A DNA stretch of 64,000 nt from Helicobacter sp. 10-6591 (lineage in GTDB: Bacteria; Campylobacterota; Campylobacteria; Campylobacterales; Helicobacteraceae): positions 1 to 64,000 of the forward strand of contig NZ_NHYK01000005.1 of the NCBI RefSeq assembly GCF_003288805.1, in the 5' to 3' direction. Positions 1-64,000 of the stretch are shown piece after piece. The notes under the pieces were generated by a model that searched no databases, was not told the origin of the DNA, and worked only from the letters and a program-made list of their open reading frames with translations. The position numbers were made by a program, and so were the translations under genes. Position 1 is the first letter of the stretch; each line of letters starts with the position of its first letter.

Positions 1-42
1 AACAAGAAAAGTTGCTGTTATGAGAGATAGTCGTATGTTCAT
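1..42 (-). CDS. 5' end of an exported protein (partial, runs off the left edge)
   Basis: Only the first 14 codons lie in the window. They read MNIRLSLITATFLV, a basic then hydrophobic stretch typical of a signal-peptide start. The ATG at 40-42 is preceded by a near-perfect ribosome binding site, AAGGAGGAACA, on the minus strand. A -10 box TATAAT at 105-110 lies directly beside a G10/C10 tract, the arrangement seen at phase-variable outer-membrane-protein genes of Helicobacter. The product is therefore probably an outer membrane or secreted protein, but its identity cannot be read from this window. Confidence 0.6.
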   Translation of the reverse strand, partial: MNIRLSLITATFLV

Positions 43-104
43 TGTTCCTCCTTGAATAAGTCAAAGATTTTCAATAAGTCTAAAGATTTCCATTGAGAGG
101 AATT

Positions 105-110
105 ATTATA
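105..110 (-). promoter_or_regulatory. -10 box of the leftward exported-protein gene
   Basis: On the minus strand TATAAT sits immediately after the C10 run. A transcription start near 97-98 would leave a leader of about 55 nt to the ATG. A -35-like TTAAGC occurs at 130-135, giving a 19-bp spacer with ten G/C bases and 17-18 bp with eight or nine. Expression may therefore depend on tract length. Confidence 0.5.
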
Positions 111-120
111 GGGGGGGGGG
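111..120. repeat. G10 homopolymer in a promoter spacer
   Basis: Ten consecutive G on the plus strand lie between the divergent exported-protein gene and the dsb-like gene. The run falls in the spacer of the leftward promoter, so slipped-strand gain or loss would change the -35/-10 distance. This is a typical Helicobacter transcriptional phase-variation design. Confidence 0.75.
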
Positions 121-208
121 TTAATCTAAGCTTAAAGTTATATGTCTGTGTTGAAAATTTTTATAGAATGTTCCCCGTTATATTTTATTACTTGGCAAGG
201 ATTGAAGA

Positions 209-964
209 ATGCAGCGATTGATTATGCTAGTGGTGGTATTTGCGTTAAATTTGCATGCAGAATCTGGGATCATCAAATCATTGCAGTCGCAATTCGAAAA
301 CAACAGCACACAAAGAGCTAAAATACAATCTATCCTCCAAAAACATGGTATAAATTTTGAAGTTTTAGAGGTACATAATCTTACCCATGGCCTTAGTTTT
401 GTAGTGGTTGGAGATAAAGAAGGCCACAAGAACTCTTTGTTTAGCACCAATGATGGTGAGGTCATCTTCCACACACAAGCAGTTTTTAGTCTGGATAGAG
501 CTTTTGACACCAAGTTAGAAACTCTCCATCAAGAACTCTATGAAGAGCAAAGAAAGCGCGTGGATTCTCAGGTGTTAGAGATTTTCAAAAACTACACAGA
601 TGCAGTGATAAGCTTTAAAGCAAAGACTGCTAGTAAAAAGACATTTTATATTGTTTCTGATCCTAATTGTCCCTACTGCCACAAAGAGTTAGAGAGGCTT
701 CCTATACTGCTAGAAGATGCTAATGTAAAAATGCTTGTTGTGGGATTTTTGGGTGAGAATTCTTTACAGAAAGCAAGTGTGATTCTTGAGAAGAGAGGAG
801 CTGATGAAAAGGCCAATCTAGTCTTACTGCAACAACTCTATACGAAAGACAAAAAGCAAAACCTCTCTTACCAAAAGCAGCTTGAGAAGGCATTGCAAAT
901 CACTAGAGCGCTTTCAGATTCTGGAATCAATGGAGTACCTTACATCATTGAGCGTGATAACTAA
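209..964 (+). CDS. DsbC/DsbG-like periplasmic thiol:disulfide oxidoreductase
   Basis: The 251-residue protein begins with a signal peptide (about residues 1-18). An N-terminal region of about 100 residues is followed by a helical linker at about 100-130 and a thioredoxin-fold domain. The active-site motif is CPYC at 154-157. The cis-proline loop is GVPY with Pro244. This is the architecture of DsbC/DsbG-type isomerases or reductases that act on periplasmic cysteines. Only seven residues follow the cis-proline, whereas family members usually have about 30 more, so the last strand and helix look missing. Its stop overlaps the next start (TAATG), so the two genes are co-translated. The CPYC motif resembles DsbC/DsbA-type centres; the exact redox direction cannot be told from sequence. 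Confidence 0.75.
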   Translation: MQRLIMLVVVFALNLHAESGIIKSLQSQFENNSTQRAKIQSILQKHGINFEVLEVHNLTHGLSFVVVGDKEGHKNSLFSTNDGEVIFHTQAVFSLDRAFDTKLETLHQELYEEQRKRVDSQVLEIFKNYTDAVISFKAKTASKKTFYIVSDPNCPYCHKELERLPILLEDANVKMLVVGFLGENSLQKASVILEKRGADEKANLVLLQQLYTKDKKQNLSYQKQLEKALQITRALSDSGINGVPYIIERDN

Positions 965-2382
965 TGCAAGTAGCGCCAATTGTTGAGAGATTCTTTTCTC
1001 CATTGCTTACACAAGAGCAAGAAAGCGATAAGTTAGAGCATATCCGTGCTAATACTATTTTGGATTCAAAGACACATTATTTTGATTGGACGGCAAGCGG
1101 TCTTGCGTATAGAGATATAGAATCTCGTATAGATGAGATTTTGCCTTTTTATGCTAACACGCATTCTTTTTCCTCTACGCATGCCAAGATAATGAGTGCG
1201 CTTTATGAGGAGGCAAAGGTGCATTTGGCAGAGTGTCTTGAGCTAGACTCTAGCTTTGCCTTGCTTGCTTGTGGTAGTGGTGCAAGTGGGGCAATCAAAA
1301 AATTCCAAGAGCTCACAGGGCTTTATATCCCACCACAAAGCCTTGAGATTTTACAGAAACAGGGATTTTTGCAAACATTAAGCGTACAGGAAAAAAGTGC
1401 GCTTGCAAGAGTTTTTATCAGCTCTTATGAGCACCACTCCAATGAAATCTCATTGCGTCAGGGTCTATGTGAAGTGCTCAAGATAGCACTAGATTCCCAA
1501 GGTCGCTTTAGTCTGCAAGATTTGCAATCCCAACTCCAACTATCAACTTCTAGTACGAGGCTTATTGGCGCATTTTGCCTTGCTTCAAATGTCAGTGGAT
1601 TACTCTCTCCATACAAAGAAATCGCGCGCATTTTTAGGCAATACAATAATTCTATCCTTGCCTTTGATGCAGCAAGTGCCAGCTCGCATCTGAATATACC
1701 TTCACGATATTTTGATGCGCTTTTTCTCTCTCCGCATAAGTTACTTGGTGGTGTGCAGGCCTGTGGGCTTTTGGCTATCAAAAGGAGCTTGCTAGATTCA
1801 CAAAATCCAAGCTTTAGTGGTGGAGGCACTATCGAGTATGCAAGCAATCAAGGACATTTATATGTGCAAGATATGGTACATAGACAAGAGGCTGGAACAC
1901 CACCGATTTTAGGATTACTGCGTGCATGTCTTAGCTTTAAGCTACGCAATGAAGTGGGGTTGGACCTTATTAGAAGGCGTGAGAAAATCTTAAGCCAGAT
2001 TCTACTTCATGAGCTTAAGGCAATCCCTGCACTTGAGCTTTATGGCGATTGGCATAGCGCGCAATCCCAGCACAATCTAGGGATTATTAGCTTTAATATC
2101 GCCTGTGTGTCTCCTTTTGATTTAAGCTTGGTTTTGAGTGAAAGATTTGGAATCCAGACACGAGCGGGATGTTCGTGTGCTGGACCTTATGGGCATTATT
2201 TGATGGAACTAGATTCTTTGCATATAGATTCCCAAAGTACCAAAACCCTCTATGAGCTTTATCAAAATCCAAGCAAGCGTCCGGGCTGGATTAGGATTAG
2301 CTTGCATTATGCCCACAGTTTAGAAGATATTGAATACCTCGTAGATTCTCTACAAAAAAGCATAAAACTCCTGCGCAGATAG
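964..2382 (+). CDS. class V PLP-dependent aminotransferase / cysteine-desulfurase-like protein
   Basis: The 472-residue cytoplasmic enzyme belongs to the NifS/SufS (class V) aminotransferase fold. The PLP-binding lysine is K259 in LSPHKLLGG, preceded by the DAAS segment that holds the cofactor ring. A cysteine-bearing loop AGCSCAGPYG at 401-410 matches the catalytic-cysteine loop of SufS/CsdA-type desulfurases. It is longer than housekeeping Helicobacter NifS (about 390 residues), so it is probably a paralogue with its own substrate. The ATG overlaps the stop of the dsb-like gene by one base. Whether it mobilises sulfur or acts on another amino acid is not decided by the sequence. Confidence 0.75.
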   Translation: MQVAPIVERFFSPLLTQEQESDKLEHIRANTILDSKTHYFDWTASGLAYRDIESRIDEILPFYANTHSFSSTHAKIMSALYEEAKVHLAECLELDSSFALLACGSGASGAIKKFQELTGLYIPPQSLEILQKQGFLQTLSVQEKSALARVFISSYEHHSNEISLRQGLCEVLKIALDSQGRFSLQDLQSQLQLSTSSTRLIGAFCLASNVSGLLSPYKEIARIFRQYNNSILAFDAASASSHLNIPSRYFDALFLSPHKLLGGVQACGLLAIKRSLLDSQNPSFSGGGTIEYASNQGHLYVQDMVHRQEAGTPPILGLLRACLSFKLRNEVGLDLIRRREKILSQILLHELKAIPALELYGDWHSAQSQHNLGIISFNIACVSPFDLSLVLSERFGIQTRAGCSCAGPYGHYLMELDSLHIDSQSTKTLYELYQNPSKRPGWIRISLHYAHSLEDIEYLVDSLQKSIKLLRR

Positions 2383-2470
2383 ATAGCAGCCTTTGTTGGC
2401 AAATTAAAACAGACTGGTTATTTGTTTTCAATGTTTTGTGTTAAATTCTGTAAACTCTTGAAAACCATAC

Positions 2471-2494
2471 GCTTCTTTGACTTCTTTAAGAAGC
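2471..2494. terminator. weak hairpin downstream of the class V aminotransferase
   Basis: Inverted repeat GCTTCTT / AAGAAGC with a 10-nt loop lies between the aminotransferase and the carbonic anhydrase gene. No clear T run follows, so termination here is only a suggestion. Confidence 0.3.
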
Positions 2495-2653
2495 ACAATT
2501 GTTTGAAGCTGTCTCTCAAATCTTTTGATATTTAATAAAATCAATCAAGGGATAATATTTATTATTTATGTATTTTCTCAGTATAGAATTGCTGGCTTTT
2601 TCAGTGCAAAACAAACCACTAGAGGCAAATCACCACAAATAAAGGATAAACAA

Positions 2654-3463
2654 ATGAAAAAAAGCTTTTTTTTGCGTACGCTCCTTGGAGCCATAACTAT
2701 CGTTACATGTGCAGCCCATGATATATCCACACATGATCACTTGCATCATCATATGCACTCTTATGATTCCCACTCTGATGACCATCACAAAGCGCATTGG
2801 GGATATGGAAAAGACAATGGTCCAAAGCAATGGGGTAAGCTTGATGAGGCGTACAAGCTCTGTGATTTGGGACATAATCAAAGCCCTATAAGTATCCCCA
2901 CGCATTCTGCGCAAAAAAGCGCTCATGCGCTAAAAACTGCTTATCTTGCCAATTCTGTTGAGTTTATAAATAACGGACATACATTGCAAGTCAATTATAA
3001 AAACTCTGGCGAATTGCTCTATGAAAACAAGCCGTATGAATTGCTCCAATTCCATTTCCATACGCCTTCTGAGACATATATTGATCAAAAAGGGTATCCC
3101 CTAGAAATCCATTTTGTCAATAAAAGCGCAAATGATACTCTGCTTGTGCTTGCGGTATTAGTCAAGGAAGGAAAGGCAAATAAACATTTTTCGCAGCTCA
3201 TAGCGCATCTACCTGAAAAGGAAGGGCAAAGTGTTGCGCTGAAAGGGTTTAATCCTACTAACTTGCTGCCAAAAAAACTTGGCTACTATGCCTTTGATGG
3301 CTCACTTACAACTCCTCCTTGCAGTGAAATGGTGCAGTGGGTAGTTTTAAAAGATTATATCTTTGCTTCTAAAGAACAAATAGAAGCTTTGCATAGGATT
3401 TTGCAAGACAATGCAAGAGATCTCCAAGAGCTCAATGATCGAGTGATAAAAGTCGCAAACTGA
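2654..3463 (+). CDS. periplasmic alpha-carbonic anhydrase
   Basis: This enzyme interconverts carbon dioxide and bicarbonate with zinc; in Helicobacter the alpha type is exported and supports acid acclimation. The chosen ATG at 2654 follows an AAAGGA ribosome site and opens a signal peptide of about 20 residues. The reading frame is open further upstream but that part is not protein-like. The three zinc histidines are H134 and H136 (in QFHFHTP) and H153 (in EIHFVN). HWGY at 48-51 and the LTTPPCSE segment near the C-terminus are family hallmarks. Unusually, residues 22-45 between signal peptide and domain hold ten histidines mixed with Asp and Ser, a likely metal-binding tail. The mature protein has about 249 residues, normal for the family. 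Confidence 0.93.
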   Translation: MKKSFFLRTLLGAITIVTCAAHDISTHDHLHHHMHSYDSHSDDHHKAHWGYGKDNGPKQWGKLDEAYKLCDLGHNQSPISIPTHSAQKSAHALKTAYLANSVEFINNGHTLQVNYKNSGELLYENKPYELLQFHFHTPSETYIDQKGYPLEIHFVNKSANDTLLVLAVLVKEGKANKHFSQLIAHLPEKEGQSVALKGFNPTNLLPKKLGYYAFDGSLTTPPCSEMVQWVVLKDYIFASKEQIEALHRILQDNARDLQELNDRVIKVAN

Positions 3464-3540
3464 TTGCTTTGCAAGCAGTTGCACTTAAGATGGGCTACAA
3501 TCCACTTTGAGTGAGAATTCATAGTTGTAAAGGAGAAATG

Positions 3541-4290
3541 ATGCCTGTAGCATTTATCACTGGGGCAAGCTCTGGTTTTGGCAGAGAGATAGCTAGGGCC
3601 TTGGCAAAGAAGGATTATAAAGTCGTGGCTTTGGCGCGCAGAAGTGAGCGATTGGAAGATTTACGCAAGGAGTTTGGAGAGAGAATCTATCCAATATGTG
3701 TGGATGCAAGAAACAAAGAAAGTGTTTTTAGCGCTATTGATTCTTTGCCCCAAGAGTTTTCTGACATAAGCATATTGGTTAATAACGCAGGCCTTGCACT
3801 AGAGCAAGTTGAGTTTGATAAGCTTGAAATAGATGATATTGATACTATGGTGGATACGAATATCAAAGGCTTTTTGTATGTGGCTCGCGCTCTTATACCT
3901 CTTTTGCGCCGGCAAAAAGATGCCTATATTTTTAATATTGGCTCGGTTGCCGGTAGAAACCCCTATTTTGGCGGGAATGTGTATTGTGGTACAAAAGCTT
4001 TTGTCGGACAGTTTTCACTTGCTTTGCGCAATGATTTACGAGGGAGTAATATCAAGGTTACAAACATCGCTCCAGGACTTTGCAAGACAGAATTTAGCGA
4101 AGTGCGCTTCAAGGGTGATAAAAAGAAAGCAGATTCCTTGTATGAAAATACAAAATTTATAAGTGCAAAAGACTTGGCAGAAGTGTTATTGATGCTTGTT
4201 GCCTTACCTTCTCATATCAATGTCAATGAAATCGAGCTTATGCCAGTCACACAGACATGGTCAGGATTCCATATAGAGAGATTTGGGTAG
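3541..4290 (+). CDS. NADP-dependent short-chain dehydrogenase, YdfG-like
   Basis: The 249-residue protein matches the classical SDR family. It has the NADP-binding TGASSGFG at 7-14, NNAG near 81-84, catalytic Ser135 in IGSVAG, Tyr148 and Lys152 in YCGTK, and a C-terminal PVTQ motif. Together these resemble the E. coli YdfG group (3-hydroxy acid / serine dehydrogenase, 248 residues). Two ATGs lie in tandem at 3538 and 3541. The AAGGAG at 3530-3535 is correctly spaced only for the second, which also gives the family-standard N-terminus. The gene stands alone between the carbonic anhydrase gene and a convergent hydrolase. The physiological substrate is not known from sequence. Confidence 0.87.
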   Translation: MPVAFITGASSGFGREIARALAKKDYKVVALARRSERLEDLRKEFGERIYPICVDARNKESVFSAIDSLPQEFSDISILVNNAGLALEQVEFDKLEIDDIDTMVDTNIKGFLYVARALIPLLRRQKDAYIFNIGSVAGRNPYFGGNVYCGTKAFVGQFSLALRNDLRGSNIKVTNIAPGLCKTEFSEVRFKGDKKKADSLYENTKFISAKDLAEVLLMLVALPSHINVNEIELMPVTQTWSGFHIERFG

Positions 4291-4381
4291 TGGTGTTTTG
4301 GTCTCCATTATCTTACAAGTCTATTTAACTCTCTCAACCACTTGCACATTGTTCACATTGTATTGGAATAAGACAAGTACT

Positions 4382-5200
4382 TTATCTTGTATTTTGTATA
4401 TCAAGAGTCAAAGTAGTTGGCTCGCTTGAAGGGAAATGTGTGCCTACAAATCTCATATTTGTTTCTTTGAGCATTCGGAGTACTTCTTGTCTTGTCTTTA
4501 TCGCCTCATCTTTATCCATATCGTATTCTATGGCAATCTGCGGATTGTCTTTTTGCACATCATAAACATGTAGCAAATCCGCAACAAAGAGTAGCTTAGA
4601 GTTTTTGGAATCTTCTAGCAAGATCATAGTGTGTCCGGGCGTGTGCCCAAAAGCTTGCAAGGGTGTAATCTTGAACTGCAAAGATTCTAAAATAGGAGTG
4701 TCTTTTGTGAAAAATTCTTTTTTACTGAAAGAGTTAAGAGCATTCTTTGCTTGCAAATCTTGTGAATGCATCCAGAATTCGTATTCCTTTTTCTCGACCA
4801 GTAATGTCGCGTTTTTAAAAATATTCTGTTGGTTGTTATCTAAAATCCCTCCTACATGATCTCTGTGCCCATGAGTAATGATTATATGGGTAATATCGCT
4901 GGGGGTTAGTCCTTGTTCTTTGAGTTTGGATTCTAAAACTTCTCTTGTATGAGGGAATCCCGTATCTATAAGAGCAATAAAGTCTTTGTTTTTGACAAGC
5001 ATAATATTGTGCTGATTTTGGCGATAGGTATTGGTCTTTATCATTTTATTTTCTGTAATGAGCTTATTTGTTGGTGGATTGCCTTGCTGCAAAGAGATGA
5101 CAAATACCTCAGAATCCGCCATATTCTGCTTATAAAATCCACTTCCAAAAGCATAGTAAACACACATACCAAAAGACAAAATCCATACTAAAAGTTTCAT
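4382..5200 (-). CDS. exported or membrane-anchored metallo-beta-lactamase-fold hydrolase
   Basis: The 272-residue protein has an N-terminal hydrophobic segment (about residues 3-20) that looks like an uncleaved anchor or a signal peptide. A metallo-beta-lactamase domain follows. The dinuclear zinc motif THGHRDH at 109-115 is complete, and further ligands are visible in FGHTPGH and in FVADLLHV. The layout resembles the AHL-lactonase/glyoxalase-II-like branch rather than true beta-lactamases, but the substrate cannot be assigned. The ATG follows AAAAAGGAG on the minus strand. It lies just downstream of glcD, in the same direction with a 24-bp gap, so the two may be co-transcribed. Confidence 0.8.
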   Translation of the reverse strand: MKLLVWILSFGMCVYYAFGSGFYKQNMADSEVFVISLQQGNPPTNKLITENKMIKTNTYRQNQHNIMLVKNKDFIALIDTGFPHTREVLESKLKEQGLTPSDITHIIITHGHRDHVGGILDNNQQNIFKNATLLVEKKEYEFWMHSQDLQAKNALNSFSKKEFFTKDTPILESLQFKITPLQAFGHTPGHTMILLEDSKNSKLLFVADLLHVYDVQKDNPQIAIEYDMDKDEAIKTRQEVLRMLKETNMRFVGTHFPSSEPTTLTLDIQNTR

Positions 5201-5224
5201 TATTAGCTCTCCTTTTTGTATTTT

Positions 5225-6601
5225 TTATAAACCCATTTTGCCCGGATTTAAGATGTTATTTGGGTCAAAAGCTCTTTTGAGATTCCTAAAAAGATTCATT
5301 TCCTCTTTGGTAAAAGCAAGCTCCATAAAAGATGCTTTTGATAGCCCTATACCGTGCTCGCCACTTAGTGTGCCTTCCAAATCTACTGCAAGCTTGAAAA
5401 TCTCAGTGATTGCCTCATGGCCTCTCTGTAAGTCCTTTAAGTCCTCTACCATCACATTTGTATGTACATTACCATCGCCTGTATGCCCAAAACAAGGAAT
5501 CTTAAAGCCATATTTCTTGCTGATCTCACCAATACCAGCAAGCAGCTCGGGTAAGCGCGCACGTGGGACTGTTATATCTTCGTTTAGTTTTTTCTTACCA
5601 TAGATTGTGATGCTTTGGCTTGCATTACGTCTTGCAAACCACAAGTCCTCCTCTTCTTGTTCATTTTGTGCGATCTTAAATTCTTTGCAATTGTTTTCCT
5701 TGAACTTTGCTTGGAGTGCGTGTAACTGGTAGTCTAAGAGCTCTTGTAAGTCGCCATCTACCTGGGTGATGATAATAGCACCTGCATCTTTTGGTAATCC
5801 TTTGTGGAATCTGTCTTCAACTGCGCAAATACTCAAATTATCCAAAAACTCCATTGCAACGGGTGTGATACCGCTAGCCATAGTTTTGTACACGGCATTC
5901 ATAGCATCATCAATAGTCGCAAAGATTCCCATGGCAGATCTTTTGAATCTAGGCTTTGCTATGAGCTTTAAAGTAAGCTCTGTGATTACTGCGAGTGTCC
6001 CTTCACTTGCAATAAGAGTGCCTACAATGTTATAGCCCGCGACATCTTTGATTGTTTTTTTGCCTGCGCGGATAATGTCTCCATTTGGCAAAACAGCGCG
6101 CAAAGCCATCACATAATCTTTCGTGATTCCGTATTTGGCAGCGCGCATTCCGCCGGCATTCTCACTGACATTACCACCCAGAGTACTATAGTCCTGGCTG
6201 GCAGGATCAGGTGGATAGAAAAGCCCTTTTTGCTCAATTATATTTTGGAAGTGCTTATTGATAACAGCTGGTTGTACACGCGCTATAAGATTCTTTTCAT
6301 CGATTTCTAAAATATTATTGAAGTGTTTTTCCATTGCCAAGATTACCCCGCCGCTACTAGGAAGTGCCCCACCTGTGAATCCACTGCCAGCTCCACGCGG
6401 GATAAGAGTGATTTTGTGTGTGTTGCAATATTTGAGAATCTCGCTTACTTGGAGCTCATTTTGTGGATAGACTACTGCATCAGGTTCATATCTCTCTCTT
6501 GTAGCATCATAGCAATAAGCAATCAAATGCGCCTTGTCGTTGTAGCAGTCTTGCTTTCCTACGATGTTTTGTAAGTTATTGAAATGTTTGGAATCCAACA
6601 T
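5225..6601 (-). CDS. glcD: FAD-linked oxidase, GlcD-type glycolate/lactate dehydrogenase subunit
   Basis: The 458-residue protein is a FAD-binding type 4 oxidoreductase that oxidises 2-hydroxy acids such as glycolate or D-lactate. The PCMH FAD-binding domain shows IPRGAGSGFTGGALP near residues 65-80 and DPASQDYSTLGGNVSENAGG near 133-152. The C-terminal FAD-oxidase domain ends in GEHGIGLSKASFM and the family-typical NPGKMGL. An in-frame TTG six bases upstream exists, but AAGGG is spaced 6 nt from the ATG at 6601, so the ATG is chosen. It is the fourth gene of a leftward run with the membrane protein, dksA and rlmH upstream. Confidence 0.88.
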   Translation of the reverse strand: MLDSKHFNNLQNIVGKQDCYNDKAHLIAYCYDATRERYEPDAVVYPQNELQVSEILKYCNTHKITLIPRGAGSGFTGGALPSSGGVILAMEKHFNNILEIDEKNLIARVQPAVINKHFQNIIEQKGLFYPPDPASQDYSTLGGNVSENAGGMRAAKYGITKDYVMALRAVLPNGDIIRAGKKTIKDVAGYNIVGTLIASEGTLAVITELTLKLIAKPRFKRSAMGIFATIDDAMNAVYKTMASGITPVAMEFLDNLSICAVEDRFHKGLPKDAGAIIITQVDGDLQELLDYQLHALQAKFKENNCKEFKIAQNEQEEEDLWFARRNASQSITIYGKKKLNEDITVPRARLPELLAGIGEISKKYGFKIPCFGHTGDGNVHTNVMVEDLKDLQRGHEAITEIFKLAVDLEGTLSGEHGIGLSKASFMELAFTKEEMNLFRNLKRAFDPNNILNPGKMGL

Positions 6602-6610
6602 AGCCAACCC

Positions 6611-7633
6611 TTATGAATATTGATGGAAGAAAATATCCAAACTGTAGTGCTTGGAGCTATCACGCAAATCCAAATACGCATCTATAAAGCGCAATTCATC
6701 TTTTCCATACAGAGACCGTCTTTCGCGCACTCTATCAATCATTTCAAGCTCGAGCATCACATAAAAAAGCGCAATATCTGCCATCTCATCATTAGACGCT
6801 AGATTCTCAAAAAGCTTGTACCATCTATCAGGCTCTAAAATCTGCTTGGAGTTTTTTGCAAACTGCAGATAATCACTTTGCGTAAATTTGACTTGCTTAA
6901 GACTTGTAACTATAAGATTGGTATCAAGTTTTTCGTGTTCTCTTGTAAGTGCTTTTAGCAATGCATCTTTATGCAATGGCTTAAGAGCTACACCAGAGGT
7001 AAAAAACTTCTCCAATTCTTTTTTGTCGCTGGATTCTAGAATCTGCGTTATAGCAAAGTCTTTGAGCTCATCGCATTCATCTTTTTCAAGCATGCTAAAA
7101 GCAAATTTTTTGTCGTTTCTTATTCTATTTTTGTTGTTTTGGATACTGAGTTGGTTGTCTTTTTCTAAATCATAATGTTTGAGTTCTACAACTTCGCCAT
7201 TGATTATGCTTTCATAGTCTTGGATAAGCTTATCGATTTTTGATTCAAGGCATTTTTTAGAATCCACTTTAGGCATAAGTATAAAGCGTCCAAATACCTT
7301 AGATAGCAAAGCAATATGAGAATTTTTATAGATTCTTTGTGGCACTGTCTTGTGTAATGCCTGCTCGCTTATTTGCATAATGAGTTTATTGAAGTCATTT
7401 TTTGTATGGTAAGACTTGAGAAGTTCTTGTATAAAGTTGGCACCAAAAAGCACCAAAGTACAGACGAAAAATACTAAAACGATTATGATGAGCCAGAGTG
7501 CTATGGGCAGAGTGACTTCATGATCAAGATACAAAAGATTCAAACTGTAATCACCCAGGTCTAAGCTATAGGCATAAACGCCCAGCACCATGCAAAAAAC
7601 AACACTAAAGCCCATATAATATTTGAAATTCAT
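6611..7633 (-). CDS. hypothetical membrane protein next to dksA (Cj0124c-like position)
   Basis: The 340-residue protein has two predicted membrane segments near the N-terminus (about residues 5-23 and 42-68). A long charged, mostly helical cytoplasmic region rich in Lys, Asp and Glu follows. I recognise no catalytic motif. Its ATG overlaps the dksA stop (TAATG), so translation is coupled to dksA. The order accD-rlmH-dksA-membrane protein matches Campylobacter jejuni, where a hypothetical membrane protein occupies the same place. Conserved order with a transcription regulator and an rRNA methylase suggests a housekeeping role, but the function is unknown. Confidence 0.75.
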   Translation of the reverse strand: MNFKYYMGFSVVFCMVLGVYAYSLDLGDYSLNLLYLDHEVTLPIALWLIIIVLVFFVCTLVLFGANFIQELLKSYHTKNDFNKLIMQISEQALHKTVPQRIYKNSHIALLSKVFGRFILMPKVDSKKCLESKIDKLIQDYESIINGEVVELKHYDLEKDNQLSIQNNKNRIRNDKKFAFSMLEKDECDELKDFAITQILESSDKKELEKFFTSGVALKPLHKDALLKALTREHEKLDTNLIVTSLKQVKFTQSDYLQFAKNSKQILEPDRWYKLFENLASNDEMADIALFYVMLELEMIDRVRERRSLYGKDELRFIDAYLDLRDSSKHYSLDIFFHQYS

Positions 7634-8016
7634 TAAGTTTCCTTTTTTGAAGCCTTCAGATTCTTGTATTTGTTTTCAATATTTTGCGTCTTTTCAAAAA
7701 ACTCTCTGCAATTGATGCAAAATCTCGCATGTGGCTTTACATTGAGCCGTTGTATATCAATTTCATCATCACACATTTCACAGATTCCATAAGTTTTGGA
7801 TTTGATCTTATTGAGCACATATTCTATTTCTTGTATCTCTTTTTTCTGTACCTCCATGATTGAGATTATATTGTTTCCATGCTCATGAGCTGCAACCAAA
7901 TCACTATCATCACTAAAGCTATTCCATTCACGCAAAGCTTTGTCTTTCTCTAGTAAAGAATTTATAAGTTTTTCGCGTCTTGCGGTAAGCAACTCCTTGA
8001 AAAAATTATAATCCAT
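7633..8016 (-). CDS. dksA: DksA/TraR-family zinc-finger transcription factor
   Basis: The 127-residue protein has a helical N-terminal part and a C-terminal four-cysteine zinc finger (CEMC...CINC, about residues 88-112). DksA-family proteins bind the RNA polymerase secondary channel and tune rRNA and stress promoters with ppGpp. A TTG 15 bases further upstream lies inside the GGAGG ribosome site. The ATG at 8016 preceded by GGAGG eight bases away is therefore the start. It is slightly shorter than E. coli DksA (151 residues), as usual for Campylobacterota. Neighbours are rlmH upstream and the coupled membrane protein downstream. Confidence 0.85.
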   Translation of the reverse strand: MDYNFFKELLTARREKLINSLLEKDKALREWNSFSDDSDLVAAHEHGNNIISIMEVQKKEIQEIEYVLNKIKSKTYGICEMCDDEIDIQRLNVKPHARFCINCREFFEKTQNIENKYKNLKASKKET

Positions 8017-8045
8017 GTTTTTAGCCTCCAATTCGATTAAGATGG

Positions 8046-8504
8046 TTATTTGTGATAAGGATGATTTGCTAGAATGCTTAATGCCCGATATATCTGCTCT
8101 ATAAGCACAAGTTTTGCAATTTTATGACTGAAAGTAAGCGGGCTCAAACTCAGAGTTTTGACACTTTTCAAAAATCCCTCTTCAAACCCAAAAGCCCCAC
8201 CGATAAAAAAATTCACCTCATTTGTATCTTTGAGTAAATTTGCAAACCCTAAAGAATCTAATGCTTTGGCATCTGGGTGCAGAGCGATATTAAGAGCATT
8301 TACTTTGATAAAAGAAGTAAATACTTTCGTATAAGATTCTTTGGCTTTGGAGGCAGAGAGCTTCTGAGCTCGTGCAATAGATTGGGTAAAAATATCAATA
8401 ACATTGATTTGCGCATTAAAGGCTTGGGCTTTCATTGCAAACTCCTTTATGATACCTTCAAGCTGAGAATTTGCCTTGCTAATACAATACAGGTTGTATG
8501 TCAT
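8046..8504 (-). CDS. rlmH: 23S rRNA (pseudouridine1915-N3)-methyltransferase RlmH
   Basis: The 152-residue SPOUT-class methyltransferase acts on pseudouridine 1915 of 23S rRNA in the 70S ribosome. Hallmarks are the [11 protein letters not shown] segment, [13 protein letters not shown] (the SAM-binding knot) and the highly conserved C-terminus with [18 protein letters not shown]. An in-frame ATG at 8537 exists, but starting at 8504 gives the usual family N-terminus ([11 protein letters not shown]). Neither start has a clear ribosome site, fitting translational coupling, because the start lies inside the 3' end of accD (26-nt overlap). Confidence 0.87.
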
Positions 8505-9351
8505 GCGTTTTGTATGTAAGAGCTTTACAAAGATCATACAGAGTTTGTTTGAGATTCTTGCGCTCTACTACCATATCTATAAGTCCATGTTCTAGTAAAA
8601 ATTCCGCTGTTTGGAATCCTTGAGGCAAATCTGCGCCTATAGTTTGTTTGATCACCCTTGGTCCGGCAAAGCCAATTATTGCTCCGGGCTCAGCAATAAT
8701 AATATCTCCCAAAAATGCAAAACTTGCACTCACCCCACCAAAAGTAGGATTGCAAAGTAATGAGATAAAGGGCAGCTTTGCCTCGCTTAGTTTATTGAGC
8801 GCACAAGAAGTCTTTGCCATTTGTAAAAGCGAGAAAGTAGATTCTTGCATTCTAGCCCCACCACTTGTGGAGCAAATGATAAGTGCTTGGCGGTTTTTGA
8901 TCGCGCGATTTATCGCACGGACTATCTTTTCGCCTTCTACTGATCCAAGTGAGCCACCCATAAATTCGAAGTCAAACACTACAAGCTGTACATTCATTCC
9001 CTGTATGCTAGCACTTCCTGCTATTACAGCACTAGGCCTGCCTGTCTTTGTCTGCGCCTCTTGGACTCGGTTTTTGTAGCTTTTCTTATCTACGAATTCC
9101 AATGGATCGACAGGACGCAAGTCTTTATCAAACTCTTTGAAGCTATCCTTATCGGACAAAAGTTCGATTCTCTGGGTTGCTGAGATTTTGAAGTGGTAAT
9201 TGCATTTAGGACAAACTTGTGATTGCGAGAAGATTTCTTTGTAATACATTAACGCGCCACAACCTGGACATTTCACCCAATGACTAGGAGCATCATTTTT
9301 CTCTGCACGAGGTTCATTTCTTTTGCTTTTAAAAAAATCGCTAAACAACAT
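8479..9351 (-). CDS. accD: acetyl-CoA carboxylase carboxyltransferase subunit beta
   Basis: The 290-residue AccD forms, with AccA, the carboxyltransferase that makes malonyl-CoA for fatty acid synthesis. The N-terminal zinc ribbon CPGC...CPKC lies at about residues 29-51. The crotonase-fold core carries [11 protein letters not shown] and [12 protein letters not shown]. It ends in a slightly extended tail that overlaps the rlmH start, and dksA follows, an order shared with Campylobacter. It is of normal length. The probable promoter is the extended -10 at 9400-9405. Confidence 0.93.
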
Positions 9352-9399
9352 ATCCTCATCCTCTATGTTTTAGGCTCTCTGAGTTGAAGAAGTCGCGCG

Positions 9400-9405
9400 A
9401 TAATA
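9400..9405 (-). promoter_or_regulatory. candidate extended -10 promoter of the accD operon
   Basis: Minus strand TGCTATTAT matches an extended -10 (TGn then TATTAT). A start near 9393 leaves a leader of about 42 nt before accD. The 223-bp gap to hslU holds no other recognisable element. Confidence 0.4.
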
Positions 9406-9574
9406 GCAAAAATTTGCTTATCTTTGACCTACGAGGGAAAATCTTAGGAATGTGTTTGGTATGCGAGTTTGGGGGATAATAGAGCTGAAATCAGAGCTTG
9501 CCAAGAAGCAACTTGTAAGAAGCAATTTGTAAAAATTGTGAAGTATTTTAAAGGGATTGTATGGACTAGGGATT

Positions 9575-10906
9575 TTAGAGTATATAGCGTGCTAAATCTA
9601 CATTTTCTACCAAATCTGCTAATTTCTCTCTGACCATAGCAGCACTCACTAGCACTTGCTTGCCGGTATATTCCTCACATGCAAAGCTAATATCTTCTAG
9701 TACTCTTTCTATTGTTGTATGTAGCCTGCGCGCACCAATATTCTCTGTTTTTTGGTTTGCATCAAAAGATAATCTTGCAAGCTCTCTAATTGCTTCATCT
9801 TCAAAATCCAATGTAATATCTTCAGTTTGTAACAAAAGCTGGTATTGGCGGATAATAGAACTTTTGACTTGGGTAAGAATCTTATATAAGCTCTCTTGTG
9901 TAAGGCTTTCTAGCTCCACTCGCAGAGGGAATCTTCCTTGCAGTTCTGGTATCAGATCGCTTGGTTTGCTAAAAGCAAAAGCCCCTGCGGCAATGAAGAG
10001 GATATAATCGGTTCGTATCTGGCCGTATTTTGTAGCTACTACACTACCCTCGACTATAGGAAGCAAATCTCGTTGGACGCCTTCTTTGCTAGGGTCTTGG
10101 CGAGAAGAATCTTTAGCCCCCACTGCAATCTTATCTATCTCATCGATAAATATCACTCCTTTTTGCTCTGCACGTTTTAAGCCCTCTTGCTTGATTGCTT
10201 CATAATCTAGGCATTCCTTGAGTGCCTCTTGGGTAAGCGCAGTTTTTGCCTCCTTCACACTCATTTCGCGTTTTTGCTTTTGTTCTTGTGGGGAAAATAC
10301 CTTGATAAGAGATTCTTGCATTTTGGCCATATCCATAGGCAACCCTTCATCAATCACTAAGCTTCTGCTAATTTCAATATTGATTTGTAAAGAATCCATC
10401 TCGCCTTTACGTACTCTTTCTTTCATTTTTTGGAAGCTTTGGTCGTATTCTTGCTTTTTCTGCTCACTTACACTGCTAGGAAGAGGCGGGAGAATCTTTT
10501 GGGTGATTTTATTTAAGATATATTCTTGGATCTTTTGTTCCTCTTTTTGCTTGTATTCTTTTTCCACAAGATTCACACTTGCTAGCACAAGGTCTCGCAC
10601 TATAGATTCCACATCTCTACCTACAAACCCTACTTCCGTGTATTTGCTTGCTTCCACTTTGACAAAAGGCAGTCCCATGATCTTTGCCATACGCCGCGCA
10701 ATTTCTGTTTTGCCTACACCTGTCGAGCCTATCATAAGGATGTTTTTTGGTGTGATTTCCTCTTGGACTTCCTTTGGGAGATTCATTCGGCGATAGCGAT
10801 TTCTTAGAGCAATGGCCACACATTTTTTTGCTTCGCTCTGCCCAATGATATAGTCGTCCAAATACGCCACTATCTCTCTTGGCGTCATATTATCTTGGTT
10901 TATCAT
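9575..10906 (-). CDS. hslU: HslU, ATPase/unfoldase of the HslUV protease
   Basis: The 443-residue AAA+ protein (same length as E. coli HslU) unfolds substrates and feeds them to HslV. It shows [17 protein letters not shown] at the N-terminus, Walker A GSTGVGKT at 60-67, Walker [10 protein letters not shown], and the C-terminal sensor-2 region with GARRLHT. The inserted I domain between the Walker motifs is rich in Gln and Lys. The ATG at 10906 overlaps the hslV stop by four bases (ATGA), proof of coupled translation. An earlier in-frame start would lie inside hslV and is less likely. Confidence 0.95.
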
Positions 10907-11451
10907 ACTAGCTCCAAAATCTTGATATTTGTATTTGTATAGATACACAACTCTCCTGCAATTTGCAGGGATTGCTCGACAATCTGGCGCGGAGAAATGG
11001 ATTGAGGGATTCTCTGAAAAGCTCTAGCTGCACTGAGTGCATAATTCCCTCCGCTACCAATAGCAGCTATCTTGCCATCCTCTGGCTCAAGCACATCACC
11101 TGTCCCACTTAAAATAAAAATATGCTCTTTGTTAAGCACTATCATCATCGCTTCTAGCTTGCGTAAATACTTATCGCTCCGCCATTGTCTTGAAAACTCA
11201 AGCACTGAGCGAACTAACTCTCCCTTTTTACCTTCCAAGATTCTCTCAAACATATCAAAAAGACTAAACGCATCCGCGGTGCTACCGGCAAACCCGCTTA
11301 AGATCTGCTCGTTATAAAGTGTGCGCACCTTGGTGGCGTTACTCTTCATGATGCAATTCCCAAATGTCACCTGCCCATCACCGCCAATAACCGCATATTT
11401 CTTGCCTTCAAATTCGCCTTTGTAACCTAGAATCGTGGTTGCCTCAAACAT
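10903..11451 (-). CDS. hslV: HslV, proteolytic subunit of HslUV
   Basis: The 182-residue N-terminal-nucleophile peptidase forms the double hexamer that degrades proteins delivered by HslU. The catalytic threonine is expected within TTILGYKG, followed by [20 protein letters not shown] and [15 protein letters not shown]. The nucleophile is Thr5 after MFEA, not Thr2 directly after Met as in E. coli. A four-residue peptide must therefore be removed, a form I know from H. pylori and Campylobacter. AAGGAAGGGG precedes the ATG. The -10 TATAAT at 11514-11519 probably drives hslVU. Confidence 0.94.
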
Positions 11452-11513
11452 CCCCTTCCTTTCATTGTAATGAGTTCTGCTGCTAAAGAATATGGCGTAA
11501 AAATAAGGCAGGG

Positions 11514-11519
11514 ATTATA
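11514..11519 (-). promoter_or_regulatory. -10 box of hslV-hslU
   Basis: A perfect TATAAT on the minus strand lies 63 bp ahead of the hslV ATG, in the 144-bp gap shared with divergent xerH. No convincing -35 is seen, as usual for the main sigma factor of Helicobacter. Confidence 0.5.
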
Positions 11520-11595
11520 GCTTGTTTGTTTTGGCTTTTTGTGTGGAATTATTTTTGTTTAACCTCGCGATACACAAAAACTAAGGTATTTCTCA

Positions 11596-12681
11596 ATGAC
11601 TCATTCCCTCGAACCTTTCGCAAGCTTTGAAGAGAATCTGCTTATGTGGATAGCGCTGTTTATGCGTTGGAAAATCAACACTCTCTCAAACCACCAAGTG
11701 CGCAGTAAAGAAACAATCTTGCAATGCCTAGAGATTCTCAAATCCCAGCCAAAGAGCATCACAGAACTGCTTAATATCTGCAAGAGGGCAAGAGCCGCGG
11801 GACTTATTGGGATTAATATCTTTATCACGCCACTATCAAAGCTCTATGAGTATCTTTGCTCATTGCATCTTAAGAGTCTGCGTGAGATCAATGAGGATGC
11901 TATTGTTGATTTCTTGAGTGTCTATACTTCTATGCTGAGCAATGCGAGTAAGAAAAACTACAGAATCGTGCTCATAGGATTTTTTGGCTTTATTGACAAG
12001 CGCAATCAAGACAATGGGCTCTCACATGTCTTTGGGATCGAGCTTACTATCAGGCATTTGATGAATCTTAATAGCACGCACAAGCTCCCAGCATATTTGG
12101 ATGAAGCAGAGCTTGAGAGATTTTTAGAATCACTTGATAACGCACCGCTTGGAGCCAAGTATTCTACGCGCGATAAATTGATTATAAAAATAATCGTCTA
12201 TACGGGTGTGAGGGTAAGTGAGATTCTCTCTCTTCGCATAAAGGACTTTATCCCGCAAGGAGATTTGTGGCTATTCCAAGTAAGGGGCAAGGGGAACAAA
12301 ATGCGCGTGGTTATGATAAAAAAAGTCAAGATAGAAAGTCTTATGAAAGCATGGATGGAGCAGCGCACCCAAATAGCATTGCACTCAACTATAGAAGATA
12401 ATCTCATTTTCTGCAATAAAAAAGGCACAAAACTCACGCAAGCAAGGATATACCAAGTGTTAGGAGACATCCTAAGCTATGCAGGAATCAAAAAGGAAAA
12501 AATGGGCGCGCATATGCTTCGGCATACCTTTGCCACTATGCTCTATAGCAAGAAGCATGACCTAGTGCTTGTGCAAGAGGCTCTAGGTCATGCCAATCTT
12601 AATACAAGCAGAATCTACACACATTTTGATAAGCAGCGTCTGCTTGAGGCCGCAAGCGTGCTTGATGATTTTGAGAAATAG
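11596..12681 (+). CDS. xerH: XerH-type tyrosine recombinase for chromosome dimer resolution
   Basis: The 361-residue protein matches Helicobacter XerH, the single recombinase that resolves chromosome dimers at a difH site with FtsK. The catalytic set is complete: Arg206 in YTGVRVSEIL, Lys232 in the RGKGNK hairpin, His306 and Arg309 in HMLRHTFA, His332 in LGHANL and Tyr341 in RIYTHFD. The SAM-like N-terminal DNA-binding domain spans about residues 10-150. H. pylori XerH is of almost the same length and shares the FDKQRL...EAAS C-terminus. I could not identify a difH site in this window. It is divergent from hslV and upstream of the molybdate operon. Confidence 0.93.
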   Translation: MTHSLEPFASFEENLLMWIALFMRWKINTLSNHQVRSKETILQCLEILKSQPKSITELLNICKRARAAGLIGINIFITPLSKLYEYLCSLHLKSLREINEDAIVDFLSVYTSMLSNASKKNYRIVLIGFFGFIDKRNQDNGLSHVFGIELTIRHLMNLNSTHKLPAYLDEAELERFLESLDNAPLGAKYSTRDKLIIKIIVYTGVRVSEILSLRIKDFIPQGDLWLFQVRGKGNKMRVVMIKKVKIESLMKAWMEQRTQIALHSTIEDNLIFCNKKGTKLTQARIYQVLGDILSYAGIKKEKMGAHMLRHTFATMLYSKKHDLVLVQEALGHANLNTSRIYTHFDKQRLLEAASVLDDFEK

Positions 12682-12704
12682 CATCGTATAAGAATCTGTA
12701 GTGT

Positions 12705-12710
12705 TATAAT
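12705..12710 (+). promoter_or_regulatory. -10 box of the molybdate transport operon
   Basis: GTGTTATAAT contains a perfect TATAAT 36 bp ahead of the modA ATG. ATCGTATA at 12683-12690 vaguely resembles half of a ModE site, but no full palindrome is visible. Confidence 0.5.
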
Positions 12711-12746
12711 CACTGCTTTATCTCTAGAAACATGAAAGGATTCCCT

Positions 12747-13478
12747 ATGTCGCGAGTGTTATTAATACTTATGCTCTGTGTTTGCAATGCCTATGGTGAA
12801 AAAATCAATGTGCTAGCAGCAGCGTCTTTGAAGTTTGTCTTAGAGGATATAAAAGAAGAGTTTTTAAAAACTCGCAGAGAAGATGGGATTGACATTAGCT
12901 ACATTTCATCAGGCAAGGCTTATGCGCAGATCAAAAACGGCTCAAATGCACAGCTTTTTGTCTCTGCAGATTCTTCTTATCCACAAAAGATTTTTGAAGA
13001 CAATCTTGCTTCAAGTCAGCCAAAGGCCTATGCACGTGGCAAATTGGTGCTTTTTAGCGCAAACAAAAGCTATGATGCAAGCAGTCTGAAAATCCTTGAG
13101 GATAAGAGCATCAAGCACATAGCCATTCCAAACCCAAAGCTCGCTCCATATGGCGTGGCTGCACAAAGCTATATCAAAAGCATGGGGCTAGAGAAAAAGC
13201 TCCATCCCAAGCTTGTGTTTGGAGAATCCATTGGCCAAGCAAGCGCGTATGTGAAACAAGGCGTGGCAGAAATTGGCTTTAGCGCGCTTTCGATCGTGAT
13301 AAAAGATACAACCACTACCTATAGCGTGATTGAGCAGAAGTATTATGAGCCTATTGTGCAATCACTTGTGGTTACAAAAGCTGGAGGGGATTCTCAGCTG
13401 GCAAAGGATTTTGCAGAATATATCTTAGGAGAGAGAGCGCAGAGCATTTTTTACGAATATGGCTATGATGCCCCATAG
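12747..13478 (+). CDS. modA: periplasmic molybdate-binding protein
   Basis: The 243-residue ModA captures molybdate or tungstate and delivers it to ModB/ModC. It begins with a signal peptide (about residues 1-17) and then NVLAAASLKFVLEDI, the start of the mature solute-binding fold. SSGKAYAQIKNG and the FGESIGQASAYVKQG segment are typical of ModA. An in-frame ATG at 12732 lies before AAAGGA, which is the ribosome site for the ATG at 12747. It is the first gene of a four-gene operon with only 6 bp to the next gene. Molybdate serves molybdenum-cofactor enzymes such as formate dehydrogenase and nitrate reductase. Confidence 0.92.
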   Translation: MSRVLLILMLCVCNAYGEKINVLAAASLKFVLEDIKEEFLKTRREDGIDISYISSGKAYAQIKNGSNAQLFVSADSSYPQKIFEDNLASSQPKAYARGKLVLFSANKSYDASSLKILEDKSIKHIAIPNPKLAPYGVAAQSYIKSMGLEKKLHPKLVFGESIGQASAYVKQGVAEIGFSALSIVIKDTTTTYSVIEQKYYEPIVQSLVVTKAGGDSQLAKDFAEYILGERAQSIFYEYGYDAP

Positions 13479-13484
13479 GATAAG

Positions 13485-13883
13485 ATGAACACACTCAAAG
13501 CTAGGATAACAAATATAGAGCATGATGAGAATCTCGCGCTTATAGAGCTAGATTCTTGCTTTGGTATGTTTTTGGTCTTGCTCATTTTTACTCAGAGCAA
13601 GCAGCAATGGCAGAGAGGACAAGAAGTAAGGCTTGTGTTTAAGCAAACAGATCTCTTGCTTTCTTTATCAGATAGTTTGCTTGGTATCCACAACTGCTTC
13701 ATACACGAAATATCCTCCATCAAGCAAGATTGCATACTTTCACTCGTAGAATTCCAAAGCGGTGTGTCTGCCCTGCTATCTACCCGTGATTGCAAGCGTT
13801 TGCAAAGCATGGGCTTAAAAGTAGGCGCTACATGCTCATGGACAATAAACCCTACACAGATTCTTCTCCAGCAGCTCGATTAA
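13485..13883 (+). CDS. TOBE-domain protein of the molybdate operon
   Basis: The 132-residue cytoplasmic protein sits between modA and modB. Residues 1-60 and 65-130 look like two related beta-rich halves. The second ends GLKVGATCSWTINPTQILL, close to the TOBE/Mop end pattern of ModE and ModC, which bind molybdate. The first half ends in RGQEVRLVFKQTDLLLSL, the equivalent position of the first repeat. It lacks the helix-turn-helix of ModE, so it is more likely a molybdate store or sensor than a DNA-binding repressor. Campylobacter jejuni has a similarly placed small gene in its mod cluster. It contains several Cys residues without an obvious pattern. Confidence 0.65.
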   Translation: MNTLKARITNIEHDENLALIELDSCFGMFLVLLIFTQSKQQWQRGQEVRLVFKQTDLLLSLSDSLLGIHNCFIHEISSIKQDCILSLVEFQSGVSALLSTRDCKRLQSMGLKVGATCSWTINPTQILLQQLD

Positions 13884-13902
13884 AAGATTTATAGGAGGAA
13901 TT

Positions 13903-14589
13903 ATGCAGCAAGAATTTTTGCAAACCATGCTCTTAACCTTTAAGCTTTCTTTGCTTACGACATTGATTTTATTGCCTATTGGGATAATGCTTGCTGCTTT
14001 GCTAGATTCTTTGCGCTGTAAGCTTGTCATCGTTTTAGAATCACTCATTTGGATGCCACTTATCCTTCCTCCTTCAGTGCTTGGATTCTATTTGCTTATA
14101 GCATTCAATAAACACAATGTCTTAGGTGCATTTCTCTTAGAACATTTTTCTTTCCAGCTTGCTTTTAGCTTTCATGGATTGGTGGTAGCAAGTGTGATTT
14201 TTTCTCTGCCTTTTATGGTAAATCCAATCAAAAATGCGCTTGCCTCTTTGCCGCAATCTCTCAAAGAAGCCAGCTACACCTTAGGGAAGGGCAATCTTTA
14301 TACATTATTTTTCGTCCTCTTGCCAAATATCAAAGGCGCTTTGCTTTTAGGATGTGTAACGAGCTTTGCACACACTATAGGGGAATTTGGAGTAGTGATG
14401 ATGATAGGTGGCAGCAGGATGGGCGAGACCAAAGTCGCAAGTATTGCAATCTATGAAGAAGCAGAGAGTCTCAATTATGGTTTAGCACACCAGTATGCAC
14501 TCAGTCTATCTGCTGTAAGCTTTCTGAGCTTGTGTGTGATTTTTCTTATCATGCGCAGATATTTTGATAGGCATCTAAGGATTATCTAG
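13903..14589 (+). CDS. modB: molybdate ABC transporter permease
   Basis: The 228-residue inner-membrane permease has about five hydrophobic segments. The coupling loop near residues 125-150 reads EASYTLGKGNLYTLFFVLLPNI, the EAA-type motif that contacts ModC. TAGGAGGAATT gives an excellent ribosome site for the ATG. The stop overlaps the GTG of modC by one base, so stoichiometry is probably set by coupling. Length and topology are normal for ModB. Confidence 0.92.
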   Translation: MQQEFLQTMLLTFKLSLLTTLILLPIGIMLAALLDSLRCKLVIVLESLIWMPLILPPSVLGFYLLIAFNKHNVLGAFLLEHFSFQLAFSFHGLVVASVIFSLPFMVNPIKNALASLPQSLKEASYTLGKGNLYTLFFVLLPNIKGALLLGCVTSFAHTIGEFGVVMMIGGSRMGETKVASIAIYEEAESLNYGLAHQYALSLSAVSFLSLCVIFLIMRRYFDRHLRII

Positions 14590-15479
14590 TGATGGATATA
14601 GTCTTGGATTTTGCTCAAGAGCTTAGAGGTGGCCAGAGGGATACATTTACGCTTAAGGTACAAGAGAGCTTAGATTTTGGGGATTTTGTCGCGCTTTTTG
14701 GTAAATCTGGGGCGGGCAAAACTTCGATTTTAAGAATCTTAGGTGGGCTAGCAAGGCCACAAGAGGGGTTTATCAAAGTTGGCGATGAAATATGGCTGGA
14801 TAAAAAGACCTATCTGCCACCACAAAAACGTAGTATTGGCTTTGTATTTCAAGACTATGCACTTTTTCCACATTTGAATGTCTATGAAAACATCACCTTT
14901 GCACTCACAGACAAGAAAGAGCGCGATTTTGTCCAATGGCTTATCAAGCTCATGGAGCTTACCCCTATTCTCAAAAGCCCAATAAATACTATCTCTGGAG
15001 GACAGGCCCAACGCGTGAGCTTGGCGCGCGCTTTAGTGAGAAAGCCAAAAATCTTGCTTTTAGATGAGCCATTTAGCGCTCTAGATTCTCAGATGCGCTT
15101 GTCTCTGCAAGATGAGATTGCAAAGCTGCACTATCATCTTAATCTCACGACATTTTTTATCAGTCATGACATGGCAGAAATCTTTAGGCTTGCACGCAAA
15201 GCTTGGATTATCAAAAATGGCAAAATAGTGCAAAGCGGAGATATACATAAAGTCTTCCAATCCCCGCATTTGAGTGCGAAAATCCGTCTTCATGGTGAGA
15301 TTTTGCGTATCACAAATCAGAGCTTGGTGAGTGTGTTTGAGATTCTTTGTGGAGGTGAGATTATTAAGATTCTCTATGAAGCAAAAGAAGCACAAAATTT
15401 TCGCGTTGGAGAAAGGGTTTTTTTAGTCTCTAAGGCTTTTGCTCCAATGCTTTTTAAAGCCAACCACAACCATTTGTAA
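14589..15479 (+). CDS. modC: molybdate ABC transporter ATP-binding protein
   Basis: The 296-residue ATPase powers ModB. Walker A GKSGAGKT is at 38-45, the Q-loop lies in FVFQDYALFPHL, the signature is SGGQAQRVSLARAL, Walker B is ILLLDEPFSALD and the H-loop is FISHD. A C-terminal single TOBE-like domain follows residue about 235, shorter than in E. coli ModC (352 residues). The start may be the GTG at 14589, which overlaps the modB stop, or the ATG three bases later; a weak AAGG lies 8-11 nt upstream. It is the last gene of the operon. Confidence 0.92.
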   Translation: MMDIVLDFAQELRGGQRDTFTLKVQESLDFGDFVALFGKSGAGKTSILRILGGLARPQEGFIKVGDEIWLDKKTYLPPQKRSIGFVFQDYALFPHLNVYENITFALTDKKERDFVQWLIKLMELTPILKSPINTISGGQAQRVSLARALVRKPKILLLDEPFSALDSQMRLSLQDEIAKLHYHLNLTTFFISHDMAEIFRLARKAWIIKNGKIVQSGDIHKVFQSPHLSAKIRLHGEILRITNQSLVSVFEILCGGEIIKILYEAKEAQNFRVGERVFLVSKAFAPMLFKANHNHL

Positions 15480-15494
15480 AACCCCAAAAAGTGT

Positions 15495-15500
15495 TACAAT
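15495..15500 (+). promoter_or_regulatory. -10 box ahead of the deacetylase-like / dprA / ruvX operon
   Basis: GTGTTACAAT resembles the GTGTTATAAT ahead of modA. A start near 15507 leaves a leader of about 19 nt before the TTG start at 15526. Confidence 0.45.
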
Positions 15501-15525
15501 CTCTATAAAAATATATGGAGTGTGA

Positions 15526-16335
15526 TTGAGAGTGTTTATTTTCTTTCTCTTTTTGTTTTGTATCTGCACAAACCCCTTGCAAGCATTAGAATCCACAAAA
15601 GAGCAGCACCAGCACCACAAATCACAGCCAAAATTACTCATCATTATGGATGATATAAAATCCGAGCAAGAACTTCTCTCTTTGCAACAACTTGGGCTTA
15701 ATATCACACCTTCTATCTTTCCCCAAACGCCAAACACACCAAGAACAGCACAAATTGCTAGAATCACTGCAGATTATATGGTGCATTTGCCACTTGAGGC
15801 ATTACATTTAAAGCAAGAAAGCTTAAAACCACTGCTAATAGGTACGAGCAAAGATGATATGCGCATGCGACTACAGGAGATAAAAACACAATTCCCAAAA
15901 CTCAAGTATCTCAACAACCACGCAGGATCTAAATTTACAGCCAGCTATGAGGATATGAAGAATCTTTTAGAGGTTTTTGATGAACTTGGCTTGCGCTTTA
16001 TTGATAGTATGACGACCCAAGATTCCATCACTTCCCATTTGAGCAAAGAGCAAAATCGCCTCATCATGCAACGCGATATTTTTCTTGATAATCGCCCAAA
16101 CAAAGAAAGCATAGCCCTACAAATTGCCATAGCGATACAGAAGGCAAAGAGCAAAGGCTATGCGATTGCTATCTGCCATCCCAAGCGCGATACCTTTAGA
16201 GCACTCAAAGAAGCAAAAGAAAGGCTTTTAGGCGAAGTAGAGCTCATTTCTCCAATGGCTTTAGAATCATTTCTACAAGAGAAAAACATAACATTTTATA
16301 TCCGTTCAAAGTTCCAATATGCACAAATCCAATGA
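15526..16335 (+). CDS. exported divergent polysaccharide deacetylase family protein (YibQ-like)
   Basis: The 269-residue protein has a hydrophobic N-terminus (about residues 2-17) that looks like a signal peptide. Next come LLIIMDDIKSEQEL, TPSIFPQTPNT, VHLPLEAL and YLNNHAGSKFTA. These are the conserved blocks of the YibQ/DUF610 divergent deacetylase family, related to the NodB fold. The TTG at 15526 is taken as start because GGAG lies five bases upstream. Substrate and activity are unknown for the family; a cell-wall or envelope role is likely. It overlaps dprA by 17 nt, the same gene order as in Campylobacter (family protein, dprA, ruvX). Confidence 0.75.
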   Translation: MRVFIFFLFLFCICTNPLQALESTKEQHQHHKSQPKLLIIMDDIKSEQELLSLQQLGLNITPSIFPQTPNTPRTAQIARITADYMVHLPLEALHLKQESLKPLLIGTSKDDMRMRLQEIKTQFPKLKYLNNHAGSKFTASYEDMKNLLEVFDELGLRFIDSMTTQDSITSHLSKEQNRLIMQRDIFLDNRPNKESIALQIAIAIQKAKSKGYAIAICHPKRDTFRALKEAKERLLGEVELISPMALESFLQEKNITFYIRSKFQYAQIQ

Positions 16336-17110
16336 TTTTATAATCAAGCCCTTGCAGATTATCCCTAAGGCCTTGAAGGAATTATCTCGCTCGCCAAAAG
16401 AGCTATTTTTCATCGGGGATTCCCATCTGCTTGCAGCACCAATCAAGATAGCCATAGTAGGCACACGCTCGCCAAACCCTTACACAAAGCATTTTTGCGC
16501 CATGCTTGCAAGTGCCATAGCCAAAGCAGGAGGTGTGGTAGTGAGTGGAGGCGCACTCGGAGTGGATATTATCGCGCATACAAATGCCCTCCCTCGGACG
16601 ATTATGTTTTCGCCATCAAGCTTGGATATTATCTATCCTAAAAGCAATGCTAGGATTATTGCTCAAATCGCAAAGGATGGACTCATCCTTAGCGAATACA
16701 AATGCGGTTACCAGCCTTTTGCACATAGTTTTTTAGAGCGAAATCGCCTTGTGGTTGGCTTGAGCGATATAGTGATTATCCCGCAAGCAGATCTCATGAG
16801 TGGCTCGATGCAAAGTGCTAGACTTTCTTTGGAATCAAAAAAGCCACTTTTTGTCTTGCCACATAGAATGAATGAAAGCCTAGGCACACAAAGCCTACTT
16901 GCAAAGAATCAGGCGCGCGCGATTTATGACATAAAAGACTTTGTGAATGAGATTTTTGGGACAGATTCTGTGACAAATGATGAGGTACTAGAGTTTTGTA
17001 AAAATGCGCCAAGCTATGAGGAGGCAATCTCACGGTTTGGACTAAAGATTTTGGAATACGAGATGGAAGGAAAAATCATGCGTGATAACGGGATAGTGCG
17101 GATATGCTAG
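16319..17110 (+). CDS. dprA: DNA processing protein DprA
   Basis: The 263-residue Rossmann-fold protein binds incoming single-stranded DNA and loads RecA during natural transformation. The conserved elements are VGTRSPNPYTKHF near residue 45, VVSGGALGVDIIAH near residue 75, SEYKCGYQPFAHSFLERNR, and the MSGSMQSARLSLE segment near residue 160. A short C-terminal region could be a small winged helix. It overlaps the previous gene by 17 nt and ruvX by 7 nt. It implies that the organism is naturally competent or descends from competent ancestors. Confidence 0.92.
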   Translation: MHKSNDFIIKPLQIIPKALKELSRSPKELFFIGDSHLLAAPIKIAIVGTRSPNPYTKHFCAMLASAIAKAGGVVVSGGALGVDIIAHTNALPRTIMFSPSSLDIIYPKSNARIIAQIAKDGLILSEYKCGYQPFAHSFLERNRLVVGLSDIVIIPQADLMSGSMQSARLSLESKKPLFVLPHRMNESLGTQSLLAKNQARAIYDIKDFVNEIFGTDSVTNDEVLEFCKNAPSYEEAISRFGLKILEYEMEGKIMRDNGIVRIC

Positions 17111-17517
17111 ATTCTCAAATACGTGTTGTTGCTTGTGATGTGGGGCTAAAACGCATAGGAGTGGCGATTTTGGAGCAAAATATCATTTTACCTCTTGAGC
17201 CTATCTTGCGTATTAATCGTAACCAAGCTGCAGAGCAATTAAGTACATTGCTCAAAAACAAAGCAGCCACACACCTTGTTGTAGGTAAGCCAAGCGGTGG
17301 CGAGGCAGGACATATGGATACACAAAGGCGTATTGAGCATTTTGTAGGTCTCTTGGACTTCGATGGTCAGATTATATTTGTCAATGAAGATTACAGCTCC
17401 AAAGAGGTGATGGGACTATTGCCAAGCAAGAAGTTACGAAGAGAGAGAAAAGGCAAGCTAGATAGCATAAGCGCGATGATTATTTTGCGAACTTTTATGG
17501 AAGGTGGGTCAGCTTAG
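17104..17517 (+). CDS. ruvX: RuvX/YqgF-family Holliday junction resolvase-like nuclease
   Basis: The 137-residue RNase-H-fold protein carries the first acidic residue in ACDVGLKRIGVA (Asp12), VVGKPSGGEAG, VNEDYSS in place of the usual DER motif, and the third acidic residue in LDSISAMIIL. YqgF proteins process pre-16S rRNA 5' ends and may act on junctions. The altered middle motif also occurs in H. pylori. It overlaps dprA by seven nt and ends the operon. Confidence 0.85.
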   Translation: MLDSQIRVVACDVGLKRIGVAILEQNIILPLEPILRINRNQAAEQLSTLLKNKAATHLVVGKPSGGEAGHMDTQRRIEHFVGLLDFDGQIIFVNEDYSSKEVMGLLPSKKLRRERKGKLDSISAMIILRTFMEGGSA

Positions 17518-17543
17518 ATTCTAAGACTGCTAAGCCTCTATGC

Positions 17544-17560
17544 AAAGATTGCAAATCTTT
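17544..17560. terminator. hairpin between convergent ruvX and ybeY
   Basis: Perfect 7-bp stem AAAGATT / AATCTTT with a 3-nt loop, followed on the plus strand by CTTATTT. It is AT-rich and symmetrical, so it could serve both convergent genes weakly. Confidence 0.35.
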
Positions 17561-17601
17561 CTTATTTGGATTGCAACCACACAAATTAAGGAATCTCGCA
17601 A

Positions 17602-18060
17602 TTATCTTTGGCTACGGATAATCAAACTCTCGGGTAGATTGAATTTTGTTATCCAATATTCTTCTTGTACTCTCTGCTCACCACTGTCTCGCTCATGATC
17701 AAAACCAAAGATATGCAAAAGCCCGTGGATAAAGAGTAGCTGCAGCTCACACTCAATACTATGCCCTTGCTTTAAAGCCACTTCTTTAGCACATTGTATA
17801 TTTATCACCACGCTCCCAATGACTTGTCTATTTTCTTGTGTGAAATCTACTTCAAGTGGGAAAGAAAGTACATCAGTTGGGGTATTTTGATTTCTGTGTA
17901 TCCTATTAAGTTCTTGTATGGATTTTGAATCCACAATAAGGAGTTCTAAGATTGGCATACACAAAGCTTGTGGTTTGTAGAGAGAAAACATCTCATGATA
18001 GATTTTCTCAAAACCTTCAGATTCTATATCCTGCTTGCTCAAATTTTCAAACTCAAGCAT
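17602..18060 (-). CDS. ybeY: endoribonuclease YbeY (rRNA maturation factor)
   Basis: The 152-residue metal-dependent RNase is needed for 16S rRNA 3'-end maturation and ribosome quality control. The zinc signature HGLLHIFGFDHERD near the C-terminus is complete (three histidines). TDVLSFPLE is the conserved central block. The frame stays open ten codons further upstream, but AAGGAG is spaced 7 nt from the ATG at 18060, which also gives the standard length. It is convergent with ruvX and divergent from speA. Confidence 0.92.
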   Translation of the reverse strand: MLEFENLSKQDIESEGFEKIYHEMFSLYKPQALCMPILELLIVDSKSIQELNRIHRNQNTPTDVLSFPLEVDFTQENRQVIGSVVINIQCAKEVALKQGHSIECELQLLFIHGLLHIFGFDHERDSGEQRVQEEYWITKFNLPESLIIRSQR

Positions 18061-18110
18061 TGCTTTCTCCTTAGGTAAGTCTGCTCTCAAAAATTATAGC
18101 CTCTTTGGTG

Positions 18111-18116
18111 TATAAT
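18111..18116 (+). promoter_or_regulatory. -10 box of speA
   Basis: GGTGTATAATC contains a perfect TATAAT 31 bp ahead of the speA ATG, in the 87-bp gap divergent from ybeY. Confidence 0.5.
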
Positions 18117-18147
18117 CTAAGCCAGCAAGCTTGAGAGAGGGGTTTAT

Positions 18148-20007
18148 ATGGTAGATTATGGAATCAATTTTTGGTCAAACAATAACTTCATTATTGATGA
18201 AGGACGAGTGAAAATCAATTATAAATCCAAACCAGCGCTGATAGATATTGTGCAAGAGATTCGTGAAAAGGGATATCGCGGTCCATTGCTCTTGCGCTTC
18301 CCACATCTTATCAAGAAGCAAATTGATACTATGTTTGGTGCTTTCAAAAAAGCCATCAAAGAGTATTCCTACCAGGGCGATTTCAAAGCAGTCTTTCCTC
18401 TGAAAGTCAATCAAATGCCAAACTTTGTGCTTTCACTCGTTGAACAAAGCAAAGATAGAATTTATGGATTTGAAGCAGGTAGTAAGCCAGAGCTCATACT
18501 TGCAATGGCTTATACGAATAAAAATACACCAATCACAGTCAATGGATTCAAAGATAGAGAAATGATTTCGCTTGGCTTTATTGCAGCAAATATGAAACAT
18601 GATATAACCTTGACCATTGAAGGTCTCAATGAGCTAGAGACAATTATCGAAGTGGCAAAAGAGATGGGTGAGCCATATCCAAATATTGGTCTTAGAATCC
18701 GCTTACATAGTGCGGGCATAGGAGTATGGGCTAAGAGTGGTGGGATAAATTCGAAATTTGGGCTAACCTCGCCAGAATTACTCGAAGCCATCGATATGCT
18801 TAAGAAAGAAAAGCTTTTGCATAAATTTACAATGATTCACTTCCATATTGGCTCACAGATTAGTGATATTTCTCCACTCAAAAAGGCATTACGAGAAGCA
18901 GGCAATATCTATGCAGAGTTGCGCAAAAAAGGTGCTAATAATCTTAAGGTGGTCAATATCGGCGGGGGGCTTGCCGTAGAATACACCCAGCATGAAAGTG
19001 GAAACAATCGCAACTACACGCTTGAGGAATTTAGCGGCGATGTCGTATTTTCTTTACGTGATATTGCGAAAAACAAAAAAGAACCAGAACCTGATATTTT
19101 TATAGAATCAGGACGTTTCATCGCCGCAAATCATGCTGTTTTAGTCACACCAGTGCTTGAGTTGTTTTCGCATGAATATGATGAGCGTGCCTTAAAGCTC
19201 AAACAAAAAAATCCTCCACTTATCGAGGAGCTTTATGACCTCTACAATAGTGTGAGTGAAAAAAGTGCGATTGAGTATTTGCATGATAGTTTTGATCATA
19301 TGGAATCTTTACTGACACTTTTTGATTTGGGTTATATTGACTTGCAAGATAGGAGTAATACCGAAGTTCTTGTGCATTTGATTATCAAAAAAGTTATAAA
19401 ACTGCTCAAGCACAAAAACCACAATGAGATTATCAGAATCCAAGAGCAAGTCCAAGAGCGCTATTTACTAAATTGCAGCTTTTTCCAAAGCTTGCCAGAT
19501 TATTGGGGATTAGCACAAAATTTCCCCGTAATGCCACTTGACAGATTAAACCGCCGTCCTAATAGAAGCGCAAGCTTGTGGGATATTACTTGCGATTCTG
19601 ATGGAGAGATTGCTTTTAATGCGAAGAAACCGCTTTTCTTGCATGATGTGGATGTGACAAAAGAGGAGTATTTTTTGGGATTTTTTCTCGTGGGAGCATA
19701 CCAAGAGGTGCTAGGTATGAGACACAATCTTTTCACGCATCCCACAGAATTCAGCATCATCTTTGATGATGATCTCAATAAAGGCTATGAACTAAGTAAT
19801 GTCTTAGAGGCGCAAACAATTTTAGATGTATTAGATGACTTAGATTATGATACAAAGGAGATCGAGCGTCGCTTGAAACAATACATCGAAGAGAATCAAG
19901 ACTTAGGCGTAGAGGAAAAAAAAGAGGTGCTAGGTCAGCTCTATATTATGTTGAGTGAAAATGGCTATTTACGCACAATCATCAATAAAAACCAAGATAA
20001 ACCATAG
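18148..20007 (+). CDS. speA: biosynthetic arginine decarboxylase
   Basis: The 619-residue PLP enzyme converts arginine to agmatine, the first step of one putrescine route. The PLP lysine is K86 in FPLKVNQ. HFHIGSQISD and VNIGGGLAVEY near residues 229-280 are the barrel motifs, and ESGRFIAANHAVL follows. The C-terminal region includes the WDITCDSDGE active-site segment with the cysteine that acts across the dimer. Length and domain order match bacterial SpeA (about 615-650 residues). It is followed 11 bp later by cysE, so the two may share a transcript although the pathways are unrelated. Confidence 0.94.
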   Translation: MVDYGINFWSNNNFIIDEGRVKINYKSKPALIDIVQEIREKGYRGPLLLRFPHLIKKQIDTMFGAFKKAIKEYSYQGDFKAVFPLKVNQMPNFVLSLVEQSKDRIYGFEAGSKPELILAMAYTNKNTPITVNGFKDREMISLGFIAANMKHDITLTIEGLNELETIIEVAKEMGEPYPNIGLRIRLHSAGIGVWAKSGGINSKFGLTSPELLEAIDMLKKEKLLHKFTMIHFHIGSQISDISPLKKALREAGNIYAELRKKGANNLKVVNIGGGLAVEYTQHESGNNRNYTLEEFSGDVVFSLRDIAKNKKEPEPDIFIESGRFIAANHAVLVTPVLELFSHEYDERALKLKQKNPPLIEELYDLYNSVSEKSAIEYLHDSFDHMESLLTLFDLGYIDLQDRSNTEVLVHLIIKKVIKLLKHKNHNEIIRIQEQVQERYLLNCSFFQSLPDYWGLAQNFPVMPLDRLNRRPNRSASLWDITCDSDGEIAFNAKKPLFLHDVDVTKEEYFLGFFLVGAYQEVLGMRHNLFTHPTEFSIIFDDDLNKGYELSNVLEAQTILDVLDDLDYDTKEIERRLKQYIEENQDLGVEEKKEVLGQLYIMLSENGYLRTIINKNQDKP

Positions 20008-20018
20008 GGGTCAATCAT

Positions 20019-20729
20019 ATGCAAAAACAATCCAGTCTTTTTAGTCTAATACGAGAGGATTTTGCGGTCGTTAAGACGCGAGATCCGGCGTTACAAAGTA
20101 GCTTTGAATTGTTATTTAATTACCCGGGGCTTATCGCTCTTGTACATTATAGAATCGCTCATTGGCTTTATATGCGAGGCTTTAAAAAACTAGGCAGAGC
20201 AATCTCTGGAATCACACTGTTTCTTACAAATGTGGATATCCATCCAGAAGCAAAAATTGGCAGAAGAGTATTTATAGACCATGCCATAGGTGTTGTAATA
20301 GGGCAAACCGCTGTTGTGGGTGATGATGTTACAATCTACCAAGGAGTGAGCTTAGGTGGCGTGAGCTTGGCTAGAACAAAACGCCACCCAACTATAGAAT
20401 CTGGTGTAGTGATTGGCGCGGGTGCAAAGGTGCTAGGTGATATAGTCGTCGGTGAAAATGCCAAAATAGGCGCAAATTCCGTCGTTATCAAAGATGTACC
20501 AAGAGATTGTACTGCTGTAGGAATACCTGCACGCGTGATTGTGAAAGGAAGATCCAAAGAAGCCGATGCGGCAAACAAGCTACCTGATATTGATAGAGTC
20601 TTATTCCAATATCTCCTAACGCGTATGAAAATCCTAGAGAAAAACACACAATTACCCCAACAATGCGTCAAAGAATTAGAAGAGCTAGAAGTTTTGTATA
20701 AAGATTTTTTGGAATCTTGCAACCACTAG
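20019..20729 (+). CDS. cysE: serine O-acetyltransferase
   Basis: The 236-residue enzyme makes O-acetylserine for cysteine synthesis. The N-terminal helical domain ends near residue 60. From about 70 the left-handed beta-helix hexapeptides run: VDIHPEAKIGRRVFIDHAIGVVIG, then DVTIYQGVSLGG, then GAKVLGDIVVGENAKIGANSVV. Catalytic Asp and His lie in FIDHAIG. The C-terminal tail of about 50 residues is charged and longer than in some CysE, and could carry feedback regulation. It lies 11 bp after speA. Confidence 0.92.
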   Translation: MQKQSSLFSLIREDFAVVKTRDPALQSSFELLFNYPGLIALVHYRIAHWLYMRGFKKLGRAISGITLFLTNVDIHPEAKIGRRVFIDHAIGVVIGQTAVVGDDVTIYQGVSLGGVSLARTKRHPTIESGVVIGAGAKVLGDIVVGENAKIGANSVVIKDVPRDCTAVGIPARVIVKGRSKEADAANKLPDIDRVLFQYLLTRMKILEKNTQLPQQCVKELEELEVLYKDFLESCNH

Positions 20730-20754
20730 GCACTCTGTTGCATATCTAAACGCC

Positions 20755-20760
20755 TATAAT
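20755..20760 (+). promoter_or_regulatory. possible -10 box ahead of the MoxR-type gene
   Basis: CCTATAATTC contains TATAAT only 16 bp ahead of the ATG. The transcript would be nearly leaderless, with the AAGGAT ribosome site at its very start. It may be a chance match. Confidence 0.3.
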
Positions 20761-20775
20761 TCTTGAAGGATAGCC

Positions 20776-21720
20776 ATGCAAAGCGCACTGTTTAAGAAAA
20801 TCATCGCATTCAAAACACAGCTTAATTCTTGTATATTAGGACAAGAGGAGCTTATAGAATCTGTGCTTGTTGGCATCTTCGCGCAAGGTCATATATTGCT
20901 CTCAAGTGTTCCTGGACTTGCTAAAAGCACACTTGCACAAAGCATTGCAAAATCCCTCAATCTTAGCTTCAAACGCATACAATTCACTCCAGATCTCATT
21001 CCTAGTGATATTTTAGGCGCCCAAATTTATAATCCAGCTATCAATCAACTGCAAATACACCTTGGCCCAATCTTTGCAAATGTCGTTTTGGCTGATGAGA
21101 TAAACCGCGCTCCAGCAAAAGTCCAGAGCGCGCTTTTAGAAGCTATGCAAGAGAAGCAAGTGACATTAGGAAATGACAGCTATTTACTTCCACAGCCCTT
21201 TGTAGTAGTAGCCACCGCAAACCCTATAGAATCACAAGGTGTTTATGTGCTTCCTGAAGCCCAGCTTGATAGATTTATGCTTTGTATCCATTTAGAATAT
21301 CCATCCAGTGAGAGTGAAATAAAGATTCTCAAAAATATGCATACCAAGCGACCGGATACGTTGCTTGATTCTTATGATTTGGAGCTTATCAAAAAGCATA
21401 TTGAAAATATTTATGTAGAAGAAAGCCTTTATAAATACATAGTGGATCTAGCACAAGCTACACGAAAACAAGTCAGCCTCAAAGGCATTGATTCTTGCTT
21501 GCAGCTTGGCGTCTCTCCTCGCGCTAGCATTGATTTATTGAAAGCATCGCAAGCATTTGCTTTACTGCAAGATCGCGATTATCTCATACCTAGCGATGTC
21601 TTAAGGGTACTACCTCTTGTGTTTTCACATAGAATCTTACTTGGCTTTGAAGCAAAAAGTATGGGGATAAGTGCACAAGACATACTCCAAGAGATTATCG
21701 CACTCACTCCCATTCCATAA
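20776..21720 (+). CDS. MoxR-family AAA+ ATPase
   Basis: The 314-residue protein is a MoxR-type AAA+ chaperone. Walker A reads SSVPGLAKST near residues 39-48 (a variant of GVPGLGKT). Walker B is VVLADEINRAPAKVQSALLEAMQE. The MoxR block VVATANPIESQGVYVLPEAQLDRF follows. MoxR proteins usually work with a neighbouring DUF58 protein in assembling or activating enzyme complexes; such a gene follows directly here. The client is unknown. The Gly-to-Ala change in the P-loop (GLGKT to GLAKS) is known in MoxR relatives and need not abolish ATP binding. Confidence 0.88.
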   Translation: MQSALFKKIIAFKTQLNSCILGQEELIESVLVGIFAQGHILLSSVPGLAKSTLAQSIAKSLNLSFKRIQFTPDLIPSDILGAQIYNPAINQLQIHLGPIFANVVLADEINRAPAKVQSALLEAMQEKQVTLGNDSYLLPQPFVVVATANPIESQGVYVLPEAQLDRFMLCIHLEYPSSESEIKILKNMHTKRPDTLLDSYDLELIKKHIENIYVEESLYKYIVDLAQATRKQVSLKGIDSCLQLGVSPRASIDLLKASQAFALLQDRDYLIPSDVLRVLPLVFSHRILLGFEAKSMGISAQDILQEIIALTPIP

Positions 21721-22530
21721 TTGCCTATGTTAGTCTTTAGCAAACCGCTTCCTTTCGTACAATTTTCTTGTTTGCGCGATACTTTTGGTGATGGTTATGA
21801 TTTTTTAGAATTACGCGAATACCAGTACAACCAAGACGCTCGGTTTATCGCACCTTTGGCTTCACTGAAGTATGGACGTCCTATGGTAAAAACATACAGC
21901 ACTCAAGCATTTTCTTATGTACATATTTGTCTTTTTGTATCCAAAAGCCTGCTTTTAGGAAAGCCAAGAAAGCTAGAGTTTATCTCTAGGATTTGTGAGA
22001 TTTTATTGCAAAGCGCGGCATTCTATCAGCTCAAAGCATTGGTGCATATTCTAGATTCTAAGGCTATAAGGACCTTAGATAATGCTTTGGATATCTCGCG
22101 ATTCTTAGATGAGTGCAAAAATGTTACCTTAGCCCAGAGGGAAACTTTTACAAAACTCCCTTTTTCTTATGGGCTACATTTTTTACTCACCCAAAGACAC
22201 AAAAAAGGCCTGATGGTATTACTTGGAGATTTTTTCGAGCTTGATTTTTCTCTGAATCCCCAAGTATTACACTCAAGTTTCAAACATTCTCTTCTACTCT
22301 ATGGACTTTGTGTGCGAGATAAAAGCGAGATAGATCCCAAGCCGGGATTTTGTGTGCAAGATGTAGAGTCAAATCAAGTCTATGCTTCTATGATTTCTTA
22401 CAAACTCTATGAGCAAAGACTCAGGGCCTACAATGCAAAATTACAAAGCTATTTTGCAAATCTTGGTGCACACTTTAGCTTACTTAGCACACAAGATGAA
22501 CTACCACAGGCTTTGCAAAGGATTTTTTAG
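21721..22530 (+). CDS. DUF58-family partner of the MoxR ATPase
   Basis: The protein of about 267-269 residues matches the DUF58 pattern: DFLELREYQYNQDARFIA near residue 30 (usual form RxYxxGDDxRxIDW) and a von-Willebrand-like region after it. It starts immediately after the MoxR stop, either at the TTG at 21721 or the ATG at 21727. No ribosome site is visible, so translation is probably coupled. DUF58 proteins are the standard MoxR partners. There are no membrane segments, so the pair probably acts in the cytoplasm. The exact role is unknown. Confidence 0.72.
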   Translation: MPMLVFSKPLPFVQFSCLRDTFGDGYDFLELREYQYNQDARFIAPLASLKYGRPMVKTYSTQAFSYVHICLFVSKSLLLGKPRKLEFISRICEILLQSAAFYQLKALVHILDSKAIRTLDNALDISRFLDECKNVTLAQRETFTKLPFSYGLHFLLTQRHKKGLMVLLGDFFELDFSLNPQVLHSSFKHSLLLYGLCVRDKSEIDPKPGFCVQDVESNQVYASMISYKLYEQRLRAYNAKLQSYFANLGAHFSLLSTQDELPQALQRIF

Positions 22531-22564
22531 ATTCGTATCTTAAAGTTGCAATCCGTGGTGATTC

Positions 22565-22582
22565 AAAAAAAAAAAAAAAAAA
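22565..22582 (+). repeat. A18 homopolymer ahead of the fucosyltransferase
   Basis: Eighteen consecutive A end 22 bp before the ATG at 22605, just upstream of an AAGGAT ribosome site. The run occupies the likely promoter or leader of the gene, so length changes could alter its transcription or translation. Confidence 0.7.
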
Positions 22583-22604
22583 CTGAATTTAAGGATTTAA
22601 AAGT

Positions 22605-23462
22605 ATGAAAATTGTCAAACTCATTGGTGGACTTGGGAATCAATTATTCCAATATGCTTTTGCAAGAGCATTAGGCGAAAAATCACAAGATAAGGTTTTA
22701 CTCGATGCAAGTTGGTACTCAAACTCCTATAATTCCATACACCCACGCCCTCTTTTACTCTCGCTCTATAACATCACTCTACCAATAGCTACAAATAAGC
22801 GTATGCTCTATTACCAGAAAATATACAGGCGGACTCCAAAGATCGTGCGTAAATTTCTTTATCAATCACTTGTTGAAACAGAAGACAGATACACAGAGTT
22901 TGATGAAACTTTTTTCCGAAAAACCAAAATTTATGCGACCTACCGGGGTTATTTCCAGAATCTGGATTATTTTAAAAATCTCTTGAAAACCTTGCAACAA
23001 GAACTTACTTTAACAATACCCCTTGATTCTCCCAATACACGACTTTTAAAACAAATCAAATCAACAAATGCCGTAAGTTTGCATATAAGGGCGGGGGATT
23101 ATTGTATTAATGGAATCAAATTGCTACCAATGGAATACTACAAGCAAGCTATAAACTATATTAAGACAAAACTTGCAGATCCTGTGTTTTATCTGTTCTC
23201 GGATGATTATGGATACTTAGAGAAAAATATCCAAAATCTTGGGATACAAAGATTCCAAATCGTAAAAAATGCGCAAGACAAAGGATATTGTGATTTGGAA
23301 CTTATGAGAGCTTGTAAGGCAAATATCATAGCTAATTCTACATTTTCATTATGGGGGGGGGTATTAAATGAAAATGCAGACAAAATCATCATCGCACCAA
23401 AAACTTGGATTCATAACCAAAGAGATTATATGGGATTGCCAGAATCTTGGATAAAGATATAG
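22605..23462 (+). CDS. GT11 alpha-1,2-fucosyltransferase, phase-variable (in frame here)
   Basis: The 285-residue cytoplasmic glycosyltransferase of family 11 starts KIVKLIGGLGNQLFQYAFAR, the family signature. It carries the GDP-fucose motif HIRAGDY near residue 160. The last conserved block is NSTFSLWGGVLN near residue 245. It would add L-fucose to O-antigen/LOS galactose, as FutC does when H. pylori makes Lewis Y or H antigens. A G9 run at 23353-23361 encodes Trp250-Gly251-Gly252 of that last block. With nine G the frame is intact (ON). One base gained or lost would remove the C-terminal 33 or so residues. The A18 run upstream gives a second possible switch. The neighbouring genes are not LOS genes. 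Confidence 0.88.
   Translation: MKIVKLIGGLGNQLFQYAFARALGEKSQDKVLLDASWYSNSYNSIHPRPLLLSLYNITLPIATNKRMLYYQKIYRRTPKIVRKFLYQSLVETEDRYTEFDETFFRKTKIYATYRGYFQNLDYFKNLLKTLQQELTLTIPLDSPNTRLLKQIKSTNAVSLHIRAGDYCINGIKLLPMEYYKQAINYIKTKLADPVFYLFSDDYGYLEKNIQNLGIQRFQIVKNAQDKGYCDLELMRACKANIIANSTFSLWGGVLNENADKIIIAPKTWIHNQRDYMGLPESWIKI
23353..23361 (+). repeat. G9 tract inside the fucosyltransferase gene
   Basis: Nine G in the coding sequence at the conserved FSxWGG motif. The number present keeps the frame open to the natural stop at 23462. Confidence 0.8.
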
Positions 23463-23487
23463 ACCACACTTTATGTCAAAGTGGTCT
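23461..23487. terminator. hairpin shared by the convergent fucosyltransferase and msrAB 3' ends
   Basis: Inverted repeat AGACCAC / GTGGTCT with an imperfect TTT/AAA extension spans both stop codons. Only three T follow on the plus strand, so it is a modest terminator candidate for both genes. Confidence 0.4.
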
Positions 23488-24426
23488 TTCAAAAAGCTTG
23501 AGCAAAAACCCATAGCCTTCTTTTTTCATAGCTTCTAATGGTATAAAGCGTAGCGAAGCACTGTTGATACAATATCTTAGTCCTCCTCTTGGTCCATCAT
23601 CAAATACATGTCCTAAATGTGAGTTTGAAGCGCGGCTTAATACTTCTATACGCGACATATTCAAACTAAAATCCTCTTTTGTCCTTACTACTTCTGGGCT
23701 TATTGGTCTCACAAAGCTTGGCCATCCACTGCCAGAATCATATTTGTCATAAGAGCTAAAAAGCGGCTCACCGCTTACTCTATCTACATAGATTCCATGC
23801 TCGTGGTTGTCCCAATATTCATTATCAAATGCCATCTCTGTCGCACTTTCTTGGGTAACGTCATATTGCAATGGGGTAAGTGTAGCTCTAAGATATTGAG
23901 AATCTGGTTTTGGATAATCGCTCTGTATGATCTCACCCACATTTTGCAGGTCAATATGACAATAGCCATAGGGATTTTTCTCGAGATAATTTTGGTGGTA
24001 TTCCTCAGCGCGTACATAATTTTGCAATACAAAAAGCTCGATTTTAATTTTTTGTTGGTATCTGCTTTGGAGATTATCGAGTGCCTCTTTAGCAGTAGTA
24101 TATACATCAGAATCTGGCGGGTAATAGATCCCACTTCTGTATTGTCGCCCTACATCATTTCCTTGCTTGTTGATACTTATAGGATCGATGACTTTAAAAA
24201 ACTTCTCTAGCAGTCTTGCAAGAGGCATTTTTAAATGATCATAGAGGACTTTTACTACTTCGGCATGATCGGTTATATGAAGCATGTGGTAGTTTGTATC
24301 GCTGGTTTTGCCATTCGCATAGCCTACTTCTGTCTCAAGGACACCATAAATGCCTTTCATATACGCTTCTATCCCCCAAAAGCAACCACCTGCAAGGTAA
24401 ATCATCCGCTTTGAATCTTCTAGCAA
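23476..24426 (-). CDS. msrAB: fused methionine sulfoxide reductase A/B
   Basis: The 316-residue protein joins MsrA (S-sulfoxide) and MsrB (R-sulfoxide) repair activities. The MsrA catalytic Cys15 is in GGCFWG. The MsrA part runs to about residue 165. The MsrB domain shows [16 protein letters not shown] and the catalytic cysteine near 286 in [11 protein letters not shown]. The zinc-binding CxxC pairs of many MsrB proteins are absent, so this is the zinc-free form. There is no signal peptide, so repair is cytoplasmic. The TTG at 24426 is the likely start because AAAGGAG lies six bases upstream; the first ATG would cut into the domain. The order A then B matches H. pylori Msr. Confidence 0.92.
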
Positions 24427-24561
24427 GCAAAACTCCTTTGATGTTTTGTTTTCGTGGATAATACTTCAAAAATATGGAGTGAAACAATAAACTTTAATCT
24501 ACTGTTTGCTAGAGTCGCCAGAAGTTTCGACTCCAAGTAAGCCTTAAACAAAGGGAGAGAT

Positions 24562-25170
24562 ATGGACGTAAGAGGATACTACATAAAAGCACAGGCTCTT
24601 TTAGAAGGACATTTTTTGCTCAGCAGCGGCAATCATTCTGCCTATTACCTACAATCAGCCAAAGTACTTGAGAATCCAAAAGTAGCAGAAATTCTTGTCC
24701 AAGCTTTAGCCAAAGAGATTACGGCTTATGGGCTAGAAATCAGCTGTGTCTGTTCGCCAGCACTTGGAGGGATTCTCGCAGGCTATGAGCTGGCACGAAC
24801 GCTTGGCGTGCGATTTATCTTCACAGAGCGCGTAAATGGTGAGATGACTTTGCGTAGAGGCTTTAGCGTTAGCAAAGATGAAGCGGTGCTTATTTGCGAG
24901 GATATTATCACAACAGGTGGTTCTGCACTAGAATCTGCCCAATGCGTAGAAAAAAAGGGGGCGAAGATAGTAGGATTTGCCGGACTAGCCAATCGTGGAA
25001 TCTGCAAGCGCGTAGGCTCTAAAATACAATCCTTATCACTTGCCAAACTCCCAAAAGATAAACCACTTTTTGCGTTAGATGATTTTGTGTTTGAGATGTA
25101 TGAGCCAAGCCAATGTCCTTTGTGTAAGACTGGTAGCATAGCCATAAAACCAGGTAGCAGAGGAAACTAA
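24562..25170 (+). CDS. pyrE: orotate phosphoribosyltransferase
   Basis: The 202-residue enzyme joins orotate and PRPP to form OMP in pyrimidine synthesis. The PRPP-binding loop [15 protein letters not shown] lies near residues 112-127. [12 protein letters not shown] near the N-terminus and [15 protein letters not shown] are OPRTase-specific. An AAGGGAGAGAT ribosome site precedes the ATG. CxxC near the C-terminus (QCPLC) is a small oddity. It is followed without a gap by an RDD membrane protein, as in H. pylori (pyrE then an RDD gene). Confidence 0.93.
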
Positions 25171-25608
25171 GTGAATAAAAAGCCTCATAAAAACAAAAAA
25201 AAACCATTCCATTTAATAGACAGGCTTATAGCCTTTGTTACAGATATGTTTATGATAAATATGCCAATCCTTTATATTACAACCTACTTTGTGCTTGGCT
25301 CTAAAGAAGCATTTTTAGAAAATCATATTGCTATTTTTGTGTGTGTCATTTTGTTTGGAATTATCACAGCACTCTTTTTTGCAGCAAGTGGACAAACACC
25401 CGGCTACAGATATGCAAGGATAAAGCTTGTACAAGAAGGTGCAGACATACAAAAACCATCATTTCTTGTGGCTTTTTTGCGTTATTTGTTATGGATTTTT
25501 AGCATGGCTTGTGTCGTGGGAGTATTACTCGCATTATTCCGAAAAGATTCTAAGACGCTTTATGACTTGGTGTGTCATACGAAAGTGGTTTCGCTAGAAA
25601 AGTTGTGA
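25171..25608 (+). CDS. RDD-family membrane protein
   Basis: The 145-residue inner-membrane protein has three or four hydrophobic segments. RDD elements are DRLIAFVTDMF at about residues 17-27 and the Asp/Lys-rich loop after the second segment (SGQTPGYRYARIKLV). The first 16 residues are strongly basic. The GTG directly after the pyrE stop is the start, with GAGGAA six bases upstream. Function is unknown; some RDD proteins act as ion antiporters. The location behind pyrE is conserved. Confidence 0.75.
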   Translation: MNKKPHKNKKKPFHLIDRLIAFVTDMFMINMPILYITTYFVLGSKEAFLENHIAIFVCVILFGIITALFFAASGQTPGYRYARIKLVQEGADIQKPSFLVAFLRYLLWIFSMACVVGVLLALFRKDSKTLYDLVCHTKVVSLEKL

Positions 25609-25668
25609 TTTTTTTTAAGTTCCTATAAATTTTAACTTTTGGCTTTTAAAACTGATTTGAGCTTTTGT

Positions 25669-25674
25669 TATAAT
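25669..25674 (+). promoter_or_regulatory. -10 box of the anchored protein / corA
   Basis: TTGTTATAAT contains a perfect TATAAT 32 bp ahead of the ATG at 25707. The surrounding 90 bp are very AT-rich, as in other Helicobacter promoters. Confidence 0.5.
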
Positions 25675-25706
25675 TTTGCAAATTTATAAATTCGCAGGGG
25701 TTGGAT

Positions 25707-26432
25707 ATGGCGTCGTTTAAGAGCTTTTTGTTTGCGCTGTTTTGCTTAATATTATTTGGTGGTGGGATCGTGTTTTATGTGCTTTTTTTGGAGAACAAAA
25801 ATTTCTTAGTCCATTTTGCCAAAACACCTACTGAGCTTAATATTCCTTTGAGTGCAAGCAAAAATGTGCAGCCAGATGAATACAGTGCTTCGCCACGTTT
25901 TAGTGCTAGCTTAGAACTTTCACAAAAATTATCCTTAAGTCCCGAAGAAAAATCCATGATTAGCACGGCTTTTCGAAAAATAGCAGAGAAAATCGAAGAA
26001 AGCGGGTTATGTCATGGTGGCACCCATACATTAGAGCCTGTCTTTTCTTACAAAAATGGCGCAAAATCTGTGAATGGACAGAACTTCAACGCAAGCTTTT
26101 CTTGTAGGTTTTCAAGAGACAAGCTAGGACAATACAATGACTTACTGCAAGAAGTTGAGCTTATAAATACAAATCTTGGATTTTTTATGATCATCTTGCC
26201 TGAGGCTCATCCCACTTTAAGTGCAAGCCAAAAGCAGCATATCACTTATGAATTGCGCAATGACATCCTCAAGCAAGCAAAGGATTTGGAGCAGGATTAT
26301 ACGCAGAGTATAGGCAAGCCATGTGAAATTACAAAAATAGATTTTTTCTCACATACTCCTAAGCATCATACTCCCCAAAAGCCTGACAAAGAACTGCAAA
26401 CTCTATATGCACAGACCAGTCTTAGATGTTGA
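25707..26432 (+). CDS. hypothetical membrane-anchored periplasmic protein
   Basis: The 241-residue protein has one N-terminal membrane segment (about residues 5-28). A mostly hydrophilic domain with four cysteines (in GLCHGG, FSCRF, KPCEI and the C-terminal LRC) follows, probably facing the periplasm. I recognise no domain. A TTG six bases upstream is in frame, but AGGGG is spaced correctly for the ATG at 25707. It lies 25 bp before corA in the same direction, so the two may be co-transcribed, but no functional link is evident. Confidence 0.65.
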   Translation: MASFKSFLFALFCLILFGGGIVFYVLFLENKNFLVHFAKTPTELNIPLSASKNVQPDEYSASPRFSASLELSQKLSLSPEEKSMISTAFRKIAEKIEESGLCHGGTHTLEPVFSYKNGAKSVNGQNFNASFSCRFSRDKLGQYNDLLQEVELINTNLGFFMIILPEAHPTLSASQKQHITYELRNDILKQAKDLEQDYTQSIGKPCEITKIDFFSHTPKHHTPQKPDKELQTLYAQTSLRC

Positions 26433-26457
26433 AAGGCCGAAGCATTAAAGGCTGCGC

Positions 26458-27402
26458 ATGAATGTGTTTTTCAAACAAGGTGGGTTTGTAAGTCGAGAGA
26501 GCTTTAACGGTGAGTTTGATTCTCATAAAACTATTCTTTGGATTGATCTTTTTGCGCCAAGTAGTATAGAAATAGATCACATCGCCAATACTTATAATCT
26601 TGATATTCCTACTAAAGAAGAACGTGAGGAGATTGAGCAATCTGCGCGTTACTGGGAGGATAGCAATAGTATCACTATCAATACTTATTTTCTTATCCGC
26701 GCAGGAAATGAGCTTGTCAATGAGACAGTAACATTTATCTTGCATAAAAATATTCTCTTTACTTTGCGTTATAGCGAGTTTAAGGTATTTGAGGAAATTG
26801 AAGCCATTGTGTTGGCAAGCCCTAAGAATTTTGAAAGTGGTTTTGATCTTATTGCCAAGATGTTTGAAGCAAGAGTAGAAAAAGATGCTGATTTACTAGA
26901 ATCTGCGGCCAAAGAAACTCGAATCCTGCGGAAAAATGTTTTTAACGAAAAAATCACCGACTATGAGCACACACTTGAGAGACTTTCAAATCTGCAAGAA
27001 CTCAATATGAGTGTGAGAGATTCTTTGTTTGACAAAAGACGGGCTATTACTGCGATATTAAAAAGCGATAAGGCAGATTCCCAAACCAAAAAAAACCTCA
27101 CTATCGTACTCAAAGATTTAAATTCTCTTGTGGAATTTACTGCAGTCAACATGAATGCACTTGATAATGTGCAAAATATTTTGACCAATCAAATCAATAT
27201 TGAGCAGAACAAAACAATCAAGCTCTTCACAGTCGTAACAGTAGCTATGATGCCCCCTACGCTAATTGGTACGATTTATGGGATGAATTTTGATGTCATG
27301 CCTGAAACGCATTGGGATTTTGGCTATCCTATAGTACTTGTGGTGATGGCACTATCGACACTTTTTCCCATTGTGTATTTCAAGAAAAAAGGTTGGTTGT
27401 AA
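26458..27402 (+). CDS. corA: CorA magnesium/cobalt transporter
   Basis: The 314-residue pentameric channel brings Mg2+ into the cell. The selectivity motif YGMNF is near residue 280 at the end of the first membrane helix, followed by the MPE loop and a second helix ending in KKKGWL. The N-terminal cytoplasmic domain is acidic and helical. It closely resembles H. pylori CorA in size and ends. An AAAGG ribosome site precedes the ATG. Confidence 0.94.
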
Positions 27403-27466
27403 TAAGCTAGGCTTATTACGAATCTTTTTTGGGACTCCACAAAGGGGGATTACACGAAGGGCGAAA

Positions 27467-28825
27467 ATGAATTTTTCTAAAACTGGATTTATCCTAGCAA
27501 CACTTGGTAGTTCTATTGGATTAGGTCATATCTGGAAATTCCCTTATACAGCAGGCATAAATGGTGGTGGGGCTTTCGTCCTGCTATATGTAGTTTTAGC
27601 CTGCTCTATTGGTGTGGCAATGCTCATAGCAGAAATGCTCATTGGACTTACTTCTCGCAAAAACGCGCTAGAGTGCTATCCTACTTTAGCATCACAGCAT
27701 GCACAAGCTAGTCCAAAGTACCAGCTCTTTGGGGTTGGTGTGTTTGTGGGTCCTATTGTCTTGTCATTTTATGCCATAGTACTTGGCTGGATTGTGTGTT
27801 ATTTGGGCTTGGCATTTATAGGCTATCCGCAAGATGTTTATGTTGCAAAGATACTTTTTATAAATTTGAGCACCCTCTCTTTTTGGATCCAAAGCCTTAG
27901 TTTTAGCCTCATATTGTTCTTGAGCGCATTTATCGTAGCCAAAGGCATCAAAAGAGGAATTGAAACTTGCAATATGGTTTTTATGCCATTGCTTTTTGCG
28001 ATTTTTTGCATCTTGCTTGTGTATTCTTACAGTATGCAAGAAGGCTTTAGCAAAAGCATCGCATTTTTATTCCGCTTTGAGATTGATAAGATTACCCCGC
28101 TTGTCTTTATGCAGGCTTTAGGACAAGTGTTTTTCTCGCTCTCTCTTGGGGTTGGGACTATCTTGACCTATGCGCGTTACTCACAAAATTCACAGAATCT
28201 CTTGAAAAGTTCGCTTTGGGTAGTGCTGAGTGGAATCATCATTTCACTTATTGCTGGGGTTATGATTTTTGCGTTCTTGTATGAATTTGGACAAAACCCC
28301 ACACAAGGTGCATCTCTTATGCTCCAAGCCCTTCCATTAGCTTTTGGCAAAATGAATGAGCAGATTGCTTATAGTGGTCAAATTGTGGGATTCTTCTTTT
28401 TCTTAGCAGTAATTTTTGCTGGCATTACCTCAGCAGTTTCACTTCTAGAACCCATCGTAGTGGTTTTGCAAGAAAAATACCATTTCACACAGGCAAAGGC
28501 TGTATGGATTGCGACATTGTGTATTTGGCTCATAGGCGAAATTGTCATTATAAGCTCTTTGGAATCTCTAGCACCAAGCTTTAGTCTTTTTGAACGCAGT
28601 CTGTTTGATAATCTCACATTTTTGAGCTCGGATTTATTGATGCCTATTGGCGGGCTTTTAGTTGTAGTATTTGTGGGTTACAAACTTAACAGAGGATTTT
28701 TGGAATCTGCCACAAGCTCTTTTTTTAGTAGATTCCAATTCCGCATTTGGCTTTTCCTTGTGCGATTTGTGATACCTGTAGTGATTATGGGGATTATCAT
28801 CTTTGGCGTCTTAAGTGTTTTCTAA
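27467..28825 (+). CDS. neurotransmitter:sodium symporter (NSS/SNF) family transporter
   Basis: The 452-residue membrane protein has about 11-12 transmembrane segments. The N-terminal motif GSSIGLGHIWKFPYTAGINGGGAF contains the glycine-rich sodium/substrate site of LeuT-like NSS transporters. Family members import amino acids with sodium; H. pylori has two similar genes side by side, here only one. The start at 27467 (AAGG upstream) gives the typical N-terminus; the open frame further upstream runs into corA. It overlaps the next gene by 11 nt. Confidence 0.88.
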   Translation: MNFSKTGFILATLGSSIGLGHIWKFPYTAGINGGGAFVLLYVVLACSIGVAMLIAEMLIGLTSRKNALECYPTLASQHAQASPKYQLFGVGVFVGPIVLSFYAIVLGWIVCYLGLAFIGYPQDVYVAKILFINLSTLSFWIQSLSFSLILFLSAFIVAKGIKRGIETCNMVFMPLLFAIFCILLVYSYSMQEGFSKSIAFLFRFEIDKITPLVFMQALGQVFFSLSLGVGTILTYARYSQNSQNLLKSSLWVVLSGIIISLIAGVMIFAFLYEFGQNPTQGASLMLQALPLAFGKMNEQIAYSGQIVGFFFFLAVIFAGITSAVSLLEPIVVVLQEKYHFTQAKAVWIATLCIWLIGEIVIISSLESLAPSFSLFERSLFDNLTFLSSDLLMPIGGLLVVVFVGYKLNRGFLESATSSFFSRFQFRIWLFLVRFVIPVVIMGIIIFGVLSVF

Positions 28826-29615
28826 CCACAAACTCCGAGAATTTTTAGATTCCCAATACACACTTTTTAATACCCAAGATGCACTCAACCCAGACAAGCC
28901 CGATCCTTTACTTATCGTGCATAGATTTAAAAATCACGAATGTTTAGCAGAGATTGCGCTTTTTTGCGCACTTCTTTCATATGGGAATGCGAAGCAGATT
29001 GTCAAATTCCTCTCCAAGTTTGATTTTAAAAGTCTCCAGCGTAATCAGCCCATATCTCTTGATACTAGGCTTTTTTATCGATTCCAAAGCGCACAGGATA
29101 TAGCTTATTTGCTTGAAATTTTGAGAATCTGCGCTCATAAAGGTGGTGTAAAAAAGGTCTTTGTACATGGATACAGCAATATCAACTTTACACCCTTTAG
29201 GATTTTAAATGGAATCTATCACAGCATGTACTATCTCTGGCAGATAGCACACAAAATAGGAGTACACAAAAGCACAGGATTGAAATTTGCACTTGGGGAG
29301 ATCCCTTCAAGATTCAAGCCCAAAGGACAGAGCGCACTGAAACGTTGGAATCTCTTTGCAAGATGGCTTGTGAGGAAAGATAATATCGATTTGGGATTAT
29401 GGAGCGAGATAGATTCAAGTGATTTGCTTATCCCGCTTGATACCCATAGCTTCCAAATAAGCAAGGCTCTTGGACTTTTAGAGCGCAATATTGCAGATTT
29501 ACAATCTGTATTGGAGCTAAGCGAAAGTCTTAAGGCCTTTGACTCACAAGATCCTATCAAATACGACTTTGCGCTTTATCGCATCGGACAGTTAGGTCTG
29601 CTTGAGGGGAGATAA
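28815..29615 (+). CDS. TIGR02757 (DUF2400) family protein
   Basis: The 266-residue protein matches the TIGR02757 family: FCALLSYGNAKQIVKFL near residue 60, the GQSALKRWNLFARWLVRKDNIDLGLW block near 175-200 and LLIPLDTHSFQIS near 205. The family is conserved but uncharacterised; parts resemble helix-hairpin-helix DNA glycosylases, which suggests nucleic acid binding (inference). The start is probably the GTG at 28815, inside the transporter gene. Its last 24 bases overlap the 3' end of the convergent glycosyltransferase gene. Confidence 0.78.
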   Translation: MFSNHKLREFLDSQYTLFNTQDALNPDKPDPLLIVHRFKNHECLAEIALFCALLSYGNAKQIVKFLSKFDFKSLQRNQPISLDTRLFYRFQSAQDIAYLLEILRICAHKGGVKKVFVHGYSNINFTPFRILNGIYHSMYYLWQIAHKIGVHKSTGLKFALGEIPSRFKPKGQSALKRWNLFARWLVRKDNIDLGLWSEIDSSDLLIPLDTHSFQISKALGLLERNIADLQSVLELSESLKAFDSQDPIKYDFALYRIGQLGLLEGR

Positions 29616-30734
29616 AGGATTTTTAGGGCTTGGTATTTTATTACACGCAAAAAGTCCCAGCCATCGGCTTAATATGGCTTCTTTGCTAAATTTTTGGCCT
29701 ATGATTTGCTTTGCATATGCGCCAAAATCTGCTCTTTTTTGCTCATCGCTCATGAGAATCTTAAGCTTAGAAGCAAAGTCTTGGAGATTACCATCGGCTA
29801 TCAAAAACCCGCTTTTGGCATGCTCGATAATATCACTTGGCCCAGTGCTGATATCAAATGCAACAATTGGCAGTCCATATGAGCTTGATTCTAAAAGTAC
29901 CATAGGAAAGCCCTCGATATAGCTGCTCATAACAAACACACTCGCACTCAAATATTCTTGCTCTATATTTTTTGTGAAAGATCTTAAGAAGACGCAATCT
30001 TGTAAGCCAAGCTCAATGATTTTTGATTGGATTTCTGCTTGCATTTGGCCATTGCCTACGATTCTTAGTTGCCATTGTTGGAATTCCTGAGCAAATGCTT
30101 TGTCATTCTTTAAAAGATTCCATATCTCAAGCAATCGCAAGAAGCCTTTATCATGGCATAACCTACCAACAGCTAAGACTACTTTTTGGCTTGTGTCTGT
30201 GGATTTGCTAGGGAGAGATGGGATAAAGTTGGGGATACAAGCTACATTTTTAAAAAACTTGCTTGCTTGCTGCTTTTGGGAATCTGTGAGAGTGATAACC
30301 CAATCAAAAGAGCGATTGCGAGCATTAAAATGCTTCATGCTTAGGTGTAACACCTTGATATATAGAGTATGTTTGGAGCGAAAAAACGGAGCAAATGTCC
30401 AGTCATTAGTAATCATCACATCATAATCCCTATACATTTTGCATACTTTGTAGGAGATGGCAAGTCTTTGGAAATTTTTGAAATAGATTTTTTTCAAAAA
30501 ATTACCCATAAAGCGCTCTTTGAACTTATACTCTGGAAGAGTATAAAGAAAATGGAGCTCTACCTCATCTCTTAATGTATAAGGGAGCTTATCTCTTGGC
30601 AACGCTCCATTATAAAAACTTATCACTGCTACTTCGTATCCATAGCCAACCAGAGCATTTGCAAGATTTACTACTACCCGTTCCACGCCTCCTGTAGTAG
30701 TTATATCACTGATAGTTAGGATGATTTTTGGCAT
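29592..30734 (-). CDS. family 4 glycosyltransferase
   Basis: The 380-residue GT-B enzyme shows the GT4 pattern. The N-terminal TTTGGVERVVVNLANAL binds the acceptor side. The C-terminal domain has LAVGRLCHDKGF and the nucleotide-sugar motif EGFPMVLLESSSYGLP (E-x7-E). GPSDII and the overall form resemble amylovoran or O-antigen transferases. It probably adds a sugar to LOS, flagellin or another surface glycan; donor and acceptor are unknown. The frame is open 53 codons further upstream, but GGAG is spaced six bases from the ATG at 30734 and the domain starts there. Confidence 0.83.
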   Translation of the reverse strand: MPKIILTISDITTTGGVERVVVNLANALVGYGYEVAVISFYNGALPRDKLPYTLRDEVELHFLYTLPEYKFKERFMGNFLKKIYFKNFQRLAISYKVCKMYRDYDVMITNDWTFAPFFRSKHTLYIKVLHLSMKHFNARNRSFDWVITLTDSQKQQASKFFKNVACIPNFIPSLPSKSTDTSQKVVLAVGRLCHDKGFLRLLEIWNLLKNDKAFAQEFQQWQLRIVGNGQMQAEIQSKIIELGLQDCVFLRSFTKNIEQEYLSASVFVMSSYIEGFPMVLLESSSYGLPIVAFDISTGPSDIIEHAKSGFLIADGNLQDFASKLKILMSDEQKRADFGAYAKQIIGQKFSKEAILSRWLGLFACNKIPSPKNPLSPLKQT

Positions 30735-30823
30735 GATGTGCTCCACAATGTATTTGTCAAGTATAACAAATCTCCTTGAAAGCTCCTCTTTGGGAGCATT
30801 TAGAACTTTAAGCTTAAATGCAC

Positions 30824-30829
30824 TACAAT
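30824..30829 (+). promoter_or_regulatory. candidate -10 box of the nusA operon
   Basis: CACTACAATCA contains TACAAT about 88 bp ahead of the nusA ATG. A small hairpin GCTCC/GGAGC at 30782-30797 lies just upstream, in the gap divergent from the glycosyltransferase. Confidence 0.35.
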
Positions 30830-30916
30830 CACTCCCTCTCAAAAAGGCTACATAAAGATTTCCTACATTGACTGAGTAATCCCCACAAGCCACTCATATC
30901 TTAAGGAGTAAAAAAT

Positions 30917-32101
30917 ATGGAGAAAATTCTTGATATTGTTGATTTGATAGCTTACGAAAAGGGCATAGAGCCAGATGTTGTCTATAACATAGTGCGTGAA
31001 AACATTATTCGTGTAGCAAAAGAGGAGATAAACCAAGATTATGATTTTTTTGTAGAAAAAGATACAAAAATGCGTTCTCTTCGACTCTTTTATAAAGTTT
31101 TAGTTTGTGCTGATGACGACGAAAGACTACAAGAGGGGAGTCCCAACTTTGTCCCATTCTCGCAAGTACAAGAAAATGGCGATGTGCAAGTTGGCGATAG
31201 TTTGGAATATGAGATCGCACTAGATTCTATGAAACGAGGAGCAATCAATAAGCTTTTTTTGAATCTGGAAGTAGGATTGCAGCGACAGATTGAAGACCAG
31301 CTCTTAGAAAGCCTCAATGCAAAACTACACCATATTGTAGCGGGTGTTGTCGTGGGCGTGGATAAAGAAGAAAATACCTTTGTAGAGATTAGCGGTATCC
31401 GTGCGATTTTAGCCAAAAAGCATCGTATCAAAGGAGAGAGTTTTAAGGTAGGGCAGACAATCCGCGCACTTTTAAAGTTTGTAGGTTTCAAGCGAGGTGA
31501 AATCCATTTAGAGCTATCTCGCACTGCAGTAAAGTTTTTAGAAGAGCTTTTGGCACTTGAAGTTCCCGAATTAAAAGATGAGGAAATCATCATTTATAAA
31601 AGCGCCAGAATCCCCGGTGATAGAGCAAAAATCGCAGTCTATACCACCAATGCCAGAATCGACCCCATTGGCTGCTGTGTGGGTGTTAAAGGCGTGCGTA
31701 TCAATGCCGTAAGTAGCGAGCTACATGGTGAAAATATCGATTGCATCGAATACACTCAAAATAGAGAAATGTTTATCGCACGCGCACTTGCCCCCGCACA
31801 AGTGCTAAGTGTCAAAATCCAAAAAGCCCAAAAAGATATAGACATGCAAAGCATTGAAAAAATTTCAGAATCTAAAGAAAACAAAGTATCAAAAGATAAG
31901 GCAATCGTGCAAATTAAGAGTGATCAAAAAAGCAAGGCTATTGGCAAAAGCGGGATTAATGTTCGCTTGGCAGGTATGCTTTGTGATTGCGAGATTGAAC
32001 TACAAGAAGTAGGTGAGAGTGCGCCACAAGATATGCCAGCACAAAGCGAGCAAGCGCAAAAAGTAGGGATTGACGCGTTGCAGTCGCTATTTAAAAACTA
32101 A
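30917..32101 (+). CDS. nusA: transcription termination/antitermination factor NusA
   Basis: The 394-residue protein binds RNA polymerase and nascent RNA. The N-terminal polymerase-binding domain covers about residues 1-125, S1 about 130-195 and KH1 about 225-290 (IPGDRAKIAVY, GCCVGVKGVRI). KH2 near 330-370 has IGKSGINVRLAGML. The C-terminal acidic repeats of E. coli NusA are absent, as in related species. AAGGAG precedes the ATG. The aminotransferase and miaA genes follow in the same direction at 19 and 44 bp. Confidence 0.95.
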   Translation: MEKILDIVDLIAYEKGIEPDVVYNIVRENIIRVAKEEINQDYDFFVEKDTKMRSLRLFYKVLVCADDDERLQEGSPNFVPFSQVQENGDVQVGDSLEYEIALDSMKRGAINKLFLNLEVGLQRQIEDQLLESLNAKLHHIVAGVVVGVDKEENTFVEISGIRAILAKKHRIKGESFKVGQTIRALLKFVGFKRGEIHLELSRTAVKFLEELLALEVPELKDEEIIIYKSARIPGDRAKIAVYTTNARIDPIGCCVGVKGVRINAVSSELHGENIDCIEYTQNREMFIARALAPAQVLSVKIQKAQKDIDMQSIEKISESKENKVSKDKAIVQIKSDQKSKAIGKSGINVRLAGMLCDCEIELQEVGESAPQDMPAQSEQAQKVGIDALQSLFKN

Positions 32102-32120
32102 GCTACAAAAAGGAAAAAAC

Positions 32121-33239
32121 ATGCTACTTTTCACCCCCGGACCAACACCCATTCCAGAATCTATCCGCGTAGCGATGAGCGTGCCTACCCTGCACCATCG
32201 CACGCCAGAGTTTGAGGCGATTTTTGCGCGCGTCAGAGAAGAGCTAAAAGCACTCCTTAAAATGCCAGAAGTCCTTATGCTAGCAAGTAGTGGAAGTGGT
32301 GCAATGGAGGCTTGTGTGAGGACATTCACGCGTAAAAAAATGCTAAGTGTGAATTGTGGCAAATTTGGCGAGCGCTTTGGCAAAATCGCGCAAAGCTACA
32401 ACATTCCTTATGTCGAGATAAAGCATCAGTGGGATACACCTGCAAGTGAGCAAGAGATTTTGCAAGCTTTTCAAAATGATAGCGAGCTAGATTGTCTTTG
32501 TGTGCAAATGTGTGAATCTGCGGGCGGTTTGCGCCATCCAGTAGAAGAAATCGCAAAAGCGCTAAAAAGCTATAATCCTGAAATTATGGTCGTGGTGGAT
32601 TCTATCACGGCTATGGGCGTTGAGCCCATTGACACGACGCATATTGACGCGCTTATTGGCGGCTCGCAAAAGGCATTTATGCTTCCGCCGGGCTTAAGCA
32701 TTATTGGGCTTTCAGATTCTGCACTCAAAGTGCTTGAATCACATAGCACAGGCTTTTATTTCAATCTTAAAACTGAGCTAAAAAATCAAATTAAAAACAC
32801 CACCGCTTGGACTGCGCCAACGACTATCATTCAAGGGCTTGATAAGTATTTTTCGCTTGTGAAAGAATATGGCGGGATTGGAACAATCTACAAACTTACG
32901 CTTGCGCGCGCCCTTGCTACAAATGAGGCATTAAGAGCGCTAGGGCTTAAAATCTATCCAAAAAGCCCAGCGCTAGCAATGAGTGCGATTTATGATGAAA
33001 AGCACGCCAAAGATTTGCGTAAGATTCTGAAAAACGACTTTGGTATAAACGCTGCTGGCGGGCAGGATCACTTGAAAGATTCTCTTGTGCGTTTTAACCA
33101 TATGGGGCTTATACCACTCCATGAAAGTGCTTGGGTGCTCAATGGCGTAGAGCTAGCCTTACAAAAGCTAGGAATCCGCAAGTTTGATGGGCTTGGCAAT
33201 AATGTGTTTATTAAAAAATATTACGAATTGCTAGGATAG
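32121..33239 (+). CDS. class V aminotransferase (serine/alanine-glyoxylate type)
   Basis: The 372-residue PLP enzyme starts with LLFTPGPTPIPESIRVAM, the family hallmark. It has GGSQKAFMLPPGLS with the PLP lysine near residue 190 and VVVDSITAMGVEP before it. The pattern fits the AGT/SPT branch, which includes serine-pyruvate and phosphonate aminotransferases; H. pylori has a similar protein of unassigned substrate. The ATG follows AAAAAGGA. It sits between nusA and miaA, so it is co-transcribed with genes for RNA metabolism without an obvious pathway link. Confidence 0.83.
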   Translation: MLLFTPGPTPIPESIRVAMSVPTLHHRTPEFEAIFARVREELKALLKMPEVLMLASSGSGAMEACVRTFTRKKMLSVNCGKFGERFGKIAQSYNIPYVEIKHQWDTPASEQEILQAFQNDSELDCLCVQMCESAGGLRHPVEEIAKALKSYNPEIMVVVDSITAMGVEPIDTTHIDALIGGSQKAFMLPPGLSIIGLSDSALKVLESHSTGFYFNLKTELKNQIKNTTAWTAPTTIIQGLDKYFSLVKEYGGIGTIYKLTLARALATNEALRALGLKIYPKSPALAMSAIYDEKHAKDLRKILKNDFGINAAGGQDHLKDSLVRFNHMGLIPLHESAWVLNGVELALQKLGIRKFDGLGNNVFIKKYYELLG

Positions 33240-33283
33240 TTTTTGCAAAACACGCAATACAAAAGATTGTCACATGCAAAAAA

Positions 33284-34291
33284 ATGGGCGCAAAAGATTC
33301 TCATTTCCCAAAAATAATCGCACTTCTTGGCGCGAGTGGTAGCGGAAAAAGTGCCTTAGCGCTTGAATTAGCAAAGGCGCATGATGGTGCGATTTTCTCA
33401 CTTGATTCCCTAAGCGTTTATAAATATATCAATATCGCTTCTGCAAAGCCTACAAGAGCGGAATTACAGGAAGTTAAGCATTATGCAATTGATATGCTAG
33501 AGCCAGATTTACCCTGCAATGCTATGACTTTTTGGAATCTACTCACAAGCGCATTTGATGAGACGCGTGTGCTGGGCAAAAAGGTGCTTTTTATCGTTGG
33601 TGGTAGTAGCTTTTATCTAAAAAGTATGCTTGAAGGCTTAAGTCCGCAACCCCAAATAAATGCGCATTCACGCATGCAAGTGCAAGAAAAAATACGCGCG
33701 CTAAATGCGCCTTATGAGTTTTTGGCGCGTATTGATAGTGAATTTGCGCTTACAATCAAGCCAAATGATACCTATCGCTTGCAAAAGGCTCTAGAAATTT
33801 ATTTTGCGACAAACCTACCCCCAAGCGTGTATTTTAGGGCAAATCCAAAGCAAAAACACCCGCTTTTAGTAAATCTTTCACTTTTTGTGCTTACACTTCC
33901 ACGTGATGAGATTATTAAGCGCATAAAGGCGCGCACGCAAAAAATGCTAGATTCTGGCTTGCTTGAAGAAGTTGCATTTTTAGCGCAAAATTATCCGCTA
34001 GATTCCCAATCTTTGCGTGCTATTGGGATTAAAGAATGTTTAGAGTTTTTAGGCTACCAAAACGTGCAAAATGCGAAAAATTTGCAAAATATGCCAAATC
34101 CCAAAAATGTGCAATTCTTACAAGATTTTCAAAAAAGCCCTAAGAATCTCCAAGATTTATGCGCGCTTATTGCTACGCACACTTCCCAGCTAGCCAAACG
34201 ACAAAGCACTTTTAACCGCACGCAGTTTAGGGATGCATATTTTGGCGATGCCACGCAAATTGCCAAAGAAATTACGCAGATTTTTAAATAA
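33284..34291 (+). CDS. miaA: tRNA dimethylallyltransferase MiaA with an unusual C-terminal insert
   Basis: The 335-residue enzyme adds the dimethylallyl group to A37 of tRNAs reading UNN codons. The P-loop GASGSGKS is near residues 17-24, FSLDSLSVYKYINIASAKPT follows, and VGGSSFYLKSMLEGL is near residue 105. The C-terminal part IGIKECLEFLGYQ is followed by about 33 residues rich in Asn, Gln and Lys with repeated QN/NLQ/PKN elements (about residues 256-288). The conserved ending TSQLAKRQSTFNRTQF then resumes. This low-complexity insert is not part of ordinary MiaA. It probably loops out of the helical region without blocking activity (inference). Confidence 0.9.
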   Translation: MGAKDSHFPKIIALLGASGSGKSALALELAKAHDGAIFSLDSLSVYKYINIASAKPTRAELQEVKHYAIDMLEPDLPCNAMTFWNLLTSAFDETRVLGKKVLFIVGGSSFYLKSMLEGLSPQPQINAHSRMQVQEKIRALNAPYEFLARIDSEFALTIKPNDTYRLQKALEIYFATNLPPSVYFRANPKQKHPLLVNLSLFVLTLPRDEIIKRIKARTQKMLDSGLLEEVAFLAQNYPLDSQSLRAIGIKECLEFLGYQNVQNAKNLQNMPNPKNVQFLQDFQKSPKNLQDLCALIATHTSQLAKRQSTFNRTQFRDAYFGDATQIAKEITQIFK

Positions 34292-34609
34292 CTACATTAA
34301 AAAGGAGTAAAAATGCAAGACAAAGTTTTTCTAAGAGAGCTTAAGGAAGAGCAAATAAAAAAGCTAAAGCAAAGACAAGAGGATAAAATCCTAGAAAAAG
34401 AAAATGCTGATTTTTTGATAAAACTCATACAAAATGCAGAATCCAAAGAAGATGTGTTAAAGCTATCCGCCCTAGGAATGAGTCTAAAACGTACGGGTTT
34501 TCACTTTGATGTGCGATTAGAAAAGAGTGATGGGACGATAAAGTATTTTGTGAAAAATGAAAAACTAAGCTTTGAACCTTTAAGTGAAGCAGAATCCACA
34601 AAAGAAAGC

Positions 34610-34676
34610 GATTCTAAGATTTTAGATGAGAAATGTGGGCTACAAGAAAAAGCACAAGTGGATAAGGCGGAAGCAG
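34610..34676 (+). repeat. copy A of an in-frame coding repeat in mod
   Basis: This encodes [22 protein letters not shown]. The same text recurs 1.2 kb downstream in the same gene (35802-35983) with few changes. It is the longest form and contains both the DEKCG and the VDKAEA parts. Confidence 0.75.
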
Positions 34677-35709
34677 TTGAGATGAGAAAACAAGGCGAAG
34701 CCGAAGTTTCTTTAGTAAATGCAACGCTAGAGCAAAAGATAACGCATACACTCATTATCGGCGACAACTACCCTGCTCTTTTAAACCTACTTATAAACTA
34801 TAAAAGAAAGGTAAAGGTTATCTACATAGACCCGCCTTATGGTAAAGATGATTTAGGGGAGTTTGCTAAGACCAACTATGACAACGCCATAACACGCGAT
34901 AATCTTCTCTCAATGCTCTATCCGCGTTTGCAACTAGCCAAGCAACTTTTATGCGATGATGGCGTGATATTTTGTAGTATAGATGATAGGAATCAAGCCT
35001 ATGTCAAAGGACTTTTTGATGAAGTCTTTGGGGAAGGGAATTTTGTAGGGGATTTTATCCGCAAGACAAAAAGCACGACAAACGATGCAAAAACAGGCTT
35101 AAACTATCAACACGAATTTTTACTTTGCTATGCAAAGGATAGGGCAAATATAAATTTGTTGGGGGGAGAAAAAGATTTGAGCGGATATAAAAACCCCGAT
35201 AATGACCCTAATGGCAGATGGGTCAGCGATAACCCATCTGCCAAAAGTGGCGATATGAAAACGGGCTATTTTGCCGTGAAAAATCCCTACACAGGCAAGG
35301 AGGATTATCCACCAAAAGGAATGTTTTGGCGATTTTCTCAAAATACAATACAAAAGCACATTGATGAAGGGCGAATTTGCTTTAAAAAAGAGCATAAAGA
35401 CAATGAAAGGGGCTTTATTTATAAACGCTATTTGAAAGATTTGCAAACAGAGCAAAGGACTTTTGATAGCCTAAAATTTGTAGATAATGCTTATATGAAT
35501 CAAGTGGCTACAAAGGAAGCAAAAGATATAGGATTTGTAGAAAACTTTGCCTATCCTAAACCTATACATTTTATAAAAGAGATTCTAAGACACGCTACAA
35601 CAAACCCTAGTGATTATGTGGATTTACAAGTAGATTCTATGGATTGCCACGAGTTTGCTAATGCAAAATCTCACAATGACAAAGGAGCTTATACCAACGC
35701 CACAACTAC

Positions 35710-35721
35710 GGGGGGGGGGGG
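35710..35721 (+). repeat. G12 phase-variation tract in mod
   Basis: Twelve G split the methyltransferase into two frames. Loss of one base or gain of two restores a 746-codon reading frame, which I checked by translating across the tract. Confidence 0.9.
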
Positions 35722-35801
35722 CAAACTCGCCGCATAGCCTAGAATCTAAAAAGGTGGATTCTACCGACATAGATTTTAAAGCAGAAATTACAAGCAATAA
35801 T

Positions 35802-35983
35802 GATTCTAAGATTTTGCAAGGAAAAGAACAAGTAGATAAGGCGGAAGCAGAATCTACAAGCCAAGACGATTCTAAGATTTTGCAAGAAAAAGCACAAGTA
35901 GATAAGGCAGAAGCAGAATCTACAAGCAAATGGCATTCTAGTATTTTGGATGAGAAATGTGGGTTGCAAGAAAAAGTGCAAGG
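35802..35983 (+). repeat. tandem copies B, C and D of the coding repeat in mod
   Basis: Units begin at 35802, 35868 and 35934, a period of 66 bp. B and C encode DSKILQ(G/E)K(E/A)[12 protein letters not shown] encodes [15 protein letters not shown] and stops early. B and C lack the DEKCG part that A and D keep. All are in frame with the downstream Mod reading frame. Confidence 0.75.
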
Positions 35984-36547
35984 GAGTTACCTAAAGGGTA
36001 ATGACCGCCGCACTTTTTCGTCGCTCCCGCATTTATCGCCAAAAGACGAATGCCAAGAAATTATCTTAGACTTTTTTGCTGGCTCCGGCACCACCGCCCA
36101 CGCCGTAATGGAACTCAACCGCGAAGATGGCGGAAACCGCAAGGCTATCTTAGTAACCAATAATGAAAAAACAGAGCTAAACCCCAATGGCATAGCTTAT
36201 GATGTAACCACAAAGCGACTAAAACGCATAATGAGTGGAGAGTGTTATGATGGAGATAAGGGCTTTAAATGGCTTGAGAAAAACACGCCCTATGGCGATG
36301 GGCTAGAAGTGCTAGATATAGAAGAATCTCCAAGTGATATGGATACTAGTATTTTTGACAAAATTGATGAAAGGCTTTATGGGCTAGACTTTACAGATTC
36401 TAAGCAAGAAAAGATTAAGTGGGTGTGTGAGAACTTTGAAAGCACTTGCAAGAGTTTAGAATCCAAACAAGATTCTTCGGCTTTTTCAAAGGCTCACAAA
36501 GAGAGTATTTTACACACTGACAATGGGGATTCTACAAAGGAGGACAA

Positions 36548-38638
36548 ATGACACAAGCTGCCTTAGAACTACAACAAAACGCGGTGCAAAGCTTGCTCTA
36601 TCTAGCAAAGCAAAATCAAAAGGATATAACGCTAAAAGCCCCCACAGGCAGTGGTAAAACAAGAATGATGGCAGCTTTTATGAATGCAATGCTAGGTTTT
36701 AACTCTAAAGTTGTGTTTCTTGTATCTACACTTTCAAAAGGCAAACTAGCAACACAAAATTATGAAAGCTTTGTGGAATTAGCCAATGCGTGTATTTATC
36801 CAAAGCTAAAGCCTTTTTATATAAGTAGTGGTGCGGAAAATAGCAAAAATACAGAATATAGCCTAGATATTGATACAAATGCGAATGTGTATGTTTTACC
36901 CACTAATCAATTTACAAAAAGCAGCAGAATCTACAAAGAAAGGGCATTGCTAAAGTTTCTACAAAATACTAAAGAGAGTGGTAAAAAAATTATTTTAATC
37001 CGCGATGAAGCACATATTGCTACAAATAAGCTAGAAAATGAATTGCAAGAGTATTTCACGCAAATCTTGCATTTTTCTGCTACGCCAAAAAATGATAAGT
37101 TTGATGTAGAGATAAAAGAGAGTGAGGCAGTGGAAGCAGGGCTTATAAAATCTGTAGAGTGGTGTGGGGATAGTGAAAGAGACTTGCAAGAAGACTTAAC
37201 AGAGGCACTAGAGAAGTTTAAAGAATTGAGAGAAGTGTATGCAAAGCAAGGGATAAATCCTTGCTTTATTGTGCAAATATCTAATGAGGGCAAGGCAGAA
37301 AATGAGCTAGAAATCATCAAAAAAGTCGTAGAAGAAATGGGCTTAAGATGGGTGTGCTTTGTGGAGAAAGAAAAAGGCTATGAGACAAACACAAGACTAG
37401 ATAAGGTAAAAAACAAAGCCCTATGGCAAAAATATGTCAAGGAAAATAGCTCATTTATTGATGTGGTGATTTTCAAAATGGTGATAACAGAGGGCTTTGA
37501 TATACCTAGGGCTTGTATGCTCTATCAAGTGAGAGATTCTAAGTCAAGTAGCCTAGATATGCAAGTGATTGGGAGAGTTAGGAGAAATCCTATGCTAAAA
37601 GAGTTTGAAAGGCTAGATTTTGCCACGCAAGAAGTCTTTAGCAAGGCATATATCTATGGGATAATGCCTAAAGAAAATGGCAGGAAAAAAGTGTGGCTAA
37701 AAGGGGAGAAGCAAATCTATGATGACAAAAGCTTATATCAAGAGCAAACAAATGAGATTATAAAAGAGTTTCGTCCCTTTTATGCGACTATGTATAAAGA
37801 AGTGCCAAAAGAGCATATTGATATAGAATCTTGCATTAGCCCCTTGCAAGAATATGAGTTTAAAAAGTCCATTTTTCAAGCTTATAGAGAGATACAAAAA
37901 TGCGATGATAAAGTGAGAGAAAAATACGCAGAATATGTGAGGGAGTTTAGGGATTTTTATAGCTTTAGTGCAAATTTGGATTCTATTAAAAATAAAGTAA
38001 AAAGTGTGGTGGAAAACTATGATGAATATTTAGAATCTCAGTGTGTGGAGATACGCGAAGAAGTGTATAGTTTTTATGAAGAGAGTGAGTTTAACACAGA
38101 GAGTGAGAGCTGGATATGGCGCAATGATAATAGTGGTGATGATGAGTTTGGGCTTGATTCTCAAGCGGAAAAAGAGTGGTGTAAAGTCCTTAGAAATCTT
38201 GCTAAAACTTGTGCTAAAAGCATAGAAATAAATGGGGAGAAAATCTATCTTTTTGGAAAAAACTTCATAGAGAAATCAAATATAAAATATGAATATTATG
38301 ATGAGAGGAAACGCGTGAGCTATCCGGACTTTATCTTTAAAGACAAAAACAACCAAATCCATATTTTTGAGGTAAAAAGCGTAAATGCAAGCAAATCTCA
38401 AAGTATAGAAAAGCAAGCCTATAAACAAAAGATACAAAGGCTAAAGCAAGCGTATTTATATGCTAGCAAAATCACGGGGCATATTTTTTATTTGCCTGTA
38501 AAAGTAGGAGAAGATTGGCAGATATGGTGTGCGGAAAATGGCGAAATTTTGCATGAGCATATGAATAAGGCGATGTTTGAGAAGAAATTTAAAGATGAGT
38601 TTGAAAAAGATAAAAAACCCATTGATAAGCCAAACTAA
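36548..38638 (+). CDS. res: type III restriction enzyme Res subunit (short form)
   Basis: The 696-residue protein is the helicase-nuclease of the type III system. Superfamily 2 motifs are Walker A APTGSGKT (31-38), DEAH at 153-156, FSATPKN, and motif [12 protein letters not shown] near residue 340. The nuclease motif lies in the C-terminal part: PDF with Asp594, then FEVK with Glu608 and Lys610, a PD-(D/E)xK site. It is shorter than EcoP15I-type Res (about 970 residues), but all core motifs are present. It overlaps mod by four bases (ATGA) after an AAGGAGG site. Type III Res needs Mod for recognition, so restriction should also be silent while mod is OFF. Confidence 0.9.
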
Positions 38639-38729
38639 AAAAGAACAAAAGTTTTTGTAACATAAAGGATACTTACCTGCTATAACTACGAATTTTTGAA
38701 AATTTCATCCCACATTTTAAGGCGCACAT

Positions 38730-39416
38730 TTGCATTATTTTTTGACACGCGATACTTTTTTAATCTCAGATTCTCACTTCGGACATGAAGCTGTGCTTTC
38801 AAAAGAGCCCTCACGTTTAAGAAGCGCGTTTGAATGCGGGTTTAAAGATTTTGATTCTTATAGTGTATATTTGTGGAATAGCGCACTTAGTGAAAAATCA
38901 AGAATCTGGCATTTAGGAGATTTATACTTTGGCAAAGGCTATAAGATTCTCAAAAAACTCAATGGCACAAAGACGCTCATTGTGGGAAATAACGACATTG
39001 GCAAGTTTGAGTATGTCAAGGGGCTAAAATCTTGGCATGTATGCTCTAAACTCTCCTTGCAGATTCCAGAGCGTAAGCTTATCAAAGAGCGCTTAAAAGC
39101 GCGATTTGGCAAAGAGTGCTTAAAAAATATTTACCTCAATGCGGTGGTGTGTGATTTTGAAGATGAGCGCATTATGTTTTCGCATTTTCCTGTGTTTAAC
39201 CGCAAGGCGCGTGATAGATTTGGCGCGGCGCGTGATGTGCTTGATGAGACTTTTAAACTTGCACGATGCTCGCTAAATATCCACGGGCATTTGCATTCGC
39301 GCGATAGTGGCAATAGCTTCTGTATCAATGTAAGCTGCGAAAGACTGCGCTTTATGCCGCGCAAACTGAGTGAAATTCTGAGTTTGCATAAAAAACGGGT
39401 TGATTTTTATGACTGA
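38730..39416 (+). CDS. calcineurin-like metallophosphoesterase
   Basis: The 228-residue protein has the complete dimetal phosphoesterase set: ISDSHFGHEAV near residues 11-21, HLGDLYFG near 57, VGNND near 79, FSHFPVFN near 151 and NIHGHLHSR near 186. It resembles small bacterial phosphoesterases; the substrate is unknown. The likely start is the TTG at 38730, with AAGG eight bases upstream, because no ATG precedes the first motif. It ends 8 bp inside rnr, so it is coupled to the RNase R gene rather than to the restriction system upstream. Confidence 0.8.
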   Translation: MHYFLTRDTFLISDSHFGHEAVLSKEPSRLRSAFECGFKDFDSYSVYLWNSALSEKSRIWHLGDLYFGKGYKILKKLNGTKTLIVGNNDIGKFEYVKGLKSWHVCSKLSLQIPERKLIKERLKARFGKECLKNIYLNAVVCDFEDERIMFSHFPVFNRKARDRFGAARDVLDETFKLARCSLNIHGHLHSRDSGNSFCINVSCERLRFMPRKLSEILSLHKKRVDFYD

Positions 39417-41433
39417 ATTTCTCACAAATCTTGTACTAGGGCAGGCTCTCAAACCAAGTGGTCAGAAAGAAAAAGAGATTTTTCACAAACTCCTAAGCAT
39501 AAGCGCGCTTGTCTGTATAAAAAAGCAATATTTTGGATTGCAAGAATCCTTCTTGCTTGGTAGAATTGACACAAGTCTGGATAAAAAGAAAGCGTTTTTG
39601 CTGCCATTTGGGGCATACAGCAAGGATTTGATTCTAAAAAACTATCCACAAAACCTCATGCGAGGAGACATCATCCTTGCAAAACTTGCAGCCCAGAAGC
39701 ATGGCAAACGCAATGGCGTTATGCAGCTAAAATCCGTAGCAAAATTTATGCTAACACTCTTGCAAAAAGAAGTGAGTGCTGTATGCGTGCTTGCAGATAA
39801 AGACTCCAAACTGCAAGCTTTAAGTCTGCAAGATAACACCTTCTATAACCCCAAAGCCTCGCAAAAATCCCTCAAAGCCTTGCCCAAGAAAAGTGTGATA
39901 AAACTCAACGCTAGAACGCTTGAAGTTACCAAAGTCTTGGGAGTTTTTAGCGATGAAAGCATAGATAAGCAAATCTGCCTTGAAGCACATGGTATAAAGC
40001 AAGAATTTCCAAAAGATTCTCTTAGCTTTGCACAGAGCTATGGGGATAAGCTTGATCACACTCTGTATCCGGATAGAAAAGACTATACAGCCTTGCCTTT
40101 TTGTGTGATAGACCCCAAGGGTGCAAAAGACCATGATGATGCAATCTTTTATGACCAAAAAGAGCGCAAACTTTTTGTGGCAATCGCTGATGTGAGCGAG
40201 TATGTCCCTAAAGACACACCTTTGGATAAGGAAGCAAGAAACCGTTGCTTTAGCGTGTATTTTCCAGATTCTGTCGTGCCAATGCTCCCGCCTCTACTTT
40301 CTAATACTCTGTGTTCGTTGCAAGAAAATGAGATACGTCTTGCTCTTGTCTTTGAGATAAAGCTCCAAAGAGGTGAGATCAAGAGCTTTTCACTGCATGA
40401 AGGCGTGATAAAGTCGCATGCATTTTTAGACTATGAGCAGGTAGATAATCTCCTAGCAAGGCAAGAGCACAAAAACATTAGAAACAAAAACATCCAAAAA
40501 TGCCTCCAATGGCTCAAGAAATATGAAAAAATCGTCAAAAGGATGCGTATAAAGCGTCTTAAAAGTGGATATGACTTCCGCAATCCAGAAGTCAAGGTCG
40601 TATTAGACAAAGATTCTTGTGTGCAAGAGATTGCACTCCAGCAAGCCAGCATATCCCACCACATCATTGAGGAGTCTATGCTCTTAGCAAATATCTGCGC
40701 TGCTACTATGCTAGAGGAAATAAGCCCTCTAGGAATATACAGAATCCACCAAGCCCCAAGGGAGTCTAAGATACAAGAGCTTTTTAGCTACATACATAGC
40801 ACATACCTAGGCACAAAAAAGCTCACCCAAAACAGAGACAAATTGCACGCAGCAATCTCAGAATTACAGAATTTTGCTAGCAAAAATGGCATACGAGAAA
40901 TCGTAGATTCTATGATAGTGCGCTTTTTTAATAAAGCTCTTTATAGCACGCTTGCACAAGAACACTTTGGATTAGGATTTAGACTTTATACGCACTTTAC
41001 TTCACCTATTCGTAGATATGGGGATTTGTGCGTACATAGAATCTTAAAGGCACACTTACAATCCTGCAGCACTAAAAAACTCCTCTATTTGACACAAAAT
41101 CTCTATGCTATTACCAATGATCTCAATACCAAAGAGCGCGAGATTATCTATTTACAAAGAGAATTTTTGGATATGAAATATGCGCGCTTCATAGACAAAA
41201 AGCTTACAAACAATGAACACATAGAGCTTAGAGCAATAACCATTGATGAAAGCACGCCACAATGTATAGCGTTAGAGATTATCCCGCAAGCAAGGATATT
41301 GCTTACTAATGGGGATTCTCTACAATTTAAAGATATGCTGCAGTTTGAAAATGTCCGTGTGCGACTGAAAAAAGTGGATTTGCTCACGCGATGCTTGTAT
41401 GGCGAGATCATCAATCAAGACACAAAATCATGA
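39409..41433 (+). CDS. rnr: ribonuclease R (VacB/RNB family)
   Basis: The 674-residue 3'-5' exoribonuclease degrades structured RNA. The RNB catalytic segment CVIDPKGAKDHDDAIFYD lies near residue 225. YRIHQAPRESK and FTSPIRRYGDLCVHRIL near 510-535 are further RNB hallmarks. The N-terminal cold-shock region is reduced and there is only a rudimentary S1 domain at the end, as in H. pylori RNase R. The start is the ATG at 39409, within the 3' end of the phosphoesterase gene. holA follows 10 bp later, an order shared with H. pylori. Confidence 0.92.
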   Translation: MTEFLTNLVLGQALKPSGQKEKEIFHKLLSISALVCIKKQYFGLQESFLLGRIDTSLDKKKAFLLPFGAYSKDLILKNYPQNLMRGDIILAKLAAQKHGKRNGVMQLKSVAKFMLTLLQKEVSAVCVLADKDSKLQALSLQDNTFYNPKASQKSLKALPKKSVIKLNARTLEVTKVLGVFSDESIDKQICLEAHGIKQEFPKDSLSFAQSYGDKLDHTLYPDRKDYTALPFCVIDPKGAKDHDDAIFYDQKERKLFVAIADVSEYVPKDTPLDKEARNRCFSVYFPDSVVPMLPPLLSNTLCSLQENEIRLALVFEIKLQRGEIKSFSLHEGVIKSHAFLDYEQVDNLLARQEHKNIRNKNIQKCLQWLKKYEKIVKRMRIKRLKSGYDFRNPEVKVVLDKDSCVQEIALQQASISHHIIEESMLLANICAATMLEEISPLGIYRIHQAPRESKIQELFSYIHSTYLGTKKLTQNRDKLHAAISELQNFASKNGIREIVDSMIVRFFNKALYSTLAQEHFGLGFRLYTHFTSPIRRYGDLCVHRILKAHLQSCSTKKLLYLTQNLYAITNDLNTKEREIIYLQREFLDMKYARFIDKKLTNNEHIELRAITIDESTPQCIALEIIPQARILLTNGDSLQFKDMLQFENVRVRLKKVDLLTRCLYGEIINQDTKS

Positions 41434-41443
41434 GGAGTAGGAT

Positions 41444-42466
41444 ATGTATAAAAAAGAGCTAGATTCTCTACTATCAAGACCAAACAAACCTCATGCTTAC
41501 CTTTTGTATGGAGCAAGCGATTTTTATATCAATTTTTATGGGGATAAAATAGCCAGACTTCTCTCTTTAGAGTTAGATGGAGCGCAAGTACAGAATTTTT
41601 ATTTTGAGGAGTGCGACATTGGCTATATCGAAGGTCTTTTGTCGCAAAAATCCCTTTTTGGGGACAAGACACTTTTGCGCCTAAAGCTGGACAAAAAGCT
41701 GGACAAAAAGTCTTGCGATCTACTCCTAAATGCCCTAGCAAATAACCAAGAAAACGCACTTATTATTGAATTTTTTGCTTCCCATACAAGAACTACCACC
41801 CAATACACGCAAGATTCTCGTGCATTTGCTACAAATTTTAAAAGCACCAAACTCTCTGTTGCCGAAGTGCGATTCTTTGAGCCGACCTTATCTGAATCCA
41901 TCCAAATACTTTCCCAACGCTGCTTAGAACTCAAAATAGCTGTCCAAACCCAAGACTTGCGTTACATCTTAGAACTCCAAAACAACAACCTAGCAATAGC
42001 CTTCAAAGAGCTAGAAAAACTCTGTATAGGTGCAACCTCACAAGAAACAAAGCATATCAGTAGCCAAGAAGTGCAGTTTTTATGTGAAGGAACAGCCACT
42101 TTTAGTATAGAGGAGCTAAATTGCGCGATTATGCAGAAAAAAAACCTCACCAAAATAGTGCGAGCCATCTATGAAGAAGGTATCGAGGAAGTTGTACTTA
42201 TCAGGGAAATCGGGAGATTTTTCTACCAGCTTTTTTTGTTTTTTTGTTATATCAAGACAGTGGGCACACCAAATACTATGGAGATTCTAGGGTTTAACCC
42301 TCCAAAACACATTGTTGAAAGACACAGCAGCTTTTGCATACGACTGAAAGAAAGCGATTATGCTGAAATCTTTGATTTACTCAACCAATGGCATGTTGAT
42401 TGTATAAGCGGGAAAAGCCCCCATCCTCTCACGACTTTAATAAAAATTCAAGCTATGGTTAGCTAG
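41444..42466 (+). CDS. holA: DNA polymerase III delta subunit
   Basis: The 340-residue clamp-loader wrench subunit opens the beta clamp. Family features include LLYGASDFYINFYGDKIA near residue 20 and LFGDKTLLRLKL near residue 70, where delta contacts beta. The C-terminal collar domain includes REIGRFFYQLFLF. Its position between rnr and rpsF matches H. pylori. A GAGGAGTAGGAT ribosome site precedes the ATG. Sequence divergence is high, as usual for this subunit. Confidence 0.85.
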   Translation: MYKKELDSLLSRPNKPHAYLLYGASDFYINFYGDKIARLLSLELDGAQVQNFYFEECDIGYIEGLLSQKSLFGDKTLLRLKLDKKLDKKSCDLLLNALANNQENALIIEFFASHTRTTTQYTQDSRAFATNFKSTKLSVAEVRFFEPTLSESIQILSQRCLELKIAVQTQDLRYILELQNNNLAIAFKELEKLCIGATSQETKHISSQEVQFLCEGTATFSIEELNCAIMQKKNLTKIVRAIYEEGIEEVVLIREIGRFFYQLFLFFCYIKTVGTPNTMEILGFNPPKHIVERHSSFCIRLKESDYAEIFDLLNQWHVDCISGKSPHPLTTLIKIQAMVS

Positions 42467-42534
42467 AATCGCGCTTTTTATAGCCTTGCTCTTTGATTTA
42501 AATATTGAAGGGCGATTACACCACAAGGAGAAAT

Positions 42535-42987
42535 ATGCGACACTACGAGACTATGTTTATTGTCAGGCCTACGCTGACAGAAGAGGAAATCAAAGCAAGA
42601 ATTGAGTTTTTTAAAGAAATTATCACAAACAACAACGGTGTGATAGAGACATGCTTAGACATGGGTATGCGCAATCTTGCTTATGAGATCAACAAATGCA
42701 AGCGAGGTTATTATTTTGTGATCTATTTTAAAGCAGAGCCCACGCTTATTACAGAGCTTGAGCGGAACTACAGAATCAATGAAAATATTTTGCGCTTTAT
42801 TGTGATCAAATACGAAAGCAAAAAAGACCAAAAAACATGGCAAAGCTTGGTAGATAGGGCAAATGGCAGAGTAGATTCAAAACCAGAACTAAAAGACAAG
42901 CCTGAGCAAAACGCCACCACTCCTGCAACACCCCAAACCCATGAGACAGCCCAAGAATCTCAGCAGGATGAGACGCTGGATTCTTAG
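42535..42987 (+). CDS. rpsF: 30S ribosomal protein S6
   Basis: The 150-residue S6 starts [18 protein letters not shown], the family N-terminus, right after an AAGGAGAAAT site. The in-frame ATG at 42505 is too early. The S6 fold ends near residue 100 ([12 protein letters not shown]). The remaining 50 residues are a low-complexity tail rich in Glu, Thr, Gln and Pro, as in other Helicobacter S6. It binds 16S rRNA with S18; rpsR follows after ssb, the standard order. Confidence 0.95.
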
Positions 42988-43001
42988 CCAAGGCTTATTT
43001 T

Positions 43002-43484
43002 ATGTACAACAAAGTAATTATTGTAGGTAACCTTACGCGTGATGTAGATTTGCGTTATTTGCCAAGTGGGAGCGCGATAGCGACACTAGGCCTTGCGTCA
43101 AATCGTCGTTACAACAAACAAGATGGCACAAAAGGCGAGGAAGTGTGTTTTATCGATGTGAAGATTTTTGGCAGGAGTGCTGAGGTCGCCAATCAATATT
43201 TAAAAAAAGGCTCAAAAATACTGATTGACGGCAGACTTTCTTTTGAAAGTTGGACTGACCAAAGCGGACAGAAGCGCTCAAAACATAGTGTGGTAGCAGA
43301 GAGCATGCAGATGCTTGACACTAAGTCCCAAAGCGAAGGCTCTTATTCCAACCAGTCCTATGATTCTTATGAGACTCAGCCACCACAGAAATCAACCCAA
43401 AACACATACAGCAAACCAACAGAGCAAAACATGGCTCAGAACATCCCAGAAATCAATATCGATGACGAAGATATACCATTTTAA
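43002..43484 (+). CDS. ssb: single-stranded DNA-binding protein
   Basis: The 160-residue SSB has the OB-fold start [35 protein letters not shown] at the end of the core near residue 95, a Gln/Ser-rich linker and the acidic tip DDEDIPF that recruits partner proteins. It binds single-stranded DNA in replication and repair. It sits between rpsF and rpsR with 14 and 11 bp gaps. Confidence 0.96.
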
Positions 43485-43495
43485 AGGAGAGAAGT

Positions 43496-43750
43496 ATGGA
43501 AAAGAAAAAATACTCAAAACGTTATTGTCGCTACACGGAAGCAAAGATAGAATTTATCGATTACAAAGATATTGAGATGCTCAAACATTCCTTATCGGAA
43601 CGATACAAAATAATGCCTCGCCGTCTTACTGGCAACACAAAAAAATGGCAGGAAAGAGTAGAAGTAGCCATAAAGCGCGCTCGTCATATGGCACTCATCC
43701 CTTACATAATCGATAGAAAAAAGGTCATAGAACATCCTTTCAAAATATGA
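43496..43750 (+). CDS. rpsR: 30S ribosomal protein S18
   Basis: The 84-residue basic protein contains [23 protein letters not shown] and the S18 core [20 protein letters not shown], then [11 protein letters not shown]. It binds 16S rRNA next to S6. AAGGAG gives a good ribosome site. It is the last gene of the rnr-holA-rpsF-ssb-rpsR run. No strong terminator is seen behind it. Confidence 0.96.
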
Positions 43751-43946
43751 TTTTCAAAGGTTGGCGCACTATGTGTGCTGATTCTCTTTAAACATTCTCT
43801 AAGTGTCTTAGTATCAAATGTGCAATAAAGCACTGTCACAAAAGTATCAACAATCCACTCTCGCGCACCACAGTTTGTTCTGCATCATTACAAATTTCTT
43901 AACTTTTTTAGAATAACTTTCTTATACCTCTATACAACACACATCG

Positions 43947-43964
43947 TTAAAATATATATTTTAA
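43947..43964. promoter_or_regulatory. perfect AT palindrome ahead of a small ORF
   Basis: TTAAAATATATATTTTAA is an 18-bp perfect palindrome ending four bases before the ATG at 43969. It could be an operator, a promoter element or chance in AT-rich DNA. Confidence 0.35.
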
Positions 43965-43968
43965 GGAA

Positions 43969-44097
43969 ATGGGGAACAAGATGGTTCTCTATGTAAGCCT
44001 TAGATCCACCGCCAGCAATGCAATCCAATTGGAATTTGGAATGCCTAAAAGTACAATTCCTCACAAAAGCAATTTAAGGTATATCCCAGGAAAATAA
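43969..44097 (+). CDS. possible 42-residue small protein
   Basis: The short frame starts ATGGGGAACAAG and ends TAA at 44097. It encodes a mildly basic, non-membrane peptide (MGNKMVLYVSLRST at the start) that I do not recognise. AAGGAA directly abuts the ATG, too close for ideal initiation; a second in-frame ATG 12 bases later is better spaced. It lies alone in the largest gap. It could equally be chance. Confidence 0.25.
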   Translation: MGNKMVLYVSLRSTASNAIQLEFGMPKSTIPHKSNLRYIPGK

Positions 44098-44171
44098 CTA
44101 AGACAACGACACAATTCATTGTGCAAGAAATATCGAGCAAACACTTAAGAGTTATGCTTGTAGTCTTGCTT

Positions 44172-44744
44172 TTAACCCATCATTTTAGCAAGCTTCTCTA
44201 GAGCCAATGGGAAAGTTCTGAATCCATCAGAATCCATAAAATGCCCGCCTTCTTGTGTCTGTATAAAATCTGCTCCAAGATTCTGTGCAAGCTCCTTGCT
44301 TAAAGTGGTTGGTACGATGGAATCATCTTTAGCGCTCAATACCACTCTTTTATGTATCATCGCTTTGAGCTTGCTATAATCCAAAGGCGTGTGGGTAAAG
44401 CCATCAAGTAGAGGCAAAGAAGGCAGTGCTTTAGCAAATCCACTTACTAGCACCACACCGCCAATCTCTACACAATCTAGTGTTTGTAAATATTGCAATA
44501 TAGTAATACACCCTAGACTATGCCCCACAAGAAAGGTTTGTTTGCTAGGGGAGATGGCTTGGCGCAGGATTTGTATCCATAGATTGAGATTAGGATTTTG
44601 CGAATCTGGCAGATCTAAAATCGCTACTTTTATGCCTCCGTGCTTTTTTAGTTCACTCTCTAGCCACAAAAACCAGTTTTTCCTAGGGCTTGAGTCATAG
44701 CCGTGTATGATAAAAACTTCTTTTATCTTTGCTCTTTCTGGCAT
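44172..44744 (-). CDS. RBBP9/YdeN-like serine hydrolase
   Basis: The 190-residue alpha/beta hydrolase has FIIHGYDSSPRKNWFLWLES near the N-terminus, typical of the RBBP9/YdeN family. The catalytic triad is Ser in GHSLGC near residue 75, Asp in SAKDDSIVP near 140 and His in EGGHFMDSDG near 168. Family members cleave small esters; the physiological substrate is unknown. The stop of lspA is immediately upstream, so the gene is third in the glmM-lspA-hydrolase run. Confidence 0.85.
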   Translation of the reverse strand: MPERAKIKEVFIIHGYDSSPRKNWFLWLESELKKHGGIKVAILDLPDSQNPNLNLWIQILRQAISPSKQTFLVGHSLGCITILQYLQTLDCVEIGGVVLVSGFAKALPSLPLLDGFTHTPLDYSKLKAMIHKRVVLSAKDDSIVPTTLSKELAQNLGADFIQTQEGGHFMDSDGFRTFPLALEKLAKMMG

Positions 44745-45272
44745 TTACACTCCTTTTGGGGTTTTTGATTTTTTTGACGATTGCAGCATTGAGAGCATCA
44801 CGATACCTATACCTATGTCAATCATCACATCAGCGAAATTAAAAATCGCAAATTCAAACCCATAGTGCCAATAAATATAATCAACCACACCATCATGGAT
44901 AAATCTATCAAGCACATTGCTTCCTCCAGCACCAAAGATCAAGCCAAATGCTACAAAAAAGCGGGATATAAGCCCATTGTAGATTCCGAATACAAAAAGT
45001 GCTAGAAGCAAAAAAAGCTGCAAATACTTCAGGCTTTCTCCCAAAAACTCAAGGAGCGAAAATGCCACACCTTTATTAAACACAAGCGCATACCCGCCAA
45101 ATGTGATAAATCCGGAATCTAAAACAAAGCCCTGTAAAAATATCCATTTCAAAAGCTGATCTATCCCAAGCGTTGTAAGCGCTATAAGAAACACGAGGAG
45201 GTATTTTTTGGAATCAAAGTTCTTCTGGCATTGGTCCAAGAATATTTTTAGCAGAGTCTTTATTTGCATCAT
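44745..45272 (-). CDS. lspA: lipoprotein signal peptidase
   Basis: The 175-residue inner-membrane aspartic protease removes signal peptides from prolipoproteins. There are four hydrophobic segments. The catalytic motifs are GGSNVLDRFIHDGVVDY (first Asp) and FAIFNFADVMIDIG (second Asp), both complete. It is the target of globomycin. It follows glmM by five bases, as in H. pylori, where lspA and glmM are also adjacent. Confidence 0.94.
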   Translation of the reverse strand: MMQIKTLLKIFLDQCQKNFDSKKYLLVFLIALTTLGIDQLLKWIFLQGFVLDSGFITFGGYALVFNKGVAFSLLEFLGESLKYLQLFLLLALFVFGIYNGLISRFFVAFGLIFGAGGSNVLDRFIHDGVVDYIYWHYGFEFAIFNFADVMIDIGIGIVMLSMLQSSKKSKTPKGV

Positions 45273-45277
45273 AAAGT

Positions 45278-46639
45278 TTATGAGAGTTTATTGCTTAAGA
45301 AAGTCTTGAGTTCGTTTATCTGATTCTTCGTGCTTTTTGTGTCTTTGCCTTCTATGAGTATTCTTAGCTTATTTTCTGTACCAGAGTAGCGCACTAGGTG
45401 GCGATTGCCAGATTTACTTATGGAATCTAGTCGCTCTTGTAAGCCTTGGATTTGCTCTAGGGGGATTTTTTGAGAGACATTGAGATTAAGGCATTGGCTA
45501 GGATAGAGAGAGAAGGGATTGAGTGCGATTGAAGATCTTTGTCTGGTGCTTTTGAGATAGGCTAGTACTTGGAGTGCGCTTACTAAGCCATCGCCTGTTT
45601 TGGCGTAATTATTAAAAATAATATGCCCGCTATTTTCTCCACCAAAGTTCAGATTGTGTTTTTTGATTGATTCTATTACGTATTTGTCCCCGACATTACA
45701 TCGTATAAGCTCTATATTATGTGATTTTAAAAATTCTTCAAGTGCTAGATTGCTCATTAGTGTAGCGACGATTTTCCCACCTTTTAATGTGCCATTTTGC
45801 TGTTGGTATAGTGCTAATGCCCCAAGGAGTTTATCGCCATCAACCACTTCGCCCTTATCATCAGCCACTACCAGCCTGTCTGCATCACCATCAAGGGCAA
45901 AGCCAATATCTGCGCGATAACGCTTGACTTCTAAGGATAGTACTTGCGGGTGCATCGCCCCACATTGTTCATTGATATTGTGTCCGTTTGGCTCGTTGTT
46001 TATGACTATCACATCAGCGCCAAGCTCTTTGAATATCGTAGGTGCGACTTTATAAGCCGCTCCATTAGCGCAGTCACACACGATGCGCATGCCTTGTAGA
46101 TTGAGATTCTTGGGGAAGGAGTTTTTGATATGTACAATATAGCGACCTATAACATCATCTATGCGCTTTGAGCTGCCAATCTCTAGCCCCGTTTTAAGAT
46201 TTGCGCTTTGCAATTCCTTATCATGGTATATTTGCTCGATTCTCGCTTCACTTTCCTCATCAAGTTTATATCCACTATGGTCAAAAAATTTTATACCATT
46301 ATCATCATAAGGATTGTGGCTAGCACTTATCATGATTCCAGCATCGCAGCGCATATCTTCAGTCAAAAAAGCGATAGCAGGCGTGGGCATAGGTCCCACT
46401 TGAATCACATCATAGCCTACAGAAGTCAGGCTTGAAACAAGGGCATTTTCTATCATATAACCACTGCGACGAGTGTCTTTGCCTACAAGGATTTTGTTTG
46501 TAAAGACTTGGTTTCCAGATCGAAAGAATATTCCAGCACTTGAACCAAGTTTGATAACTGAGCTAGGTGTTAAAAACTGTCCTGCTTTGCCTCTAACCCC
46601 ATCTGTACCAAAAATTTTTGCTGGAATATCCTTACCCAT
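45278..46639 (-). CDS. glmM: phosphoglucosamine mutase
   Basis: The 453-residue enzyme converts glucosamine-6-phosphate to glucosamine-1-phosphate for peptidoglycan and LPS. The active phosphoserine is S107 in ISASHNP, the metal site is DGDADR near residue 246, GGENSGH is near residue 330 and [11 protein letters not shown] is near the C-terminus. It was once called ureC in H. pylori. AAAGG precedes the ATG at 46639. It is divergent from rpsT, with a strong hairpin between them. Confidence 0.95.
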
Positions 46640-46674
46640 GTTTTGCCTTTATGTGTTTTAAACTCTGTTTAATC

Positions 46675-46708
46675 AAATTTCGGGCAGGATTGTGCCCGAA
46701 ATTTTTTT
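46675..46708 (+). terminator. strong hairpin with T run ahead of rpsT (attenuator-like)
   Basis: Perfect 12-bp stem AAATTTCGGGCA / TGCCCGAAATTT with loop GGATTG, followed by T on the plus strand (run 46702-46708). This is the best intrinsic-terminator shape in the window. It lies between divergent glmM and rpsT, 18 bp before the rpsT ATG. No plus-strand gene ends there, so it may control rpsT by attenuation or insulate the divergent promoters. Confidence 0.7.
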
Positions 46709-46726
46709 ATAAAAGGATTAAGTCCT

Positions 46727-46999
46727 ATGGCAAACCATAAATCCGCACAGAAAAGAATCCGACAGACAAAAGTTCGCACACAACGTAATCGCTACTACAA
46801 AACAAGATTCAAAAACATCGTTCGTGACCTTAAAGAGGCTATAGACTCCAAAGATATTACAAAAGCTCAAGAATGCTTCAAGATAGTAAATAAAGAAATA
46901 CACAAGCTCGTGAGTAAAGGTATTTTAAAGAAAAATACTGCTTCGCGAAAAGTTTCACGTCTTAATGCAAGTGTGAAAAAACTTGCATTAAGTGCTTAA
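46727..46999 (+). CDS. rpsT: 30S ribosomal protein S20
   Basis: The 90-residue basic helical protein starts [17 protein letters not shown] and ends with [14 protein letters not shown], both typical of S20. AAAAGGAT precedes the ATG. The leader is a strong hairpin (46675-46708), which may be regulatory; S20 synthesis is autoregulated in E. coli. prfA follows 44 bp later, the H. pylori order. Confidence 0.95.
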
Positions 47000-47043
47000 A
47001 AAACACAATTTTTAACACCTAATAGATTCTTGCCAAACCCCAC

Positions 47044-48108
47044 ATGCTCCAAAGCAAACTGACTCCTATCATAGCGCGATATGACGAAATCACGGAGCTT
47101 TTACAAACTCCTGAAGTACTCCAAGATATACAGAGATTAAAACATCTCAGCAAAGAACAGAGCGATATACAAGAGCTTGTAAGTGCCGCGAAGTCTTATC
47201 TGCATGTTTTAGAGCAAATCACACAAAACAAGGCCTTACTTGATGATAAGGAACTAGGCGAGCTCGCCAAAGAGGAGCTGAAAGTTTTAGAAATAAAAAA
47301 ATCTTCACTTGAAGAGGATATAAAGATTCTGCTTATCCCCAAAGATCCAAATGACGATAAAAATATCTATCTTGAACTTCGTGCTGGTACAGGTGGGGAT
47401 GAAGCGGGGATTTTTGTGGGTGATTTGTTTAAGGCGTATTGTCGGTATGCAGATTTGCAAAAGTGGAAAGTGGAGATTATCAGCTCTAGTGAAAATAATG
47501 TCGGTGGCTACAAAGAAGTGATAGCACTTCTTAAGGGCAAGGGTGCTTATTCGCGATTGAAATACGAAGGTGGCACGCATAGAGTGCAAAGAGTGCCAGA
47601 GACTGAGTCACAGGGTCGTATCCATACTTCAGCTATAACTGTGGCTATTATGCCAGAGGTCGATGAGCTTGAAGTGAATATCAATCCTAACGATTTAAAA
47701 ATCGAGGTATTTCGTGCTGGAGGACATGGTGGGCAATGTGTGAATACGACAGATTCCGCTGTGCGTATCACGCATATCCCTACAGGTATAAGTGTGTCTA
47801 TGCAAGATGAAAAATCACAGCACAAAAACAAAGACAAAGCAATGAAGATTCTGCAAGCAAGGATTTATGAGACAAAACTCAAAGAACAAGAAATCCAAAA
47901 TGCACAAACAAGAAAAAGCCAAGTAGGAAGTGGCGATAGAAGTGAGAGAATCCGCACATACAACTACCCCCAAAATCGATTGAGCGATCATCGAATCAAT
48001 CTCACACTGTATAGCCTAGATGAGATTATGCTCTCAGGCAATTTGGATCTTGTGATAAATCCTTTGATTGCTGCGGCACAAAGCGATTCTGTAAGAATAC
48101 AAGAGTAG
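47044..48108 (+). CDS. prfA: peptide chain release factor 1
   Basis: The 354-residue RF1 terminates translation at UAA and UAG. The GGQ motif lies in [19 protein letters not shown] near residue 222-230. [15 protein letters not shown] is the conserved block ahead of it. The C-terminus contains [20 protein letters not shown]. Length and motifs are normal. kdsB follows 9 bp later. Confidence 0.96.
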
Positions 48109-48117
48109 TTTGGGGCT

Positions 48118-48852
48118 ATGGTAATTATTCCAGCACGCTTAGAATCTTCAAGACTAGCACGTAAGGTATTGTGTGATATTGGTGGTTTACCTATGGTCGT
48201 GCGCACTGCACTTCAAGCAAGTAAAATTGACGAGGTTGTAGTGGCTTGTGATGATTCTGAGATTATGGATATCTGCAAGCGATACAAAATAGCTTGTGTA
48301 ATGACTGACAAGACACATACTAGCGGCACAGATAGATGTGCGCAGGCTGCTAATAAGCTGGGGTTAAATGATGAGGAGATTGTGATAAATTTGCAAGCTG
48401 ACGAACCCTTTATAGAAACAGAGGTTTTGGAATCTTTGCGGGATCTCAGCGCTGTATCAAGCGCATTTATAAATACACTTGCCAAGGTCATTGCCCCTAA
48501 TGAGATTAGCGATGTCAATCTCGTGAAAGTACTATTAAATATCAATAATGAGGCGATTTATTTCTCAAGACTTGGGATTCCATACAGCCGCGATGGGTTA
48601 GATTCCCAGCTTATAAGAGAGAATCCTTATCTTGGACATTTGGGGTTGTATGGCTTTAGAAAAGCGAATTTGGATGAATTTTGCAGTCTTAAGAAATCTC
48701 CACTAGAACATATCGAAAAGCTTGAGCAGCTTCGCGCGCTTTATCACAACAAAACAATTGCTATTAAAGTGGTAGAGACTAAAAGCGTTGGTATTGATAC
48801 GATGGATGATTTACAAAAAGCCAGAGAGGCTTTTGTCCAGTTTGGGTTGTAA
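48118..48852 (+). CDS. kdsB: CMP-KDO synthetase
   Basis: The 244-residue enzyme activates KDO for LPS inner core. It starts MVIIPARLESSRLARKVLCDIGGLPMV, the family signature, and has VINLQADEPFIE near residue 95 and FRKANLDEFC near residue 180. It is followed by two glycosyltransferases, so it heads an LOS-assembly run. Confidence 0.95.
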   Translation: MVIIPARLESSRLARKVLCDIGGLPMVVRTALQASKIDEVVVACDDSEIMDICKRYKIACVMTDKTHTSGTDRCAQAANKLGLNDEEIVINLQADEPFIETEVLESLRDLSAVSSAFINTLAKVIAPNEISDVNLVKVLLNINNEAIYFSRLGIPYSRDGLDSQLIRENPYLGHLGLYGFRKANLDEFCSLKKSPLEHIEKLEQLRALYHNKTIAIKVVETKSVGIDTMDDLQKAREAFVQFGL

Positions 48853-48864
48853 CTAAGGAATATT

Positions 48865-49889
48865 ATGGTTGAAATAAGCAGTTTTTGGCACACACCAAAA
48901 GGAAGCAAGGGAATAAGCGTTATTGAGCTTTTGAGTATTAAGAGTTTTTGTGATAATGGATACAAATTCGTCCTTTATACCTATGAAGCAGATTCTCCTA
49001 TCTATCAAAATCTCGTAAGTGAGTTAGAAAACTTTGAAGTGCGAGATGCTAATGTGATTGTCCCTTTTAGTGAGTATTTTAGTGATGATCGTGGCGCTGG
49101 GGTAGCTGCATTTAGTGATTATTTTCGCTACCACTTGTGCCATTTTGGCGTACCAGCTATAAATGGGGGGGGGGGGGATTTACAGACTTAATGCCAAATA
49201 CTATCACTCCTGTCTGGGTGGATTTGGATATGGTGAGTCTGCATCCAAACTTTGATTTTTCCAATCTCCCTTTTTTGTTTGTGAGCGAAACTGATAAATA
49301 TTCTAATTTTGCGCGTATAACGACTTGTGTGCTTAAGCTACCAAGAGCTAGCAGTTTTGGTGAGCGCTTGATACAAGAGACAAAACGGGTGATAAATGCT
49401 CGCAAACATGTACCTTGGGGATGTATAGGGCCGGACTTTTTGGATCGTATGGTGCGCTCCTTTGGTCTGCAACACTTTACACTCGCATGGCAAGAAAGCT
49501 CGCAAATACCTGCATTTGAAGCGGAAAGATTTATTATTGGCAATACTTCTCTTGATTCTTCGCGTCCACTTTTGCATTTGTATTTGGAGATGTGGAGACA
49601 GAATTGTTTCAATAAAAGATATTTCTATAAAACCGGTGTTGTTGGGGAACTGTTACAAAAATATCACGTATATGAGTTTGCAATGCGCATAGGACTGGAA
49701 AACTATGACAAAGAATTCTCATTCATGCTCTCAGAGCTTTCACGCAAGAATCACGAGATATACTGCAGACTGCGGCTTTTATTAAGTATGATACGCAGGC
49801 CAAAACGACTATTTTCTCTCTTAAAAGCTCAGAATCCACTCCAAGAAAGACCTTCTAGTATATGTGAAGTTCGTGATTTAAAGCCATAA
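48865..49889 (+). pseudogene. LOS glycosyltransferase with DxD motif, phase-variable and OFF (frameshift at G13)
   Basis: An AAGGAATATT site precedes the ATG at 48865. The frame ends after 108 codons because of a G13 tract at 49165-49177. Fourteen (or eleven) G would continue the frame to 49889 and give a protein of 341 residues. The joined product has FSDYFRYHL (SD...RY motif) before the tract. A glycine run and VWVDLDMVSL follow it, the DxD catalytic motif of sugar-binding glycosyltransferases related to capsular or GT32-type enzymes. The tract falls inside the conserved GG...DxD core, so OFF means no enzyme. The function is probably LOS outer-core modification beside kdsB (inference). Confidence 0.82.
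49165..49177 (+). repeat. G13 phase-variation tract in a glycosyltransferase
   Basis: Thirteen G put the downstream DxD domain out of frame. Gain of one base gives exactly 342 codons across the whole gene. With 13 the translation ends in GGGGDLQT and a stop. Confidence 0.9.
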
Positions 49890-49918
49890 CCCCAAGAAAT
49901 TCACACTCAAGGAACAAT

Positions 49919-50890
49919 ATGCCAAAAGTAGCAGATTTTAAGATTTCTATCATCATTCCTGTGTTTAATACGCTTCCCTATATTACGCGTGCTTTAGAAT
50001 CTTGTGTCAATCAGAGTTTTACTGATATTGGTATTATCGTTGTTGATGATTGTGGGAGTGATGGGGCTATTGAGATTGCAAAAGAATTTGCACAAAAAGA
50101 CAAACGTATAAAAATTGTTCAAAACCCTCGCAATATGGGGCTCTTATATGCTCGCTTTGCAGGTGCGAAAGCAGCCATAAACCTAAATCAAAGCGATACC
50201 AAGCACTACTTACTTTTCTTAGACAGCGATGATTTTATCTCACATGATTTGTGCGAAAATCTTGCAAATATTGTCAGTAAGAATGAAGTAGATATGGTAA
50301 GTTTCGCAGTTTTTTCACAAAATATGGAAGGAAAGTTTTCTCTGCGACACCAAGAAAAATCAATCCTTTTAAACCAAAGAGAATATCTTGCTTTGGCGCA
50401 GTCTGTGGATTTTTGCCCATGGCATCTTTGCAGCAAGCTTATAGAATCTCAGGTGTACTTTAAGGCATTTGAAAGCTTGGTTGGTTTTGAAGACTGGGGT
50501 TTGACTTTTGCTGAAGATGCGCTTGTGTATTTTGCTATGCTCCCGTCTCTAAAGAATGTCTATATAAGCACGGAATCTAGCAGTGGATATTTTTATTGTC
50601 TCAATCTAAATTCAGCAACCAATACAAAAACATACAAATCATTAGAGAGAAATTTACGCGATGAAGCGCGAGTGCTTGGTGTTTTGCAGCAGATTCTCAA
50701 AGAGACAAAGAATAACGATGAGCTAAGAAGCTTCTATCAATGGGCTTTTCGGCTGCTCACACATTACCACTTGCAGCATCTGCGGACATTTTACAGGCTA
50801 AAATATGGCAAGTTTTCATTGAGATTTATCTTAAGTGTCTGCCTCTTGTATTGCAGGAAAGAATTTGTCTGGAGATTTTATATTTTCTAA
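49919..50890 (+). CDS. family 2 glycosyltransferase
   Basis: The 323-residue GT-A enzyme starts ISIIIPVFNTLPYITRALESCVNQ, the GT2 signature, with VDDCGSDGA near residue 42 and the DxD-type LFLDSDDFIS near residue 100. A C-terminal region of about 120 residues is Leu- and Arg-rich, as in LPS transferases that lie against the membrane. AAGGAACAAT precedes the ATG. It follows the phase-variable transferase by 29 bp and converges with phoH. It is probably part of LOS assembly; donor and acceptor are unknown. Confidence 0.85.
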   Translation: MPKVADFKISIIIPVFNTLPYITRALESCVNQSFTDIGIIVVDDCGSDGAIEIAKEFAQKDKRIKIVQNPRNMGLLYARFAGAKAAINLNQSDTKHYLLFLDSDDFISHDLCENLANIVSKNEVDMVSFAVFSQNMEGKFSLRHQEKSILLNQREYLALAQSVDFCPWHLCSKLIESQVYFKAFESLVGFEDWGLTFAEDALVYFAMLPSLKNVYISTESSSGYFYCLNLNSATNTKTYKSLERNLRDEARVLGVLQQILKETKNNDELRSFYQWAFRLLTHYHLQHLRTFYRLKYGKFSLRFILSVCLLYCRKEFVWRFYIF

Positions 50891-50895
50891 ATGCC

Positions 50896-52299
50896 CTACT
50901 CGAAATTCTCGCCAAACCACTTCGCCACATCACTTCGTATTGTTTGCTGAAGCTTGATACCAGCGATATGGTTATTATTGACTGCCTTTTTTAAGAGACT
51001 GAGTGCACCATTGCGAAATTTGCTCAAATACGGATGGTCTATCTGTGTGTAATCTCCTAAAAACACAATCCTACTACCTTGTCCTACACGCGTGCCTATA
51101 AGTTTTATCGTAGCATTTGAAGCATTTTGGACTTCATCAAAGATAATGAACTTATTTGAGAGCGTGATACCGCGCGCATGCGCAATATCTATAATCTCGA
51201 TTTTGTGTTTTTGTAAAAAGTATTCTGTTGCTTCCATTTTTTCGATGCTCTTTGCTTCTCCGCGATACTCGATTCTTTTGGCAAGTGAGCTCTGTTGTAA
51301 TCTGTCAATCGTGAAATTTATCGCGCTAAAGAGTGGATACATAAAATAGTATAGCTTTTGATTCTCATCACCTTTGCGAAAGCCTAGCTCGGCTTCCCTA
51401 TCGCTAGCACTTACGGTGTTGCGCAGGTAGATTATCCCATCGACTACACCACTTTTAAAGAGACTGATACCTGCTTGTAGTGCGATAAGAGTTTTACCAC
51501 TACCCGTAGCACCCGTTGCAATTGTGAGGAAGTTTTTTGGATGTAAAAGCAGCGCATAGAGCATCTTTTGTTCTAAATTGATAGGTGGAATATAAGGCTT
51601 GTGTTCCTCGATAAGAAAATCAATCTCGCAAAGTTCACATTTGCCCTCGACTTTGAAACCAAAAAACTTCTTTCCTGTACGATAGACAGCATTATCGGTA
51701 TTGTTGATTTCATCAATTTCTAGCAACCCCCAGTCACTTAAGGCTTGAAATTTTTCAAGTTTCTCTAATGAGTTTGGGCTGTCGTCTTTATGCAGCTCAA
51801 AATGCTCCCAGAAAGTGATTTTTTCAGGGTTTTCTACACGATCCCTAAAGAGTGATTGGGATTTTATATCTTGCGCTAGTGCGCGGATTCTTAGTGATAT
51901 ATCATTTGTAAGCAAGATAAGATTGTAATCTTTTGCTATTTCGATTATCTTAGAATCATTGTGATTTTTTTCTTGCTGCTGCACTTTGTAATCTGCGCGA
52001 TAAATAAGCGTTATCGGTACACTAAGCCCCTCTTTTTCAAAAAACACATTGCTTATAAAATCATTTTCTAAAGGCTCAGTGTAGTCTATGTTGTATTCTC
52101 TGTGAGATTCTGTATGGACATTACGAAAAAATTCCCGCACAAAGTAGCCCATTTCATTAAGCAGATCTTTTTTCTTATCGAGCTCATCAATAATCGTATC
52201 ACTAAGAAAGAGTTGGTTTTGTCCGTTTTGGTAGAGATAAATGATATTTTGTACATCATCAAGCAGCACAGAGGTATCAAGCAAATACGATTTACCCAA
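50896..52299 (-). CDS. PIN-PhoH fusion protein (PhoH2-like)
   Basis: The 467-residue protein joins an N-terminal PIN-type RNase domain (SYLLDTSVLLDD at 4-15, IIDELDKKK near 40, LLTNDISLR near 133) to a C-terminal PhoH ATPase. The ATPase has Walker A TGATGSGKTLIAL near 262-274 and Walker B FIIFDEVQNAS near 390. Such PhoH2 proteins are proposed to unwind and cleave RNA. The start is the TTG at 52299 with AAGGA eight bases upstream; later starts would remove the PIN active site. It is divergent from tpx. Confidence 0.88.
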   Translation of the reverse strand: MGKSYLLDTSVLLDDVQNIIYLYQNGQNQLFLSDTIIDELDKKKDLLNEMGYFVREFFRNVHTESHREYNIDYTEPLENDFISNVFFEKEGLSVPITLIYRADYKVQQQEKNHNDSKIIEIAKDYNLILLTNDISLRIRALAQDIKSQSLFRDRVENPEKITFWEHFELHKDDSPNSLEKLEKFQALSDWGLLEIDEINNTDNAVYRTGKKFFGFKVEGKCELCEIDFLIEEHKPYIPPINLEQKMLYALLLHPKNFLTIATGATGSGKTLIALQAGISLFKSGVVDGIIYLRNTVSASDREAELGFRKGDENQKLYYFMYPLFSAINFTIDRLQQSSLAKRIEYRGEAKSIEKMEATEYFLQKHKIEIIDIAHARGITLSNKFIIFDEVQNASNATIKLIGTRVGQGSRIVFLGDYTQIDHPYLSKFRNGALSLLKKAVNNNHIAGIKLQQTIRSDVAKWFGENFE

Positions 52300-52341
52300 T
52301 AAGATTTCCTTCGAATATTATTTTTATGTAGAATCCGTGGG

Positions 52342-52358
52342 TGATTGTAACACAATCA
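52342..52358. promoter_or_regulatory. inverted repeat in the tpx promoter region
   Basis: TGATTGT-AAC-ACAATCA is a perfect 7-bp inverted repeat 30 bp ahead of the tpx ATG, overlapping a -10-like CATAAT (52357-52362). Its place suggests an operator for an unknown regulator of tpx or of the divergent gene. It does not match Fur or PerR boxes I know. Confidence 0.4.
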
Positions 52359-52387
52359 TAATCTTAAACTTAATACAAAGGATGAAG

Positions 52388-52885
52388 ATGTCAGTAACAT
52401 TTCAAGGTGGAGCCGTAAAACTCTTTGGTAATACACTAAAGGTTGGCGATAATGCACCAGAGGTAACATTGGTAGGCAAAGATCTAAGCGATGTGAAAAT
52501 TGGTGGAGCACAGGGTAAATTTCAGGTCATCAATGTAGTACCAAGTCTTGATACAGGTGTATGCGCTATCCAAGCAAGAAAATTCAATGAAAAAGCAGCA
52601 AGCCTCAGCAATACAAAAGTATATGTTGTTTCAGTGGATTTACCATTTGCACAAGGCAGATTCTGCTCAACAGAAGGGATTGAGAATCTCGTCGTAGCAA
52701 GCGATTTCAGAGACAAAGAACTTGGTAAAAAATACGGGCTTTTGATAGAGGATACCGCACTAAAAGGTGTCCTTACTCGCGCAGTGATTGTAGTCAATGC
52801 AGAAGGCAAAGTAGTCTATGAAGAAGTGTGCAAAGAGATTACCAATGAGCCAAACTATGATGCAGCAATCACGGCTTTAAAATAA
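52388..52885 (+). CDS. tpx: thiol peroxidase Tpx
   Basis: The 165-residue atypical 2-Cys peroxiredoxin reduces peroxides. The peroxidatic cysteine is C59 in VPSLDTGVC and the resolving cysteine is C93 in GRFCSTEG. MSVTFQGGAVKLFGNTLKVGD is the family N-terminus. An ATG at 52382 overlaps the AAAGG ribosome site, so the ATG at 52388 is the start. It is a common Helicobacter oxidative-stress enzyme. A clear terminator follows, so it is a single-gene transcript. Confidence 0.95.
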   Translation: MSVTFQGGAVKLFGNTLKVGDNAPEVTLVGKDLSDVKIGGAQGKFQVINVVPSLDTGVCAIQARKFNEKAASLSNTKVYVVSVDLPFAQGRFCSTEGIENLVVASDFRDKELGKKYGLLIEDTALKGVLTRAVIVVNAEGKVVYEEVCKEITNEPNYDAAITALK

Positions 52886-52897
52886 TTGCATTACTTA

Positions 52898-52928
52898 CTG
52901 TAGGCACTAGCGCCTACAGCTTTCTTTA
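52898..52928 (+). terminator. intrinsic terminator after tpx
   Basis: Perfect 8-bp stem CTGTAGGC / GCCTACAG with a 6-nt loop, followed by the T-rich CTTTCTTT. It lies 13 bp after the tpx stop. Confidence 0.7.
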
Positions 52929-53027
52929 AACTTCTTGTATTCTTAAGCTTCTTTCCGTACCAACAAGCATTGTATATCCCAAGTGAAAATGCGATAATCC
53001 CACAAGCATTTGCCTATAAGGATACAG

Positions 53028-53966
53028 GTGAAAAACTTTTTACTCGTTGCTTACAAACCAAAATTTATCAGTTCCAATGCCTTTTTAACTCTCTTGAAAA
53101 AACATATTGGCGAGAAAAAAGCCGGATATAGCGGCACGCTTGATCCTTTCGCAAGCGGGCTGCTTATCATTGGCTTTGGTGCTTACACCAAGCTTTTGCC
53201 ATTTCTCACCAAATCCCCAAAGTGCTATCGTGCTACGCTTTTTCTAGGCGCACAATCCACCACACTCGATATAGAGGGGATACAAAAAGTAGAGCTGATA
53301 AAACCTCTATGCTTAGACAACATTTTGCAAGTCTTAGATTCTCTGCAAGGAGAAATAAGCTACATACCACCACAATTTAGCGCTAAGCATATCAATGGCA
53401 CCCGCGCTTACAAACTTGCTCGATCAGGAGTATCATTCCAACTAGAGCGCCAAAATATGCGAGTTTTTGGGCTGAAGTTGCTAGCTTATAACCACCCATT
53501 TTTAAGCTTTGAAGTCTGCTTAGATGAAGGCGGATATGTGCGATCAATAGGGGAGCTTATAAGCTCTAAGCTTGGAGTAAGTGGTGCTTTGAGTGCATTA
53601 GAGCGCATAAGCGAGGGAGTATTTTCGCTAGATTCAGATACTCTACGACTTACTAGCAAAAAGGAGGGTGAGCTGAGCCACCAGATATTTGAGTTTAAGG
53701 CACACAGATTTTCTTATACCCACACACAAGCGAGGTTTTTCATCATCCCACCAGATTATGCCCTGCCTTTTGCTAAGATGCCTCCATTGTGTACTCAAGA
53801 TATGGCGCTACATGGCAAAAAACCTACTTTACTAAATGCAAAAAGCGGAATCTACCAATGGTTTTTTAGGGATTTTTTTTCTATAATTGAAATCAAAGAA
53901 AACGGCGGTTTTGCCTATATCTGCAATAGGATTCCATATGCTGATACTCTCCAGAAAACAAGATGA
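53028..53966 (+). CDS. truB: tRNA pseudouridine(55) synthase
   Basis: The 312-residue enzyme makes pseudouridine 55 in the T-loop of tRNA. The catalytic Asp is in [14 protein letters not shown] near residues 34-47. FLTLLKK and [20 protein letters not shown] near residue 115 are further hallmarks. The GTG at 53028 with AAGGA five bases upstream is the start; the frame begins earlier only as TTG without a site. Its last 29 bases overlap csrA. Confidence 0.93.
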
Positions 53967-54180
53967 AGGCGTGGTGATAGGCGATGAGATTGAAATAAAG
54001 ATTATCTCCATCGACAAAGGAAATGTAAGAATCGGCTTCAAAGCCCCGCAAGAAATGCTTATCCTGCGCTCTGAACTCAAAAATGCAATAGCCTTACAAA
54101 ATAAACAAGCTTCATTACAAAACTTTCAGCTCACACAACTCCCCAAAGTCAAAAAACTAGACAGTAAATGCAGCCAATAG
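53938..54180 (+). CDS. csrA: carbon storage / RNA-binding regulator CsrA
   Basis: The 80-residue dimeric protein binds GGA motifs in mRNA leaders. It starts [20 protein letters not shown] and has [15 protein letters not shown], the RNA-binding strands. In Helicobacter and Campylobacter CsrA influences motility and stress responses, with FliW and flagellin in the network. It overlaps truB by 29 nt and ispE by 13 nt, a tightly packed trio. The C-terminal 30 residues are a lysine- and glutamine-rich tail. Confidence 0.95.
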
Positions 54181-54986
54181 AGCTCATATCCTACCCCAAA
54201 GTAAATATTTTTCTAAAAATCATCCAAAAGCGAGATGATGGCTACCATCTCTTAAGCTCGCGATTTATGCTAGCGCATGGGGAAATACATGATGTGCTGT
54301 GTATAGAATCTAGCGAGCATTTTAGCTTACAAGGCGAGTTTGGCTGTCTTATGCAAGAAAATACGATTTTTAAAGCAAAACTTGCGCTTGCAGAGATTCT
54401 CAAGTCTCAAGACAGAGGAGAAGAGAAGTTTTTAGACCACATAAAAGTAAGTGTGCAAAAGAATATTCCAGCAGGAAGTGGGCTTGGAGGAGGCAGTAGT
54501 AATGCCGCTAGCTTCATTTTAGGAGTACAGAGACTTCTAGGATTCTCACTCAGTCAAAGCGATCTTGTACAGATAGCCAAGGCGTGTGGAGCTGATGTGA
54601 TGTTTTTCTTAAGCCAAGATAAGAGCGCGAATGTCTATGGTATAGGCGAGTATGTCCAAACCTATGCAGAAGATCCACTAGACTTTGAAATCCATACTCC
54701 TCACATTTTCTGCTCCACGCCACAAGTATATGCGCGATATGCCTACTCTATCGCAAAACATCAATGCAAATATGCCTCACTCAAAGAGAGTAATGCCTTA
54801 GAATCCACCCCTAGCAAGCAAATTTTGCAAGCTCATGCAATAAATGGTGGCAAAAGCATCCTAAATGATTTGTTTTTGAGTGCTTGCAGCCTCTATACAG
54901 AATTAAAAGATATAGCGGATGATTTAGGGGATGAATGGTTTTTTAGTGGTAGTGGCAGCAGTTTTTTTCGTTTAAAAGCCCACTAG
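54168..54986 (+). CDS. ispE: 4-diphosphocytidyl-2-C-methyl-D-erythritol kinase
   Basis: The 272-residue GHMP kinase acts in the MEP isoprenoid pathway. The GHMP motif is [15 protein letters not shown] near residue 100. [19 protein letters not shown] near the N-terminus and the C-terminal SGSGSSFF loop complete the active site. The ATG lies inside csrA (13-nt overlap). csrA-ispE adjacency is shared with H. pylori. Confidence 0.94.
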
Positions 54987-55062
54987 GTTATTTGGCGGCC
55001 AATTTTAGGAAACCAATGTGGTAAAATCGCGCTTTATTTATGTTTAAGGAATCTACCTGCCA

Positions 55063-55725
55063 ATGCCCCATCTAAGCTTCCATCTGCTCATTTTTTTGTT
55101 TCTTTGTGGGATGGTGTGTATTTTTGCGAGTGTATTTGTTGTCAAGATTTATGACAAGAACTATTTTGTACGATCCCGTGCGAAATACTCTCTCTCTCTT
55201 GCATCTACATTCGCCTTTATCATCGCTTGGTATGCTCAGTATTGGGATTTAAGTTTAGAATCTTTGCTTAGCTTTGCCCTGCTTGTAATCTTCTTGATTC
55301 TATTCTTTGCTATGGCATTGCTTGATTACAAATACTTCGCCTTACCCAATAAACTCTTAGCAGTGTTTTTTTTCTTGTGTATTGCTATTACTTATTTCCT
55401 AGGCACGCAGCCCTTGGAAGATTCCCTAAGCACAGTAGGGCTATTTTTCTTACTCAAGCTATGTATGGAGTCTCTAAGCCAAAAGCCCATGTTAGGCGAA
55501 GCAGATATTGTCGTTTTAGGTGGTATAGGAGCTGTTTTTGGGATATTTGGTTGTCTTAAGATTGTATTTCTTGGGAGTTGCATCAGTCTAGCATGTGTTG
55601 TGTTCCATGCTTTAAAAAACAACCAAAGTTTAAGGGATACCAAGATAGCCTTTGTGAGCTATCTTTTCTTAGGCACATTGGGCTTTATACTTATAGAATC
55701 TATTTTCAGAGAATTCTATGTTTAA
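55063..55725 (+). CDS. A24-type (prepilin-peptidase-like) membrane aspartic protease
   Basis: The 220-residue protein has about seven hydrophobic segments. The first catalytic Asp is in ALLDYKYFALPNKL near residue 90. The second lies in MLGEADIVVLGG near residue 145, where GEAD replaces the usual GxGD. The N-terminal methylase part with zinc cysteines is absent, so it resembles the short TadV/archaeal forms. Prepilin peptidases cut type IV pilin-like signal peptides; no pilin gene is visible in this window, so the substrate is unclear. It overlaps the next gene by 8 nt. Confidence 0.65.
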   Translation: MPHLSFHLLIFLFLCGMVCIFASVFVVKIYDKNYFVRSRAKYSLSLASTFAFIIAWYAQYWDLSLESLLSFALLVIFLILFFAMALLDYKYFALPNKLLAVFFFLCIAITYFLGTQPLEDSLSTVGLFFLLKLCMESLSQKPMLGEADIVVLGGIGAVFGIFGCLKIVFLGSCISLACVVFHALKNNQSLRDTKIAFVSYLFLGTLGFILIESIFREFYV

Positions 55726-56740
55726 GCGTTATTTGTTCCTTTCATTTTCACAGCTGTTCTTTCCATTTTTTATAGTCTTACTTTTTATTGCATCTGTTGT
55801 ATTACTGATTAATATCGCTGCAAGAACTTATATAGTGAAGATGGATTTTTTGGATCTGTTCGCGCTCTTTTGCTATTCCTTGCCAGGAAGTGTGTTTTTT
55901 ATCATTCCTATCACCTTTTTTGCTTCATTGGTTTTGGGTGTTGCTAAGCTTTCATATGATTACGAACTTATGGTTTTCTTTGCACTTGGAGTAAAGCCTA
56001 GTGATATTTTGAAAGCATTTTTGCCTATCATATTGCTCGCGACAGCGATTTTGCTGGTCTTTTCTCTCATCATGGTGCCGCTATCAACGAGTGCGTCAAA
56101 AAACTTTGTCGCCCAAAAGCGGGCAGATATTGATGTCAATCTCAAAGCTGGGGAGCTAGGCCAGAAGCTCGGAGACTGGCTTATATATGTCGATGAAGCC
56201 AAAGACAGACACTATAAAAATCTCATACTTTACTCCCAAGACAGCGTATTAGATTCCCAGTCTTTCATCGTAGCGCAGGAGGGTGTGACGAGGAATTCTG
56301 ATGGGCTTTTTGAACTTTTGCTCAGCGGAGGAGATGCATATTTCACAGAGGAAAATGAAATAAGAAAGATAAGTTACAAGCAAATGAATGTCCGCCAGAT
56401 TATCGGCGAGCCCCAGCTTAGTGGATATGACTTGATAGATTATTGGAAAGATGCGCTCAATCACAATTCAAAATCCCAAGAACGCAAGTTCTCTCAAGCA
56501 ATACTTGTATCATTTTTCCCATTAGCCTCGATTTTTCTTATACTCGTTTTTGGTGTGGCAAACCCAAGATTCCAATCCAATATGTCATATTTTTATGTAA
56601 TAGGCTCTGTCGCACTGTATTTCGTGATGGTGCATATTTCCTCAGAGAATTTCCCATTTTTAGGCATCACTTGCATCCCGACTCTGTGGTTTATAGGCTC
56701 ATATCTTCTTTATCGCAGGACTATCAAGCTGTATTTTTGA
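55718..56740 (+). CDS. LptF/LptG-family permease (YjgP/YjgQ)
   Basis: The 340-residue inner-membrane protein has three N-terminal and three C-terminal hydrophobic segments around a periplasmic domain, the LptF/LptG layout. FYSLPGSVFFIIPITF-like text near residues 50-65 and the VPLSTSASKNFV region near residue 120 fit the family. LptF/G with LptB extracts LPS and passes it to LptC. Which of the two it is cannot be told. It overlaps the A24 peptidase-like gene by 8 nt. Confidence 0.82.
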   Translation: MFKRYLFLSFSQLFFPFFIVLLFIASVVLLINIAARTYIVKMDFLDLFALFCYSLPGSVFFIIPITFFASLVLGVAKLSYDYELMVFFALGVKPSDILKAFLPIILLATAILLVFSLIMVPLSTSASKNFVAQKRADIDVNLKAGELGQKLGDWLIYVDEAKDRHYKNLILYSQDSVLDSQSFIVAQEGVTRNSDGLFELLLSGGDAYFTEENEIRKISYKQMNVRQIIGEPQLSGYDLIDYWKDALNHNSKSQERKFSQAILVSFFPLASIFLILVFGVANPRFQSNMSYFYVIGSVALYFVMVHISSENFPFLGITCIPTLWFIGSYLLYRRTIKLYF

Positions 56741-56976
56741 TTCTAGTCCCTTTGTTAGTGAAATTTCTCACAACAGTTTGTCCACCTTTACTATTCCCAT
56801 TTTTTGTTCTTTCATCTGTAAAGAGATAGACTGTATCTGCATTATTGCTTGAGCTTATTGTTCCATTATTTTCAAAGCTGCCTATTGTAGAGCCACCACG
56901 AAAGAGTTTCTTGATTGTTTCAAAGTCTTTCTTCCTTTCACTACATTTAGACTGTTTTCATTTTCTCTCTCTTCAT
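56724..56976 (-). pseudogene. decayed autotransporter-like gene (remnant)
   Basis: On the minus strand, behind a T15 run, an ATG at 56976 follows AAAGAGAG and opens a very short frame (MKREKMKTV). The next frame reads KGRKTLKQSRNSFVVAL, like a signal-peptide N-region. The third frame is open from 56957 to the stop at 56724. It contains GGSTIGSFENNGTISSS and later TVVRNFTNKGTRIKN, two copies of the (S/N)FxNxGT pattern of Helicobacter autotransporter passenger repeats. The pieces are in three frames, so the gene is broken by frameshifts and a large deletion. Its end overlaps the LptF/G gene by 17 bp. I translated it by hand; homology is inferred from repeat style only. Confidence 0.45.
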
Positions 56977-56990
56977 AGCATTCTCTCTTT

Positions 56991-57005
56991 AAAAAAAAAA
57001 AAAAA
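56991..57005. repeat. A15 (T15 on the minus strand) homopolymer
   Basis: Fifteen A lie 15 bp upstream of the start of the autotransporter remnant on the minus strand, the place where T tracts tune Helicobacter surface-protein promoters. It is also 48 bp upstream of the flgE sigma-54 site. Confidence 0.65.
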
Positions 57006-57052
57006 GCAGTTATTCTCAAAAAAATAAATGAAAATCGGATTTATAAGATTAC

Positions 57053-57072
57053 TTGGGAATATAACTTGCTTA
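57053..57072 (+). promoter_or_regulatory. sigma-54 promoter of flgE
   Basis: TTGGGAATATAACTTGCTTA has GG at 57056-57057 and GC at 57068-57069, exactly 10 bases apart, with the TTGC core. A start near 57081 leaves about 31 nt before the flgE ATG. H. pylori flgE is RpoN-dependent, which agrees. Confidence 0.75.
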
Positions 57073-57111
57073 TTTATGCAATACAAATTTACTTATGAAA
57101 AAGGATGGACT

Positions 57112-59265
57112 ATGCTTAAGTCTCTGTGGTCTGGCGTTAGTGGCATGCAAGCTCACCAAATTGCTTTGGATGTAGAAAGCAATAATATTGCTAATGTCAA
57201 TACTGTAGGCTTTAAATATTCGCGTGCTTCTTTTGTAGATATGCTTTCTCAAGTGAAACTTATAGCCACTTCTCCTTACAAAAATGGTCTAGGAGGGCAG
57301 AATGACTTTTCCGTAGGCTTAGGGGTTGGCGTAGATGCTACGACTAAGGTTTTTTCTCAAGGCAATATCCAAAATACTGATGTGAAAACTGATGTGGCTA
57401 TTGAAGGTGATGGATTTTTTATCATAAGCCCTGATAGAGGAACTACGCATAATTACACAAGAAATGGTGAATTTTTGTTTGATGCAAATGGGAATCTTGT
57501 AACCTCAGGTGGCTATGTAGTGCAAGGTTGGGTACGCAATACACTTGATCAAGATAGTATGAGGCAGATGAGTGATTTTGACTTTTTTAGAGTGGATAAT
57601 ACAGGACCGGTGCGTAATATACATATCGATCCGGGTATGGTGATGCCTGCACGTCCTACTACAAATGTAACTCTGCGTGCAAATCTTAATGCTGGACGCC
57701 ATACAGAGAGTGTGGCTGATATTGCTGCGCTGGATTCTACTTCTCTGACACCCTCTGATGGTGTGGCACCAACTTATGATTCTAAAGGGCGTTTGGAACA
57801 AGTAGGAGAGGACTTTGGCGTGCTTTTTAATGCTGATGGAGATGCTTTCAACCTCAATGAAAATCAAGGTATTTGGATAAGCTATAAAACTGCAGTACTT
57901 AGAAATGAAATAGAGCCTAGTGCAGAGGTGAGCACGATAGGGCTTAATGGTGAGAATATAAGTTTTAGCAATAATTCTGCACTCACTGGGATAAGCTCGC
58001 TTGTAGCTGCACAAAATGCTATCAACTCTTATCGCGATAAGACAGGTGTGGAAGCCTATGTGGATACTGGAGTCTTGAGATTGGAAAATAAAAATCAACT
58101 TGATGGTGGTGAAAAACTTAAAAATATAAAGATTACGGCTGCAGGCACTGGCGTATTTGTGAATTTTGTAGAAGGCGAAGAGGATATAACAGCTTTCCGA
58201 TACCGCTATACAAAAGCAAATGATGCGGATTCTACAACGGGGCAATTTAGGACAACTGAGGACTTACGCGCACTTATACAATATGATGCAAACATGATAA
58301 AGAATCCAGAAAACCAATACCAAGAAAGCACAGCGAGTATATCTGTAGTCGTCAATAAATACGGAATGTTTGAGATGCAAAACAAGGACGATGAGGACGA
58401 TGAAACACGTAATCTTAATATTTTTGTCAGTGCGCATACTTCAGGAAATATCACAAGCAATGTACTTTTTAAAGATACGATGAAAGGACTTAATACCGCT
58501 TCTTTGGTTGAAGGGGGGTATTCGGTTTCTTCAGGCAAGATCAATAAAGCAACACATACCACGAGTGTAGATGTCGTAGATAGCCTAGGAAGTAAGCATA
58601 ACTTGCGATTTGAGTTTTGGAAAACAGGTGATGCGGAATGGAGCTTTAGAGCAATCATGCCAGAACCTGCGCAGTTTGTCGGTGGGTCTGCTACCCGTCC
58701 GAACGTATTTGAAGGTGGTAGAGCTACCTTTAATAGCGATGGGTCTTTGGCAGGTATGAATCCACCTCTTATCCAAATTGATCCAAAAAATGGAAGTGAT
58801 CCACAGAGAATTGAGCTGAAGTTTGGAGGGAATCAGACATTTGGCGGTCTTACGAGTGTGGATAAAGTCTCAGAGACTTATGCGATTACACAAAATGGGT
58901 ATCAGGCTGGTGATTTAATGGATATACGATTTGATTCTAATGGCGCTCTTTTGGGTGCTTTTAGCAACGGAAAATCAATAGCTCTCGCACAAATAGCTCT
59001 TGCAAACTTTTCTAACAATGCTGGATTGCAGGCTGAAGGTGGGAATGTGTTTTCTCGGAGTGGCAACTCTGGAGAACCAATGATTGGTGCGGCAAATACC
59101 GGCAGAAGAGGAAGCGTGAGTGGCTCAAAGCTTGAGATGAGTAATGTTGATCTCAGTCGCAGCTTGACACAACTTATCGTGGTGCAGAGAGGTTTCCAAG
59201 CTAATTCAAAGGCGGTTACCACATCAGATCAGATTCTCAATACTTTGCTGAATATCAAACAATAA
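57112..59265 (+). CDS. flgE: flagellar hook protein FlgE
   Basis: The 717-residue protein builds the flagellar hook and is almost as long as H. pylori FlgE (718). The N-terminus LKSLWSGVSGMQAHQIALDVESNNIANVNTVGFK is the axial-protein motif. The C-terminus LSRSLTQLIVVQRGFQANSKAVTTSDQILNTLLNIKQ forms the partner helix. An AAAAAGGAT site precedes the ATG; the frame is open 28 codons upstream but lies across the sigma-54 site. Central domains are variable and surface-exposed. It is a class 2 (RpoN) gene by promoter. Confidence 0.96.
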   Translation: MLKSLWSGVSGMQAHQIALDVESNNIANVNTVGFKYSRASFVDMLSQVKLIATSPYKNGLGGQNDFSVGLGVGVDATTKVFSQGNIQNTDVKTDVAIEGDGFFIISPDRGTTHNYTRNGEFLFDANGNLVTSGGYVVQGWVRNTLDQDSMRQMSDFDFFRVDNTGPVRNIHIDPGMVMPARPTTNVTLRANLNAGRHTESVADIAALDSTSLTPSDGVAPTYDSKGRLEQVGEDFGVLFNADGDAFNLNENQGIWISYKTAVLRNEIEPSAEVSTIGLNGENISFSNNSALTGISSLVAAQNAINSYRDKTGVEAYVDTGVLRLENKNQLDGGEKLKNIKITAAGTGVFVNFVEGEEDITAFRYRYTKANDADSTTGQFRTTEDLRALIQYDANMIKNPENQYQESTASISVVVNKYGMFEMQNKDDEDDETRNLNIFVSAHTSGNITSNVLFKDTMKGLNTASLVEGGYSVSSGKINKATHTTSVDVVDSLGSKHNLRFEFWKTGDAEWSFRAIMPEPAQFVGGSATRPNVFEGGRATFNSDGSLAGMNPPLIQIDPKNGSDPQRIELKFGGNQTFGGLTSVDKVSETYAITQNGYQAGDLMDIRFDSNGALLGAFSNGKSIALAQIALANFSNNAGLQAEGGNVFSRSGNSGEPMIGAANTGRRGSVSGSKLEMSNVDLSRSLTQLIVVQRGFQANSKAVTTSDQILNTLLNIKQ

Positions 59266-59284
59266 GAGAACATTTTTTGCTTTT
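59266..59284 (+). promoter_or_regulatory. sigma-54-like promoter of flgB-flgC-fliE
   Basis: AGAACATTTTTTGCTTTT resembles the Helicobacter RpoN consensus GGAACnnnnnTTGCTT, with AG instead of GG ten bases ahead of GC (59279-59280). It lies directly after the flgE stop and 40 bp before flgB. The imperfect -24 lowers confidence. Confidence 0.5.
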
Positions 59285-59319
59285 TTGTTTTAGAACTTTT
59301 TAATTTGAAGGAGTATGCA

Positions 59320-59757
59320 ATGAATCATCTCCAAGATGTTTCAAAAGTCTATCCACTTGTATATCAAGCGCTTTCTTTTCGGTCATTAAGACAGGATTTG
59401 ATTGCGTCAAATATCGCCAATGTTGATACGCCCTTTTATCGTCCCAAAGATATTGATTTTGAACAATATCTTGCAAAGAGTGCAAACAAGATTTTTAAGA
59501 AAGATAAAAACAGAGAATTGCCTTTGTTGCAGGATGAGAGCTGGCATCTTGATGCGAAAAGAAGCTTGCTTGATAAGGCTACGGTGTTTATTCGAGATGG
59601 GCATTTGGCGCGCAATGATGGTAATAGTGTGGATTTGGATATAGAGAGCAGTGAGATGGGTAAAAATAGCGTGATGTATCAGGCACTTACAGCTGCGCTG
59701 AAGCGACATAAAGGAATCTTTAGCTATGCAATAGATTCTGGCAGAAACCTCAACTAA
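59320..59757 (+). CDS. flgB: flagellar rod protein FlgB
   Basis: The 145-residue proximal rod protein contains ALSFRSLRQDLIASNIANVDTPFYRPKDIDF, the rod signature, and ends with a helix MYQALTAALKRHKGIFSYAI. AAGGAG lies six bases before the ATG at 59320; a TTG further upstream covers that site. It heads the flgB-flgC-fliE operon. Confidence 0.95.
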   Translation: MNHLQDVSKVYPLVYQALSFRSLRQDLIASNIANVDTPFYRPKDIDFEQYLAKSANKIFKKDKNRELPLLQDESWHLDAKRSLLDKATVFIRDGHLARNDGNSVDLDIESSEMGKNSVMYQALTAALKRHKGIFSYAIDSGRNLN

Positions 59758-59768
59758 AGGAGGCGAGA

Positions 59769-60263
59769 ATGGCATTTCTTTCGAGTTTTGACATTAGTGG
59801 GTATGGATTATCAGCCCAACGCGTGCGCACGAATATTATCTCATCTAATATTGCTAATGCTAATACTACGCGCACTGATGAAGGAGGTCCTTATAGACGC
59901 AGGGAAGTGGTATTTCGTGCATTTGACTTTAATAAAATGCTTAATGAACGTTTGGCAGCGCAAAATAACCAGTTGCCTTATGAGGATCCATTGGATGAAG
60001 GAGAGTTTGGCATAGAGCCAAAACCTGCTATAATGGGCGTGTATATCCACAAAATCGTACGCGATGATAGAGAACCGTTAATGAAATATGACCCTAGCCA
60101 TCCGGATGCGAACTCTCAAGGTTATGTAGCCTATCCGAATGTTAACGCGGTAGTAGAGATGGCCGATCTTATCGAAGCTACGAGGGCATACCAAGCTAAT
60201 GTAAGCGCATTCCAGAGTGCAAAGAACATGGCAGCAAATGCGATTAGTATGTTTCAAGCGTAA
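59769..60263 (+). CDS. flgC: flagellar rod protein FlgC
   Basis: The 164-residue rod protein has GYGLSAQRVRTNIISSNIANANTTRTDEGGPYRRREVVF, the axial motif, and DPSHPDANSQGYVAYPNVN near residue 115. It ends with MADLIEATRAYQANVSAFQSAKNMAANAISMFQA. AAGGAGGCGAGA precedes the ATG. FlgB, FlgC and FliE together join the MS ring to the rod. Confidence 0.96.
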   Translation: MAFLSSFDISGYGLSAQRVRTNIISSNIANANTTRTDEGGPYRRREVVFRAFDFNKMLNERLAAQNNQLPYEDPLDEGEFGIEPKPAIMGVYIHKIVRDDREPLMKYDPSHPDANSQGYVAYPNVNAVVEMADLIEATRAYQANVSAFQSAKNMAANAISMFQA

Positions 60264-60285
60264 GATTAAAAATTAGGAGAATAAG

Positions 60286-60603
60286 ATGGCAAACCAATTT
60301 GGCGTGATAAAAAGTGATATCGTTCATGCTGATACAAATAGTATCAAGACTAACCACAACCCAGCAAAACTCAAACAAAATGGATTTGACTTTACTCAAA
60401 CATTAAAACAGAATATTGATAGTGTTAATGCTCTGCAGCAAACTTCAGAGAAGGCACTTGCAGATATGGCGACGGGACAAATCAAAGATTTACATGAAGC
60501 AGCTATCGCTATCAATAAAGCAGAAAATAGTATGAAAGTAATGCTAGAGGTAAGAAACAAAGCAATCAATGCATACAAAGAAATTATGAGAACACAAATA
60601 TAG
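60286..60603 (+). CDS. fliE: flagellar hook-basal body protein FliE
   Basis: The 105-residue adaptor sits between MS ring and rod. The C-terminal half DLHEAAIAINKAENSMKVMLEVRNKAINAYKEIMR is the FliE core. Length is normal. It is the last gene of the rod operon; a 61-bp gap separates it from the penicillin-binding protein. Confidence 0.94.
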   Translation: MANQFGVIKSDIVHADTNSIKTNHNPAKLKQNGFDFTQTLKQNIDSVNALQQTSEKALADMATGQIKDLHEAAIAINKAENSMKVMLEVRNKAINAYKEIMRTQI

Positions 60604-60664
60604 TGTTCCTTAGCCAAGACAGATTCTGTATTCCATCCCCGATATTTTTCTGAAGTAGGCTGAA

Positions 60665-62455
60665 TTGCAAGAGAGAAAAGTAGCTCTTATTCTAAGCGTT
60701 TTTTTCTTTCTTGCACTGTGTTTTACTGTGTTTTTGGGGATTATTTATATAAAGATCATTACCCCGCGCAAACTCCCTACACTTGAAATTACAAAGACAG
60801 ATAATGCTATAAGGGGCTCTATTTTTAGTCTTGATAATTTTGAGCTTGCTACAAGCTTTAAGCTGTATAAAGCAAGTGTGAATACCAGAAGTATCAATCC
60901 TGAAAAAAAAGAGCTTTTTATCAATCTTTTTTCCATATATAGTGGGATTCCTGTAAGTGAAATTGCCAAGAAGTTCCAAGCACAAGGGAATGTCGTGCTT
61001 TCATATAATCTCAATTCGAGTGTAGCCACGAATTTACGCAAGCTTAATCTTGTGCTTCTACGTTATGATGTTTTCCAAGAATATGAAAATACTAAGGGTG
61101 TGGTAATTCCCAAGCAAGGTCTTAATATACAAATAAGCGGCAATAACAGAAACTATCCGTATGCCAATGTTTTAGAACCGCTTTTAGGCTATGTCAAAAA
61201 AAATGAAATTGATGGAATCACCCGTGTGCATGGTCTTAAGGGTGTCGAGAAATACTATAACGATATGCTTGTCTCCAAACAAGATGGGATCTTGAGTGGA
61301 TGGCGTGATGTGGGCTTTAATGTGATTATGAACAAGAGTGCCATGAAACAACCTCGCCAAGATGGCTTTGATGTGGTATTGAGTATTCCATTACGCGTGC
61401 AGCACAAGCTAGAGGAAATTCTTGATAAAGCAAAGGCGCGCTATAGCACGCAAGAAATCATTGCTGGCATTATGGATTCAAACAATGGACGCTTTTTGGC
61501 GCTTGGAAGTTCTAATCGATTTAATCCCAATGTATTAAGGAATCTAGAGGATTACTCAGTGCTAAATCTTAGTGCAGTTGAGCGGGTCTATGAACCTGGA
61601 AGCACCATAAAACCCATTATTTATTCGATTTTGCTTGAAAAAAATATGATAAATCCTCGCGAAAACATTGACCTACAAAATGGTGTACTAAGAATGAAAA
61701 ACTTTACTATTCGCGATAGTATGCCTGCTAAAAGCGCTACACCAGAGGAGATATTGATAAATTCTAGCAATATTGGTATGGTCAAGCTCACTACAACCCT
61801 AAGTTCTCAGGGTTTACATACAGCATTGAGGGCTTTTGGGTTTTCAGATACTACGGGAATCGATCTTTCTTACGAAAGAAAGAGTTCCATCCCTAGCGTA
61901 CAAAAACTCAATATTGAGGAGAGTACCAAAGCAGCACTAAGCTATGGGTATGGTTTGCAAACGACCTTTGTGCAGCTTATGCGCTCTTATGCAAGTTTCA
62001 GTAATGGTGGATTCTTGCTAACACCTCGTATAACCCAATATATTAGTGCTCCAGGCGGTGAACGCTATGCATTACCAACGCCAGAGCCACTACAGATTCT
62101 CTCACCGCAGAATGCAGAGAAAATGCAAGATCTTCTTATACAAGTGGTACAACATGGTACAGGAAGGCCAGCTAATGTAGAAGGTCTAGTGATAGGTGGG
62201 AAAACAGGGACTGCTAAGATCGCAAAGGGCGGTTCTTATATTGACAAATACAACGGTTCATTTTTTGGCTTTGCTAAAGATTCCCAAAAAACTTATACGA
62301 TAGGCGTTGTCGTCTTTGAATCTCATATCCAAAATGATTATTATGGATCGCGGACAGCCGCACCTATTTTTAAAGAAATAGTAGAAATGCTAGTTAATGA
62401 AGGATATCTGCAAAAGAAGCAAGATCCCTCTGCCCTGCAAGAGATTCCCTCATAA
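60665..62455 (+). CDS. class B penicillin-binding protein (FtsI/PBP2-like transpeptidase)
   Basis: The 596-residue inner-membrane protein has one membrane anchor (about residues 7-30). A pedestal domain of about 200 residues and a transpeptidase domain follow. The active-site motifs are S313-T-I-K316 in EPGSTIKP, S367-S-N369 and K513-T-G in GGKTGTAK, all intact. It cross-links septal or lateral peptidoglycan; the type resembles the FtsI/PbpB group of Helicobacter. The TTG at 60665 is the only start ahead of the anchor. The start has no strong ribosome site. Confidence 0.92.
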   Translation: MQERKVALILSVFFFLALCFTVFLGIIYIKIITPRKLPTLEITKTDNAIRGSIFSLDNFELATSFKLYKASVNTRSINPEKKELFINLFSIYSGIPVSEIAKKFQAQGNVVLSYNLNSSVATNLRKLNLVLLRYDVFQEYENTKGVVIPKQGLNIQISGNNRNYPYANVLEPLLGYVKKNEIDGITRVHGLKGVEKYYNDMLVSKQDGILSGWRDVGFNVIMNKSAMKQPRQDGFDVVLSIPLRVQHKLEEILDKAKARYSTQEIIAGIMDSNNGRFLALGSSNRFNPNVLRNLEDYSVLNLSAVERVYEPGSTIKPIIYSILLEKNMINPRENIDLQNGVLRMKNFTIRDSMPAKSATPEEILINSSNIGMVKLTTTLSSQGLHTALRAFGFSDTTGIDLSYERKSSIPSVQKLNIEESTKAALSYGYGLQTTFVQLMRSYASFSNGGFLLTPRITQYISAPGGERYALPTPEPLQILSPQNAEKMQDLLIQVVQHGTGRPANVEGLVIGGKTGTAKIAKGGSYIDKYNGSFFGFAKDSQKTYTIGVVVFESHIQNDYYGSRTAAPIFKEIVEMLVNEGYLQKKQDPSALQEIPS

Positions 62456-62464
62456 ACTTTAGCT

Positions 62465-62470
62465 TATAAT
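62465..62470 (+). promoter_or_regulatory. -10 box of argG
   Basis: GCTTATAATTC contains a perfect TATAAT 33 bp ahead of the argG ATG. Confidence 0.5.
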
Positions 62471-62503
62471 TCCACCCGATACTTTCATTCTGAGGAGAGG
62501 ATA

Positions 62504-63706
62504 ATGGCATTCAAAAAGGTCGTACTTGCTTACTCTGGAGGGCTTGATACAAGCGTGATTTTAAAATGGTTGCAAGATACATATAACTGCGAGGTTGTTA
62601 CATTTACAGCTGATATTGGACAGGGTGAGGAAGTACAGCCCGCAAGAATCAAAGCGCAAAAACTTGGCATAAAAAACGAGAATATCTTTGTCGAGGACTT
62701 ACGCGAGGAATTTATTAGAGATTTCGTTTTTCCAATGTTTCGCGCAAATACAATTTATGAGGGAGAATATTTGCTTGGCACAAGCATTGCGCGTCCATTG
62801 ATTGCAAAAAGGCTTGTAGAGATTGCACAAAAGGTCAATGCCGATGCCATCGCACACGGGGCTACAGGCAAAGGAAATGATCAAGTGCGCTTTGAAATCG
62901 GTGCATACGCGCTCAATCCAAATATTAAAGTCATCGCTCCTTGGCGAGAATGGAATCTCAATAGTCGAGAAAAATTGCTTTCTTACGCACAATCTGCAGG
63001 TATAGAAATAGACAAAAAACCCAATAAATCGCCTTATTCTATGGATGCAAACCTCTTGCATATCAGCTATGAAGGGCAGATACTCGAAGATCCAAATGTC
63101 GCACCAGAAGAGGATATGTGGCGTTGGAGTGTGAGCCCAAAGGCCGCACCTGACCAAAGTGAGATTATCACCATAAGATTTGAAAAAGGTGATGGTATAG
63201 CTATAAATGGGGAGAATCTCAGTCCCGCAGATTTCTGGAGCAAACTCAATGAGCTAGGTGGGCGCAATGGAATAGGAAGGCTTGACTTGGTAGAAAATCG
63301 TTATGTAGGTATGAAGTCGCGAGGCTGTTATGAAACTCCAGGTGGTAGCATCTATATTAAAGCACATCGTGCTATAGAATCTCTATGCCTTGACAGAGAG
63401 GCTGCCCATCTCAAAGACGAGATTATGCCAAGATATGCGAGTCTTATCTATAATGGATATTGGTTTAGCCCCGAGAGAGAGGCATTACAGGCACTTATTG
63501 ACAAAACACAAGAAAGAGTTGAAGGTGAAGTAAGACTTGAGCTTTACAAGGGGAATGTTAGCGTGCTAGGCAGAAGCTCGAGGTACTCTCTCTTTAATGC
63601 TGCTTATAGCACATTTGAGGAAGATGATGTGTACAACCAAAAAGATGCACAAGGCTTTATTAAACTCAATGCATTGCGCTTCATCATCGCTGGCAAGTCA
63701 AGATAA
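62504..63706 (+). CDS. argG: argininosuccinate synthase
   Basis: The 400-residue enzyme joins citrulline and aspartate in arginine synthesis. The ATP motif [15 protein letters not shown] is at residues 9-23. [14 protein letters not shown] near 117 and the [12 protein letters not shown] segment near 268 are family-specific. AGGAGAGGATA gives the ribosome site. H. pylori lacks arginine synthesis, so a complete argG argues for a different Helicobacter species. Confidence 0.95.
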
Positions 63707-63776
63707 TCAGAGCCTACTGGTCTCTATCACTTCTAGATTTTGCATAAGAGAATCAAAACAAAGTATAAAGGCTTAT

Positions 63777-64000
63777 CTACTGGCTTGTTTTACTTAAAAT
63801 CTCTTTTGTTATCTGTTCTGCATTTTTTGTATCGCACTCTATGACATGATTTGCGGCATTTTCATAATGCTTTAGTCTCAAGTCATACAACTCTTTTACC
63901 TTATCAGGATTCCCAAAAAGTGGTCGGGTATTTTGGTGGGGATCCAAACTTATGCGCTTAGAAATCTCGCCAAAATCTATTTTGAGATAAAACACCTTCC
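63777..64000 (-). CDS. aroK: shikimate kinase, C-terminal part (partial, runs off the right edge)
   Basis: About 74 C-terminal codons are present. VFYLKIDFGEISKRI, RPLFGNPDKVKELYDLRLKHYENAA and the closing ITKEIL match the lid and C-terminal region of shikimate kinase, with the conserved RP and RxxxYE residues. The reading frame is open through the right edge, so the P-loop half lies outside the window. It converges with argG. Confidence 0.8.
   Translation of the reverse strand, partial: KVFYLKIDFGEISKRISLDPHQNTRPLFGNPDKVKELYDLRLKHYENAANHVIECDTKNAEQITKEILSKTSQ

Follow-up and report, generated by a model that had tools for sequence, protein, structure and literature searches.

The interval between lptG and flgE

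The window, i.e. the whole stretch of 64,000 nucleotides of Helicobacter sp. 10-6591 DNA under analysis, contains a flgE gene preceded by a lptG/yjgP-like permease gene (Table 1). The gap between them is filled, on the minus strand (57024..56735), by a pseudogene, a member of a multi-copy autotransporter family. Its three pieces, a T15 promoter tract, a leader and a passenger fragment, follow each other in the order of the native gene. An earlier note had read here a hidden remnant of an autotransporter-like gene directly behind a T15 tract, and had seen in it the explanation of an otherwise odd gap before flgE; in all these points it is confirmed by the comparisons reported below.

Table 1. 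Features of the lptG-flgE interval, in window positions
Feature	Position	Strand	Basis or remark
lptG/yjgP-like permease gene	55718..56740	+	open reading frame; 76-82% identical to congeners
Passenger fragment LFRGGSTIGSFENNGTISSSNNADTVYLFTDERTKNGNSKGGQTVVRNFTNKGT	56735..56907	-	173 bp; a 2-bp deletion near the 3' end shifts the frame
Leader piece AGTGAAAGGAAGAAAGACTTTGAAACAATCAAGAAACT	56905..56942	-	38/38 identical to the pre-signal leader of C56 (L015)
48 bp between T-tract and leader	56943..56990	-	no family match (no blastn alignment)
T15 homopolymer of the former promoter	56991..57005	-	tract listing and signature pattern
Promoter box TTTTTTTGAGAATAACTGC upstream of the T-tract	57006..57024	-	box and tract compared with family copies (see text)
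flgE sigma-54-type promoter motif TGGGAATATAACTTGC, intact	57054..57069	+	compared with relatives
flgE, flagellar hook protein, intact	57112..59265	+	82-89% identical to nearest Helicobacter

The box TTTTTTTGAGAATAACTGC, taken together with the T15 (57024-56991) and the A next to it, is the same in 34 of 35 bases as the region before the long family copy on contig C56; box and tract are also identical in 32 of 33 bases to C16 and to C18. The TACAAT-like -10 box, which comes after the tract in most copies, is absent after the T15 of the remnant, and no promoter was predicted in a scan of the remnant; the tract has therefore nothing left to regulate within it. It might be thought to act on flgE instead, variation in its length altering expression from the sigma-54 promoter, since about 50 bp separate it from the flgE promoter motif further downstream, its length would permit slippage, and T-tracts modulate sabA in Helicobacter pylori (PMC4081817). 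The tract belongs, however, to the remnant. The 42 relatives compared have none immediately before flgE, where nearly all carry a GG..TTGC(T) equivalent of the promoter motif (sequences read by eye), and no link leads from it to the sigma-54 promoter; such an effect is considered very improbable.

A check proposed in the earlier note brought out identical or near-identical segments elsewhere in the genome: besides the C56 leader, the passenger piece matches C58:36097-36271 with 97% identity over 173 bp, far more than chance would give (E = 1.4e-79, DNA search of the own genome), a partner which is itself a decayed pseudogene. About ten further copies matched the passenger at 72-93% in the same search, and identity to four long copies is 80-88% over 165-173 bp (88% for C54:97011, 80-84% for C16, C56 and C27). 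The passenger repeat GGSTI..FENNGTI..NFTNKGTI is kept. Its motifs GSFENNGT and RNFTNKGT, pointed out previously, can indeed be read, in a minus-strand frame other than that of KTLKQSRNSFVVAL. The latter, encoded in the minus-strand reading frame 57019-56882 and formerly described as signal-like, turned out by alignment to be no signal peptide: its KTLKQSRN part is the leader which precedes the signal peptide of the C56 copy (GRKTLKQSRNFIPKFVSTIAALSLCVSSAVA), while its SFVVAL part is passenger DNA for LFRGGST read out of frame.

Leader and passenger are joined, out of frame, at a common ACT; compared with C56, about 380 bp have been lost, the signal peptide among them. The longest minus-strand open reading frame, of 45 amino acids (57019-56882), spans T-tract and leader and loses the frame at this join. 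In addition to the signal peptide, the remaining passenger, the barrel (PF03797) and the C-terminal region shared by the family are missing. The broken frame, the 2-bp deletion, the missing parts and the short reading frame identify the segment as a pseudogene, which produces no autotransporter. A phage origin was discarded, as the segment had no match in a phage collection, and a weak 40-bp match within pstB (C4:44303) was judged to be due to chance.

A multi-copy autotransporter family in the same genome

Eight long open reading frames of the family, of 649-930 amino acids before the contig ends, were found on C12, C13, C16, C18, C27, C54 (96.6-98.8 kb), C56 and C57. They consist of a conserved signal peptide (..FVSTIAALSLCVSSAVA), present in most, and a long passenger made of NF-x-N-x-GT repeats, with a C-terminal part common to all eight. 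In seven of them the contig is cut at either of two fixed positions, and in C12 a little before, a pattern to be expected when a 3' half is repeated and breaks an assembly.

No Pfam or NCBIfam profile recognised the family; the long copies, cut at contig ends, gave no Pfam match and the barrel is not seen in them. The assignment to autotransporters rests on a distant homologue in another Helicobacter genus, which carries PF03797 (E = 4.4e-21), together with the presence of a signal peptide and of a passenger built of repeats; it concerns a family whose own barrel is unseen. The long paralogues resemble Helicobacter type V autotransporters in having a signal peptide, an NF-x-N-x-GT passenger and a C-terminal region distantly similar to proteins of another genus, and differ from them in that their barrel is lost to view at the contig ends, while the remnant has neither signal peptide nor barrel.

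With the C-terminal part as query, the 121 genomes of the taxonomic family yielded the own genome, which served as positive control, and six genomes of another genus (22-34% identity); none of the five congeners had it. A full-length paralogue gave no match in 11 relatives, in a search which included no positive control. Among the sampled close relatives the family is restricted to the source species. The suggestion that a full-length gene might stand at this locus in sister strains was not borne out, as the family is absent from all five congeners and lptG never adjoins flgE there.

A tract of 13 to 16 T precedes most long copies, and C21 has one more start, with a T14; ACTTCACTACAATCA or ATCCCTTATACAATT mostly comes directly after the tract. 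The C27 copy has no T-tract of this kind. In 1.64 Mb of genome, the signature NAANWNSTGY-T12 is matched at only seven sites, the remnant and six autotransporter starts, while the reversed control pattern is matched nowhere. The TGAGAATAASTGC promoter box with its T-tract is a feature of the family, and the remnant has retained it.

In sabA of H. pylori, a T-tract tunes the promoter of a surface-protein gene (PMC4081817). Similarly, an intergenic T13-T16 tract stands before the surface-protein gene in the long copies, where its slippage plausibly adjusts transcription; unlike the sabA tract, which lies beside the -35 element, theirs is directly upstream of the TACAAT-like box, which is gone in the remnant. 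By inference from sabA, slippage of the T-tract probably tunes the promoters of the long copies. The earlier proposal that a large phase-variable surface protein had been deleted here holds in so far as the segment is the remnant of an autotransporter-like gene with its T-tract promoter region; given the T13-T16 tracts at the paralogues, the parent family may plausibly be phase-variable.

The long copies share exact identical runs of 242 bp (C18/C13), 177 bp (C13/C12) and 119 bp (C16/C18), within genes otherwise 60-75% alike. Long runs so unevenly placed in unlike genes indicate that passenger segments were exchanged between copies, which are mosaic. In addition, orphan fragments, the shortest of 63 bp and the longest of about 650 bp, are present on C58, C6, C57 (at 24.8 kb and 28.3 kb), C26, C17, C10, C1, C56 (at 71 kb) and C8. 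At least seven of them are independent, considering that the C26 and C8 pieces reach contig ends and that the C17/C26 pieces and both C57 pieces probably derive from one interrupted gene each.

These data bear on the other proposal of the earlier note, that the fragment is a donor cassette for recombination with other autotransporters. On this reading it would be a silent store of passenger sequence, copied by gene conversion into expressed autotransporters. Variation by recombining cassettes has been published for Hsr, an autotransporter of Helicobacter mustelae (PMC2846917), which the present system resembles in that copies of an autotransporter family seem to have swapped passenger segments; both the clearly mosaic long copies and the number of orphan fragments would agree with such a role. 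However, no exact run shared by the remnant with a long copy exceeds 40 bp (reached with C27), versus up to 242 bp between long copies, the near-identical C58 copy is a pseudogene, and the remnant carries a 2-bp frameshift. Moreover, whereas Hsr cassettes are clustered at the expressed gene, the fragments are scattered here, and the remnant is a single small one beside flgE, with no array at an expression site and no sign of donor use. A donor function of this segment is therefore improbable. For the long members of the family, by contrast, phase variation and the use of donors are reasonable ideas in view of the sabA and Hsr precedents.

The remnant taken alone is an ordinary pseudogene. It leads to a gene family of interest: in this Helicobacter, which is close to H. 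sp. MIT 00-7814, the autotransporters form a lineage-restricted, mosaic family and have a T-tract promoter signature of their own; no description of such a family was found in the literature searched.

The lptG-flgE junction and the probable loss of truA

Homology to the family stops at 56735, within the last codons of lptG, where the sequence CTG TAT TTT TGA provides the final codons and the stop, and where TTTTGATTC is passenger sequence. The stop lies within TATTTTTGATTC, whose counterpart is TATTATTGATG in the close relative G004 and TTTTGATTC in the passenger, a microhomology of a few bases. lptG and flgE are neighbours at none of 29 lptG loci and none of 42 named flgE loci of relatives, and the gene upstream of flgE differs between congeners.

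In 21 of the 29 relatives lptG is directly followed by truA, which encodes a tRNA pseudouridine synthase; in G004 the two genes overlap as TGATG. Queries with a relative's protein, TIGR00071 and PF01416 detected no truA in the own genome, a draft assembly of 59 contigs; both profiles detected it in the congeners G001-G004, and TIGR00071 in 107 of the 121 genomes of the taxonomic family. Its usual upstream partner lptG is intact nevertheless. truA is also missing, according to TIGR00071, from the congener G005 and from every member of genera g3 and g10 in the sample, and for this reason seems dispensable in the taxonomic family.

We consider it probable that the segment is the dead remnant of one copy of the species-specific multi-copy autotransporter, left as a deletion scar, and that truA was lost along with the rest of this copy. 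A family copy would once have stood upstream of flgE in divergent orientation, aimed at lptG-truA. An internal deletion at the ACT microhomology would have taken the signal peptide and the first part of the passenger. A second deletion would have run from within the passenger as far as the lptG/truA overlap. With it the remaining passenger, the barrel and truA would have gone, as well as whatever stood between them, and lptG would have been left to end at an in-frame stop codon within the junction sequence. This one deletion would account for the missing 3' part, for the absence of truA and for the new gene next to lptG. Homology, order of the pieces, missing parts, a unique lptG-flgE junction and the failure to find truA are the observations at hand; the order of the events, and a single deletion as the cause of both truncation and truA loss, are what we infer, in a history reconstructed from one draft genome, with no relative in an intermediate state.

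Three further points weigh against the deletion account. With 59 contigs, truA could in principle lie in an assembly gap. The flanks of truA vary in relatives, and an inversion or translocation could have made the junction. Finally, since truA is missing also in two other genera and one congener, its loss need not belong to the deletion event.

Rearrangement is a real alternative, since the gene upstream of flgE is variable between congeners. Ectopic exchange between two dispersed copies, by inversion or translocation, would have brought the flgE side and the lptG side together, leaving a hybrid which then decayed. In agreement with this, the leader is nearest to C56 and the passenger to C58, dispersed copies of the family have long identical tracts in common, and the variable neighbourhood of flgE points to a frequent breakpoint. 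Homologous exchange would, however, give a hybrid in register, whereas both junctions are short microhomologies with DNA missing, a better fit to deletion; an inversion alone, furthermore, leaves the loss of truA unexplained. We regard an exchange of this type as unlikely.

If the deletion account holds, decay of an autotransporter gene may have cost the genome truA, a conserved tRNA-modification gene. On a broader and rather doubtful view, the dispersed copies in this species might serve as recombination ports, which swap passenger segments, take up restriction or defence islands within their reading frames, delete adjacent core genes such as truA through unequal events, and leave scar fragments behind.

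Isolated T-tracts and interrupted copies

Some further T-tracts were observed. The only other tract of at least 12 T, on either strand of the window, is a T18 at 22565-22582 on the minus strand. On C6, a T14 (L021:5997-6010) has the ATAACTGC prefix and is followed by AAAG, the same as in the remnant; it sits between cytochrome-like and polyphosphate-kinase-like genes, with no autotransporter sequence nearby. A run of 32 T on C21 (L020:506-537), whose contig start is an autotransporter 5' region, is possibly an assembly artefact.

Two autotransporter copies are apparently interrupted at about the same place, in the order leader, island, passenger. One interrupted copy lies at L013:4829-8855 (G000:C57:24.8-28.9 kb), the other is distributed over L145:2404-4120 (C17) and L012:3-7132 (C26), probably the two ends of one interrupted autotransporter locus. 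The islands carry Type IIG restriction-methylation sequence (for C17, PADLOC gives 3.5e-163) and a pentapeptide-repeat membrane protein; on C26 there are, in addition, a Beta-protein and a protein kinase similar to those of defence systems.
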